Of a stretch of DNA of 45,883 bases, positions 1 to 45,883 are shown in pieces. Position 1 is the stretch's first letter, and every line of letters starts with the position of its first letter. The notes below the pieces were generated by a model, which ran no database searches, was not told where the DNA came from, and saw only the letters and a program-made list of their open reading frames with translations. The position numbers and the translations under genes were made by a program. The DNA lies in the NCBI RefSeq assembly GCF_900156265.1, contig NZ_FTNE01000003.1, forward strand, positions 189,553 to 235,435. The letters run 5' to 3'. This DNA is from Acidiphilium rubrum (GTDB lineage Bacteria; Pseudomonadota; Alphaproteobacteria; Acetobacterales; Acetobacteraceae).

Positions 1-63
1 TTCATCCCCTCCTTCAACGTCAAAAAACTCTGGCGGAAGGGGCCATGATTTCGCGCGCCTAAA

Positions 64-83
64 TCGTTACGATAACGTAACGA
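64..83. repeat. short perfect inverted repeat
   Basis: Two perfect 8-bp arms (tcgttacg at 64-71 and cgtaacga at 76-83) are separated by ataa. No T-tract follows, so it does not look like an intrinsic terminator. It lies about 185 bp before the antitoxin start. It could be an operator or the end of an element left of the window; nothing else in 1-268 supports a function. Confidence 0.4.
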
Positions 84-268
84 AGAGCACAAAAGACAAG
101 CAAAATTTCTATCCCTCCGATACCCCTCACACGTTCGGACGAAACCACCTTGAGCGACGACCCCACGACAAATGCCCCGACCGAGCCACCCATCCGAACC
201 GAATAACCTTGCGCCCCACTGATCCATCCCATACAACTAGTCATCTCAAACGACCACAACGGACATCC

Positions 269-541
269 ATGAGCAACCACCCCCAAATCGCCGCCGCCGC
301 GTTCAAGGCCAAGTGCCTCGATATTCTCGACCGCGTCGCCAATCGTGAGTTCGATACGGTCACCATCACCAAGCGGGGCCGGGTCGTTGCCATCCTCTCC
401 CCGCCGGCTAGCGAGGCCAGCGCCGTCCACGCGCTGCATGGTTTCATGCGCGACAGCGTCATCATCCCGCACGATATCGACCTGACCGACCCGATCGCCG
501 AAGACGATTGCGCCGCCGCCCACGGCATCTTGCACAACTGA
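269..541 (+). CDS. antitoxin, Phd/YefM-type (VapB partner)
   Basis: A 90-residue protein that should neutralise the PIN toxin encoded 2 bp downstream. The N-terminal half has the Phd/YefM pattern: residues about 5-20 form a helix with AAFKAKCLDILDRV, followed by the strand FDTVTITKRGRVVAIL that makes the DNA-binding dimer in this family. The acidic C-terminal part (DIDLTDPIAEDD) fits the toxin-binding tail. The ATG at 269 is chosen over an upstream TTG at 209 because the family fold begins just after it. Such antitoxins usually repress their own operon together with the toxin; that is family knowledge, and no operator was identified apart from a distant palindrome at 64-83. Confidence 0.85.
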   Translation: MSNHPQIAAAAFKAKCLDILDRVANREFDTVTITKRGRVVAILSPPASEASAVHALHGFMRDSVIIPHDIDLTDPIAEDDCAAAHGILHN

Positions 542-543
542 CC

Positions 544-966
544 ATGGCGGGCGCCCTGCTCGACACCTGCGCCGTCATCTGGCTCGCCAACGGCGACTCG
601 CTATCGGCCGCGGCACGCGAAGCCATTGTGGCGGCCGGCCTCGCCGATGCCCTCCACATCTCGCCCGTCTCCGCCTGGGAAATCGGCATGCTGTCCCGCC
701 CGAAACAAAACCGCCCTGCCCTGGAATTCCTGCCCGACCCGAAAACCTGGTTCGCCCGGCTCATGGCCGGCCCCGGCATCGTCAACGCACCCCTCACCGC
801 CGCCATCGCCATCGACTCCTCAAACCTCGCCGACGATCTCCACGCCGACCCCGGCGATCGCCTGATCATCGCGACCGCCCGCCACCTCAACGTCCCGATC
901 ATCACCCGCGACCGCAGGATCATCGATTACGCCAAAGCCGGCGGCGTGCGCGCGATCCCCTGCTGA
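544..966 (+). CDS. vapC: PIN-domain ribonuclease toxin (VapC family)
   Basis: A 140-residue PIN-domain protein. Acidic metal-binding residues are visible in order: D7 in LLDTCAVIWL, E46 in PVSAWEIGML, D102/D105 in ADPGDRLIIATA, and D123 in IITRDRRIIDY. These form the Mg2+ site of PIN RNases, whose VapC members typically cleave tRNA or rRNA. The full domain length and intact catalytic acids suggest an active toxin. The start at 544 lies 2 bp after the antitoxin stop, as in a two-gene toxin-antitoxin operon. The exact RNA target cannot be read from the sequence. Confidence 0.9.
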   Translation: MAGALLDTCAVIWLANGDSLSAAAREAIVAAGLADALHISPVSAWEIGMLSRPKQNRPALEFLPDPKTWFARLMAGPGIVNAPLTAAIAIDSSNLADDLHADPGDRLIIATARHLNVPIITRDRRIIDYAKAGGVRAIPC

Positions 967-1072
967 CGCCCCTTTGACACGCACCCCCACCACCGCCATC
1001 ACCCGGCCAAACGATTCGCACCTGCACCATGATTCTTATTGATCGTTCACCCGAACCCTGTATCGGAAAACC

Positions 1073-1768
1073 ATGACAAACCGCATCAGAGCTGCCCTGT
1101 TTGCCGTGGGTTCCATCGCCATCGCCGCCGTTCTGGTGGCCGTGCTGCATCATCCCAAACCGAAACCCGCCGACGATGCCAATCCGCCGGTCATCCAGAC
1201 CCCGTTCACCGCCGCCAGCCTGATCCGCGCGGGCGATCCGGTGTTCGGCAATCCGGCCGCCGCCGTCACGATCATGGATTTCTACGATATCCGCTGCCCG
1301 CCCTGCCGGCGGATGAACGTGCGGTTCAACCGGTTGATGAAGTCGGATCATGATTTCCGCTATGTGCCGGTCGACTACCCGATTCTCGGCAAGCCCAGCG
1401 TGCTCGGCACCAAGGCGCTGTTCGCGGCGGCGCTGCAACACAAATACCGGCCACTCCGACACATCCTGATGCGCCAGAAGCGCAAACCCACCTTGGCAAT
1501 CCTGAAAGCGGACGCGCAAACCGCCGGGATCGACTGGCCGAGCCTGAAGGCGGCGATGAACGGGCCGGCGGTCACCGCCCGCCTCGCGGCCAATCTGGCG
1601 CGCGGCCACGGGCTTGGCTTGAAATACGTGCCGAGCTGGTACATCGGCCACCAGCGCATCATCGGCTCGATCAGCTATGCTGATCTGGTCAAAACCGTCG
1701 ATCAGGCGGAGCAGCGGGAGCGTCAGGCCGGCAACGGCCAGGCCGCCGCCGCGAGCCACAAATCCTGA
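1073..1768 (+). CDS. membrane-anchored DsbA-like thiol-disulfide oxidoreductase
   Basis: 231 residues. A hydrophobic N-terminal segment (about residues 7-26) is a signal peptide or signal anchor that would place the protein in the periplasm. A thioredoxin-fold domain follows, with the active site C75-P-P-C78 in YDIRCPPCRR. Further on, KYVPSWYIG provides the conserved cis-proline loop (V-P) facing the active site. The layout matches the DsbA/Com1-like group that oxidises or isomerises disulfides in secreted proteins. No lipobox is visible. The C-terminus is a charged, Ala/Gln-rich tail. Its stop codon directly abuts the stop codon of the convergent hypothetical gene. CPPC differs from classical CPHC, so its redox potential and direction are uncertain. 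Confidence 0.85.
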   Translation: MTNRIRAALFAVGSIAIAAVLVAVLHHPKPKPADDANPPVIQTPFTAASLIRAGDPVFGNPAAAVTIMDFYDIRCPPCRRMNVRFNRLMKSDHDFRYVPVDYPILGKPSVLGTKALFAAALQHKYRPLRHILMRQKRKPTLAILKADAQTAGIDWPSLKAAMNGPAVTARLAANLARGHGLGLKYVPSWYIGHQRIIGSISYADLVKTVDQAEQRERQAGNGQAAAASHKS

Positions 1769-2041
1769 TCAGGGTGCTGCGGGCGGCTCATCGGCGCCTC
1801 CCGCGGTCAGATGCCGGTCCACCGACAGGCGGAAATCCTCGAGCGCGACCACGGCTGAAGGATCCAGCGCCTCGACCCCAGCCATGAGTGTATCGCTCAG
1901 CTCACGAAGGGCCGAGAGCAGCGCCGTGCCCACCAGATTGCCGGACAGCACATCGGCAAAGCGCGCCGCGTGTTCGGGGTGGTTGTTGTCCTCCAGCGTC
2001 CGGATCAGGGTTTCGGCGTGTTTCTGCGGTTCATCGGTCAT
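1769..2041 (-). CDS. small hypothetical protein
   Basis: A 90-residue, mildly acidic, apparently soluble and mostly helical protein starting MTDEPQKHAETLIRTLED. I do not recognise the family. The start at 2041 is favoured because the upstream in-frame extension is compositionally unlike the rest; an in-frame ATG at 2056 is an alternative. It ends directly against the end of the DsbA-like gene on the other strand, with no spacer. It is transcribed away from nrdB, so its promoter would lie in the 2042-2359 gap. No signal peptide or membrane segment is seen. Confidence 0.55.
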   Translation of the reverse strand: MTDEPQKHAETLIRTLEDNNHPEHAARFADVLSGNLVGTALLSALRELSDTLMAGVEALDPSAVVALEDFRLSVDRHLTAGGADEPPAAP

Positions 2042-2359
2042 CGTGCATCCGTCCATGCGGTTTGGTTGGCGAGTCTCGGTGGGGTTGGCGGCGCTGTCAA
2101 TCGCATTGCGGCTTGGGGCGCCATACGCGTCAACATATAGTAGGGCGGAACCGTGTTGCGCACAGATGTAGTGGCAAAACGCCGGTCCAACCAAAAAATG
2201 CAATTGCCGAACCGCCCATACCGGTCCATAAGATATGCATAGAGTCGATCATCAAAACCAGCGCGGTCCGGGACCGTCCCTCTGCTTTGCCGTGCGCGTC
2301 ACGTCGGCTCGGGGACCACTCCCTCGCCTTGACCTCGCTTTGCCTCAAAGGATAACCGC
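2042..2359. other. intergenic region upstream of nrdB
   Basis: This 318-bp gap lies between a minus-strand hypothetical gene and nrdB, so it should hold divergent promoters. It contains short AT-rich stretches (around 2131-2145 and 2190-2240). A ribosome-binding site AAAGGA sits near 2347-2352, about 7 bases before the nrdB ATG. I find no gene and no convincing riboswitch or NrdR operator. Confidence 0.5.
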
Positions 2360-3415
2360 ATGTCCGCCATCATCACCCCGCCGCCGACCCCGATCGTCCT
2401 GCCAACCAAGTTCGATCTGCTGACGGAAAACCCGGTCTACAAGCCGTTCCGCTACCCCTGGGCCTACGAGGCCTGGCTGACCCAACAGCGCGTGCATTGG
2501 CTGCCGGAGGAGGTGCCTCTCGCCGATGACGTCAAGGATTGGCACAAAAACCTCACCGCCGGCGAGCGCAATCTGCTCACCCAGATTTTCCGCTTCTTCA
2601 CCCAGGCAGATGTCGAGGTGAATAATTGCTACATGAAGCACTACAGCCAGGTCTTCAAACCGACCGAAGTGCTGATGATGCTCTCGGCCTTCTCTAACAT
2701 CGAGACGGTGCACATCGCCGCCTATTCGCATCTGCTCGATACGGTGGGCATGCCCGAGCTCGAATACTCCGCCTTCATGAAATACAAGGAAATGAAGGAC
2801 AAATACGACTACATGCACGGCTTCCGGGTCGACAACAAACATGAAATCGCCAAGACCCTGGCGGCGTTCGGCGCCTTTACCGAGGGGTTGCAGCTGTTCG
2901 CCTCCTTCGCGATCCTGCTGAACTTCCCGCGCTTCAACAAAATGAAGGGCATGGGCCAGATCATTTCCTGGTCGGTGCGCGACGAGAGCCTGCACTGCCT
3001 GTCGATCATCCGGCTGTTCCGCACCTTCATTTCAGAAAACCCCGAAATCTGGACCGAGGAACTGCGCCGCGAGCTGTATTTGAGCTGTGCCACCATCGTC
3101 GATCACGAGGATGCGTTCATCGATCTGGCGTTCGAATTCGGCGCGATCGAGGGTATCAATGGCGCCGAGGTGAAGCGCTATATCCGCTTCATCGCCGACC
3201 GCCGCTTGCAGCAGCTTGGCCTCAACCCGTTGTTCCATGTTGAGAAAAACCCGCTGCCCTGGCTCGATGAAATGCTCAACGCGGTGGAACACGCCAATTT
3301 CTTCGAGAATCGGGCGACCGAATACAGCAAGGCCTCGACCACCGGATCGTGGGAGGAAGCCTTTTCCGATTTCGTGTTCACCTCGCCCGAACCACCGCTG
3401 ATCGTTGCGGTTTGA
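2360..3415 (+). CDS. nrdB: class Ia ribonucleotide reductase beta subunit
   Basis: 351 residues. The small subunit houses the diiron-tyrosyl radical that starts reduction of ribonucleotides to deoxyribonucleotides by the alpha subunit (NrdA). All metal ligands are visible: D84 (TQADVE), E115 and H118 (NIETVH), E175 (GAFTEGLQ), E209 and H212 (RDESLH). The radical tyrosine Y122 is present in AAYSHL, four residues after H118. The acidic, aromatic C-terminus (EEAFSDFVF, then a short tail) would contact NrdA. Length fits the family. nrdA is not adjacent, so the holoenzyme depends on a gene elsewhere. A hairpin follows the stop. Confidence 0.96.
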   Translation: MSAIITPPPTPIVLPTKFDLLTENPVYKPFRYPWAYEAWLTQQRVHWLPEEVPLADDVKDWHKNLTAGERNLLTQIFRFFTQADVEVNNCYMKHYSQVFKPTEVLMMLSAFSNIETVHIAAYSHLLDTVGMPELEYSAFMKYKEMKDKYDYMHGFRVDNKHEIAKTLAAFGAFTEGLQLFASFAILLNFPRFNKMKGMGQIISWSVRDESLHCLSIIRLFRTFISENPEIWTEELRRELYLSCATIVDHEDAFIDLAFEFGAIEGINGAEVKRYIRFIADRRLQQLGLNPLFHVEKNPLPWLDEMLNAVEHANFFENRATEYSKASTTGSWEEAFSDFVFTSPEPPLIVAV

Positions 3416-3450
3416 TCGATCGTGACGAACCGCCAATTCTGTTGACGCGC

Positions 3451-3496
3451 GCAATCATCTCGCCCGCGGCTCCGCCCCGCGTGCGAGATTATTCGC
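3451..3496 (+). terminator. hairpin downstream of nrdB
   Basis: The left arm gcaatcatctcgc (3451-3463) pairs with the right arm gcgagattattcgc (3483-3496), with one bulge and one mismatch. The GC-rich intervening segment (ccgcggctccgccccgcgt) can extend the structure. There is no clean run of T after it, so it may be an imperfect or Rho-assisted terminator, or a 3'-end stabilising hairpin for nrdB mRNA. Confidence 0.4.
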
Positions 3497-3713
3497 ATAC
3501 TTGGCGTTAGGTCTTGTCAAAAATGAGAGAGTGTGGCTTTATATCAAAGACGAGTAGTTTCAAAAATAAGAAATCGCCATGAACTGCGTTGTGCGTACAA
3601 CACTATTCCTTTGTATGGCGTTTTTTGTTGGCAATAGACGTGTTTGAGCATAGCCAAATGTTAGAAAACCGGTAAGATGACTTGTAGTTCATCTTTTGAT
3701 CGGAATACCCGCA
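3497..3713. other. AT-rich intergenic segment
   Basis: This stretch is clearly AT-richer than its surroundings. It holds a small inverted repeat gttgt-gcgt-acaac near 3583-3596 and poly-T/poly-A runs, but no frame that looks coding. It probably contains the promoter for the small gene that starts at 3714. The composition could also reflect a decayed mobile element; nothing specific supports that. Confidence 0.35.
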
Positions 3714-4001
3714 GTGACAGATGAGGATACCATCGACCAGTTCGCCGACGACGTTGTCAAGGCTGATAAGACCCAGTCGCGGTACAGCCGGCGCCTGTCC
3801 GACAAGATATTGATCGCGTTTCACCACGCCTGCGACCAGGACGATTACGAAATCGCCGAGCAGTTGTTGGTCATTCTCGAGCACATGCTGACGCGCCGCA
3901 GCCCTAACAGCGATGCCAACCGGCGCAAGAGTATCGAGAGCCTGGTGGCCGCGCACGAGCGTCTGTGGCACCTGCGCCATCCGGAACAGAAATACGCCTA
4001 A
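3714..4001 (+). CDS. small conserved-looking hypothetical protein
   Basis: 95 residues from a GTG start at 3714 ([14 protein letters not shown]); a TTG at 3696 would add six residues. GGA about ten bases upstream of the GTG could act as a weak ribosome-binding site. The protein is soluble and predicted helical: an acidic N-terminus, a central stretch [20 protein letters not shown] reminiscent of a helical repeat, then a basic C-terminal half ending [16 protein letters not shown] have the impression of similar small proteins in Acetobacteraceae but cannot name a function. Its stop codon overlaps the stop of the convergent rnhB gene (3998-4001). Confidence 0.65.
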
Positions 4002-4609
4002 CCCTGCGCGGTGACGTCCCGCAGCAGCGGCCCGAAACCGCGACGGTGATGCGCGGTGATCCCAAGTGACATGATTGCCGTGCGGTGCGCTTGCGTGCCG
4101 TAACCCGCGTTACGCGCCCAGCCAAAGCCGGGGTGGCGCTGATCCAGCCGCACCATCAACCGGTCGCGCGCAAGTTTCGCCGCGATCGAGGCCGCGGCGA
4201 TCGAGAGTGAAATCCCATCGCCGCCGATCAACGCCGAACAATTCATCGGCAGCGATGGCGTCATCGTGCCATCGACCAGCACATGGTCCGGCCGCACGGT
4301 CAGGCGTGCCACCGCCCGTCGCATCGCGAGCAGGCTCGCCTGCAAAATATTCAACCGCGCAATCTCGGCAACCGACGCCGCGCCGAGCGCGATGATGGCG
4401 CCCGAGTCGATCAGCGCGGCCAGCGCCATGGCCCGCCGCGCGGCCGATAATCGTTTGGAATCATCGATCAACCGGATGATCATCGCATCAAGATCGAGCG
4501 GCAGAATCGCCGCGGCCGCTAGCACCGGGCCGGCCAGCGGTCCGCGCCCGACCTCGTCCACCCCTGCCACGATCCCGCCGCAGCGCAATTCATGGCTGAA
4601 ATCAGGCAT
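3998..4609 (-). CDS. rnhB: ribonuclease HII
   Basis: 203 residues from the ATG at 4609. RNase HII removes single ribonucleotides and RNA primers from DNA-RNA hybrids in the cytoplasm. The catalytic acids are present: D18-E19 in [15 protein letters not shown]113 in LVDGT, and D131 in [18 protein letters not shown]. The start overlaps the end of the HyfI-like gene by 8 bp, so rnhB is probably co-transcribed with the hydrogenase-like cluster as its last gene. That is an odd housekeeping passenger. An upstream ATG at 4657 exists, but the added residues are Arg/Ala-rich and unlike the family. Confidence 0.95.
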
Positions 4610-5105
4610 GCGGCTCGATGCGCGATGAGCGGCGCGCGGCCGCGACGGGCGCGGCATTTGCCTCGAGCAAAGCGACCAGACCGGCGATGATCCTTCCCGG
4701 CGATGGCGGGCAACCGGCGATCAGCAGATCGACCGGAACGATCCGCTCGGCACCGCCCAGCACGGTCGGCGCACCCTTGAACACGCCGCCATCGACCGCG
4801 CAATCCCCCACCGCGACCACGAAGCGCGGCGGTGCCATTGCACCCAGCGTGCGGGTGACCGCATCGGCCATCGTGGTGGTGACGACGCCGGTGATCAGCA
4901 GCACATCGGCTTCGCGCGGATCATCGACCAGCGTGATGCCGTAGCGGGTCAGCCCGGCCCGCAGCGCCACGGCACCCGCCAGCGAAATTTCGCACCCGCC
5001 GCAACTGCCTGCATCGACATGGCGCACCGCCAGGCTGCGGCCAAGCCTTGTGATGCCGGCATCCGCCAGGCGCGCCGCCAGTGAACTCACCGCCGCTTCA
5101 TCCAT
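4602..5105 (-). CDS. HyfI/NuoB-like iron-sulfur subunit of a hydrogenase-related complex
   Basis: 167 residues. It belongs to the complex I 20-kDa / NiFe-hydrogenase small-subunit family (HycG, HyfI, NuoB), which carries the [4Fe-4S] cluster next to the quinone or active site. All four ligands are visible: C35 and C38 in [13 protein letters not shown]102 in [15 protein letters not shown], and C132 in [15 protein letters not shown]. The segment [11 protein letters not shown] is typical of group 4 (membrane-bound) enzymes. The start at 5105 overlaps the stop of the HyfG-like gene (5098), suggesting translational coupling. The intact cluster site contrasts with the degraded catalytic partner, so this subunit probably still transfers electrons. 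Confidence 0.88.
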
Positions 5106-6420
5106 CGATCGCCCCCACCGACAGGCCATAACACGCGATCAGCACGGCTGCCGCTTGGGGATCGAGCCCGACCACGCCGGCTTCGAGCGCCGGCAGCAGC
5201 CGCGCGGATGGGTCGATCGCGACACAATCGCGGATCTGGCCATCGAGCAGGTCGATCCAGTGATACACCATGCCCCGCGCGCTTTCGGCGGCCCCCAGCG
5301 CCGTGCCGGTGCCGGCGGGCAGAGCCGCGGCGATGATGCCTTCGGGCACCACCGCGAGGTCCGCACGCACCGATGCAGCAAGCGCGCGGATCGAGCGTGC
5401 CCGCGCCTGCGCGATGCCAGCGGCCGGCCCCAGGTCGCGCCGCACCCGCCCCCAGGCGAACGCCCGCACCACCAGGGAAGCGCGGTCCAGCGCGGCAAGC
5501 AGGGACGCAACGGCATCGCCGCGCAGATCGAGCGCGAGCCCGCCGGGCACCACGATATCCATCATGAGCCGATGGCCGAACGCCTCGCCCAGCGCCACGG
5601 CGCTCTGTTCACGCGCCTGACCGAGCAGGGTCGCGAACCGCGCATCACCCGCCGCCGCCACCGCCGCCGCCAGCGCGGCGAGATCGGCGGTCATTCGCTC
5701 GACCGCCACCATGATCGCGCGCAGCGCCACCGCCCGCGGCGGTGCCACGGCACCGCTCGCCGCCTCCGCCGCGCGGGCAAACGCGACCGCATGCGCGACC
5801 GTGGCATCGCCGGCGATGCGAGCGGCGAACCGTGCGGCAACCCGGGGCGATTTGCCGCGCATCAGCCCCGCGATGCCGCGATGGGCGTAGCCGAGCCGGT
5901 GTTCCAGGCGGAGAATCCGCGTGTCGTCCGTGCTGAAACACCCCATGCTGAAGCGCCCCATGCTGAAGCGCCCCATGCTGAAACGCCGGTGCACCGGGCT
6001 TGCGATCCGCCCGGCAACCGGGCCGGCGCCGATCTGATAGAAGCCTTCGCCCGCGGTTTCGATGAAGCGCGGCCAGGCGGCATCGGTGCCGGCGGCCCCT
6101 TGGGCGATCGCCGGGCGGCGGTCGGTGGCACCTTCGGCGGTGGCACCGGTCTGGTCGAACGCCAGCCGTTCGAACCAGGCGGCCTGGGGAAACCCTGTGG
6201 CGATCGAAGGATAGGCGTTGGCGATCAATTCGGTCGCCAGCAGCAGCGGCGCCGATCCATCGGTGAACAGCGCATGCACCCGCCCGCCCGAGACGAATAG
6301 GCCGACAAACCCCAGCCGGGCGTCGCCGGCCGCGAGGCTGCGCCAGGTGGCGGCATCCAGCATCACGGCCGTACCCGGCGGGGCCGCCGACGCGATCGCA
6401 ACGTCGAGTGCGGGGTTCAT
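5098..6420 (-). CDS. HyfG/NuoCD-like subunit lacking NiFe-binding cysteines
   Basis: 440 residues, a fusion of a short NuoC-like N-terminal part (about 1-120) and a NuoD/hydrogenase large-subunit-like part (about 125-440). Family features: GPVAGRI near 133-139 (GPVHAGI in relatives), LRLEHRLGYAHRGI near 170-183, and GKSP..A..FAARIAGDATVAH (189-210). In true NiFe enzymes this last position reads R-[VI]-C-G-I-C; here it is R201-I-A-G-D-A, so the first cysteine pair is gone. The C-terminus likewise lacks a CxxC; it ends [12 protein letters not shown]. The protein therefore cannot hold a NiFe centre in the usual way, as in Ehr complexes. An in-frame 15-bp repeat encodes three FSMG units at 147-160. 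The stop overlaps the FeS-subunit gene. Confidence 0.85.
   Translation of the reverse strand: MNPALDVAIASAAPPGTAVMLDAATWRSLAAGDARLGFVGLFVSGGRVHALFTDGSAPLLLATELIANAYPSIATGFPQAAWFERLAFDQTGATAEGATDRRPAIAQGAAGTDAAWPRFIETAGEGFYQIGAGPVAGRIASPVHRRFSMGRFSMGRFSMGCFSTDDTRILRLEHRLGYAHRGIAGLMRGKSPRVAARFAARIAGDATVAHAVAFARAAEAASGAVAPPRAVALRAIMVAVERMTADLAALAAAVAAAGDARFATLLGQAREQSAVALGEAFGHRLMMDIVVPGGLALDLRGDAVASLLAALDRASLVVRAFAWGRVRRDLGPAAGIAQARARSIRALAASVRADLAVVPEGIIAAALPAGTGTALGAAESARGMVYHWIDLLDGQIRDCVAIDPSARLLPALEAGVVGLDPQAAAVLIACYGLSVGAIDG
5941..5985 (-). repeat. 15-bp in-frame tandem repeat (three units)
   Basis: Three consecutive 15-bp units of ccccatgctgaagcg (the third has aaacg), with a partial fourth at about 5930-5940. 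On the coding (minus) strand they give the repeated pentapeptide RFSMG inside the HyfG-like protein. The repeat sits where relatives read something like FRFSVVGE, between the NuoC-like and NuoD-like parts. Fifteen base pairs keep the frame, so copy-number change would lengthen or shorten a loop without destroying the protein. Confidence 0.9.
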
Positions 6421-7757
6421 GCGGGCAGCGCGATCAGCCAGGGCAGCAGCCCCAGCGCGGCGGCGGCGAGCAACAGCAGCGCGGCGGGCACCGCGCGGCG
6501 CGCCGGCGGCATGGTGAACCGAGCCGGCGGCTGGCGTGCCAGCGCGATCGCCGCGGTCAGCACCACCGCCGCCAGCACCACCCCACCCAGCCCGATATCA
6601 AGGCGGAAAGCGGCGCGCAGCACGGCGACATCCCCGGCGAACGCGCCGAACGGCGGCAGGGCGAGCAGCGCGATCAGGCCGGCGGATGCGAAGGTGCCGC
6701 CGGCGAGGCGCGCGAGCGCGATGGTCACCAGGATCAGCAGCGCCCCGTCGGTCGCGCCCAGACCGAAGCCGAGCGATGCGACGCCGAGTTGCACGCAACC
6801 CGCCGCCTCCAGCACCGCGCCGCGCCGGATCAGCCCGATCAGCCCGGCCAGAACCAGTACGCCGCCGCCGGCGATCAACAACGTGGGCACCGCAACCGCC
6901 TGCACCAGCATCACCACCAGGCAGCCGATCGCCGCGGCGACGCCGAGCCGGATCGCGAAGCGGCGCGGCGCCAGCCAGATCAGGATCAAGCCCAGCACGC
7001 CGGCCTTGATGATCCAGGTGAGCAGCCCGACCGGCCAGGTGGCGGCGAGACCGGCATCGGCCATCGGCACGGGCGCGATCATATCGAGCACGATGGCCAG
7101 CAGCACGATGCGGCGCAGCATCGCCTCGATCCGAAACAGCGCGCGTTCCGGCCCGGCGTAATCGGCCGGATCGTCGAGCTCGTAGCAGCCGAGCGTGAGC
7201 GCCAGCGCGATGCCGGCGAGCAGCACCAGCGCCGTGTTCGCGGGTGTCGCCGCGAGCAGGCCGCCGATCGCATCCAGCCGGTCGCTGCCCGCCCGCACCG
7301 CCAGCGCGCCGAGCACGACCAGCCAGACCACGAGGCCGATTGCCAGCCGCAGCGCCGCCCCCGCCGCCCGCGCGCCGCGCCCACCCTCCCCCGATTCGAG
7401 CCATGCGGCCAGGCGCGCGCCCAGCGCCAGGGCGAGTAGTCCGGCCAGCAGCGGCACGGTCGCGAGCGGTGCGGTGATCAGGCCGAAGGCAAAGCCGGGC
7501 ACCACCAGCAAGGCGGCACCGCTCGCGGTCACCGCGATGACCGGCCACGCGGGATAGAGCGGCGAGGCGAACCCCGGCCGCAGGCGGCGTTTGCGGCTGA
7601 GTTTGACCAGATCATCCCAGGCCTGCCGCCACCGGGGCGGTGCCACACCATCGTGCACCGCCCGCAGGACCGGCGCGAGCAGCGCCAGCGCGGCCGCCAT
7701 GCCGAGCAGCGCGGCAATATCGATCAGCGTCGCAATCAGGCGGCTCAGCAGCATCAT
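6417..7757 (-). CDS. HyfC/NuoH-like membrane subunit with an antiporter-like tail
   Basis: 446 residues, very hydrophobic with many membrane segments; HyfC/HycD proteins are usually about 310. The first about 290 residues follow the NuoH/HyfC pattern: a cytoplasmic loop WRQAWDDLVKLSRKRR after the first helix, and an acidic stretch CYELDDPADYAGPERALF. The latter stands where relatives have the E..PFDL.EAE..L quinone-pocket loop, heavily altered here. The remaining about 155 residues look like the end of a NuoM/N or HyfF antiporter subunit, with LIALLALPPFGAFAGDVAVL. So this is probably a fusion or condensed subunit. It overlaps both neighbours by 4 bp (ATGA-type). Assignment to the complex is firm from context; the tail assignment is tentative. 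Confidence 0.75.
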   Translation of the reverse strand: MMLLSRLIATLIDIAALLGMAAALALLAPVLRAVHDGVAPPRWRQAWDDLVKLSRKRRLRPGFASPLYPAWPVIAVTASGAALLVVPGFAFGLITAPLATVPLLAGLLALALGARLAAWLESGEGGRGARAAGAALRLAIGLVVWLVVLGALAVRAGSDRLDAIGGLLAATPANTALVLLAGIALALTLGCYELDDPADYAGPERALFRIEAMLRRIVLLAIVLDMIAPVPMADAGLAATWPVGLLTWIIKAGVLGLILIWLAPRRFAIRLGVAAAIGCLVVMLVQAVAVPTLLIAGGGVLVLAGLIGLIRRGAVLEAAGCVQLGVASLGFGLGATDGALLILVTIALARLAGGTFASAGLIALLALPPFGAFAGDVAVLRAAFRLDIGLGGVVLAAVVLTAAIALARQPPARFTMPPARRAVPAALLLLAAAALGLLPWLIALPA

Positions 7758-9058
7758 GGCCGGAACGGCACGGCGAGCCAGCGGCCGGCGCGGCAGGCCC
7801 AGCGCCAGGCGGGTTGCGCGCGGGGCGGCAGGCGCAGCGCGCCGGCAAACCCGGTCGCGGTGATCTGAGTCGTCGGATCGCCGAACGGCAGCCAGGCCGG
7901 CGAGCGGGCGAAACCATCGTCATACGCCGGCACGTCGACCGGGCCGGCCCGCAGCAGGAACCACCGCGCGCCGAGCGCCAGCGCGGCCATGGCGAGGCCA
8001 AGCCCGAGCCGCGCCGGATCGGCCAGCGCAAAGATCGCGCCACCGAGCAGCAATGCTGCGAGTGCGACCAATACCGGCCGCGCCGCATCCTCGGCCGCCG
8101 CGGCGCGCAGGCTGCGCGGCCGGCCGAGTGCGATGGCCGCGAACGCGCGCAGCACGGCAAATCCCATCAAGGCGAACCACAGCGCCAGCACCACGATCGC
8201 GGTCCAGGCACCGGCACCGATCGCGGCACGCCACGCCGCGCTGAACGCGACAAACCCCGGTCCGGGCGGCAACATGGCGGCGAAGGCGAGGCCGCCGCCC
8301 ATCAGCAAGGCAAAGCGCGGCATGCCGCGCGCGATGCCGCCCAGCCAGTCGAGCGCGCTGGTGCCGGTTGCCTCGGTCAGCGTCGCGGCGGCGATGCCGA
8401 GCACCGGGGCGATCAGCGCGTTCGCGATCATCGCCGCCACCGCCGCCGGCGCGGCGCCGAGGCCGAGCGACAGCAGCGCCAGCCCGGCGAACCCCAGGGC
8501 CGTGGCGCGGGCGAGGCCGGCCAGCGTGTTTGCGCGCGCCGCCCATAGCCCGCCGCCGAGTAGCGCCGCCCCGCCCGCCAAGGCGAAGACCGGATCGAGC
8601 GCCGGCGCATCGAGCGCCACCGTGACCAGGACCGACGGCACCGCGGCCAGCGCGAAAGCGCCACCCTGGCGGCCCCACAGCGCGAGCAGCAGCGCGATGC
8701 CCCCCCAGAAGACCGCGCCCAACGCTGAACCGTACGGGCCGAGCGCCAGCACCGCCAGCACGCTCGCGACGATCAGCGCGTATAAACCTGGCTTGGGTCG
8801 CCCCGCCGCCGTGATGGTGGCGGCGGCGGCGAGCAGCAGCGGCGCGAGCAGTGCGGCCCGCAGCGGATCGACCGCGAAATCTGCCACATCGAACCCGGCG
8901 CCGCCGAACCAGGGCAGCGCCGCCTGCATCGGCGCAAGGCCGAACAGCGCGACCGCCGCCATGCCGAGCGCGCCGGCGAACGCCAGACCGGCAACGCCGC
9001 CGGCCACGGCGGCCGGCATCGCAGCCATGACGCGTGATTGCTCAGAGGGTCGGGCCAT
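7754..9058 (-). CDS. HyfB/NuoL-like antiporter-type membrane subunit, degenerate
   Basis: 434 residues, almost entirely membrane helices. The C-terminal YDDGFARSPAWLPFGDPTTQ matches the YxCGy-type tail of HyfB-like proteins, and LDWLGGIARGMPRFAL (236-251) matches the loop after the central helix of Mrp/NuoL-type antiporters. The pumping residues are not retained. Relatives have a motif like HALFKALLF on the helix before that loop, but here residues 212-220 read ANALIAPVL. The whole protein has no histidine and only one lysine (K89, in a loop). HyfB usually exceeds 600 residues, so it is also short. The start at 9058 is the first ATG; ATGs at residues 11 and 14 are possible. Confidence 0.75.
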   Translation of the reverse strand: MARPSEQSRVMAAMPAAVAGGVAGLAFAGALGMAAVALFGLAPMQAALPWFGGAGFDVADFAVDPLRAALLAPLLLAAAATITAAGRPKPGLYALIVASVLAVLALGPYGSALGAVFWGGIALLLALWGRQGGAFALAAVPSVLVTVALDAPALDPVFALAGGAALLGGGLWAARANTLAGLARATALGFAGLALLSLGLGAAPAAVAAMIANALIAPVLGIAAATLTEATGTSALDWLGGIARGMPRFALLMGGGLAFAAMLPPGPGFVAFSAAWRAAIGAGAWTAIVVLALWFALMGFAVLRAFAAIALGRPRSLRAAAAEDAARPVLVALAALLLGGAIFALADPARLGLGLAMAALALGARWFLLRAGPVDVPAYDDGFARSPAWLPFGDPTTQITATGFAGALRLPPRAQPAWRWACRAGRWLAVPFRP

Positions 9059-9100
9059 GCCCCGGCATAGCAGGCCGGGCCGATTCGCCCACCACCACGG

Positions 9101-9955
9101 TCACGCCGATGCGCGCTTCTGCACCCGCCGCGCGATCACCAAACCGACCAGGATCGCCAGATCGATCGCCACGAATGCCGCAGCACTGATCCGCAGCGTG
9201 CTGAAATTGGCATCGAGCACCAGCCACGGGTTGATCCCCGAGTTGAGCTTGTACCAGAGCGCCTCGCCCAGCGCCGTGATCATCACGCTCGCGACCGCCA
9301 GGATCACGATGCCTGGGAGCGAGCGGCGGAACCCTGGCGCACTCGCGCGCCATAGCATCAGCCACACGAACAGCCCGGCCGGCACCATCGCCACCCCGAC
9401 CTCGACCTTCTGGGTCAGGAAAAAATGCCACAGCGACAGGATCGCGACCGGATAGATCAGCCGGTGCAGCGCCTTCCATTTTTTGCCCAGCCGCGCCATC
9501 GCCGCATCGGTCGAGGTGACCGAGAGCGCGATGAACCCGACCGTCGCGATCGTGCCGAGAATGAGGTAGAATACCGTCAGCATCTGGCTGACCACGAAGC
9601 CGAGCGCGAACCCCTCGTCCCACGCGTAGAGCACGATATGCGCGATCGTGTAGAACGCCGCCGCGAGCCCGAGCATGCGCCGCAGCATCACCACGCGCGG
9701 CCAGTCGAACAGCGCGCGCGCCGGCGTGACCGCGAGGGACAGGATCAAGAAGCGGATCGCCCAGAACCCGGTTTCCAGCATGGCGTGATGCACCGGCCGG
9801 CTGCCCAGGTCATCGGTGCGCCACTGCCAGAGAATGAACGGCGTCGGCGCGATGCAGAGCAGCAGCGTGATCAGCTTCAGCCAGGAAAACCGCCCGGCCG
9901 GCGTGCGCCAGGGGACTGCGAAGACAGAGGGGCAGCGCTTGGTTGTGGTGCTCAT
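9101..9955 (-). CDS. msrQ: MsrQ/YedZ-like haem-binding membrane protein
   Basis: 284 residues with about six to eight membrane segments of the ferric-reductase-like transmembrane family. MsrQ passes electrons from the quinol pool (or a flavin reductase) to the periplasmic methionine sulfoxide reductase MsrP. The family core is clear: SLAVTPARALFDWPRVVMLRRMLGL, then candidate haem ligands H106 (TIAHIVLY), H164 (KALHRLIY) and H177 (SLWHFFL). No msrP lies next to it. The next gene (HyfB-like) starts 42 bp downstream on the same strand, so msrQ may be the first gene of that operon. The extra C-terminal region (about 220-284) adds two membrane segments. Confidence 0.88.
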   Translation of the reverse strand: MSTTTKRCPSVFAVPWRTPAGRFSWLKLITLLLCIAPTPFILWQWRTDDLGSRPVHHAMLETGFWAIRFLILSLAVTPARALFDWPRVVMLRRMLGLAAAFYTIAHIVLYAWDEGFALGFVVSQMLTVFYLILGTIATVGFIALSVTSTDAAMARLGKKWKALHRLIYPVAILSLWHFFLTQKVEVGVAMVPAGLFVWLMLWRASAPGFRRSLPGIVILAVASVMITALGEALWYKLNSGINPWLVLDANFSTLRISAAAFVAIDLAILVGLVIARRVQKRASA

Positions 9956-10012
9956 GTGGGTCTCATGTGTTTACGCATCTACGCTGGCAAATGGGGCGAC
10001 AGGCAAAAGTAA

Positions 10013-10050
10013 GGCTTCTTTTTTAAAAAAAAGAAGCAAAAAACTTTTTG
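10013..10050. repeat. AT-rich double palindrome, copy 1
   Basis: The arms gcttctttttt (10014-10024) and aaaaaagaagc (10027-10037) form a hairpin. The overlapping block caaaaaactttttg (10037-10050) is itself an inverted repeat. The 38-bp unit is identical to the copy at 38401-38438 except for two loop bases. It lies between divergently transcribed msrQ and ileS, so it cannot serve as a terminator for either neighbour. Confidence 0.85.
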
Positions 10051-10157
10051 TCCTGTGGGCGCCGCGGCGCTGTGGCTTGACCGGGGTGGCTTGGGGCTTG
10101 CATATATTGACCATGAATGGGTGCTGCATCCGGCGCGTGAGCGGACGAATTATCGGG

Positions 10158-10179
10158 CCGGCCCTGAGCTAAGGGCCGG
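10158..10179 (+). promoter_or_regulatory. ileS leader hairpin
   Basis: The arms ccggccct (10158-10165) and agggccgg (10172-10179) pair perfectly around a 6-nt loop, 36 bp before the ileS ATG. A TTGACC at 10077-10082 with CATATA about 18 bp on is a possible promoter. No T-tract follows the hairpin, so attenuation by termination is not supported. A role in mRNA stability or translation is possible. Confidence 0.35.
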
Positions 10180-10214
10180 GTCACACACCTGTTTCCTCTC
10201 CTCCGGAGCTTGCC

Positions 10215-13043
10215 ATGAACGATAGCGTCCCCGCCGAGCGCGATTACCGCGCCACCGTGTTTCTGCCCCGCACCGCATTCCCGATGCGCGGCGACCTGCC
10301 CAAACGCGAACCCGAAGCACTCGCCCGCTGGGAGGCGATGGGTCTGTTCGTCCGCCTGCGCGCCGATGCCGCCGGCCGCACCCCCTTCATCCTGCACGAC
10401 GGCCCGCCCTACGCCAACGGCAATCTGCACATCGGCCACGCGCTGAACAAAATCCACAAGGATGTGATCAACCGCGCCCGCCAGATGGCCGGGTTCGATG
10501 CCGATTACGTGCCGGGCTGGGATTGCCACGGCCTGCCGATCGAATGGATGGTCGAACAACAATACCGCAAAGCCGGCAAAAACAAGGACGAAGTGCCGGT
10601 GCTCGACTTCCGCGCCGAATGCCGCGCCTACGCCGCCAAATGGCTCGACATCCAGGCCGCCGAGTTCAAACGCCTCGGCATCGAAGGCAATTGGGCGCAA
10701 CGCTACGCGACGATGGATTTTTCATCCGAAGCGGCGATCGCCGCCGAGATCCATAAATTCGCGGCGAACGGCGCGCTCTATCGTGGCCTGCGGCCGGTGA
10801 TGTGGAGCCCGGTGGAAAAGACCGCGTTGGCCGAGGCCGAGGTTGAGTATAAGGATCGGACGGATACGGCGATCTGGGTGCGGTTTCCGATCATCGCCGG
10901 TGAATTCGCCGGCAGCGCCATCGTGATCTGGACCACCACGCCCTGGACCATTCCGGGTAACCGCGCAATCGCCGCCGGCGCAAGCTTCGACTATGCGCTG
11001 ATCGACGTCGATGCGGTCGGCGAAACCAGCCACGCGCGGGTCGGCGACAAATTGTTCGTCGCAGTCGATCTGCTTGATAAATTCACAACCGAAACCGGCA
11101 TCGTCGGTCATACGCAGCGCCGCATCGTGACCGGTGCCGATCTGGTGGACGTGGTCTGCGCCCATCCGTTGCGTGGACAGGGCTATGAGTTCGATGTGCC
11201 GATGCTGCTGGGCGATTTCGTCACCACCGAAGCCGGCACCGGTTTCGTCCACATGGCGCCTGCCCATGGCGAGGACGACTTTTTCCTCTGCCGCGAACAC
11301 GGCATCGATGTGCCCGAGACGGTCAACGACGATGGCACCTATGCCGCCGATGTGCCGCTGTTTGCCGGCCAGCATGTCTACAAAGTGGCCGACAATGTCT
11401 GCCGCGCCCTGGAAGACGCCGGCGCGTTGCTCAAACGCGAGGAGTTCCTCCATTCCTACCCGCATTCCTGGCGCTCGAAAGCGCCGCTGATCTACCTCGC
11501 GCGGCCCAACTGGTTCATCCGGATGGATGGCGAGGAGCACATCCGCGACAAGGCGCTGGCAGCGCTCGATGCGACACAGTTCGTGCCGGATGCCGGGCGC
11601 AACCGCATCCGCTCGATGGTGGAATCCCGGCCGGACTGGTGCATTTCGCGCCAGCGCGCCTGGGGCGTGCCGATCGCGCTGTTCATGCGCAAATCGGACA
11701 AATCGATCCTGAACGATCCGGCAGTGTTCGCCCGCACCCGCGCCCTGTTCGAGGCCGCAGGGGCGGACGCCTGGTACGCCCGGCCTGCCGCCGATTTCCT
11801 TGGCAACGGCTATAACCCGGATGATTACGAACAGGTGTTCGACATCGTCGATGTCTGGTTCGAGAGCGGCTCGACCCATGCCTTCGTGCTCGAAGCGCGC
11901 GGCATGCCCTGGCCGGCCGATTTGTACCTCGAAGGGTCGGATCAGCATCGCGGCTGGTTTCAGGCCTCGCTGCTCGAAGCGGTCGGCACGCGCGGCGTGG
12001 CACCGTTCAAGGCGATCGTCACCGATGGCTTCGTGCTCGACGAGCAGGGCCGCAAAATGTCGAAATCGCTCGGCAACGTCACCGCGCCGCAGGAGGTGAT
12101 CGACCTGTACGGCGCCGATATTCTGCGCCTTTGGGTGATGAATTCGGACGTGCACAACGATCTGCGGATCGGCAAGGAAATCCTCAAGCAGCAGGCCGAT
12201 CTGTATCGCCGCATCCGCAACACGCTGCGCTGGATTCTGGGCGGGCTGGAGGGTTATTCCGAGGCGGAAATACTCGATCGCGCGGCGATGCCCGAGCTCG
12301 AGCAATACATGCTGCACAAACTCGCCGAGCTCGATGCGATGCTGCGCCGCGCCGTCGCCACGCACGACTGGACCGGCGTGTATCCGGCGATCCATCAATT
12401 CTGCAACAACGATCTCTCGGCGTTTTATTTCGATATCCGCAAGGATGCGCTCTATTGCGACGTGAAGCTCGATGCCGAGGGTCGGCAGCTTGCCCAGAGC
12501 GAAACAAGGCGCGCCTGCCGGACCGTGCTGGATATTCTGCACCGCTGCCTGACCACATGGCTCGCGCCGGTGCTGCCGTTCACCGCCGATGAGGCATGGC
12601 GGGCACGATTCGGTGAGGATGAGTGCGTGCATCTGGCGCAGTTTCCGCCGGTGCCGGCGGAGTGGCGCGATGACGCGCTCGATGCCGGCTGGGCGGAAAT
12701 CCGGGCGGTGCGCAAGCTCGCGAACACCCAATTGGAGGAGGCACGACGCAGCGGCGACATCGCTTCCTCGTTGCAGGCCTGCATCAGCATCACCCTCGCG
12801 GTCGATGCGCCGATCGCGTTGCAGAGCGTCAATTGGGCGGAACTGCTGATCACCTCGGCGGCCGAAACCATGATCGCGACCGATGAGGCCGGCGCCGGTG
12901 CGGCGGCACCGTTGCGCGCGCCGCCGAAAGTCACGATCGCGCCAGGGACCAAATGCGCGCGCTGCTGGCAGGTCTTGCCGGAAGTGGGCGAGGATCAGGC
13001 TCACCCAACCCTGTGCCGCCGCTGCTGCGAGTATGTCGGATGA
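10215..13043 (+). CDS. ileS: isoleucyl-tRNA synthetase
   Basis: 942 residues, normal length. It charges tRNA-Ile with isoleucine in the cytoplasm and edits mischarged valine. The class I signatures are clear: HIGH at 72-75 within PYANGNLHIGHALN, and KMSKS at 614-618. The editing (CP1) domain lies between them, with TTPWTIPGN and the threonine-rich region around 240-400. A C-terminal zinc finger is formed by C914, C917, C934 and C937 (CARCWQ and CRRC). A GGAG at about 10205 precedes the ATG. The stop overlaps the lspA start (ATGA), matching the common ileS-lspA operon. A high-level mupirocin-resistant paralogue is unlikely given this context. Confidence 0.98.
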   Translation: MNDSVPAERDYRATVFLPRTAFPMRGDLPKREPEALARWEAMGLFVRLRADAAGRTPFILHDGPPYANGNLHIGHALNKIHKDVINRARQMAGFDADYVPGWDCHGLPIEWMVEQQYRKAGKNKDEVPVLDFRAECRAYAAKWLDIQAAEFKRLGIEGNWAQRYATMDFSSEAAIAAEIHKFAANGALYRGLRPVMWSPVEKTALAEAEVEYKDRTDTAIWVRFPIIAGEFAGSAIVIWTTTPWTIPGNRAIAAGASFDYALIDVDAVGETSHARVGDKLFVAVDLLDKFTTETGIVGHTQRRIVTGADLVDVVCAHPLRGQGYEFDVPMLLGDFVTTEAGTGFVHMAPAHGEDDFFLCREHGIDVPETVNDDGTYAADVPLFAGQHVYKVADNVCRALEDAGALLKREEFLHSYPHSWRSKAPLIYLARPNWFIRMDGEEHIRDKALAALDATQFVPDAGRNRIRSMVESRPDWCISRQRAWGVPIALFMRKSDKSILNDPAVFARTRALFEAAGADAWYARPAADFLGNGYNPDDYEQVFDIVDVWFESGSTHAFVLEARGMPWPADLYLEGSDQHRGWFQASLLEAVGTRGVAPFKAIVTDGFVLDEQGRKMSKSLGNVTAPQEVIDLYGADILRLWVMNSDVHNDLRIGKEILKQQADLYRRIRNTLRWILGGLEGYSEAEILDRAAMPELEQYMLHKLAELDAMLRRAVATHDWTGVYPAIHQFCNNDLSAFYFDIRKDALYCDVKLDAEGRQLAQSETRRACRTVLDILHRCLTTWLAPVLPFTADEAWRARFGEDECVHLAQFPPVPAEWRDDALDAGWAEIRAVRKLANTQLEEARRSGDIASSLQACISITLAVDAPIALQSVNWAELLITSAAETMIATDEAGAGAAAPLRAPPKVTIAPGTKCARCWQVLPEVGEDQAHPTLCRRCCEYVG

Positions 13044-13549
13044 ACCGCCGCCTTGCCGGCGTGGTGATGGCGCTGGTCGTCCTGCTGGCTGATCAGGCGT
13101 CGAAATACTGGGTGCTGTACGGTCTCGACCTGCCGCAGCGCGCGGTCGTGCGGATCCTGCCGGTGCTGAATTTCGCGATGGTATGGAACCACGGCGTCAC
13201 CTTCGGGATTCTGGCGGGCGATAACGCCACGCTGCTGCTCATCGTGGTGGCCGCGGTCGCGGTGATCGCGCTGGCGGTCTGGCTGTGGCGGGCGGTGCAT
13301 CTGACGACGACGCTGGCGGTGGGCGCGATCATCGGCGGGGCGATCGGCAATATTATTTCGCGGGTGCAGTACGGCGCGGTGGTCGATTTCATCGATGCGC
13401 ATATCGGCGCCTATCATTGGTATGTATTCAATGTCGCGGATGCCGCGATCGTCTGCGGTGTCGGGACGTTGATTCTCGACTCGATGCTCCGTCGTGAGCC
13501 CGCCGCTCCCTTGCCCACCGGGGCGCGCGGCGATAAGGAGGCGTCATGA
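13040..13549 (+). CDS. lspA: lipoprotein signal peptidase (signal peptidase II)
   Basis: 169 residues with four membrane helices. It is an aspartyl protease of the inner membrane that cleaves signal peptides from diacylglyceryl-modified prolipoproteins. The catalytic pair is D116 in YGAVVDFID and D134 in FNVADAAIV. The N-terminal DQASKYWV and central N-x-G stretch WNHGVTFGIL are also family marks. The usual GNxxDR motif reads GNIISR here, a variation worth noting since that residue is not the catalytic Asp. The ATG at 13040 overlaps the ileS stop, and the gene's own stop overlaps the lipoprotein gene that follows. Confidence 0.96.
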   Translation: MNRRLAGVVMALVVLLADQASKYWVLYGLDLPQRAVVRILPVLNFAMVWNHGVTFGILAGDNATLLLIVVAAVAVIALAVWLWRAVHLTTTLAVGAIIGGAIGNIISRVQYGAVVDFIDAHIGAYHWYVFNVADAAIVCGVGTLILDSMLRREPAAPLPTGARGDKEAS

Positions 13550-14124
13550 TCCGCACACGCAAATCGGCCGCGCCGTTGACCCTTGCCGCCATCGCCACCA
13601 TCGCGACACTGGCGCTCGCCGGGTGCAGCGATGCCTCGAAAACCTTCGGGCTCGAGGTCACCCCGCCCGATGCCTACGATGTCGCGACCGAGGCACCGCT
13701 GTCGATGCCACCCGATCTCGCGCTGCCGACGCCGCAGCCCGGCGCGCCCCGGCCGCAGCAGGTCTCCGCATCGCAGCAGGCCGAGGACGTGCTCTCGCCG
13801 CAGACGGCACTCGCCAATGGCGATGCCAGCATGGGCCCCGGCCAGCAGGCCTTGTTGCAGGAGGCCGGACCGACGCCACCGTCCGGGATTCGGACCATCG
13901 TCAATCACCAGGCCGAGCTTGAAAGCCGCAGCCCGGGTTTTGTGTCCTCGCTGATGTCGCTCGGCGGCGGCAAGCCGGGCGATCAGGTGGTCAATGCCTC
14001 GGCCGAGCAGCGGCGCCTGCAGGAAAATGCCGCCCTCGGCACGCCGGCGACTTCGGGTGCCACGCCGCAGCAGAGTGCCACACCGTCCAAGGGCATCATC
14101 GGGCGGATTCTCAACATTTTCTGA
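13546..14124 (+). CDS. DUF3035 lipoprotein, BamF-like
   Basis: 192 residues with a lipoprotein signal: positively charged start, hydrophobic stretch and lipobox LALAGC (C27 is the lipidated cysteine). After it comes the DUF3035 signature, a short stretch of the type FGL..TPPDAYDVATEAPLSMPPDLALPTP. In Caulobacter the DUF3035 lipoprotein BamF is part of the outer-membrane beta-barrel assembly complex; applying that role here is by family analogy. The rest is low-complexity and Gln/Ala-rich. Placement right after lspA, with a 4-bp overlap, means the lipoprotein and its processing enzyme share an operon. Confidence 0.8.
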   Translation: MIRTRKSAAPLTLAAIATIATLALAGCSDASKTFGLEVTPPDAYDVATEAPLSMPPDLALPTPQPGAPRPQQVSASQQAEDVLSPQTALANGDASMGPGQQALLQEAGPTPPSGIRTIVNHQAELESRSPGFVSSLMSLGGGKPGDQVVNASAEQRRLQENAALGTPATSGATPQQSATPSKGIIGRILNIF

Positions 14125-14192
14125 GCCGTCCGCATGTGAGCCTTGACGCAGCGCCGGTTGCACGCAGCTGAACAACTTGCATATCGGTTGGC

Positions 14193-15404
14193 ATGTCCGA
14201 CTCCATGAAGCCTTCGACCGGCCCGGCCGCACCATCCGCCGGCCTGGTCACCCTGTACGCCGTCGCGGCCGGCGCGGTGGTGGCCAATTTATATTATGCC
14301 CAACCGCTGGTCGGGTTGATCGCGCCCGCGCTGCATCTGCCCAAGCCAATCGCGAGCCTGTTGGTGACCTTCACCCAGCTTGGCTATGCGAGCGGGCTGT
14401 TGCTGCTGGTGCCGCTGGGCGATCTGGTCGAGAACCGAGCGCTCAGTACCCGGTTGATCGGCGGTTCGGTCGTCGCCCTCGCGCTGGCCGCCACCGCCTG
14501 GACCTGGCCGATCTTTCTGGCCGCCGCCCTGCTGATCGGCCTGTGTTCGAGTGCGGTGCAGATATTGGTGCCGATGATCGCGACGCTGACGCCGGATGCC
14601 ACGCGTGGCCGGGTGGTCGGCAACGTGATGGGCGGGCTGGTGTTCGGCATTCTGCTGGCCCGGCCGGTGGCGAGCCTGATCGCCTATGCGGTGGGCTGGC
14701 GCGCGGTGTTCGGCCTCTCGGCGCTGGGCATGGCCGCGCTGTTTCTGGTGCTGCGCCGTAAGTTGCCGCACGTCGCGCCGAAGGCGCGGGCGGGGTATTT
14801 TTCGCTCATTCTCAGCATGTTCAAACTCTACGCGACCGAGCCGACCCTGCGGCGGCGGGCGGCCTATCAATGCGCGGCGTTCGGCGTGTTCAGCCTGTAT
14901 TGGACGGCGGTGCCGATCTATCTGACCGAGCGGTTCCACTACACGCAATTCGGCATCGCGGTGTTCGCGCTGGTCGGTGCTGCGGGGGCGATTTCAGCGC
15001 CTTTGGCCGGCCGGCTGGCCGATGCGGGCTATGGCAGGGTGGGTAGCGCGGTTTCGCTCGCGCTGGTGCTGGCCTCGTTCGGGGTCTCGGCGCTGGGTGC
15101 GGCGCTGCACAGCGTGGTGCTGCTGGCGCTGGCGGGCGTTGCGCTCGATTTCGGCGTGCAGGCGAACAACGTGCTCGGCCAGCGCGCGATCTATGCGCTG
15201 GCGCCGGAGCTGCGGGCGCGGCTGAATGGCGCGTATATGGCGGCGTTCTTTGTCGGCGGCGCGACCGGCTCGGCGGTGGCGAGTGCCCTGCTGATCCGCG
15301 GCGGCTGGACGCTGGTCGCCCTGGTCGGCGCGGCGGCCCCTGCCCTCGCGCTGAGCTATTTCATCCTGAACGAAATCCGGCGGCGGCGCGCGGCGTTTGC
15401 CTGA
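14193..15404 (+). CDS. MFS transporter, efflux type
   Basis: 403 residues with about twelve membrane helices. It is a major facilitator superfamily permease of the drug/sugar-efflux group. The first helix motif NLYYAQPLVGLIAPAL is typical of a group of uncharacterised AraJ/YgaY-like exporters. The loop between helices 2 and 3 reads VPLGDLVENR, matching the MFS motif A in reduced form, and the equivalent half-repeat loop is GRLADAGYGR. The substrate cannot be read from the sequence. It follows the BamF-like gene with a 68-bp gap and converges on the hydrolase gene. An MFS regulator is not adjacent. Confidence 0.88.
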   Translation: MSDSMKPSTGPAAPSAGLVTLYAVAAGAVVANLYYAQPLVGLIAPALHLPKPIASLLVTFTQLGYASGLLLLVPLGDLVENRALSTRLIGGSVVALALAATAWTWPIFLAAALLIGLCSSAVQILVPMIATLTPDATRGRVVGNVMGGLVFGILLARPVASLIAYAVGWRAVFGLSALGMAALFLVLRRKLPHVAPKARAGYFSLILSMFKLYATEPTLRRRAAYQCAAFGVFSLYWTAVPIYLTERFHYTQFGIAVFALVGAAGAISAPLAGRLADAGYGRVGSAVSLALVLASFGVSALGAALHSVVLLALAGVALDFGVQANNVLGQRAIYALAPELRARLNGAYMAAFFVGGATGSAVASALLIRGGWTLVALVGAAAPALALSYFILNEIRRRRAAFA

Positions 15405-15432
15405 CGCCGGCCGCCGCCGCGCGGCTTGATCG

Positions 15433-16323
15433 CTAGCGCGCCGCACCGCGGATGAAGGCGGCGCTGTCATCGAGCGTCTGGCGGCCTTCCGGCACGAAAC
15501 TGTGAAACATCGGCCAGACATGCGGCACCACCGGCCAGATTCGCAGCAGGCTTACCACACCGGCGGCGCGGGCCTTTTCGTCGAACCGCACGCTGTCGTC
15601 GCGCAGAACCTCGTTGGCGCCGACATGGATCATCAGCGGCGGCAAGCCGGCAAGATCGCCATACAGCGGCGAGGCGTGCGGCGTGCGTGGATCGGCGTCG
15701 CCGAGGTACATTTTTGCCCCGTCGGCGATTTTGGTGCCGATGATCATCGGGTCGCGCCCCTCGTTCTCGATCGCGCTGGCACCGGTGCCGGCCAGATCGG
15801 TCCAGGGCGAGAACACCACGGCGCGCGCCGGCATCGGCAGGCCGGCCTGCTTCGCCGCGAGCAGCACGGCGAGCGCCAGGCCGCCGCCGGCGGAATCGCC
15901 TGCGATCGCGAAGCGTTCCGGCACCACGCCCTGGTCGAGCAGGCCGCGATAGGCGGCCAGACCATCATCGACCGCCGCAGGATAGCGGTGTTCGGGGGCG
16001 AGCCGATAATTGGCGGCGTACACGCGAACGCCGCGCCGGGCGAGCGCGCCGGTGATCGGGCGGTGGGTTTCGGCCGAACAGACCAGATAGGCGCCGCCGT
16101 GAAAATACAGCACAGTCATCGCCGGGCGGGCACCCTCGGCCGGTTCGACCCACTCGCCCGGCACGCCGCCGATCACCGCCTCGGTATAGCGCACGCCGCG
16201 CGGCACCGGCATCGGTGATTTGAAGGCGCGGCGGACGGTTTCAGGATCGGCGCTGCCGGAGAGCTTGCGCTTGACCTGATAGCGCAGGACCGGATTGAGC
16301 AGATGAGCGGCAAGACTGGCCAT
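15433..16323 (-). CDS. alpha/beta hydrolase (hormone-sensitive lipase-like esterase)
   Basis: 296 residues. The HSL-type signature is intact: an oxyanion-hole HGGA in LYFHGGAYLV, the nucleophile serine in AGDSAGGGLALAV, a likely catalytic Asp in VLRDDSVRFDE, and the histidine in VVPHVWPMF. Such enzymes hydrolyse short-chain acyl esters in the cytoplasm; some act on small ester metabolites. A cap region precedes the core (residues 1-70). It is followed on the same strand, upstream, by an SDR gene (gap about 30 bp), so the two may share a transcript and act on related small molecules. The physiological substrate is unknown. Confidence 0.9.
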   Translation of the reverse strand: MASLAAHLLNPVLRYQVKRKLSGSADPETVRRAFKSPMPVPRGVRYTEAVIGGVPGEWVEPAEGARPAMTVLYFHGGAYLVCSAETHRPITGALARRGVRVYAANYRLAPEHRYPAAVDDGLAAYRGLLDQGVVPERFAIAGDSAGGGLALAVLLAAKQAGLPMPARAVVFSPWTDLAGTGASAIENEGRDPMIIGTKIADGAKMYLGDADPRTPHASPLYGDLAGLPPLMIHVGANEVLRDDSVRFDEKARAAGVVSLLRIWPVVPHVWPMFHSFVPEGRQTLDDSAAFIRGAAR

Positions 16324-16355
16324 GGCGACTCCTTGAGGTCAACGGCGGGACGGTA

Positions 16356-17204
16356 TCACGGTTTGGCGGTTACCAGATCTTGAGGTCTGGCGAGCCGGCG
16401 CTGGATCACGCTCCAGGCGCGCACCGGCATCAGGCGGCTCAGCGTATCGATCGCATAGGCATCCGCGCCGATCAGCACGCGCGGCGCGCCGCGCTCCACC
16501 CCATCGAGAATGACGCGCGCGGCGGTCTCCGGCGGGGTCTTCAACGAGACCTCGAACGCCTTGATGCCGGCGGCGCCAACGGCCGGATCGATCCGCGCCG
16601 CCAGCCGCGCGGCGCGGGCGATGTTGGTGCGGATGCCGCCGGGATGCACGATCGTGACGCCGATGTTGGTATCCGCCAACTCATGGCGGAGCGATTCACC
16701 AAAGCCGCGGATGGCGAATTTCGAGGTGGCATAGGCCGTCTGCCAGGGCGGCCCGACCAGGCCGAACACCGATGAGAGAAACACGATCCGTCTGGGTTCG
16801 CCGCCGCCATTGCGCAGGACCGGCAGCATGGCGCGGGTGAGCCGCACCGCCGCCCAGAAATTGATGTCCATCAGCCAGGCGAATTCGGCCTCGTCCATCT
16901 GTTCGAACGCGCCGACGAGGGCGACGCCGGCATTGTTGATCAGCAGGGCGGGTGCCGCGTGGCTGGCGGCGATCGCGTCTGGCAACGCCGTGATGGCGGC
17001 GGCATCGGCGAGATCGGCGACATGGGTTGACACGGTGGCACCGAACAGCCGTGCTTGTTCGGCGATGCGCGCGAGACCTTCGGCATCACGGTCGATCAGC
17101 GCCAGATCGGCGCCGCGCGCCGCCAGCGCCAAGGCAAGTGCCGCGCCGATACCGCTGGCGGCACCGGTGAGCACCGCGACCTTGCCGTTTACCCTCATGC
17201 GCAT
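16356..17204 (-). CDS. short-chain dehydrogenase/reductase
   Basis: 282 residues. A classical SDR with an NAD(P) site TGAASGIG near residues 15-22, an NNAG motif (LLINNAGVALV), the catalytic serine in VFLSSVFGLVG, and YxxxK in TAYATSKFA. Acidic D39 region (LALIDRDAEG) after the second strand suggests NAD(H) rather than NADP(H), which is inference. An ATG at 17198 is an equally good start two codons in. The C-terminal tail (about 230-282) has a hydrophobic stretch, as in SDRs acting on lipids. It is transcribed with the esterase gene and divergent from mutL. Confidence 0.92.
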   Translation of the reverse strand: MRMRVNGKVAVLTGAASGIGAALALALAARGADLALIDRDAEGLARIAEQARLFGATVSTHVADLADAAAITALPDAIAASHAAPALLINNAGVALVGAFEQMDEAEFAWLMDINFWAAVRLTRAMLPVLRNGGGEPRRIVFLSSVFGLVGPPWQTAYATSKFAIRGFGESLRHELADTNIGVTIVHPGGIRTNIARAARLAARIDPAVGAAGIKAFEVSLKTPPETAARVILDGVERGAPRVLIGADAYAIDTLSRLMPVRAWSVIQRRLARPQDLVTAKP

Positions 17205-17258
17205 CGGCGAACTCCCTGTGGTTTGGACATCGTTAACCCAACGGCTTTACATGGTCGC

Positions 17259-18995
17259 ATGCCGATCCGACTCCTAGCCCCCGCCACCATCAACCGAATC
17301 GCTGCCGGCGAAGTGATCGAACGGCCGGCCGCCGCGGTCAAGGAACTGGTCGAGAACGCGCTGGATGCCGGGGCGCGGCGGATTGCCGTGCGAATCGACG
17401 GCGGCGGCATCGCGCGGATCGAGGTGACCGACGATGGCGGCGGGATTCCCGAAACGGAGCTGGCACTCGCGATCACCCGGCACGCGACCTCCAAACTGAC
17501 CGATGAGGCGCTGGTACGGATCGCGACACTCGGGTTCCGCGGCGAGGCGCTGCCCTCGATCGGGGCGGCGGCGCGGCTGACCCTGGTGTCACGCCCGCGC
17601 GGCCAGGATGCGGCGGCGCGGATCGCGGTGGCGGGCGGCGCGGTGAGCGAAATTACGCCGGTGGCGGCACCGTTCGGCACCAGCGCGATCGTGGAAGATT
17701 TGTTCTATGCGACGCCGGCGCGGCGGAAATTCCTGCGCTCCGTGGCATCGGAAACCACCGCCTGCGCCGATGCGGTGCGGCATCTGGCGCTGGCGGCGGC
17801 GGATGTCGCGTTCGCGCTGAGCATCGATGGGACCACCAGTTTTGACGTGCCCGCGCAGGATCGGCGGGCGCGGGTGGCGGCGCTGTACGGGCGCGGCGAT
17901 GCCGAGGCGCTGGTCGCGCTTGAGGCGGTACGCGAGGATATCACGATCAGCGGCTTCATCTCGCCCGCCAGCGTAACGCGCGCGACGGCGCGGCATCAGC
18001 ACATGATGGTCAACGCGCGGCCGGTGCGCGACCCGCTGCTGCGGCTGGCGCTGCGCGTGGCGTATCGCGATGTGATTCCGGCCGGGCGGCATCCGCTGGC
18101 CGCACTCTGGCTCGACATTCCGCCCGAGCAACTCGATGTCAACGTGCATCCGGCGAAATCCGAACTGCGGTTCGCAGCGCCGGATGCGGTGCGCAGCCTG
18201 CTGATCGGTGCGGTGCAGCGGCATCTGGCGACGCCGGCCGGGGTTGCCGCCGCACCGGCGCTGCGCCTGGGCGGTGGCGGGCGGGCAAGTTGGAGCTATC
18301 CGGTGCCGGCCAGTGCGGCGGCGCGCGGCTTTGCCGAGGCGGAGACGGCGCTGGCGTTCGATCTGCCGCCGAGCCTGCGGCGGCCGGCACCGGCGGCGCC
18401 GATCGGTGCGTTTCCGCTCGGCACGCCGCTCGCGCAGCTGTTCGATACCTACATTTTGTCGCGGATCGCGGATGGGTCGCTGGTCCTGATCGACCAGCAC
18501 GCGGCGCATGAGCGGTTGACCGAATTGCGCCTGCGCGCCGAGCGCGATGCTGGCGGGATTGCCAGCCAGGGCCTGCTGTCGCCGGTGCCGCTCGATATGG
18601 CGGATGACGATGTCGCGCGGCTGATGGCCAGTGCCGCGACGCTCGCGCAACTTGGCGTGATGGTCGAAGGCTTCGGCGCCGGTGCCGTGTTGATCCGCGC
18701 CATTCCGGCGGCCTTGGGCAACGCCGATCCACGGGCGCTGGTGCGCGACATTGCCGATGCGCTTGCCGATACGGGGATGGCGGGCCCGCTGGAAGGGCGG
18801 CTCGATGCCATGCTCATCCGCATCGCGTGCCACCGTTCGATCCGCGCCGGGCGGCGGTTGGCGTTCGAGGAAATGGCGGCGCTGCTGCGGGCGATGGAAG
18901 CCACGCCGCTGTCGCAGACCTGCCCGCACGGGCGCCCGACCGTGCTGAAACTCACGCGCGGCGATCTGGAGCGGATGTTCGGGCGGGCCGGCTAG
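17259..18995 (+). CDS. mutL: DNA mismatch repair protein MutL
   Basis: 578 residues. It links MutS mismatch recognition to strand incision. The GHKL ATPase motifs are visible: ELVENALDAG, DDGGGI, TSKL and FRGEAL (residue 93 on). The C-terminal domain carries DQHAAHER at 412-419, ACH (IACHRSIRAG) and CPHGRPT, features of MutL with endonuclease activity. In nicking MutLs a second glutamate follows the first by five residues; here E422 is four after E418, and the fifth position is leucine. Activity is therefore likely but not certain. The ATG at 17259 is chosen because MPIRLLAPATINRIAAGEV is the standard N-terminus. No mutS is nearby. Confidence 0.96.
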   Translation: MPIRLLAPATINRIAAGEVIERPAAAVKELVENALDAGARRIAVRIDGGGIARIEVTDDGGGIPETELALAITRHATSKLTDEALVRIATLGFRGEALPSIGAAARLTLVSRPRGQDAAARIAVAGGAVSEITPVAAPFGTSAIVEDLFYATPARRKFLRSVASETTACADAVRHLALAAADVAFALSIDGTTSFDVPAQDRRARVAALYGRGDAEALVALEAVREDITISGFISPASVTRATARHQHMMVNARPVRDPLLRLALRVAYRDVIPAGRHPLAALWLDIPPEQLDVNVHPAKSELRFAAPDAVRSLLIGAVQRHLATPAGVAAAPALRLGGGGRASWSYPVPASAAARGFAEAETALAFDLPPSLRRPAPAAPIGAFPLGTPLAQLFDTYILSRIADGSLVLIDQHAAHERLTELRLRAERDAGGIASQGLLSPVPLDMADDDVARLMASAATLAQLGVMVEGFGAGAVLIRAIPAALGNADPRALVRDIADALADTGMAGPLEGRLDAMLIRIACHRSIRAGRRLAFEEMAALLRAMEATPLSQTCPHGRPTVLKLTRGDLERMFGRAG

Positions 18996-19035
18996 GCGGG
19001 ATTGCGCGACGGCGCCGAACTTGGTTTGATCAGGG

Positions 19036-20724
19036 ATGGACAACGAACCCAATATCCGATTTGCCGATATCACTGCCCCGACGCCGGACCGTGCGAGCCT
19101 CGCGCGCGATTACGCCGCGATCAACGCGCTGTTCGACGATGGCGAGATTGCCGAGGCGGCGGCGCGGTTCGATCGGTTGCGGCGCGAGATCGGGACGTGG
19201 GGAGCCCTCGTCGAACTGCGGTTTCAGCAGAATACCGACGATGCCGGGGCGAAGGCGGCGCTCGATTATCGGGATGAATTGCTGCCGGCGGCGCAGAACC
19301 ACGAAACCGCGTTCAAGCAGCGCATGCTGGATCACGATGACCGGACCGCGGTCGTGCATGCGGTGGGTGCCCATGCGGTCGCGTTGTGGGACCTCGATAT
19401 CGGGATTTTCCGCCCCGAGATCGAGGCCGATCTGGAGCAGGAGGCCAAACTCGCGGCGCGCTACACCGAACTGACCGCCTCGGTGCAGATCGAGATCGAT
19501 GGCAAGACGGTGAATTACGAGGGGATGGCACCGTTCCGGGAACATATCGATCGTGCGCTGCGCCATGAGGCCGAGCAGAAGATCGATGCGTTCTTTGGAC
19601 AGAATGCCGACGAGCTGGACCAGATTTATGACGATCTGGTGAAGTTGCGCCACGGGATGGCGCGCAAACTCGGCTATGAGAATTTCATTCCGCTCGCCTA
19701 CAAGCGGATGCGCCGGCTGGATTACGGGCCCGATGAGGTCGCCCGGTATCGCGATGCGATTGCGACGCATGTGACGCCGCTGGTCGGGCAAATCATGGAA
19801 CAGCGGCGCGCGGCATTCGGCTGGGACAAGGTGTTCGCCTGGGACGAACGCATCGTCGATCCGCTCGGCAACCCGACGCCGCTGGGTGGGCATGATGAGT
19901 TGGTTGCGGCCGGTCAGGCGATGTATGACCGGATGGACCCGGAGATTGCCCGGTTTTATGAGGCGATGAACCAGGGTGGGTTTCTCGATCTGAAGAACCG
20001 GCCGGCCAAGGGCAACGGCGGGTTCTGCACCAGTTTCGATACCGTCGGCATGCCGTTCATTTTTGCCAATTTCGTCGGGACCAGCGGTGATATCGACGTG
20101 CTGACGCACGAGATGGGCCATGCGTTTCAGTATTTTTCCAGCCGGGCTCTGCCCAGCGTCGATTATGTCTGGCCGGGGAGTGAGACAGCCGAGATTCACT
20201 CGATGAGTTTCGAGCTACTGACGTATCCCCATGCCGGTCTGTTGGTAGGCGAGGCCGCGGCGGAGCGTTATCGGCGGATGCACTTGGTCAGTGTTTTGCA
20301 GACCCTGCCGCGGATCGCATGCCTCGATCACTTCCAGCACGAAATCTACGCCAAGCCCGCGATGACCCCGGCGGAACGCCGCGCAACATGGCGGCGGCTC
20401 GAACATCATTACATGCCGTGGCGCGATTACGGCGATCTGGCCCATGGTGCAGATGGTGGGTGGTGGCAGCAGGTGCTGCATTTATATCTGATACCGTTCT
20501 ACATGATCGATTACGCGCTGGCGCAATGCTGCGCCCTGCAATTCTGGACACGGTCGCGCAAGAATTACGCGGTGGCGCTCGCGGATTACATCGCGCTGTG
20601 CCGGCGTGGTGGGTCGGCACCATTTCTCGAGCTGGTGGCATCGGCGGGGTTGATCTCGCCGTTCGCGCCGGGGGCGCTCGAAACATCGGTCGCGGAAGTG
20701 GCGAAGGCCTTGCGGTCGGACTGA
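19036..20724 (+). CDS. M3-family oligoendopeptidase (PepF-like)
   Basis: 562 residues. A cytoplasmic zinc metallopeptidase of the thimet/oligoendopeptidase F group that cuts short peptides. The zinc motif HEMGHAF starts at residue 358 and the downstream glutamate lies in ETAEIHSMSFELL, as expected for the third ligand. The N-terminal half is helical and covers the active-site channel in this family. Length is normal. The ATG at 19036 follows mutL by 40 bp on the same strand, so they may share a transcript, though the functions are unrelated. A possible role is peptide recycling. Confidence 0.93.
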   Translation: MDNEPNIRFADITAPTPDRASLARDYAAINALFDDGEIAEAAARFDRLRREIGTWGALVELRFQQNTDDAGAKAALDYRDELLPAAQNHETAFKQRMLDHDDRTAVVHAVGAHAVALWDLDIGIFRPEIEADLEQEAKLAARYTELTASVQIEIDGKTVNYEGMAPFREHIDRALRHEAEQKIDAFFGQNADELDQIYDDLVKLRHGMARKLGYENFIPLAYKRMRRLDYGPDEVARYRDAIATHVTPLVGQIMEQRRAAFGWDKVFAWDERIVDPLGNPTPLGGHDELVAAGQAMYDRMDPEIARFYEAMNQGGFLDLKNRPAKGNGGFCTSFDTVGMPFIFANFVGTSGDIDVLTHEMGHAFQYFSSRALPSVDYVWPGSETAEIHSMSFELLTYPHAGLLVGEAAAERYRRMHLVSVLQTLPRIACLDHFQHEIYAKPAMTPAERRATWRRLEHHYMPWRDYGDLAHGADGGWWQQVLHLYLIPFYMIDYALAQCCALQFWTRSRKNYAVALADYIALCRRGGSAPFLELVASAGLISPFAPGALETSVAEVAKALRSD

Positions 20725-20809
20725 TCGAAACGGATTAAATTACCGTCAATTCCCTCGGTTTACTTCATACCTGCCTAAAATTGCCACGGTTCCAGGGCCA
20801 TTCTGGCGC

Positions 20810-22612
20810 ATGGGATCCATTGCAGCGAGGCGGGTTTTGGTACTTCGGCGACGCGAAATGACGGCGAGCGAACTGCCGCTCGAACAGCAAAGCGCGCTCC
20901 GCTTTATTCTCGGCGCGGCACGGCGGCGGTTCTGGTCGCATATCGTGGTGCTGCTGTCCGTCATGGTTGCGGTGGGCTGTTCGATCGGCTCGCAATATGC
21001 CGTCAAGAACATGGTCAATGTGCTGGCGGCGCACCGGGTCGATGAGGTTTGGCTGGCGTTCGGGCTGCTGGCGGGGTTGATCGCGGCGGATAATCTGGCC
21101 TGGCGGGTCGGCGGCTGGGTCGCGGCGCGGGCGTTCGTGGTGGTGACCGGCGACATCCGGCGGCGGCTGTTCAACCATATGCTCGGCCATTCCCACGGGT
21201 ATTTCGCCGAGCGGCGGCCCGGGATGCTGGCGGGGCGGATTTCCGCGACCGGCAATGCGGTGTTCCGGATCGAGAGCCTGACCTTCTGGAACGTGCTGCC
21301 GCCATTATTCGCGGTGTTCGGTGCGATGCTGCTGCTGATTTCGGTCAATGCCGTGATGGGGCTTGCCGTGGTGGTGGTGGCGCTGGTGCTGGGGGTGATC
21401 CTGAAGCGGTTGGCCGAAGGTGGCGAGGCGCTGCACAAGGATTATGCGGTCAAGGCCGCATCGGTCGATGGCGAACTGGTCGATGTGATCAATAACGTGG
21501 GCGTGGTGCGGGCGTTCGGGGCGCTGCGGCGCGAGCGGCGGCGATTTGCCGGGCGGGTGGGCCATGAGATGGACGCGCGGCAGGAGAGTCTGCGCTACCT
21601 CGAAAAACTGCGGATCTTTCATGCGGTGTGCACCGCCGGCCTGACCTCGGCCCTGCTCGCCTGGACGCTGCATTTATGGGTGCTGGGGCGGGTTTCGCCC
21701 GGCGATGTCGTGCTGGTGACGACGCTGGGCTTTACGGTGTTGCACGGCACGCGCGATCTGGCGGTGGCGTTGGTCGAGATGGTGCAGGATTTCGCCCGGC
21801 TGACCGATGCGCTGAAGGCGCTGCTGGTGGCGCATGACATGGTCGATGATCCGGATGCGCCGCCGCTCGATGTGCGGCGCGGGGCGATCAGTTTTCGGCA
21901 TATCGAATTCGCCTATCCGGACAGCGACGTGCTGCTGCGGGATTTTTCGCTCGACATCCAGCCGGGCGAGAAGATCGGGCTGGTCGGGCGTTCCGGCTCG
22001 GGCAAGACCACGCTGCTGGCGTTGCTGCAACGCCAGTTCGACCTGCCGGAAGGGCAGATTTTAATCGATGGCGAGGATATTTCGACCCGCACCCAGGCCA
22101 GCCTGGCCGGGGCGATTGCCGTGGTGTCGCAGGATGTGCAGTTGTTTCACCGCTCGGTGCTGGAGAATATCCGCTATGGCAAGCCATCCGCCACGGATTC
22201 CGAGGTGCGCGCGGCGGCGGAGGCGGCGGAGTGCATGGGGTTCATTCGCAAATTGCCGGACCGGTTCGACACGATGGTCGGCGAGCGGGGAATGAAATTA
22301 TCGGGTGGGCAGCGCCAGCGGATTGCGATCGCGCGGGCGTTTCTATGCGATTCGCCGATTTTGCTGCTGGATGAGGCGACCTCGGCGCTGGATTCGGAAT
22401 CCGAGAAATCGGTGCAGGAGGCGCTGGCCCGGCTGTCGCACGGGCGGACGGTGATTGCCGTGGCGCACCGGCTATCGACGGTGAAGGATTTCGACCGGAT
22501 CGTGGTGATGGAGCAGGGCCGGATTGTCGATCAGGGCGCGCCGGATGCGCTGGCGGCGCGGCCGGGGCCGTATCGGGATCTGCTGGCGCATCAGGGGATG
22601 CAACTGGTCTGA
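20810..22612 (+). CDS. ABC exporter, fused permease and ATPase
   Basis: 600 residues. A half-transporter with six membrane helices (about 45-330) followed by an ATPase domain. Walker A is GRSGSGKTT near residue 393, the signature LSGGQRQRIAIARAF and Walker B ILLLDEATSALD follow, and the H-loop is VIAVAHRLST. As a type IV exporter it would work as a homodimer in the inner membrane; substrate unknown (lipid, drug or peptide). The ATG at 20810 lacks a clear ribosome-binding site; the ATG at 20858 (MTASELPLEQQ) is an equally plausible start. A bidirectional hairpin at 22643-22680 ends the transcript. Confidence 0.93.
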   Translation: MGSIAARRVLVLRRREMTASELPLEQQSALRFILGAARRRFWSHIVVLLSVMVAVGCSIGSQYAVKNMVNVLAAHRVDEVWLAFGLLAGLIAADNLAWRVGGWVAARAFVVVTGDIRRRLFNHMLGHSHGYFAERRPGMLAGRISATGNAVFRIESLTFWNVLPPLFAVFGAMLLLISVNAVMGLAVVVVALVLGVILKRLAEGGEALHKDYAVKAASVDGELVDVINNVGVVRAFGALRRERRRFAGRVGHEMDARQESLRYLEKLRIFHAVCTAGLTSALLAWTLHLWVLGRVSPGDVVLVTTLGFTVLHGTRDLAVALVEMVQDFARLTDALKALLVAHDMVDDPDAPPLDVRRGAISFRHIEFAYPDSDVLLRDFSLDIQPGEKIGLVGRSGSGKTTLLALLQRQFDLPEGQILIDGEDISTRTQASLAGAIAVVSQDVQLFHRSVLENIRYGKPSATDSEVRAAAEAAECMGFIRKLPDRFDTMVGERGMKLSGGQRQRIAIARAFLCDSPILLLDEATSALDSESEKSVQEALARLSHGRTVIAVAHRLSTVKDFDRIVVMEQGRIVDQGAPDALAARPGPYRDLLAHQGMQLV

Positions 22613-22642
22613 GCGAGGCCGAACGCCGGCTACTGTGATGTG

Positions 22643-22680
22643 AAATCGCCGCCGCCGCTGGCATGCGGAGGCGGCGATTT
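22643..22680. terminator. bidirectional terminator hairpin
   Basis: The arms aaatcgccgccgcc (22643-22656) and ggaggcggcgattt (22667-22680) pair with one mismatch around a 10-nt loop. The A-rich left flank and T-rich right flank suit termination from both sides. It lies between the convergent ABC exporter (ends 22612) and SDR (ends 22711). Confidence 0.75.
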
Positions 22681-22710
22681 ACATTGTCATCGGGTTGGCA
22701 TCACGCTGGA

Positions 22711-23568
22711 TCAGGCGGCGGTCTGATGCTCCGGGAAATCGGCCGAGAGCGTCAGATCCTGCCATTTTTCGAGCTCGGCGCCGAGCGTTGCGACGTGTTT
22801 GCGCGCGAGGTCGAGTGCCGGGCGGCCGAGCACCAGGTGCAGCGGCGGTTCGGCGGCTTCGACGGCGGCGATCATGGCCTCGGCGCCGCGGCGCGGATCG
22901 CCGGGTTGTTTGCCGCTGCGGGCGGCGGTTTCACGGCGGCGGACGCCGGCGGTTTCGGCGTAATCCGCGATCTGGGTGGCGGATTGCACGATCGATCGGC
23001 CGGCCCAGTCGGTCCGGAACGGGCCCGGCTCGACGATGGTGACCTTGATGCCTAGGGGTTTGCCCTCGATCGCGAGGGATTGCGACAGGCCTTCGACCGC
23101 GAATTTGGTGGCGTGGTAGTAGCCGGTGGCACCGAAGCTGACGAGGCCGCCGATCGAGGAGATATTCACGATATGGCCGCTCTTGTGCTTGCGCATGCCG
23201 GGCAGCACCGCCTTGGTCATGGCGATGAGGCCGAACACGTTGGTTTCGAACAAAGCGCGGACCGCCTGATCCTCGCCCTCCTCGATCGCGGCGAGGTAGC
23301 CGTAGCCGGCGTTGTTCACGAGCACGTCGATCCGGCCGAATTTGGCTTCGGCCGCGGCCACGGCGGCATCGACATCGGCTTGTTTGGTGACGTCGAGTTG
23401 CAGTTTGAGCAGGTTGCTCTGGCGCTGGCCGCCCAGATCATCGAGGCTTTTCAGGTTGCGGGCGGTGGCGATGACACGGCCGCCGCGTTCGAGCACCGCC
23501 TCGGTCAGTTCGCGGCCAAAGCCGGTCGAACAGCCGGTGATGAACCAGATTTTTGTGGACTCCGTCAT
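22711..23568 (-). CDS. short-chain dehydrogenase/reductase
   Basis: 285 residues. NAD(P) site TGCSTGFGRE (residues 11-20), an arginine after the second strand (ATARNL) that suggests NADP(H), the NNAG motif (VLVNNAGYGY), catalytic serine in VNISSIGGLVSFG, and YHATK for YxxxK. The TGCSTGFG start is typical of a broad SDR group annotated as oxidoreductases of unknown substrate. The region around residues 200-225 is rich in Ala/Arg. Transcribed toward the terminator shared with the ABC exporter. A single gene rather than an operon; gap of about 100 bp from ubiG. Confidence 0.92.
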   Translation of the reverse strand: MTESTKIWFITGCSTGFGRELTEAVLERGGRVIATARNLKSLDDLGGQRQSNLLKLQLDVTKQADVDAAVAAAEAKFGRIDVLVNNAGYGYLAAIEEGEDQAVRALFETNVFGLIAMTKAVLPGMRKHKSGHIVNISSIGGLVSFGATGYYHATKFAVEGLSQSLAIEGKPLGIKVTIVEPGPFRTDWAGRSIVQSATQIADYAETAGVRRRETAARSGKQPGDPRRGAEAMIAAVEAAEPPLHLVLGRPALDLARKHVATLGAELEKWQDLTLSADFPEHQTAA

Positions 23569-23667
23569 GCGAGGTCTCCTTTTCGAGCAGATCGTTACGG
23601 GCCATCATGTCATGAGCCGGCCCGGCGTGCGCAAGGGGCGCGCGGGCTGAGCGATGCGGATGCCGGG

Positions 23668-24387
23668 TCACGCGTGCGCCACGCCGATGTAATTCACTGA
23701 AAGATTGCGCGATTCCCGGAACCCGCCGCCCCGCAGCGACGGCACCAGGCCCGCCATGTCGCCCATGCGCAGGCCGGCGTTGCGGCACATGATCGATAAT
23801 TCGCCGGGCGTGATGAAGCGCGCCCAGGAATGCGTGCCGACCGGCAGCAGGCGGAGCAGGTGTTCCGCACCCAGCTTGGCGATGGCGAAGGATTGCGGTG
23901 TGCGGTTCAGCGTGGACAGGAAGAGCAAGCCGCCGGGTGTGAGCAGGCGGGCGAGGCTCGCGAGAAACGCCTGCGGATCGGGGACGTGTTCGATCACTTC
24001 GAGCGCGGTGACGATGGGAAAGCGCGCACCCTCGTTGATCAGATCGTCGGTTTCAGCGGCGCGGTAGGCGATGGTCAGACCTTGGCCGGACGCATGCGCG
24101 CGGGCGGCGGCGATGGCTTCGCCGGCGGCATCGATGCCGGTGACGCGGCAACCGGCACGGGTCAGGCTTTCGGCGAGCAGGCCGGCGCCGCAGCCGACAT
24201 CGAGCAGATCGATCGGATCATCGCCGAAGCGCGCGCGGATTCGCTGCATGATCCAGGCGGTACGTGCGGGGTTCATGGCGTGCAACGATCGCATCGGGCC
24301 GGTCTTGTCCCACCAGCGTGCCGCCAGCGCGTCGAATTTATCGACTTCGCGCCGATCGGCGGTTCCTTGTCGTTCCGTGATGATCAT
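23668..24387 (-). CDS. ubiG: ubiquinone biosynthesis O-methyltransferase
   Basis: 239 residues. It catalyses both O-methylation steps of ubiquinone synthesis using S-adenosylmethionine. The SAM site is LLDVGCGAGLLAESL, with EVIEHVPDP further on, and the N-terminal EVDKFDALAARWWD is the family hallmark. The ATG at 24387 is chosen because MIITERQGTADRREVDKF fits relatives; a long upstream extension to 24660 would run across the lysC promoter and into lysC and is not credible. Divergent from lysC, as is common in Rhodospirillales. The presence of ubiG shows the cell uses ubiquinone. Confidence 0.95.
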   Translation of the reverse strand: MIITERQGTADRREVDKFDALAARWWDKTGPMRSLHAMNPARTAWIMQRIRARFGDDPIDLLDVGCGAGLLAESLTRAGCRVTGIDAAGEAIAAARAHASGQGLTIAYRAAETDDLINEGARFPIVTALEVIEHVPDPQAFLASLARLLTPGGLLFLSTLNRTPQSFAIAKLGAEHLLRLLPVGTHSWARFITPGELSIMCRNAGLRMGDMAGLVPSLRGGGFRESRNLSVNYIGVAHA

Positions 24388-24517
24388 GCCGCCTCGCATT
24401 GCCCTTCGCCGCCCCGCCCGGTATGGGGACGCGGAGTTTATGTGAGCCCGGCGGGGCAAACCGGCAAGCGCTCCGCCCAAAGTCAACCAAAATACCCACG
24501 GCAACGAACGGATTGTT

Positions 24518-25735
24518 ATGGCGCGTATCGTGATGAAATTCGGCGGCACATCGGTCGCCGATCTGGACCGGATTCGCAACGTGGCGTCCCGCGTCAAGCG
24601 CATGGTCGATGCCGGGCATGAGGTTGCGGTGGTAACCTCGGCGATGGCGGGTGCCACCAATCAGCTGGTCGCGTGGTGCCAGGAATTATCCCCGCTGTAC
24701 GATGCGCGCGAATACGACACGGTGGTGGCGACCGGCGAGCAGGTAACGGTCGGGTTGCTCGCGATCGCGTTGCAGACGCTGGGGGTCGAGGCACGGTCGT
24801 GGACCGGTTGGCAGGTGCCGGTGGCGACCGATGGGCAGCACGGCAAGGCGCGGATCAACTCGATCGACGGTGCGGAGCTGATCAGGCGGATGCAGGCGGG
24901 CCAGGTGCCGGTGATTGCCGGGTTTCAGGGCATCGGGCCGGACAAGCGGATCACGACGCTGGGGCGCGGCGGGTCCGATACCTCGGCCGTCGCGGTGGCG
25001 GCGGCGATCGGGGCGGACCGGTGTGATATTTATACCGATGTCGATGGTGTTTACACCACCGATCCGCGGATCGTGCGCAAGGCACGCAAACTTGCGGCGA
25101 TCACCTATGAGGAGATGTTGGAGCTCGCCTCGGTTGGTGCCAAGGTGTTGCAGACGCGTTCCGTCGAACTCGCTATGAAGGAGCGGGTTCGGGTGCAGGT
25201 GTTGTCCAGTTTTTCCGAGGAGCCGGGAACCCTGGTCGTTGATGAGGATGAAATCGTGGAACAGGAAATCGTCGCCGGCATCGCCTATTCGCGGGACGAG
25301 GCCAAGGTTACCATCCGCCGCGTGCCGGACCGGCCGGGGGTGGCGGCCGCCGTGTTCGGGCCGCTGGCCGAGGCGAGCATCAATGTCGATATGATCGTGC
25401 AGAACGTGTCCGAAGACGGCACCACCGACATGACGTTCACGCTGAACAAGACCGAATTGCCGCGCGCGCGCGCCGTGCTGGAATCGATGCACCCCGAAAT
25501 TCAGTACGCCGATCTTTCGATCGATGCGGATGTTGCCAAGATATCGGTCGTCGGCGTCGGCATGCGCAGCCATGCGGGCGTCGCGGGCACGATGTTTCGC
25601 GCACTCGCCGGACGGGGGATCAATATACTGGTGATCTCGACCAGCGAGATCAAAGTGAGCGTGTTGATTGCGGCGGAATATACCGAACTCGCGGTGCGCG
25701 CCTTGCACACCGCCTACGGATTGGATGTTGCCTGA
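24518..25735 (+). CDS. lysC: aspartate kinase
   Basis: 405 residues. It phosphorylates aspartate, the first step to lysine, threonine, methionine and diaminopimelate. The kinase core starts with KFGGTSVAD and contains TLGRGGSDTSAVA and the DVDGVYTTDPR loop. Two ACT domains (about 265-405) follow, which normally bind lysine and/or threonine for feedback control. Length is that of the monofunctional ACT-type enzyme. The stop overlaps the start of the next gene (TGATG), implying translational coupling to a nitronate monooxygenase-like protein, which is an unexpected partner. Confidence 0.97.
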   Translation: MARIVMKFGGTSVADLDRIRNVASRVKRMVDAGHEVAVVTSAMAGATNQLVAWCQELSPLYDAREYDTVVATGEQVTVGLLAIALQTLGVEARSWTGWQVPVATDGQHGKARINSIDGAELIRRMQAGQVPVIAGFQGIGPDKRITTLGRGGSDTSAVAVAAAIGADRCDIYTDVDGVYTTDPRIVRKARKLAAITYEEMLELASVGAKVLQTRSVELAMKERVRVQVLSSFSEEPGTLVVDEDEIVEQEIVAGIAYSRDEAKVTIRRVPDRPGVAAAVFGPLAEASINVDMIVQNVSEDGTTDMTFTLNKTELPRARAVLESMHPEIQYADLSIDADVAKISVVGVGMRSHAGVAGTMFRALAGRGINILVISTSEIKVSVLIAAEYTELAVRALHTAYGLDVA

Positions 25736-26775
25736 TGAATGCACTCGATCATCTGTGGGCGCGCGGCTGCGACTTCCTGGGCACCAAGACCGCCATTATG
25801 GGCGGGGCGATGAGCTGGGTGAGCGAGCGGCACCTGGTTTCGGCGATTTCCAATGCCGGCGGGTTTGGCGTGATCGCCTGCGGTTCGATGAACCCGGCCC
25901 TGCTGGATGCCGAGATCAGCGCGACCAAGGCGCTGACCGGCAAGCCGTTCGGCGTCAATCTGATCACGATGCATCCGCAGTTGCTCGAACTGATCGAGGT
26001 TTGCATCCGCCATGAGATCGGCCATGTCGTGCTGGCGGGCGGCGTGCCTTCGGGCGCCGCGGTGCGGGCGGTGCGCGACAGCGGAGCGAAGCTGGTGTGT
26101 TTTGCGCCGGCGCTGGTGCTGGCCAAGCGGCTGATCAAATCCGGCGCCGATGCGCTGGTGATCGAAGGGTCCGAAGCGGGCGGGCATATCGGGCCGGTGT
26201 CGTTGACGGTGCTGGCGCAGGAGATTCTGCCAGTGATCCGCGAGGTGCCGGTGTTCGTGGCCGGCGGGATCGGGCGCGGCGAGGCGATTCTGGCATTTCT
26301 GGAAATGGGCGCCTCGGGCGTGCAGCTCGGCACACGGTTTGCCGCCGCGACCGAGAGCATTGCGCATGAAAAGTTCAAGGCCGCGTTCGTGCGGGCGAAT
26401 GCGCGCGATGCGGTGCCTTCGGTGCAGCTGGACGCGCTGTTTCCGGTGATTCCGGTGCGCGGCCTGGCGAACGAGGGGACGCGCAATTTCCTCGCACACC
26501 AGGCGGCGACGCTGAAACGGTTTCAGTCCGGCGAATTGACCAAGGAGGCGGCACAGCTTTCGATCGAGCATTTCTGGGCGGGCGCGCTGCGCCGCGCGGT
26601 GATCGATGGCGATGTCGAGCAGGGATCGGTGATGGCGGGGCAGTCGGTCGGGATGGTCACCGCGATCCAGCCGGTGGCGGCGATCATTGCGGAACTGATC
26701 GGTCAGGCCGAGGCCGCGCACGCCGCGCGTCAGGCACAGGTGCCACGCACGGATGCTCGAAGCCACGCCGCCTGA
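25735..26775 (+). CDS. nitronate monooxygenase-like flavoprotein
   Basis: 346 residues. An FMN-binding TIM-barrel of the 2-nitropropane dioxygenase / nitronate monooxygenase family. Visible marks: AIMGGAMSWVSE at the N-terminus, NAGGFGVIACGSMNP, EGSEAGGHIGP with the conserved histidine, VFVAGGIGRGEA, and ASGVQLGTRFAA for phosphate and flavin binding. The same family includes FabK-type enoyl reductases, so the reaction is uncertain. It detoxifies alkyl nitronates in studied examples. It overlaps lysC by one base and overlaps ptsP by 23 bp, so all three appear to be one operon. Confidence 0.9.
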   Translation: MNALDHLWARGCDFLGTKTAIMGGAMSWVSERHLVSAISNAGGFGVIACGSMNPALLDAEISATKALTGKPFGVNLITMHPQLLELIEVCIRHEIGHVVLAGGVPSGAAVRAVRDSGAKLVCFAPALVLAKRLIKSGADALVIEGSEAGGHIGPVSLTVLAQEILPVIREVPVFVAGGIGRGEAILAFLEMGASGVQLGTRFAAATESIAHEKFKAAFVRANARDAVPSVQLDALFPVIPVRGLANEGTRNFLAHQAATLKRFQSGELTKEAAQLSIEHFWAGALRRAVIDGDVEQGSVMAGQSVGMVTAIQPVAAIIAELIGQAEAAHAARQAQVPRTDARSHAA

Positions 26776-29023
26776 TCCTGCCCTGCCGGAGTCGGGCGCC
26801 GAGCCGTTCGCGGCCGCGCGCCGGCTGTTCGCGAAACTGCGCGAGCGGCTCAGCGGCGGCAATTCCAGCCTGGCGGAACTCGCCGAACTGATCGCGAGCG
26901 AACTGGAGGTCGAGGTCTGCTCGATCTATGTCGCGCGGCCGGGCGAAATGCTGGAGCTCGCCGCCACCTATGGGCTGCGGATCGGCGCGGTCGGGCGGAC
27001 GCGGTTGCGGGTGGGCGAAGGCATCATCGGGCTGGCGGCGGCCAAGGGCGAGTTGATGAACCTGCCGGATGCGCAGAATCATCCTGAATTCGCCTACCGG
27101 CCGGAAACCGGCGAGGATCGCTACGCCTCGATGCTGGCGGTGCCGATCCGCCGCGCCGGGCGCACGCTGGGCGTGATCGCGGTGCAGAATATCGAACCAC
27201 GGCAATATGATACGTTCGAGGCCGAGACGATTTCGACCATCGCCATGCTGCTGGGTGAGATATTGTCGGCCCAGGGCGCGGGCAATATCGCGCCGACCGG
27301 GCTGGGTGATTCGCTCTCGCGCCGGTATGCTGGGCATCCGCTGGCGCCGGGCATCGTGCGGGGCAGCGCTTTGCCGTTCGGCCGCTCAACCGGGCCGCGC
27401 CATGTGCTGGCCGATGATCCGGCGGCCGAGATCGCGCGGCTCGAACAGGCGATGACCGAGGCGGAGCAGAGCCTCGATACGCTGATGGCGGATCATCTGC
27501 CGCAGGGCCACGCGACGCGCGAGGTGCTCGATGCGTATCGGTTAATCTCGCAGGGCACCGGCTGGCTGGAGCGGGTGCGGAGCGCGATCAACGATGGCTT
27601 GACCGCCGAGGCCGCGGTCGATCAGGTGGGGTCGGAATTGCGGCGGCGGATGCGCAAGATCGCCGATCCGTATCTGCGTGAGCGGTTGGCCGATGTCGAG
27701 GATATGATCGAGCGGATGCTGACCGCGCTGGGCGCGGGCACCGCCAAGCCCGATGATGCGAGCGGCATGATCCTGATCGTGCGGCGGCTGGGGCCGGCGG
27801 AATTGCTCGATTGGCATCGGCGCGGGATCGCGGGGGTGGCGATCGAGGAGGCCAGTTCCGGCGGCCATGCGGCGATTCTGGCGCGTGCGCTGGATATTCC
27901 GGCTCTCGCGGTCGAGGCCGGCGCCACCGAGGCGGCGCAGCAGGGCGACGCCGTGCTGCTCGATGCGGAATCCGGCGCGCTGATCCTGCGACCGGACCCT
28001 GAAGTGACCGCCTTGTATGAGCGTGCGCTTGCCGCCCGCTCTTCGCGCGCGGCGGAGCTCAGCGTGTATCGGGACCGCCCGGCCGCCACGCTGGACGGCA
28101 CCCGGCTGACGCTGATGCTCAATGTTGGCCTCGCGTTCGAACTCGATCAGCTGGCGCGCACCGGCGCCCAGGGGATCGGGCTGTATCGTACTGAAATTGC
28201 GGCTCTTGCTGCCGCCCGTGTGCCCGGGGTGGCCGCGCAGGCGGCGGATTACCGGCGCGTGATCGAGCGCGCGGCGGGGCAGCGGGTGGTGTTTCGCACG
28301 CTCGATCTGGGCGCCGACAAGATGCTGCCGGGCGAAGCCGATGACGCGGTGGAAAATCCGGCGATGGGCTGGCGCTCGCTGCGGGTCGGGCTCGATCGGC
28401 CGGCGATTTTGCGTAAGCAATTGCGCGCCCTGTTGATGGGGGCCGCTGGACACCGGCTTTCGATCATGTTTCCGATGGTGGCGACGGTCGCTGAATTCCG
28501 CGCGGCGCGCGACCTGCTGGAAGCCGAAGCCGCCAAGCTGGCTGACAAGCCGACCGAGATCGAGGTCGGTACCATGCTCGAGGTGCCGGCGCTGCTGTTT
28601 CAATTGCCCGGATTGCTGGCCGAGGCGGATTTCATATCGCTCGGCACCAACGACCTGATGCAGTTTTTATTCGCCGCCGATCGTGGCACACCGAAGCTGG
28701 CCGGGCGCTACGATGTGCTGTCGGCACCGGTGCTCGAACTGATCGAAGGGCTGGCCGCGGCGTGCGCCGAGGAGGAGGTCGGGTTTTCGATCTGCGGCGA
28801 GGCGGCGGGTCGGCCGCTCGATGCGTTGGTGTTCGCGGCCATCGGGGTTAACACGCTGTCGATGTCGGGAACCGCCATCCTGCCGGTCAAGGCGCTGCTG
28901 GCGGCGGCCGATCTGGGTGCGATGCGGCCGGTGCTGCGGGAATTGCGCCGCGCCGGTGCTGCGGGCGGCTCGCTGCGCGATCCGTTGACCGCCTGGGCGC
29001 GCGAGCATGGTTTGCCGATCTGA
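26753..29023 (+). CDS. ptsP: phosphoenolpyruvate-protein phosphotransferase of PTS-Ntr
   Basis: 756 residues. Enzyme I of the nitrogen-related phosphotransferase system; it passes phosphate from PEP to NPr. Domains in order: a GAF sensor (about 20-165, ending LGVIAVQNIEPRQY), a linker and NPr-binding helical domain, the phospho-histidine domain with H372 in SSGGHAAILARAL, and the PEP-binding barrel with GTNDLMQFLFAADR and the catalytic cysteine in FSICGEAAGRP. No sugar-PTS components are nearby, so a regulatory role is expected. The GAF domain in related proteins senses glutamine or 2-oxoglutarate; here that is only by analogy. Confidence 0.96.
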   Translation: MLEATPPDPALPESGAEPFAAARRLFAKLRERLSGGNSSLAELAELIASELEVEVCSIYVARPGEMLELAATYGLRIGAVGRTRLRVGEGIIGLAAAKGELMNLPDAQNHPEFAYRPETGEDRYASMLAVPIRRAGRTLGVIAVQNIEPRQYDTFEAETISTIAMLLGEILSAQGAGNIAPTGLGDSLSRRYAGHPLAPGIVRGSALPFGRSTGPRHVLADDPAAEIARLEQAMTEAEQSLDTLMADHLPQGHATREVLDAYRLISQGTGWLERVRSAINDGLTAEAAVDQVGSELRRRMRKIADPYLRERLADVEDMIERMLTALGAGTAKPDDASGMILIVRRLGPAELLDWHRRGIAGVAIEEASSGGHAAILARALDIPALAVEAGATEAAQQGDAVLLDAESGALILRPDPEVTALYERALAARSSRAAELSVYRDRPAATLDGTRLTLMLNVGLAFELDQLARTGAQGIGLYRTEIAALAAARVPGVAAQAADYRRVIERAAGQRVVFRTLDLGADKMLPGEADDAVENPAMGWRSLRVGLDRPAILRKQLRALLMGAAGHRLSIMFPMVATVAEFRAARDLLEAEAAKLADKPTEIEVGTMLEVPALLFQLPGLLAEADFISLGTNDLMQFLFAADRGTPKLAGRYDVLSAPVLELIEGLAAACAEEEVGFSICGEAAGRPLDALVFAAIGVNTLSMSGTAILPVKALLAAADLGAMRPVLRELRRAGAAGGSLRDPLTAWAREHGLPI

Positions 29024-29079
29024 GCGGATCGGGGTAAACATTTGATCCGATTGGCGTTGGCAGCGCAGCGCCGCAGACG

Positions 29080-30270
29080 ATGTCATACGGCTTACGGATG
29101 ATTTCTGCGATGAATAATATGAACGGCAACCGCGACACCGACATGACGATCCCCGAATATCAGGCTTCCGGTCTGAGCGGCCCGGCCAAGGTTGGCTCGG
29201 AACTGCGCGGCGTGCGTGAGCGGTTGGGCTGGAAATTGCCGGATCTGGCGGCGCGGCTGAAAATCCGACTGCCGTTTCTCGAAGCGATCGAGGCGGGCGA
29301 CCTCGCTGCCCTGCCCGCGCCGGCCTATGCTGCGGGGTTTATCCGCTCTTACGCCGAGACGATGGGGTTGGACCCTGATGAAATTCTCCGGCGGTTTCGC
29401 GCCGAGGGCATGACCAAGCCGAAACAGCCGCATCTGACGTTTCCCGAACCGGTGCCCGACCGCGCGGTGCCACCGGGTGCGGTGGTGTTTCTGGTCGCGG
29501 TGATTGGTATCGGCGCTTATTTCCTGTGGTATCGTCATTCCGAGCATGAGCTGAAAATGGCGCAGATGGTGCCGGCAATTCCGGCCAAGCTGGCACCGCT
29601 GGCGGTGCCGAAGCAGCCTGCGCCGGTGGCCAAGCCGGTGAGTAAGCCGAATGCCGCCGCAGCATCTGAAACCGTGACACCGAGCCCGTCACCGGCGGGC
29701 GGCACGGTGAGCAGCGTCGGGACCACGACGACAACGCCTGATACGGCGGTGACCACGGCCGGCGGCAATGGATCGGCTGCTACCAATTCCATGCCATCGC
29801 CCGCGGGAACCGCGGCAGCGGTCGCCGGGGCGCAACCGGCGGCGACGGGTCCTGGCAATGCTGGGGCGACGCCTCCTGCTTCGGCCGCACCCGCGGGCGC
29901 TGTGCCGCCCGCCGCTTCCACAGCATCGAATCAGACCCAGGCCAGCCCGCTGGTGATCAGTGCCACCGCCGATAGCTGGGTGCAGGTGCAGGGGCCGACC
30001 GGCACGATCCTGTTCAGCCGCGTGCTCAAGGCCGGCGAGACCTGGCCGGTGCCCGACGAGCCGGGCCTGACGCTGACCACCGGCAATGCCGGCGGCACCG
30101 TGCTGATCCATAACGGCGTGAGCGGCAGCCCGCTCGGCAATGCGGGGTCGGTGATGCGCAAAGTGCCGCTGACGCCAGCCGCCGCCGCACCAACATCATC
30201 GACATCGAGCACCCCGACACCCGCCGGGGCCTCACAACCGACGCCACAAGTGCCGAAACCGGCGCCATAA
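29080..30270 (+). CDS. RodZ-like protein (HTH, one membrane helix, DUF4115)
   Basis: 396 residues from the first ATG; ATGs at 29110 and 29143 are also possible. An N-terminal helix-turn-helix of the HTH_25 type (about 38-108: GSELRGVRERLGWKLPDLA, then AYAAGFIRSYAE) is followed by one membrane helix (133-150) and a long Pro/Ala/Thr/Gly-rich linker (about 160-290). The DUF4115 domain follows, with ISATADSWVQVQ (about 300-370). This is the plan of RodZ, which links MreB to the cell wall in rod-shaped cells. The linker is unusually long and low in complexity. Here it precedes ispG as in many alphaproteobacteria. Confidence 0.85.
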   Translation: MSYGLRMISAMNNMNGNRDTDMTIPEYQASGLSGPAKVGSELRGVRERLGWKLPDLAARLKIRLPFLEAIEAGDLAALPAPAYAAGFIRSYAETMGLDPDEILRRFRAEGMTKPKQPHLTFPEPVPDRAVPPGAVVFLVAVIGIGAYFLWYRHSEHELKMAQMVPAIPAKLAPLAVPKQPAPVAKPVSKPNAAAASETVTPSPSPAGGTVSSVGTTTTTPDTAVTTAGGNGSAATNSMPSPAGTAAAVAGAQPAATGPGNAGATPPASAAPAGAVPPAASTASNQTQASPLVISATADSWVQVQGPTGTILFSRVLKAGETWPVPDEPGLTLTTGNAGGTVLIHNGVSGSPLGNAGSVMRKVPLTPAAAAPTSSTSSTPTPAGASQPTPQVPKPAP

Positions 30271-30285
30271 CCGCGAGACACAGTC

Positions 30286-31422
30286 ATGAATTACCGCGAA
30301 TACCAGATGATCACCCGCCGCAAATCCCGCCAGATCAGTGTCGGATCGGTCAAGGTGGGGGGCGATGCGCCGGTTTCGGTGCAGACCATGACCAACACGC
30401 TGACCGATGACGTGGCGGCGACCGTGGCGCAGATCCACCGCGCCGAACGCGCCGGGGTCGATATCGTGCGGGTGTCCTGCCCGGATGAAGCCAGCACGGC
30501 GGCGCTGGCGGATATCGTCCGCCAGGTGAATGTGCCGATCGTGGCGGACATCCATTTTCACTACAAACGCGCGATCGAGGCCGCCAAGGCGGGCGCCGCG
30601 TGCCTGCGGATCAACCCCGGCAATATCGGCAGTGCCGAGCGCGTGCGCGAGGTGGTGACAGCGGCGCGGGATTATGGCTGCTCGATCCGCATCGGCGTCA
30701 ATGCGGGGTCGCTGGAGCGCCATCTGCTCGAAAAATATGGCGAGCCGAACCCCGAAGCCCTGGTGGAATCGGCGCTCGAACATGCGAAGATCCTGCAGGA
30801 CCATGATTTTCACGAATTCAAGATCAGCGTGAAAGCATCCGATGTGTTCATGGCGGTGGCGGCGTATCAGCAGCTCGCCGATGTGTGCGATCACCCGTTG
30901 CATATCGGCATCACCGAAGCCGGCGGGCGGCGCACCGGCACGGTGAAATCCTCGATCGGGCTAGGGTCGCTGCTCTGGGCCGGCATCGGCGATACCATGC
31001 GGGTCTCGCTTTCGGCGGAGCCCGAGGAAGAGGTGCTGGTCGGCTGGGATATTCTGAAATCGCTCGGCATCCGGCATCGCGGCGTGCGGATCATTTCCTG
31101 CCCGTCCTGCGCGCGGCAGGGGTTCAACGTGATCGATACCGTCGCCAAGCTGGAAGACCGGCTGGCCCATATCGAAACGCCGATCACGCTTTCGATTATC
31201 GGCTGCGTGGTGAACGGGCCGGGCGAGGCGCTGATGACCGACCTCGGCGTGACCGGCGGCGGCAACGGCCGGCACATGGTCTATGCGGCCGGCAAGACCG
31301 ATCACACGATCGAAGGTGATGCGATGATCGATCACGTGGTCGGGCTGGTCGAGACGCGGGCGGCGAAATTGCAGGCTGAGGCGGCTCTCGCGAAGGAGGC
31401 GGCGCAGCAGGCTGCGGAATAG
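30286..31422 (+). CDS. ispG: 4-hydroxy-3-methylbut-2-en-1-yl diphosphate synthase
   Basis: 378 residues. It reductively converts the cyclic diphosphate MEcPP to HMBPP in the MEP isoprenoid pathway. The [4Fe-4S] ligands C272, C275 ([10 protein letters not shown]) and C307 ([12 protein letters not shown]), with E314 nearby, are intact. The TIM-barrel N-terminal domain starts with [18 protein letters not shown]. It is likely transcribed with the RodZ-like gene 15 bp upstream. Electron donors are ferredoxin or flavodoxin in related bacteria, not encoded here. The C-terminal tail is Ala-rich and variable. Confidence 0.97.
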
Positions 31423-31674
31423 CCGAGGGATGGTGTCGCGCGATAGATCGAGGATGTCGTCGGCTTTCCGGGCGTGACTACGCTGCCGCACAGGTCATGA
31501 ATTCTGGACGCGCATCCCAGGGTTTGTGAAGCGAGCGCCTTTGCAGACCGTCGTGGACCCGTATTCGCCGGCAGGCTGAACGGTACAGGTTCGGCTGATC
31601 CATGCCGCTGCTGTTCAAAGGCGATGAATTCCGGCAAACGGACCAGATTCCCGACCTTTGAAGGATCACTTGCC
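31423..31674. other. gap between ispG and hisS, no recognised gene
   Basis: About 250 bp without a convincing coding frame. An imperfect 11-bp direct repeat, atgaattctgg (31497-31507) and atgaattccgg (31624-31634), lies about 127 bp apart. The composition is like the flanks. A remnant of an insertion is possible but unproven. Confidence 0.4.
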
Positions 31675-32910
31675 TTGACCAAACTGCAACCCGTGCGTGG
31701 CACCCAGGACCTGATCGGTGAGGACCAGCGCCGTCATGCGCATGTGGTGGCGACCGCGCGGCGGATTGCAGCACTTTATGGCTGCGCCGAATGGTCCACC
31801 CCGATTTTCGAGGCGACGGCGGTGTTCTCGCGCAATCTCGGCGAGACGTCGGATGTGGTGACCAAGGAGATGTACACGTTCGACGATCGCGGCGGCGACA
31901 GCATCACCTTGCGCCCGGAAGGCACCGCGGGGGTCTGCCGCGCGCTGGTCTCGAACGGGCTGACGCAGACGCTGCCGCAAAAGATTTTCTACACCGGCCC
32001 GATGTTTCGCTACGAGCGTCCCCAGAAGGGGCGGTACCGGCAGTTTCATCAGATCGGGCTCGAGATCATTGGCGCCGCCGAACCGCTGGCGGATGCCGAG
32101 GCGATTGCCTGTGGCTGGCAGATTTTGCGCGAACTCGGCATTACCGAGAGCGTCACGCTCAATATCAACACGCTCGGCGACCGCGAGAGCCGCGATGCCT
32201 ATCGCACCGCGCTGGTCGATTACCTGTCGCGCTACGAGGCGGACCTATCGGCGGACAGCCGGGTCCGCCTTGTCAAGAATCCGCTGCGGATCCTTGATTC
32301 CAAGGATGCCGGCGACATCAGGCTGCTGGCCGACGCGCCGATGATTTATCAGCACCTCAACGCGACCTCGGCCGCCTTCTATGAGGGGTTGAAGACCACC
32401 CTCACCCGGCTCGGTCTCGATTTCATCGAAAACCCGCGGATCGTGCGCGGCTTTGACTATTACAATCATACCGCATTCGAATTCGTCAGCACCGGCCTGG
32501 GTGCGCAGGGCACCGTGCTCGGCGGCGGGCGCTATGACGGGTTGGTCGAGCAGATGGGCGGCCCCTCGACGCCGGGTATCGGTTGGGGCGCGGGCGTCGA
32601 ACGCCTGGCCATGCTGCTCGCCGCGACGCCGGCGGTTGAACGCATGGTGGCGATCATTCCGCTCAGCGAGGGCGAGCAGGGTGTTGCGATCGATCTGCTG
32701 AACCGGTTGCGCGGCGCGGCTATCGCGGCCGATCTGGCCTATCGCGGCAACCTCAAGCGCCGCCTCGACCGGGCCAACAAAATCAATGCGAACCACGCCG
32801 TGCTGATCGGCGCGGATGAGCTTGCGCGCGGTGCCATAACCCTCAAGTCGCTCGATGACGGCAGCCAGCGCGAGGTCGCCATCGCGGATCTGATTTCAGC
32901 ACTGCGATGA
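31675..32910 (+). CDS. hisS: histidyl-tRNA synthetase
   Basis: 411 residues from a TTG start at 31675. It charges tRNA-His. The class II motifs are present: [11 protein letters not shown] at the N-terminus, [14 protein letters not shown] (motif 2 region), the histidine A loop region [13 protein letters not shown], and GGGRYDGL. The TTG is preceded by AAGGA nine bases upstream and gives the standard N-terminus; an ATG at 31624 would add 17 residues not seen in the family. The stop overlaps the prfA start by 4 bp. The C-terminal anticodon-binding domain ends with LISALR. Confidence 0.95.
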
Positions 32911-33962
32911 ACCTTGCGGACAAACTCGACCGCATCGTCGATCGCGCCGCCGAGTTGCGGGCGATGCTGTCATCGGGGCTGGATGGGGAGCGGTTCGTCG
33001 CCGCATCGCGCGAGCTGGCCGAGATCGAGACGATCGAGGCGCAGGTGATCGAGTTTCGCGCCGCCCAGCGGGCGCAGGCCGAGGCGGAGGCGGCGCGGGC
33101 GGACCCCGAGTTGCGCGATCTGGCCGATGCCGAGCTGGAAGGTTTGCGCGAGAGCTTGCCCAGACTGGAACGCGAGATCACGCTCTCGTTGCTGCCGCGC
33201 GACGAGGCCGATGCGCGCTCGGGCATTCTGGAAATTCGCCCGGCCGCCGGCGGGGACGAGGCGGGATTGTTCGCCGCCCAGTTGTTCGGCGCCTACAAGC
33301 GCTATGCCGATGCGAAGGGCTGGCGCTTCGAGATCATGGATTATGCGGAAACCGAACTGGGCGGGTTGAAGGAAGGCATCGCCGAAATCACCGGCCGGTC
33401 GGTGTTCGCGCGGCTGAAATACGAGAGCGGCGTGCACCGGGTGCAGCGGGTGCCGACCACCGAGACGCAGGGGCGCATCCATACCTCGACGGTCACGGTC
33501 GCGGTGCTGCCGGAGGCGGAGGAGGTCGATGTCGAGGTCAACGAGGGGGATTTGCGGATCGATGTGTATCGGGCTTCGGGCGCGGGCGGGCAGCATGTCA
33601 ACAAGACCGAATCCGCCGTGCGAATCACGCATGTTCCCACCGGCATCGTCGTGGCGATGCAGGAGGAGCGCAGCCAGCACAAGAACCGCGCCAAGGCGAT
33701 GAAAATTCTGCGCGCGCGGCTCTATGAGCAATCGCGTGCCAGCCTGGCGGCCGATCGCGCGGCGGACCGGAAATCGCAGGTCGGCACCGGTGATCGATCG
33801 GAGCGCATCCGGACCTATAATTTCCCGCAGGGCCGCGTCACCGATCATCGGATCAATCTGACGCTGCACAAGATCGATCGGGTGATGCTGGGCGAGTTCG
33901 ACGAGATCATCGACGCCCTGACCGAGGAAGACCAGGCGGCACGGCTGGCGGCGCTCGCCTGA
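32907..33962 (+). CDS. prfA: peptide chain release factor 1
   Basis: 351 residues. It reads stop codons UAA and UAG and triggers peptide release. GGQ is at residues 227-229 in [13 protein letters not shown], and the PxT tripeptide that reads the codon is P-T-T in [16 protein letters not shown]-terminal coiled region and C-terminal tail are normal. The start overlaps the hisS stop (ATGA), and prmC, which methylates the GGQ glutamine, follows 4 bp after the stop, giving a functional pair. Confidence 0.98.
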
Positions 33963-33966
33963 TCGG

Positions 33967-34830
33967 ATGGCGGTCGTCGCGACGCACGAAGCTTTAACGG
34001 CGATCGCGGCGATTCTCGCGGCGGGCGGCATCGAGGAGCCGCGCCGGGAAGCGCGGCTGATTCTGGCGCACGCGATCGGGTGTGATCCTTCATCGCTGTT
34101 CAGCCGTGAAACCGTCATGAGTGATGCGGCACTGGCGCTGGCGCGGCGCCGGGCGACGCGCGAGCCTCTGGCCTATATCACTGGGCACCGCGAGTTCTGG
34201 AGCCTGGAGTTGGCGGTGTCACCCGCCACGCTGATCCCCCGGCCGGACAGTGAAACCCTGATCGAGGCAGCGCTGCATCATCGGCCGGATCGGGCGCGGG
34301 TTCGCACCGTGCTCGATCTCGGCACCGGCACCGGCGCGCTGCTGCTGGCCGCGCTGAGCGCCTTCGACGGCGCGTTCGGGATCGGGACCGACCGGATCGC
34401 CGCGGCAACCGCCCTCGCCCGCGCCAATGCGCGGCACCTGGGGTTCGGCGCGCGCTGCGGCTTCCTGGTCGCGGATTGGACCGCGCCGCTGGCCGGGTCG
34501 TTCGATCTGATCCTGTCGAACCCGCCCTATATCCCCTCACCCGCGCTTGCCGGGCTGATGCCCGATGTCGCCCGGTTCGAGCCGGTTTCAGCGCTGGATG
34601 GCGGGGTGGACGGGTTCGATGCCTATCGGTGCATCATTGCGGACCTGCCGCGGCTGCTGGCCCCGGCGGGGATTGCTATCATCGAGGCCGGCATCGGGCA
34701 GGCGGCGGGAATTGCGGGCCTCGCGGCGGCGGCCGGACTTGCCGCGGTCAGTCACGCCGACCTTGCTGGCGTGCCCCGCGCCATCGTCATGTCAGCACCG
34801 GAGGGAGTGCGTGAAAAAACCATTTGGTGA
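33967..34830 (+). CDS. prmC: release factor glutamine methyltransferase
   Basis: 287 residues. It transfers a methyl from SAM to the glutamine of the GGQ motif of release factors. The SAM site is VLDLGTGTGALLLAAL, and the catalytic NPPY is N185-P-P-Y188. The N-terminal helical domain (about 1-80), which binds the release factor, contains EARLILAHAIG. The C-terminal region has the extended tail ending in PEGVREKTIW. Placement right after prfA with 4 bp gap matches the usual order. The following 253 bp before the DUF4167 gene are AT-richer. Confidence 0.97.
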   Translation: MAVVATHEALTAIAAILAAGGIEEPRREARLILAHAIGCDPSSLFSRETVMSDAALALARRRATREPLAYITGHREFWSLELAVSPATLIPRPDSETLIEAALHHRPDRARVRTVLDLGTGTGALLLAALSAFDGAFGIGTDRIAAATALARANARHLGFGARCGFLVADWTAPLAGSFDLILSNPPYIPSPALAGLMPDVARFEPVSALDGGVDGFDAYRCIIADLPRLLAPAGIAIIEAGIGQAAGIAGLAAAAGLAAVSHADLAGVPRAIVMSAPEGVREKTIW

Positions 34831-35083
34831 ATCTCGCGAATCAGACTATCTAGCCCGTGCATTCTTTGATACCCGGATAAATGCCATTCGGGTTGGTGGT
34901 CATACAGCCGAACATTAACGGTTGTGGTGCAATATCACCGGATCGAGCGTGTATGAACGATCTCGTAATGATCAATCACTTTATCTCTCGGGTTAGCGGA
35001 TTTGGCGCGCTCATGAACGCTCGACATAGGTTCGAACGCTGGGGGCGCGGCAGGACGCACTGCAACAGGATGACGGAAGTTCG
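34831..35083. other. AT-richer gap before the DUF4167 gene
   Basis: 253 bp separate prmC from the next gene. The stretch is less GC-rich than the flanks, with several short AT tracts, and probably carries the promoter for the DUF4167 gene. No coding frame or RNA gene can be defended here; a T-loop-like ggttcgaac at 35031 has no matching tRNA fold. Confidence 0.4.
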
Positions 35084-35557
35084 ATGAATATCAAACGTAT
35101 GCGCGGGCGCAACAACCGGAATAACGGCGGTGGCGGCGGCGGTAATTTTCGGAGCTATCAGAGCGGCACACCGCTCAATCGGAACCATGTGTTTGACAGT
35201 TCCGGCCCGGAGCAGCGGGTGCGCGGCACGGCGCAGCAGCTGTATGACAAATACCAGCAGATGGGTCGCGATGCGTCGAGCAGCGGCGATCGCGTGCTTG
35301 CGGAAGCCTATTATCAACATGCCGAGCATTATTTCCGCATCATCACCGCGATGAACCAGGCCCAGGGCAACCAGGGCGGCCAGCAGCATAATCAGAACAA
35401 CCAGCAGAACGGCCATGCCAACGGCCGGCGCGATGACAATCAGCGCGACGAGTCTCAGAACGAGGGTGAATACAACGATCAGGCCAACGGCCTGGGCGAT
35501 CAACCGCAGGTCGAGCCGCGCGAAATCCCGATCAGCGTCGCACCGCCGGAAGGCTGA
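35084..35557 (+). CDS. DUF4167 domain protein
   Basis: 157 residues. The N-terminus is basic and Asn/Gly-rich (KRMRGRNNRNN, then a poly-Gly run), typical of RNA- or nucleic-acid-contacting tails. The DUF4167 core follows (about 25-90: RVRGTAQQLYDKYQQMGRDA, EAYYQHAEHYFRI). After about residue 95 the chain is Gln/Asn-rich and likely disordered. This family follows prfA-prmC in many alphaproteobacteria and has no settled function; a ribosome- or RNA-linked role is inference from context and composition. The gene ends 3 bp before the convergent phosphatase gene. Confidence 0.85.
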   Translation: MNIKRMRGRNNRNNGGGGGGNFRSYQSGTPLNRNHVFDSSGPEQRVRGTAQQLYDKYQQMGRDASSSGDRVLAEAYYQHAEHYFRIITAMNQAQGNQGGQQHNQNNQQNGHANGRRDDNQRDESQNEGEYNDQANGLGDQPQVEPREIPISVAPPEG

Positions 35558-35560
35558 GCG

Positions 35561-36253
35561 CTACTCCCGCGCCAGGATCCGGTCGTTGACGAAGCGGGCG
35601 ATCCGGCGTGGCAGGGATTTGGCGCTGCGCGCATCGAACGCGCGCCGCAGGGCGATCTCGTCGTAATCCTCGGCCACCCAGTTCAGAAACGGTTTGCGCT
35701 CCTCGCCCGCGCGCTCGTATTCATCGAGAAACGCATCGAGGATGCCGGTGTTTGATTGGCGGATATGGCCGAACCGCCAGCTCAACTGCGCGCGCGCCGC
35801 CGCCACCGTGCCGCCTTCGATCAGGACGAACAGCGCTGAGCCGATCCCGGCACGATCGGCGCCGGATTTGCAATGGACCAGTGCCGGGCGCTGCATCGTG
35901 CGGAAAATATCGGCGATCCGTAAAATCCGGTCCCGCTGCGGCGCACCGCGCGATTCCAGCGCCATGTCGTAGAAATCGAGCCCGAGCCGGCGGGCCGCGT
36001 CGCGCGACAACGCATCCGAACCGTTGCGGCATTCGCCCCGCAAATTGACGAGTGTGCGCAGCCCGACGGTGCGGGTGAATTTTTCCAGCTGAAACGGCAC
36101 CGGGTGGTTCGAGCGGTACAATGCCCCTGCCTTCACCGCGGCGAAATTGGTCCAGCCGAGGCGGAGCACGGCGTGATCGACGAACAGCGCATCAAGCCAT
36201 GCGTTGCGCCGTCCGGCCCTGGTTGCGATGTCACCGCGATAGATCGTGTCCAT
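35561..36253 (-). CDS. dual-specificity/tyrosine phosphatase-like protein
   Basis: 230 residues. The signature VHCKSGADRAG gives C128-x5-R134, the P-loop of cysteine-based phosphatases. An aspartate in YDMALESRG (D96 region) could be the general acid. The ATG at 36253 is chosen: AGGA sits five bases upstream, and longer in-frame starts would run into the divergent CHAP gene. Similar short phosphatases are seen in Rhodospirillales without defined substrates. It ends 3 bp from the DUF4167 gene and starts 43 bp from the CHAP gene, so the three share very compact borders. Confidence 0.8.
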   Translation of the reverse strand: MDTIYRGDIATRAGRRNAWLDALFVDHAVLRLGWTNFAAVKAGALYRSNHPVPFQLEKFTRTVGLRTLVNLRGECRNGSDALSRDAARRLGLDFYDMALESRGAPQRDRILRIADIFRTMQRPALVHCKSGADRAGIGSALFVLIEGGTVAAARAQLSWRFGHIRQSNTGILDAFLDEYERAGEERKPFLNWVAEDYDEIALRRAFDARSAKSLPRRIARFVNDRILARE

Positions 36254-36296
36254 AAAATCCTGTTTAGCAGGACTGCGGCTCTGATAATATCCAGCC

Positions 36297-36809
36297 ATGC
36301 GAATCGGCTGGCCGATGGTTATCGTGGTGCTCGGTCTCAGTGGCTGCGGCACATCGCCGCCGCGCACCGGCATTAACGCGTACGGGCAGCGCACCAACCT
36401 TTCCTGCGTGCCCTATGCCCGCGCGGTTTCCGGTATTGCGCTGACCGGCAATGCCTGGACCTGGTGGCACGAGGCCGCCGGCCGCTATACGCGCAGCCAC
36501 GCACCGGCGGTGGGTGCCGTGCTGGTGCTGCGCCGGCATGGCTCGATGGATGAAGGGCATTTGGCCGTGGTGACGCATATTGTGGCATCCCGCGAAATCA
36601 CCGTGACCCAGGCGAACTGGCTGCCGGGGCGGATCGAGCATGGGCAACCGGTGTTCGATGTCTCGCCGCGCAACGACTGGACGCTGGTGAGGGTGTGGTA
36701 TCCGCCGACGCGGGCGCTGGGCATCACCGAGTATCCGGCGGATGGGTTTATCCTGCCCACCGCGCCGCAGAACGTCGCCCGGCTGGAACCCACGCTTGCC
36801 GCACGCTAA
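36297..36809 (+). CDS. CHAP-domain lipoprotein (putative peptidoglycan hydrolase)
   Basis: 170 residues. The N-terminus is a lipoprotein signal with lipobox LSGC (C17). A CHAP domain follows: catalytic cysteine C37 in NLSCVPYARAVSG, a central WTWW, histidine H88 in DEGHLAVVTHI, and an NW-type motif further on (QANWLPG). CHAP enzymes cleave peptidoglycan peptides or amide bonds. The gene lies 9 bp before murJ on the same strand, so a cell-wall role is consistent with context. A 43-bp divergent space to the phosphatase gene must hold both promoters; TGATAAT near 36282 could be a -10 element. Confidence 0.85.
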   Translation: MRIGWPMVIVVLGLSGCGTSPPRTGINAYGQRTNLSCVPYARAVSGIALTGNAWTWWHEAAGRYTRSHAPAVGAVLVLRRHGSMDEGHLAVVTHIVASREITVTQANWLPGRIEHGQPVFDVSPRNDWTLVRVWYPPTRALGITEYPADGFILPTAPQNVARLEPTLAAR

Positions 36810-36818
36810 GACCCTGCA

Positions 36819-38378
36819 ATGATCAGAAACGCCCTTACGGTCGGCGCCTGGACGCTGGGCAGCCGCGTGCTCGGCTTCGCGCGCGATATCCTGATCGCGG
36901 CGCTGCTCGGCGCGGGGCCGGCGGCCGACGCGTTTTTCGTGGCCCTGCGGCTGCCCAATCTGTTCCGGCGGCTGTTCGGTGAAGGTGCGTTCAGCGCTGC
37001 CTTCATCCCCGCCTATACCGCGACACTGAGCCATGAAGGCGAAGCGCCGGCGCGGCGACTGGCCGAGGATATCACGGCAATCATGGTGGTGTTTCTGTTC
37101 GTGCTGATGGCGCTGGGCATGATCTTCATGCCAGCGGTGCTCGATGCGCTGGCACCGGGATTTCGTGCGGAGCCTGCGAAATTCGCGCTGGCGGTGCATT
37201 TGTCGCGGATCACCTTTCCCTATCTGTGGCTGATCTGCCTGTGTGCGCTGTTCGCCGGCGTGCTGAACGCGCGGGGCCATTTCGCCGCCGCTTCCGCCGC
37301 ACCGATCCTGTTCAATGTGTCGATCATCGGAGCCTTGTTCATTCTACACGGCAATGGCGAGCGCGTGCCCGAAGCCCTGGCCTATGGCGTGGTGATTTCG
37401 GGCATCGTGCAATTCGCGATGCTCGGGCGCGCCCTGGTGAAGGCCGGCACGCCGCTGCGCCTGCGCATGCCGCGCCTGACGCCGGGTGCGGTCACCGTGC
37501 TGCGCCGCCTCGGGCCGGGGTTGATCGGTGCGGGTGTCACGCAGCTTAATCTGACGGTCGATACCATCATCGCTTCGCTGCTGCCGAACGGTACCGTCTC
37601 GGTGCTGTACTACGCCGACCGGGTCAATCAACTGCCGCTCGGCGTGATCGGTGCGGCGCTCGGCACCGTGTTGCTGCCTAGCCTGTCGCGGCATTTTCGG
37701 CGCAACGAGACGCTGCAAGCCCAGGGGGCGCTCAATCGGGCGCTCGAATTCGCCCTGCTGCTGACCCTGCCGGGTGCTGCCGCACTCGGGGCGATCGGCC
37801 TGCCGATCATGCGCACCTTGTTCGCGCATGGTGCGTTTTCCGATGCCGATGCCGCCCGCAGCGCGGCAGCCCTGGCGGCCTATGCGTTCGGCCTGCCCGC
37901 CTTCGTGTTGGTCAAGCTGTTCGCACCCGGCTTTTTCGCGCGCGGTGATACGAGAACGCCGGTGAAAATTGGCCTCGCCGCCGTCGCGCTCAATCTGGCG
38001 CTCAACCTGATGCTGATGCACCCGTTGCAGCAGGTGGGAATCGCGCTGTCGACCAGCATTGCGGCCTGGTTCAATGTCGCGATGCTCGCCCTGCTGCTGC
38101 GCCGGCACGGCGGCTTCGCGCCGGATCGGCGACTGGTCGGGCGCGTCATCCGCATTGTGATCGCCAGCGCGGCGATGGCGATCATGCTGGTCACACTGCG
38201 CGCCACACCGCTGATGCACCTGCCGGGCAGCCTCGCGCTGATCGGTCTGATCGGCCTGGGCATCGGCGGATTCGGCGTGATCGGGCTGGGGATCGGGGCG
38301 TTTCGCGTGGCCGAAGTGCGGGGCTTGTTGCGGCGGCCGGCGAAGGGGGCTGCGGCGCTGGATGGTGTTAAAGGTTGA
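36819..38378 (+). CDS. murJ: lipid II flippase MurJ
   Basis: 519 residues with about fourteen membrane helices. It flips the peptidoglycan precursor lipid II across the inner membrane. Family marks: TVGAWTLGSRVLGFARDIL at the start, GAGPAADAFFVALRLPNLFRRLFGEGAFSAAF, and the central loop LNLTVDTIIASLLPNG. The polar inner residues that bind the diphosphate (arginines in the FRRLFGEG segment) are present. Length is normal. It probably shares a transcript with the CHAP lipoprotein gene. A palindromic repeat 22 bp after the stop may end the transcript. Confidence 0.96.
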   Translation: MIRNALTVGAWTLGSRVLGFARDILIAALLGAGPAADAFFVALRLPNLFRRLFGEGAFSAAFIPAYTATLSHEGEAPARRLAEDITAIMVVFLFVLMALGMIFMPAVLDALAPGFRAEPAKFALAVHLSRITFPYLWLICLCALFAGVLNARGHFAAASAAPILFNVSIIGALFILHGNGERVPEALAYGVVISGIVQFAMLGRALVKAGTPLRLRMPRLTPGAVTVLRRLGPGLIGAGVTQLNLTVDTIIASLLPNGTVSVLYYADRVNQLPLGVIGAALGTVLLPSLSRHFRRNETLQAQGALNRALEFALLLTLPGAAALGAIGLPIMRTLFAHGAFSDADAARSAAALAAYAFGLPAFVLVKLFAPGFFARGDTRTPVKIGLAAVALNLALNLMLMHPLQQVGIALSTSIAAWFNVAMLALLLRRHGGFAPDRRLVGRVIRIVIASAAMAIMLVTLRATPLMHLPGSLALIGLIGLGIGGFGVIGLGIGAFRVAEVRGLLRRPAKGAAALDGVKG

Positions 38379-38400
38379 AAGGGCGAGTCAGTTAAGGACG

Positions 38401-38438
38401 GGCTTCTTTTTTGTAAAAAAGAAGCAAAAAACTTTTTG
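38401..38438. repeat. AT-rich double palindrome, copy 2
   Basis: Same 38-bp unit as at 10013-10050, differing only in the two loop bases (gt instead of aa). Arms gcttctttttt (38402-38412) and aaaaaagaagc (38415-38425) are followed by aaaaaactttttg. It lies 22 bp after murJ and could double as a terminator for it. Confidence 0.85.
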
Positions 38439-38481
38439 ACTCTGGGGCATGGGCGGTTGAAGCGGCACGGGCTCAAATTAA

Positions 38482-38521
38482 CAAAGTTTTGTTTGCTTCT
38501 TTTTTGTTCACAAATAAGAAG
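38482..38521. repeat. AT-rich palindrome, inverted degenerate copy 3
   Basis: In reverse orientation this 40-bp stretch resembles the unit at 38401: tttgcttctttttt at 38492-38505 matches the inverted core, followed by gttcacaaataagaag instead of a perfect arm. Together with copy 2 it makes a head-to-head pair about 43 bp apart, upstream of trpS. Confidence 0.6.
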
Positions 38522-38601
38522 AACCTTTACCCCAGCAACCTCGCTTTCCTTCGGCCGATCCCCTGCTTGACCCCGCCGCACAACACAGCCGATACAGGCG
38601 C

Positions 38602-39603
38602 ATGGCACGCATTTTCTCGGGCATTCAGCCCACCGGCATCGCGCATTTGGGCAATTATCTCGGCGCCATCCAGAACTGGGTGGCGCTGCAGGAGGGCAAT
38701 GAGGGCATTTATTGCCTGGTCGATCTGCACGCGATCACGGTGTGGCAGGACCCGCATGCCTTGCGCGCGCAAACCCGCACCAACGCGGCCCTGCTGATGG
38801 CCTGCGGCATTGATCCGTCCCGCAGCATTCTGTTTCATCAATCGGCCGTGCACGCGCACGCGCGATTGGCGTGGATTTTCAACTGCGTCGCACGGTTCGG
38901 CTGGCTCAACCGGATGACCCAGTTCAAGGACAAGGCCGGCAAGGATCGCGAGGCGGTTTCGACCGGCCTGTTTGTCTATCCCAACCTGATGGCGGCCGAT
39001 ATTCTTGCCTATCACGCCACCGAAGTGCCGGTGGGCGACGATCAGAGCCAGCATCTGGAACTGGCCAACGACATCGCGCAGAAATTCAATCACGATTATG
39101 AGACCGAGTTTTTCCCGGTCATCCACCCGCGCATCATCGGCGGCACCGCGCGGATCATGAGCCTGCGCGATGGCGCTAAAAAAATGTCGAAATCCGACAC
39201 GTCGGACCAAAGCCGGATCAACCTGACCGACGACAACGACACGATCGCGCAGAAAATCCGCCGGGCCAAAACCGATCCCGCCGATCTGCCGGATCATCCC
39301 GAAAAGCTCGAAGGCCGGCCGGAAGCGCGCAATCTGGTTGGTATTTTCGCGGCCCTTGCCGATATCACCCAAGCCGAGGTGCTGCGCCTGCATGGCAATC
39401 AGGGGTTCGGGCATTTGAAGGAACAACTGACCGCACTCGTGGTTGAAAAACTAACCCCGATTCGCGAGGAAACCAACCGGCTGGCGGCCGACCCCACGCA
39501 TATCGATACGATTTTGCAACAGGGCGCGGCCCGTGCCGCCGCAATCGCCAACCCGATCGTCGCGGAGGCTGAACGCCTGGTCGGCATGTTGCCGGCCGCA
39601 TGA
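38602..39603 (+). CDS. trpS: tryptophanyl-tRNA synthetase
   Basis: 333 residues. It charges tRNA-Trp. Class I motifs: [13 protein letters not shown] (HIGH-like HLGN at 15-18) and KMSKS at 194-198. The start [12 protein letters not shown] is standard; its ribosome-binding site is weak (AGG close to the ATG). The stop overlaps the start of the solute-binding protein gene by 4 bp, so the ABC importer is probably read from the trpS transcript, an uncommon arrangement. The repeats at 38401-38521 form its upstream region. Confidence 0.97.
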
Positions 39604-41243
39604 AGGTCGTTGCAGCGGCGCTGCTGATTGTCGCCTGCCTCATCGCCGGCAAGGCCGAGGCGAAGGCCGCCGACTATGGCGGAACGCTGCGGCTGATTAC
39701 CACCGCCGGATCGGGCTCGTTTGATCCGCAGATCAACTATACCGAGCGCTACTGGGAGATTTTCCAGGCCATGTACGACGGCCTGGTCACTTTCGCGAAG
39801 ACCAGCGGGCCGGGATCGCTGGTGATCGTGCCGGATCTCGCGACCGAGGTGCCGAAACCAACTGACGACGGCAAGACCTACGTGTTTCATCTGCGCCGCG
39901 GGATAAAATTCTCGAACGGCGAACCCGTTACGGTCCAGGCGGTGGCTCATAGTATTCGCCGCCTGTTCAAGGTGAACAATCCCAACGCCGGCACCTGGTA
40001 CGACGTGATCGTGGGCGGGCGCACCTGCAACGCCCATCCGCGCCATTGCACCCTGCCGGGCGTGGTGATCGATGCCGCGAGCAACACCGTCACGATTCAT
40101 CTGCGCCATCCGGATTCCGAGTTTCTCGATCAGTTGGCCGTGCCGTTCGGCGCGATCCTGCCGGCAGACACGCCCGATCACGACATGGGCACGCAGCCGA
40201 TTCCCGGCACCGGCAGCTATATGGTCAAATCCTACGATCCGTCCGGCGGCATCGTGATGGTGCGCAATCCGCATTTTCATCAATGGAGCGCGCAGGCGCA
40301 GCCAAAAGGCTACCCGAACGAGATTGACTACAAATTCGGCCTATCGGCGGAATCGCAGGTCACCGCGGTTGAAAACAATCAGTACGATTGGATGTTCGAA
40401 GACGTGCCGGCCGACCGGCTGAACGAGATTGCGACCAAATACACCACACAGGTCCATATCAATCCGCTCAACTGGTTCTATTACGCGCCGATGAACGTGA
40501 ATATTGCGCCGTTCAACAACAAGGATGCACGTCTGGCCGTGGAATATGCGGTGAACCGGGAATCGATGGTCAAATTGTTCGGCGGCAATGCCCTGGCCAA
40601 GCCCGATTGCCAGATTCTGCCGCCTGAAATGCCGGGTTATCAGCCCTATTGCCCGTATACCGAACATCCCGGCCCCACATGGTCGGCCCCGAACTGGACC
40701 CTGGCCCGTGCCTACATGAAGAAATCCGGTATGATCGGCCAGCACGTGACCGTGATCACCGAAGTGCAATCGCCGTTTCGCCAGATCGGGATTTATTTGC
40801 AGGATGTGCTGAACCGGCTTGGGTTCGTCGCCGATGTCAAACCGCTCTCGTCGAATATCGAATTCAATTACATCCAGAACACCAACAACAAGGTGCAGAT
40901 TTCTGTGACCGACTGGGCCCAGGATTATCCGGCCGCATCGGATTTTCTGAATGTGCTGTTCTCCTGTAATTCGTTTCGGAAAGGCTCGGATAATTCGATC
41001 AATATTTCGGGATTCTGTGAACCCGCGATCGATGCGGAGATGGCGCATGCCGAAACTTTGTCGCTGCTGCACCCGAATCAGGCCAACGCCATCTGGTCGC
41101 ATGTCGATCATCAGATCACACGGCGGGCTTTGGTGGTCAGCCTGTTTTCGGTCGCGAAACTCGATTTCACGGCGGCCACGCTGAAGAATTTCATGTTCAG
41201 CGGCGAATACATGTTTCTGCCCCAGCTTGCGGTGGTCAAATGA
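39600..41243 (+). CDS. ABC transporter solute-binding protein, family 5
   Basis: 547 residues. An N-terminal signal peptide (about 1-24, ending AEAKAAD) directs it to the periplasm. It has the family 5 layout of peptide/nickel-binding proteins: [19 protein letters not shown], the [18 protein letters not shown] signature, and [18 protein letters not shown]. These proteins deliver oligopeptides, nickel or other solutes to the permease; the ligand cannot be read here. The ATG overlaps the trpS stop by 4 bp and its stop overlaps the first permease gene by 4 bp. Four transport genes follow. Confidence 0.93.
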
Positions 41244-42259
41244 GCGAGGTGAGCGCAACGGAACGCGATATCGCACCGCCGGCGCCGGGGTATTGGGCAA
41301 TGGCCGGCCGCAAGCTGCTGCGCGACCGGGCGGCGATGATTTCACTGGCCGTGCTTGTTATCATCGCGCTGCTGTGCGCGGCCGCTCCCTGGTATGCCGC
41401 GCATATTGCGCACACCAATCCGTTCCGCTCGAATTTGTCCGGCACGGTGATGCGCCATGGCAAACCGGTCGAGGTGCTGGGTGCGGCGAACAACCCGCTG
41501 CATCTCGGCATCGAGCCGATCGGGCCGTCGTGGCGGCTCGGTCCCTATATGCTGGGTGCTGATCAACAGGGGCGCGATGTCGCGGCCCGGCTGCTCTATG
41601 GCGGTGGCAATTCTCTGATCATTTCCTTCGCCGCCGCCGCCGTCTGCCTGGTTCTGGCGGCGATTACCGGGATTCTGGCAGGGTTTTTCGGCGGCTGGGT
41701 GGATCGCGTCATTTCCTGGCTGCTCGATGCGCTCTGGGCGTTTCCGGTATTCCTGTTGGCCATTTCGCTCTCGGTGGTGCTGATCGCGCATGGGATCGAT
41801 CTTGGCCTGTTCAGGCTCGATGCGTCGAGCCTTGCGCTGCCGATCACGATCATTGGCGTCATCTACGTGCCCTATGTGGCGCGGCCGGTGCGTGGCCTGG
41901 TGATGGGTTTGCGCCAGAGCGACTATGTGCTCGCCGCCATCGGCATCGGCGCGCCGGCTTGGCGGATCTTGTGGTTCGATATTCTGCCGAACGTGATTTC
42001 AGCACTGGTGGTGTTCGCGCCGCTGATCATCGCCCTCGATCTGCTAACCGAAGCGGCGCTGTCGTTCCTGTCGATCGGGGTGCAACCGCCGGCGGCAAGC
42101 TGGGGCACGATTATTCATGACGGCGAGAGCCTGATCTATACCCGCCCGATGGTCGCGATCGCGCCGGGGCTTGCCATTGTCATCACGGTCCTGGCGCTGA
42201 ACATTCTGGGCGATGGCCTGCGCGATGCGTTGGACCCGCGCGCGAAACTGCGGAACTAG
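41240..42259 (+). CDS. ABC peptide/nickel transporter permease (DppC-like)
   Basis: 339 residues with six membrane helices. The C-terminal half carries the permease EAA-type loop (DYVLAAIGIGAPAWRILWFD, ILPNVISALVVFAPL). The large periplasmic loop after the first helix includes YMLGADQQGRDVAARLLYGG, as in DppC/OppC. The family ending is DALDPRAKLRN. It follows the binding protein with a 4-bp overlap and precedes the DppB-like permease. In most dpp/opp operons the B permease comes first; here the C-type comes first. Confidence 0.93.
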   Translation: MSEVSATERDIAPPAPGYWAMAGRKLLRDRAAMISLAVLVIIALLCAAAPWYAAHIAHTNPFRSNLSGTVMRHGKPVEVLGAANNPLHLGIEPIGPSWRLGPYMLGADQQGRDVAARLLYGGGNSLIISFAAAAVCLVLAAITGILAGFFGGWVDRVISWLLDALWAFPVFLLAISLSVVLIAHGIDLGLFRLDASSLALPITIIGVIYVPYVARPVRGLVMGLRQSDYVLAAIGIGAPAWRILWFDILPNVISALVVFAPLIIALDLLTEAALSFLSIGVQPPAASWGTIIHDGESLIYTRPMVAIAPGLAIVITVLALNILGDGLRDALDPRAKLRN

Positions 42260-42263
42260 AGGC

Positions 42264-43238
42264 ATGGCAAGCACCATCATTCGCCGGCTGGTTCATATGG
42301 TTGCCGTGCTGTTCGGCATTTCCGTCCTGGTGTTCCTGATTTTTTTCGCAACCCCCGGCGCCAATCCGGCCGAGCGCATCGCCGGCAAGAACGCCTCGCC
42401 GCAGACCGTCGCACGGGTGGAGCGGCAATTCGGCCTCAACCGGCCGCTGCCAATTCAATACGCTCTCATGATGAAAAAAATTTTTATCACCCGCAATCTT
42501 ACCTCCTACGTGAACCTTGGTGAAAAAGTCGTGCCGCAGGTGTTCAAGGCGGCACCGATCACTTTATCGTTGGTGGCGGGCGCGGCAATCATTTGGATTG
42601 TCGTGGCCATCGCGATCGGGGCCGTGGCGGCGGCGTTTCGCAATAGCTGGATCGACCGGTTATTGATGGTGCTTTCGTTGATCGGCATTTCCATGCCGGT
42701 GTTCTGGGTCGGCACAATGGCCAATCTGTTCACCCAGGGCATCTGGCATCATACGTGGCTATTTTCCTGGGTGCCACCGCTCGGCTATGTCGATTTTTCG
42801 AAATCGCCCGTGCTGTGGTTCAAATCACTGCTGATCCCGTGGATCACGCTCGCTATACTCTACATCGGCCTTTATGCCCGCGTGCTGCGCGCCGCCCTGA
42901 TCGAAACCATGCAGGAAGATTTCATCCGCACTGCCCGCGCCAAGGGATTATCCGAACGCCAGGTGCTGCTGCGCCACGCGCTGCGCTGCTCGCTGGTGAG
43001 CGTAGTGACGCTGTTCGGCCTCGATTTCGGCGTGCTGGTCGGCGGCGGCGCGCTGTTGACCGAGGTGGTGTTCGGGCTGCAAGGCGTCGGGTATCTGACC
43101 TATCAGGCCCTGGAGACTTTGGATTTGCCGATGATCATGGCGACGGTGATCTATGCCTCCGTGTTCGTCGTCGTCTCGAACGCGGTGGTCGATATTGTTT
43201 ACGCGGCGTTCGACCCGCGCATGCGGTTGCGCCGATGA
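42264..43238 (+). CDS. ABC peptide/nickel transporter permease (DppB-like)
   Basis: 324 residues with six membrane helices. The N-terminal GISVLVFLIFFATPGAN and FGLNRPLPIQYA stretches are typical of DppB/OppB, and the EAA loop EDFIRTARAKGLSERQVLLR is intact. The ATG at 42264 is chosen because AGAGG lies just upstream and the preceding in-frame extension overlaps the earlier permease. It ends in an ATGA overlap with the first ATPase gene. It would dimerise with the DppC-like protein to form the membrane channel. Confidence 0.93.
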   Translation: MASTIIRRLVHMVAVLFGISVLVFLIFFATPGANPAERIAGKNASPQTVARVERQFGLNRPLPIQYALMMKKIFITRNLTSYVNLGEKVVPQVFKAAPITLSLVAGAAIIWIVVAIAIGAVAAAFRNSWIDRLLMVLSLIGISMPVFWVGTMANLFTQGIWHHTWLFSWVPPLGYVDFSKSPVLWFKSLLIPWITLAILYIGLYARVLRAALIETMQEDFIRTARAKGLSERQVLLRHALRCSLVSVVTLFGLDFGVLVGGGALLTEVVFGLQGVGYLTYQALETLDLPMIMATVIYASVFVVVSNAVVDIVYAAFDPRMRLRR

Positions 43239-44233
43239 ACCCTTTACTGGAGATTGTGGATCTGGCTGTCAGTTTCCGCACGAGCAATGGTTTGATCCGC
43301 GCGGTCGATGGGGTTTCGTTCAGCATCGCCGAGCGGGAAATTCTCGGCATCGTCGGTGAATCGGGCTCGGGCAAAAGCCTCACCGTGCTTGCCATTCTCG
43401 ACCTGATCGGCGACCCCAACGCCGTTGTTACCGGGTCGATCCGATTTCGCGGCATCGAACTGATCGGGCAGAAGCCCGAAACCCTGCGCCGGTTGCGCGG
43501 CGGCGCCATCGCGATGATTTTCCAGGACCCGATGACAGCGCTGACCCCGGTGTTTACCATCGGCGCGCAGATCAGCGAACAGATCCGCATCCATACCGAT
43601 TTGTCACGCCATGCGGCACAGGCACGCGCGGTGGAGCTGCTCGATGCGGTGGGGCTGCCCGATCCGCACCGCGCCGCCGCGCGCTATCCGCAGGAATTGT
43701 CCGGCGGGCAACGCCAGCGCGCCGTGATCGCCATGGCGCTGTCATGCAACCCCGCCTTGCTGCTGGCCGATGAACCGACCACCGCGCTCGACGTGACGGT
43801 GCAGGCACAGATTCTCGAACTGATCCGCAAATTGCGGGATGATTTCAATTCCGCGGTCATTCTGATCACCCATAATCTGGGCGTCGTCGCCGAAACCGCC
43901 GATCGCGTCGCGGTGATGTATTCAGGGCGCATCGTCGAAACCGCCGACACCGGCGCGCTGTTTGCCGACCCGCACCACCCCTACACCTGGGGCCTGCTGG
44001 GCTCGATGCCGGCGCTCGATGGCATCCGCCGCCCGCGCCTGACCACCATTCCCGGTCTACCGCCGGCGCTCGACCGCCGGCCGCAAGGCTGCGCCTTCTC
44101 GCCGCGCTGCGGCTTCGTGCGGCCGGAATGCCTGCCCGCGCCACCGTGTTTGACTGGCACCATGCACCAGGCCGCCTGCGTGATCGCCGATCATGAACGC
44201 GCCGCCGCGCGCAATCAGGTGTTGGCGGCATGA
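43235..44233 (+). CDS. ABC peptide/nickel transporter ATPase (DppD-like)
   Basis: 332 residues. ATPase motifs: Walker A GESGSGKS, signature LSGGQRQRAVIAMAL, Walker B LLLADEPTTALD, and H-loop LITHNLGV. The C-terminal oligopeptide-transporter extension contains cysteines typical of this subfamily (CAFSPRCGFVRPECLPAPP), which can hold an iron-sulfur cluster in some relatives. The start at 43235 overlaps the permease stop by 4 bp; an upstream in-frame run is not used. It pairs with the next ATPase. Confidence 0.94.
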   Translation: MNPLLEIVDLAVSFRTSNGLIRAVDGVSFSIAEREILGIVGESGSGKSLTVLAILDLIGDPNAVVTGSIRFRGIELIGQKPETLRRLRGGAIAMIFQDPMTALTPVFTIGAQISEQIRIHTDLSRHAAQARAVELLDAVGLPDPHRAAARYPQELSGGQRQRAVIAMALSCNPALLLADEPTTALDVTVQAQILELIRKLRDDFNSAVILITHNLGVVAETADRVAVMYSGRIVETADTGALFADPHHPYTWGLLGSMPALDGIRRPRLTTIPGLPPALDRRPQGCAFSPRCGFVRPECLPAPPCLTGTMHQAACVIADHERAAARNQVLAA

Positions 44234-45222
44234 GCACGCCCTTGCTGACGATCGACCGGCTGAGCAAAACCTACACCACCGGCAGCGGCCTGACGCGGGC
44301 GGGCAAATCGCTGATCCGCGCCGTCGATGACGTGTCTTTCACGATAGCGGATGGCGAGACGCTCGGCCTGGTGGGCGAATCCGGCTGCGGCAAATCCACG
44401 CTCGGGCGTTGCGTCACCCGGTTACTCGATGTTTCGTCCGGGCGGATCACGCTGGCCGGCACCGACATCACCCGGCAACGCGGCGCTGCCCTGCGCGCCA
44501 CCCGCGCCGATCTGCAAATGATCTTCCAGGACCCCTACGCGTCGCTCAACCCGCGCCGGCGGGTGCGCGATATCGTGGCCGAACCGCTGATCGTGCATCG
44601 GCGCGGCAACCGCGCCACCGTCAGCGATTCGGTACGGCGCCTGATCGCCGATGTCGGCCTGCGGCCGGAACATCTCGACCGGTTTCCCCACGAGTTTTCC
44701 GGCGGTCAGCGCCAGCGCGTCGGCATTGCGCGCGCGCTCGCGCTGGCCCCCAGGCTGATCGTCGCCGATGAACCGGTATCAGCGCTCGACGTTTCGGTGC
44801 AGGCGCAGATCATCAACCTGTTGACCGATCTCAAGCGCGATCGCGGCATCGCCATGCTGTTCATCGCGCATGATCTGGGCGTGGTGCGGCAAATCGCGGA
44901 TCGGGTCGCGGTGATGTACCTCGGCCATATCGTGGAGATCGGCGCGACCGAACAAATCCTCGCGGCCGCAGCGCATCCCTACACCGAAGCGCTGATCTCC
45001 GCCGTGCCGGTGGCAGACCCGGCCCGCGCGAAACAACGCCACCGCATCGTCCTCGCCGGCGATCCGCCGAGCCCGGCCAACCCGCCCAGCGGCTGCCCGT
45101 TCCATCCGCGCTGCCGCTATGCCACCGATATTTGCAAAACCGCGATGCCGGCGCTGCGTGAAATGGCCGATGGACGGTCGGTTGCCTGTCACCATCCGGT
45201 GGGGATCGATCAGGCAGCGTAG
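44230..45222 (+). CDS. ABC peptide/nickel transporter ATPase (DppF-like)
   Basis: 330 residues. Walker [14 protein letters not shown], signature [15 protein letters not shown], Walker [14 protein letters not shown]-loop LFIAHDLGV. The C-terminal extension again has the cysteine-bearing segment ([14 protein letters not shown]). Last gene of the five-gene importer, overlapping DppD-like by 4 bp. It stops 8 bp from the convergent hypothetical gene, just before the IS21 end, so the operon is intact. Confidence 0.94.
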
Positions 45223-45230
45223 CGGCGCGA

Positions 45231-45533
45231 TCAGGTGTGCGGCGGCAGCGCGCCCGAGGAATAGGGCGGCAGCCAGAGCGGATAGCCGAACGTGATTCGC
45301 TCGCCCCATCGCTTGGGAACGATGGTTTGGGCCTGCGGCGACGGCGCACCGCCCGGTGCCCATTGCAACGGACCGACAAACATCCGCCGCAGCGCGATTG
45401 CCCGCACACCTTCGCCATCGGGCAGCAGCCGCATCTGGATGATATTGGTCATGGTTCCGCGAGCGTCGCGCAGTACTTCGTTTCCGAAATAGATATGCCC
45501 CCAACTTCCGCTCACACCCGGAAACTGCACCAT
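45231..45533 (-). CDS. hypothetical protein, possibly truncated at its 5' end
   Basis: 100 residues starting MVQFPGVSGSWGHIYFGNE. I do not recognise it. It is rich in Trp, Pro and Gly and lacks signal or membrane segments. The ATG at 45533 is immediately next to the IS21 repeat array (from 45542), so the native 5' part may have been displaced or cut off by the insertion. No clear ribosome-binding site precedes the start. Could also be a spurious frame; codon pattern is moderately coding-like. Confidence 0.45.
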   Translation of the reverse strand: MVQFPGVSGSWGHIYFGNEVLRDARGTMTNIIQMRLLPDGEGVRAIALRRMFVGPLQWAPGGAPSPQAQTIVPKRWGERITFGYPLWLPPYSSGALPPHT

Positions 45534-45541
45534 CCTGCGCG

Positions 45542-45655
45542 TTCCGGTGGATCGCGATCACTGATTCCGTTTGATCGCGATCACGCAATCCGGTGGATCG
45601 CGATCATGGATTCCGTTTGATTGCGATCATCGATTCCGGTGATCGCGATCATTGG
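45542..45655. repeat. 23-bp tandem repeats at the IS21 left end
   Basis: Five consecutive units of about 23 bp, each containing the palindrome gatcgcgatc (one unit has gattgcgatc). Units alternate between ttccggtggatcgcgatca and ttccgtttgatcgcgatca types, giving a 46-bp higher-order period: units start at 45542, 45565, 45588, 45611 and 45634 (the last is one base shorter). Multiple terminal repeats of this kind are known transposase-binding sites at IS21-family ends. Confidence 0.9.
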
Positions 45656-45739
45656 GATCGGCGCGGTGCTGGTGGGTCTCTGCTGACAGTCTTCAACTGA
45701 AGGTAGTCTTGATCTTTTGCCGAGGAGCAAGGGTTCGAG

Positions 45740-45883
45740 ATGCCTGGAGAGAGATTGTCGATGCGGAAGATACGTGAGATTTTACGTCTGCGGCTGGAGC
45801 ATGGTCTGGCGCAGCGTGCGATTGGGCAAAGCCTTGGGCTGAGCCAGGCTGCGATCAGTGAGTATTTGGGACGGGCGCGCATG
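45740..45883 (+). CDS. istA: IstA transposase, partial (N-terminus only)
   Basis: The first 48 codons are open to the window edge. They start MPGERLSMRKIREILRLRL and continue with a helix-turn-helix (QRAIGQSLGLSQAAISEYL), the standard N-terminus of IS21-family IstA, which binds the terminal repeats and, with a DDE domain further on, cuts and joins DNA. The catalytic part is not visible. A GAGGAG at about 45722-45726 lies too far upstream to be the ribosome-binding site; no closer one is clear. Confidence 0.85.
   Translation, partial: MPGERLSMRKIREILRLRLEHGLAQRAIGQSLGLSQAAISEYLGRARM

Follow-up and report, generated by a model that had tools for sequence, protein, structure and literature searches.

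Energy-converting hydrogenase-related (Ehr) complexes are found in many lineages, and the available text of two reports describes their function as unknown (PMC10284858, PMC12342949). Loss of the NiFe ligands is ordinary among them, as far as the accessible portions of the sources go (PMC6349859, PMC10284858, PMC12342949). The related complexes of solved structure differ in which modules they retain. In Escherichia coli FHL-1 (7z0s), the membrane arm is minimal, a NiFe site is present, the E-channel loop is intact and the antiporter-like HycC is complete. In Pyrococcus furiosus MBH (6cfw) and MBS (6u8y), the peripheral arm stands on a HyfC-like anchor; MBH retains NiFe, whereas MBS has lost NiFe catalysis and has a three-cysteine cluster and a full Mrp module. 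Respiratory complex I (Nqo4/Nqo6, NuoCD/NuoB) has the same peripheral-arm fold, with adjacent cysteines in its small subunit. We describe here a reduced four-gene set of Acidiphilium that shares the peripheral arm with these systems, the HyfC-like anchor with MBH and MBS and a minimal membrane arm with FHL-1, and whose Ehr-derived identity is well supported. In the literature found by titles and abstract openings, a scope outside which most subscription papers lie, this set is undescribed.

The window, the whole 45,883-nucleotide stretch of Acidiphilium rubrum DNA that was analysed, carries the four genes at positions 9058 to 4602, all on the minus strand and every one overlapping its successor. 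Based on ORFs, family searches and alignments, they encode a shortened HyfB-like protein of 434 aa (7754..9058), a 446-aa fusion of a HyfC-like part (about residues 1-285) with a remnant of the C-terminal part of HyfF (6417..7757), a HyfG-like (NuoC/NuoD-like) protein of 440 aa (5098..6420) and a HyfI/NuoB-like protein of 175 aa (4602..5129). The initial annotation had read these genes as a hydrogenase-related complex smaller than a hyfBCEFGI set, and both points are borne out: HyfI matches PF01058 (2.6e-27) and HyfG matches PF00374 (1.5e-11), relatives of HyfB, HyfC plus HyfF, HyfG and HyfI make up the whole set, and a search for HyfE within 4602-9058 found no match. The HyfB-like protein and the fusion gave no family match above the curated cut-offs of Pfam and NCBIfam. 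The HyfC-HyfF fusion, the internal deletions of HyfB and HyfG and the full Ehr located elsewhere in the genome had escaped the initial annotation.

Downstream, rnhB (ribonuclease HII; 3998..4657, minus strand) overlaps the hyfI-like gene and is a constant neighbour; it is possibly co-translated with the four genes, and we do not regard it as a member of the complex. Upstream of the HyfB-like gene lies a gene for an MsrQ/YedZ-like heme-b membrane protein (9101..9955, minus strand). It was considered as a fixed redox partner and rejected: of the 10 loci at which the sequence extends beyond the HyfB-like gene, 7 have it as the adjacent gene, and it is missing in genomes G202, G207 and G201, where catalase-peroxidase-like and Aat-like genes (named by eye from their translations) take its place. 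No donor or acceptor gene was seen beside the four-gene set.

The HyfG-like protein is a relative of group 4 hydrogenase large subunits without NiFe-coordinating residues. RIAGDATVAH, noted earlier, indeed occupies residues 201-210 (codons 5791..5820, minus strand) at the former L1 NiFe motif, where RVCGIC of FHL HycE and RMCGIC of Mbh align, and the C-terminal CxxC is missing, the protein ending in GLSVGAIDG. The four NiFe cysteines of a group 4 [NiFe] hydrogenase are thus not present; of its maturation genes, HypD has no match in the genome, and the gene in the window is the sole PF00374 match there. A second, canonical hyfG with cysteines, which would have overturned the earlier reading, is likewise absent: the other HyfG encoded in the genome also lacks these cysteines. 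By profile, the best structural relatives are FHL HycE, Mbh and Nqo4; an AlphaFold model (pLDDT 82, pTM 0.85) matches 7z0s_E at 1.9e-20, and FHL-1 provides the best solved-structure match both for HyfG (HycE) and for the HyfC part of the fusion (HycD). The alignment shows that a 56-column segment is missing, including the central RASGxxxDxR; our search expression for this motif missed intact copies at three loci (L009, L023, L034), where the aligned survey shows the segment.

The HyfI-like subunit has kept what the large subunit lost. Its four cysteines, C43, C46, C110 and C140 in the 175-aa frame, were checked at the codon level and are the residues given earlier as C35, C38, C102 and C132, a count that started from Met9. 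Arranged as CxxC...C...C, they correspond to the ligands of a proximal [4Fe-4S] cluster, as expected of an Ehr small subunit at the level of ligand residues, so that the claim of lost NiFe ligands and kept FeS ligands stands on both sequences. The cysteines are invariant in 17/17 aligned HyfI, and CCCC occupies the ligand positions in 72 of 78 HyfI of a wider set, the remaining six (L017, L029, L082, L101, L116 and L131) departing from it through contig edges or possibly true changes. In profile searches the closest solved structures are MbhJ and FHL HycG. Judging from the sequence, HyfI would adopt a NuoB-like fold, and its cysteines suggest that it may be loaded with a [4Fe-4S] cluster. Such a cluster might itself be the catalyst, as in the MBS sulfane reductase of P. 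furiosus, an enzyme that no longer performs NiFe chemistry and in which polysulfide reduction takes place at the proximal cluster, according to the accessible part of PMC7684303. We consider this very unlikely, since in MBS cysteines supply only three of the cluster ligands and leave one iron without a cysteine, HyfI has four cysteines in hydrogenase CxxC spacing, and MBS retains every Mrp homologue.

Complex I likewise differs from the reduced set. In place of the adjacent cysteine pair, HyfI has CxxC; no N-module genes are present; and of the quinone-site equivalents of His38, Tyr87 and Asp139, those of Tyr87 and Asp139 are missing. A histidine of the beta1-beta2 loop is kept in 12/12 reduced HyfG, although correspondence to His38 is not implied. 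The losses at Asp139 and in the beta1-beta2 loop of HyfG are not peculiar to the reduced set, since none of 30 acetic-acid-type HyfG rows carries the aspartate (among these 30, labelled 'AAB', three duplicate 'CAN' loci, and the 44 'CAN' HyfG rows include four loci fetched twice).

The membrane subunits are related to the HyfC type and the Mrp antiporter-like type but are cut down. The HyfB-like protein has no antiporter channel core and retains the stretches DWLGGxARGMP, LGRPRSLRAAAAED and GFAxxPxWxPFxDPxTxxxAxGxA, of which LGRPRSLRAAAAED (residues 311-324; codons 8087..8128, minus strand) is invariant in 10/10 orthologues. The antiporter pattern KAGxxPxHxWL occurs at 0/10 reduced loci versus 11/13 full loci, the latter a lower bound that misses HyfF variants reading KAALVPLHGWLP, and the alignment agrees. 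In the fusion, whose N-terminal part is closest to FHL HycD by sequence and by fold, DYAGP (residues 199-203; codons 7149..7163, minus strand) is the remainder at the deleted TMH5-6 loop of HyfC (ExxRxPxDNP...HEAMxLEYSG). This loop is deleted in 9/9 fused orthologues and present in 6/6 full HyfC, diverged in one; these counts come from the alignment, as a strict loop pattern caught only 7/13 full loci. The HyfB and HyfF assignments are based on alignment, profile A1 and one match at E 2e-4, while neither HyfB (E 0.11) nor HyfF (E 0.86) of the genome's full copy matches the window genes significantly. The alignments exclude two contig-end or partial pieces (G200 HyfG, 64 aa at a contig end; G204 fusion, 159 aa), profile A1 excludes the unfused G201 pair, and profiles A3, A4 and A5 mix reduced and full rows (12 + 5, 13 + 4 and 9 + 6, respectively).

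Since the set has lost HyfE, the HyfG segment, the TMH5-6 loop of HyfC and the channel core of HyfB, it is unlikely to retain a functional quinone cavity or to couple energy. Other Ehr are suspected, from their Mrp antiporter-like subunits, to link redox chemistry to the translocation of charge, according to the available text of PMC6349859, and the reduced set could by analogy couple some redox reaction to ion pumping. Such a fully working energy converter is hardly credible here, given the deletion of the HyfB channel core and of the HyfC loop glutamates; changes of E199/E201/E203 in HycD lowered H2 production in vivo by 99%, in earlier work cited in the accessible part of PMC9474812. That Ehr are known to lack NiFe ligands, as the initial annotation had stated, agrees with the cited papers and with the full six-gene Ehr of this genome, which has lost them too. 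The NiFe loss highlighted earlier is therefore real but ordinary for Ehr; the unusual aspect of the reduced set is the extent of loss beyond the NiFe site, namely loop, core, HyfE and HyfG segment.

The full six-gene hyfBCEFGI Ehr (Acidocella locus L100 and the C56 copy of this genome, L035) shares HyfG, HyfI, HyfB, HyfC and HyfF homology with the reduced set, as well as the four HyfI cysteines and the missing NiFe ligands. It differs in that, in the reduced set, trimmed versions of HyfC and HyfF make up a single protein and the HyfB core, HyfE and the central HyfG segment are missing. The proposed Acetobacteraceae context held up. The HyfI-like gene adjoins rnhB in 13/13 Acidiphilium genomes examined, and the whole reduced set is found in 10 of these 13, contigs ending in the other three. 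Among the loci compared, the HyfC-HyfF fusion was found only in Acidiphilium; similar membrane-gene reductions may occur at acetic-acid-type loci elsewhere. Among 39 records of plasmid-borne relatives, none covers 80% of the query. Our sample comprised 78 HyfI rows, 77 of them also with HyfG, and dropping six loci fetched twice left a tree of 71 taxa. In this tree the large and small subunits share common descent with Ehr, and the reduced set is monophyletic (UFBoot 100) and joins Acidocella-type full Ehr at 85, a moderate support.

A full-Ehr-like HyfI also occurs in 13/13 genomes of the genus, the full cluster being present in G000, G096, G153 and G196, in G201 (where hyfB is matched as two separate pieces) and partially in G203. 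The HyfG- and HyfI-like subunits might therefore be an accessory or regulatory paralogue that assists assembly of, docks on or tunes the full Ehr of the same cell, and some of the kept stretches could serve as docking surfaces. We think this rather unlikely: universal co-occurrence does not discriminate, the tree places the reduced set with the Acidocella-type lineage and not with these genomes' full copy, and where both loci are listed they either sit on separate contigs or are tens to thousands of kilobases from each other.

Selection has acted on all genes of the reduced set (dN/dS < 1). Between G000 and G096, HyfI is 78% identical (dN/dS 0.25), the fusion 50% (0.53) and HyfB 48% (0.47), and in the full Ehr of the same pair HyfF is 90% identical (0.10), HyfC 80% (0.17) and HyfI 71% (0.31). 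Constraint has thus shifted, from HyfE and HyfF as the best conserved subunits of the full Ehr to HyfI in the reduced set; the shift is clear against G096 and G153 and blurred against G196, where full-set HyfB peaks at 0.38. For the G000-G196 pair of reduced sets, dN/dS reaches 0.75 in the fusion, with 0.44 in HyfG and 0.35 in HyfI. Given this weak selection, the fusion protein may be losing function.

These rates bear on whether the locus is the remnant of a former Ehr that is decaying by drift and is kept partly by transcriptional and translational coupling to rnhB. The fusion and HyfB evolve fast (0.47-0.75; 0.19-0.59 in another comparison, one fragment included), a 15-bp tandem repeat of 3.8 copies has expanded inside the HyfG gene (5931..5987, minus strand; the RFSMGRFSMGRFSMGC insertion), rnhB overlaps the set in the window, and its constant proximity could help to keep the operon. 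Decay is nonetheless quite improbable, as in that other comparison HyfI and HyfG show values of 0.10-0.26, similar to 0.12-0.23 for rnhB, and motifs of HyfB and HyfI are invariant across the genus. The complete genes have open frames; some HyfI matches cross a stop, but their ORFs do not. The pseudogene reading, named earlier as a possible refutation, is rejected on the open frames and the dN/dS values.

In summary, we favour, with somewhat more confidence than doubt, a reduced, Acidiphilium-specific, vertically inherited Ehr-type complex that does not pump and persists as a relay or sensor with a single [4Fe-4S] cluster, anchored in the membrane. Its ancestor would have been a six-gene hyfBCEFGI-type Ehr like that still present in Acidocella. 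HyfG and HyfI, the latter bearing the four proximal-cluster cysteines, would form a NuoD/NuoB-like peripheral arm on a membrane part made of the shortened HyfB and the HyfC-HyfF fusion, both of which have shed residues that serve proton transfer in relatives. The fusion has lost the loop that helps to shape the quinone chamber, whereas other stretches, possible docking sites for the arm, are retained. Given these losses from the membrane part, ion pumping, NiFe binding and complex I-like quinone reduction most likely do not occur. We infer that the proteins assemble and that the reduced complex probably acts as a one-cluster device, an electron relay or a redox sensor; the electron-transfer module proposed earlier is thus possible.

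The reduced set is a natural version of Ehr in which pump and chamber parts are gone and the cluster subunit is conserved, and it thereby separates these parts from one another. Its function should not need NiFe, the E-channel loop of HyfC or the antiporter core. The full Ehr within the same cells offers an internal comparison, and the reduced set provides a test case for the stepwise shedding of complex I-like modules.

The window belongs to contig C35 in a genome of 3.98 Mb. On the minus strand, its positions 4602-9058 contain four successively overlapping ORFs (434, 446, 440 and 175 aa). An MsrQ-like gene lies 42 bases upstream of the set, and rnhB overlaps the 175-aa ORF downstream. At 175 aa, the shortest protein is homologous to NuoB/HyfI (PF01058, 2.6e-27); its nearest solved structures, by a profile that includes some rows from full Ehr complexes (the six-gene hyfBCEFGI type), are MbhJ and HycG of E. 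coli formate hydrogenlyase (FHL). The proposal in the initial annotation that all four FeS-cluster cysteines are retained was borne out: C43, C46, C110 and C140 are invariant in 17/17 aligned rows, with the CxxC spacing of hydrogenases rather than the adjacent pair of complex I. The 440-aa HyfG-like protein matches PF00374 (44 bits); its profile, also including some full-Ehr rows, retrieves HycE, Mbh and the complex I subunit Nqo4, and structural matches to its predicted model (pLDDT 82, pTM 0.85) include HycE and E. coli NuoCD. The similarity of the 434-aa protein is to antiporter-like subunits, in their C-terminal half.

No family match to the 446-aa protein was detected in Pfam or NCBIfam. 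Its first ~285 residues align with HyfC and HycD (again using some full-Ehr rows in the sequence profile), and the C-terminal remainder is matched by free-standing genes next to hyfG in other genomes, at the hyfF position (for example, profile positions 273-447 in G031 and 272-447 in G151), with a single direct match to HyfF at E 2e-4. Its predicted structure is moderate (pLDDT 77, pTM 0.68), and like that of HyfG was modelled as a single chain only. The Acidiphilium genome G201 encodes the two parts as distinct genes of 286 and 341 aa; the genus thus has both fused and unfused versions. HyfE had no match within 4602-9058 even at E 10, nor at the other reduced loci searched; with HyfC and HyfF fused, the set is indeed smaller than hyfB-C-E-F-G-I, as first suggested. 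The identity of the proteins by itself is nearly certain.

The loss of the NiFe site is real but not distinctive, since C56 of the source genome carries a full six-gene Ehr in which HyfG has lost the ligands too (RISGDSTVAY, with the C-terminal end SFNPSYSGCDL), and the literature describes Ehr complexes as devoid of NiFe ligands and of unknown function (PMC6349859, PMC10284858, PMC12342949). A second, canonical hyfG with cysteines was looked for and none was found. The window HyfG gene is the only PF00374 match in the source genome, and HypD has no match there (the same search was positive in 4/14 control genomes); no NiFe hydrogenase is therefore expected. Elsewhere in the family, the HyfG-like protein of L131 (G029) does read RVCGIC and is possibly that of a real group 4 hydrogenase. 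L044 (G187) is a full-type cluster with no HyfI match found beside HyfG. A third Ehr-like type, L082 (G207:C25), has a HyfG reading RISGVGSAAH and a HyfI with, by eye, an N-terminal ferredoxin-like stretch; long HyfI-like frames occur in five other Acidiphilium genomes.

HyfI orthologues of the window type are found in 13/13 Acidiphilium genomes, each of which also has a second, full-Ehr-like HyfI. An accessory role to the full Ehr is conceivable, though we consider it unlikely. Several of these genomes are incomplete: 12 of 13 have a complete reduced HyfG, and the HyfB-like and HyfC-containing genes were both seen in 10/13, contigs ending in G200, G203 and G204. The fusion profile matches 118/200 family genomes; among the matches listed, it is full-length in four, all Acidiphilium, and the others cover the HyfC or HyfF part only, a few of them crossing a stop. 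Across the order, 124/299 genomes match at 1e-20 or better, six at full length, all of this genus. The HyfB profile found at least 11 loci in the named collection, six already in our set; among the matches listed, L095 and L099 have a reduced-type start and then a contig end, and the full set is present in L097 and in two Acidocella MAGs, with L101 breaking off inside hyfI. Comparable reductions may exist in acetic-acid-type Ehr loci.

In a HyfG+HyfI tree of 71 taxa (IQ-TREE, LG+F+R4), 12 reduced loci split from all others at UFBoot 100, group with the Acidocella-type loci L042, L049, L097, L100 and L101 at UFBoot 85, and are separated from the full Ehr that these genomes also carry. On this phylogeny, the best reading of the reduced set is as a derived Acidocella-type Ehr rather than a recent duplicate of the C56 cluster.

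Beyond the NiFe site, HyfG, the fusion and the HyfB-like protein show losses that are unusual for an Ehr. In the alignment, reduced HyfG lacks a segment of 30 + 26 columns that carries GxxxRASGxxxDxR and, in most sequences, a PYPPY-like end; an aligned survey found this central segment in some form in other HyfGs except L031, where a contig end cuts it off, and L045, L046, L047 and L116 (L112, L102 and L105 are repeat fetches of the first three of these four). The latter four, from family members g57 and g61, possibly represent a parallel Ehr reduction. In complex I, Tyr87 and Asp139 of Nqo4 belong to the quinone site. Tyr87 aligns with the Gly of RIAG, and the Asp139 equivalent is absent from 12/12 reduced HyfGs; this loss is not special, because Asp, present in 27/40 distinct 'CAN' HyfG rows, occurs in 0/30 acetic-acid-type rows.

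In 9/9 fused orthologues, a 14-column gap removes the HyfC loop that links helix 5 to helix 6, where relatives carry ExxR...HEAMxLE. HycD glutamates of FHL, including those of this loop, matter for H2 production (PMC9474812), and in the P. furiosus sulfane reductase MBS the corresponding loop is one of three defining the chamber (PMC7684303). MBS-like catalysis at the cluster is highly improbable. The HyfB-like protein lacks, in the alignment, the segment bearing the helix-5 glutamate, the KAGxxPxHxWLP stretch and the K-containing stretch of helix 8. The pattern was found in 0/10 reduced versus 11/13 full loci, and Lys and His number 1 and 0 in the window HyfB, compared with 13 and 10 in the Acidocella full Ehr L100. 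An intact energy converter is scarcely credible. L097, a six-gene Ehr from a MAG, also has a HyfB without the KAGxxPxHxWLP stretch, possibly an intermediate stage of erosion.

Pseudogenes free of purifying selection, also looked for, were not borne out: pairwise Nei-Gojobori dN/dS (w; dS up to 1.13) was below 1 in every comparison made. For the close pair G000-G206, w was 0.10 for HyfI, 0.16 for HyfG, 0.19 for HyfB, 0.28 for the fusion and 0.20 for rnhB. Between G000 and G096, HyfE and HyfF are the best conserved subunits of the full Ehr (90% identity, w 0.10), HyfB, HyfC and HyfG are intermediate (79-81%) and HyfI is the least conserved (71%, w 0.31); in the reduced set, HyfI is the best conserved (78%, w 0.25), and HyfB (48%, w 0.47) and the fusion (50%, w 0.53) are the worst. 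G153 gave the same pattern for both sets. With G196, the reduced set's most conserved member is once more HyfI (64%, w 0.35), and the full set is blurred (highest w in HyfB, 0.38; lowest identity in HyfG, 64%). At 13/13 Acidiphilium reduced loci, rnhB is the following gene; that the set is a relic in slow decay, linked to rnhB, is a quite unlikely explanation. Close to rnhB, 13/13 genomes also have a match to P101 (plus strand, 3696-4001; 101 aa, no Pfam match), with 62-99% local identity in the 12 others and an intervening gene in G153. A 23/46-bp tandem repeat array lies at 45542-45652, near the contig end.

Most recognised elements tested for hydrogen, quinone or proton chemistry are gone. 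What the set retains is its cluster subunit and short stretches that, by homology, may sit at the junction of arm and membrane. Keeping the cluster subunit while losing most of these elements argues for a relay or sensor with a single cluster, anchored in the membrane, that would not pump; taking protein identity and this role together, we consider the reading somewhat more probable than its negation.
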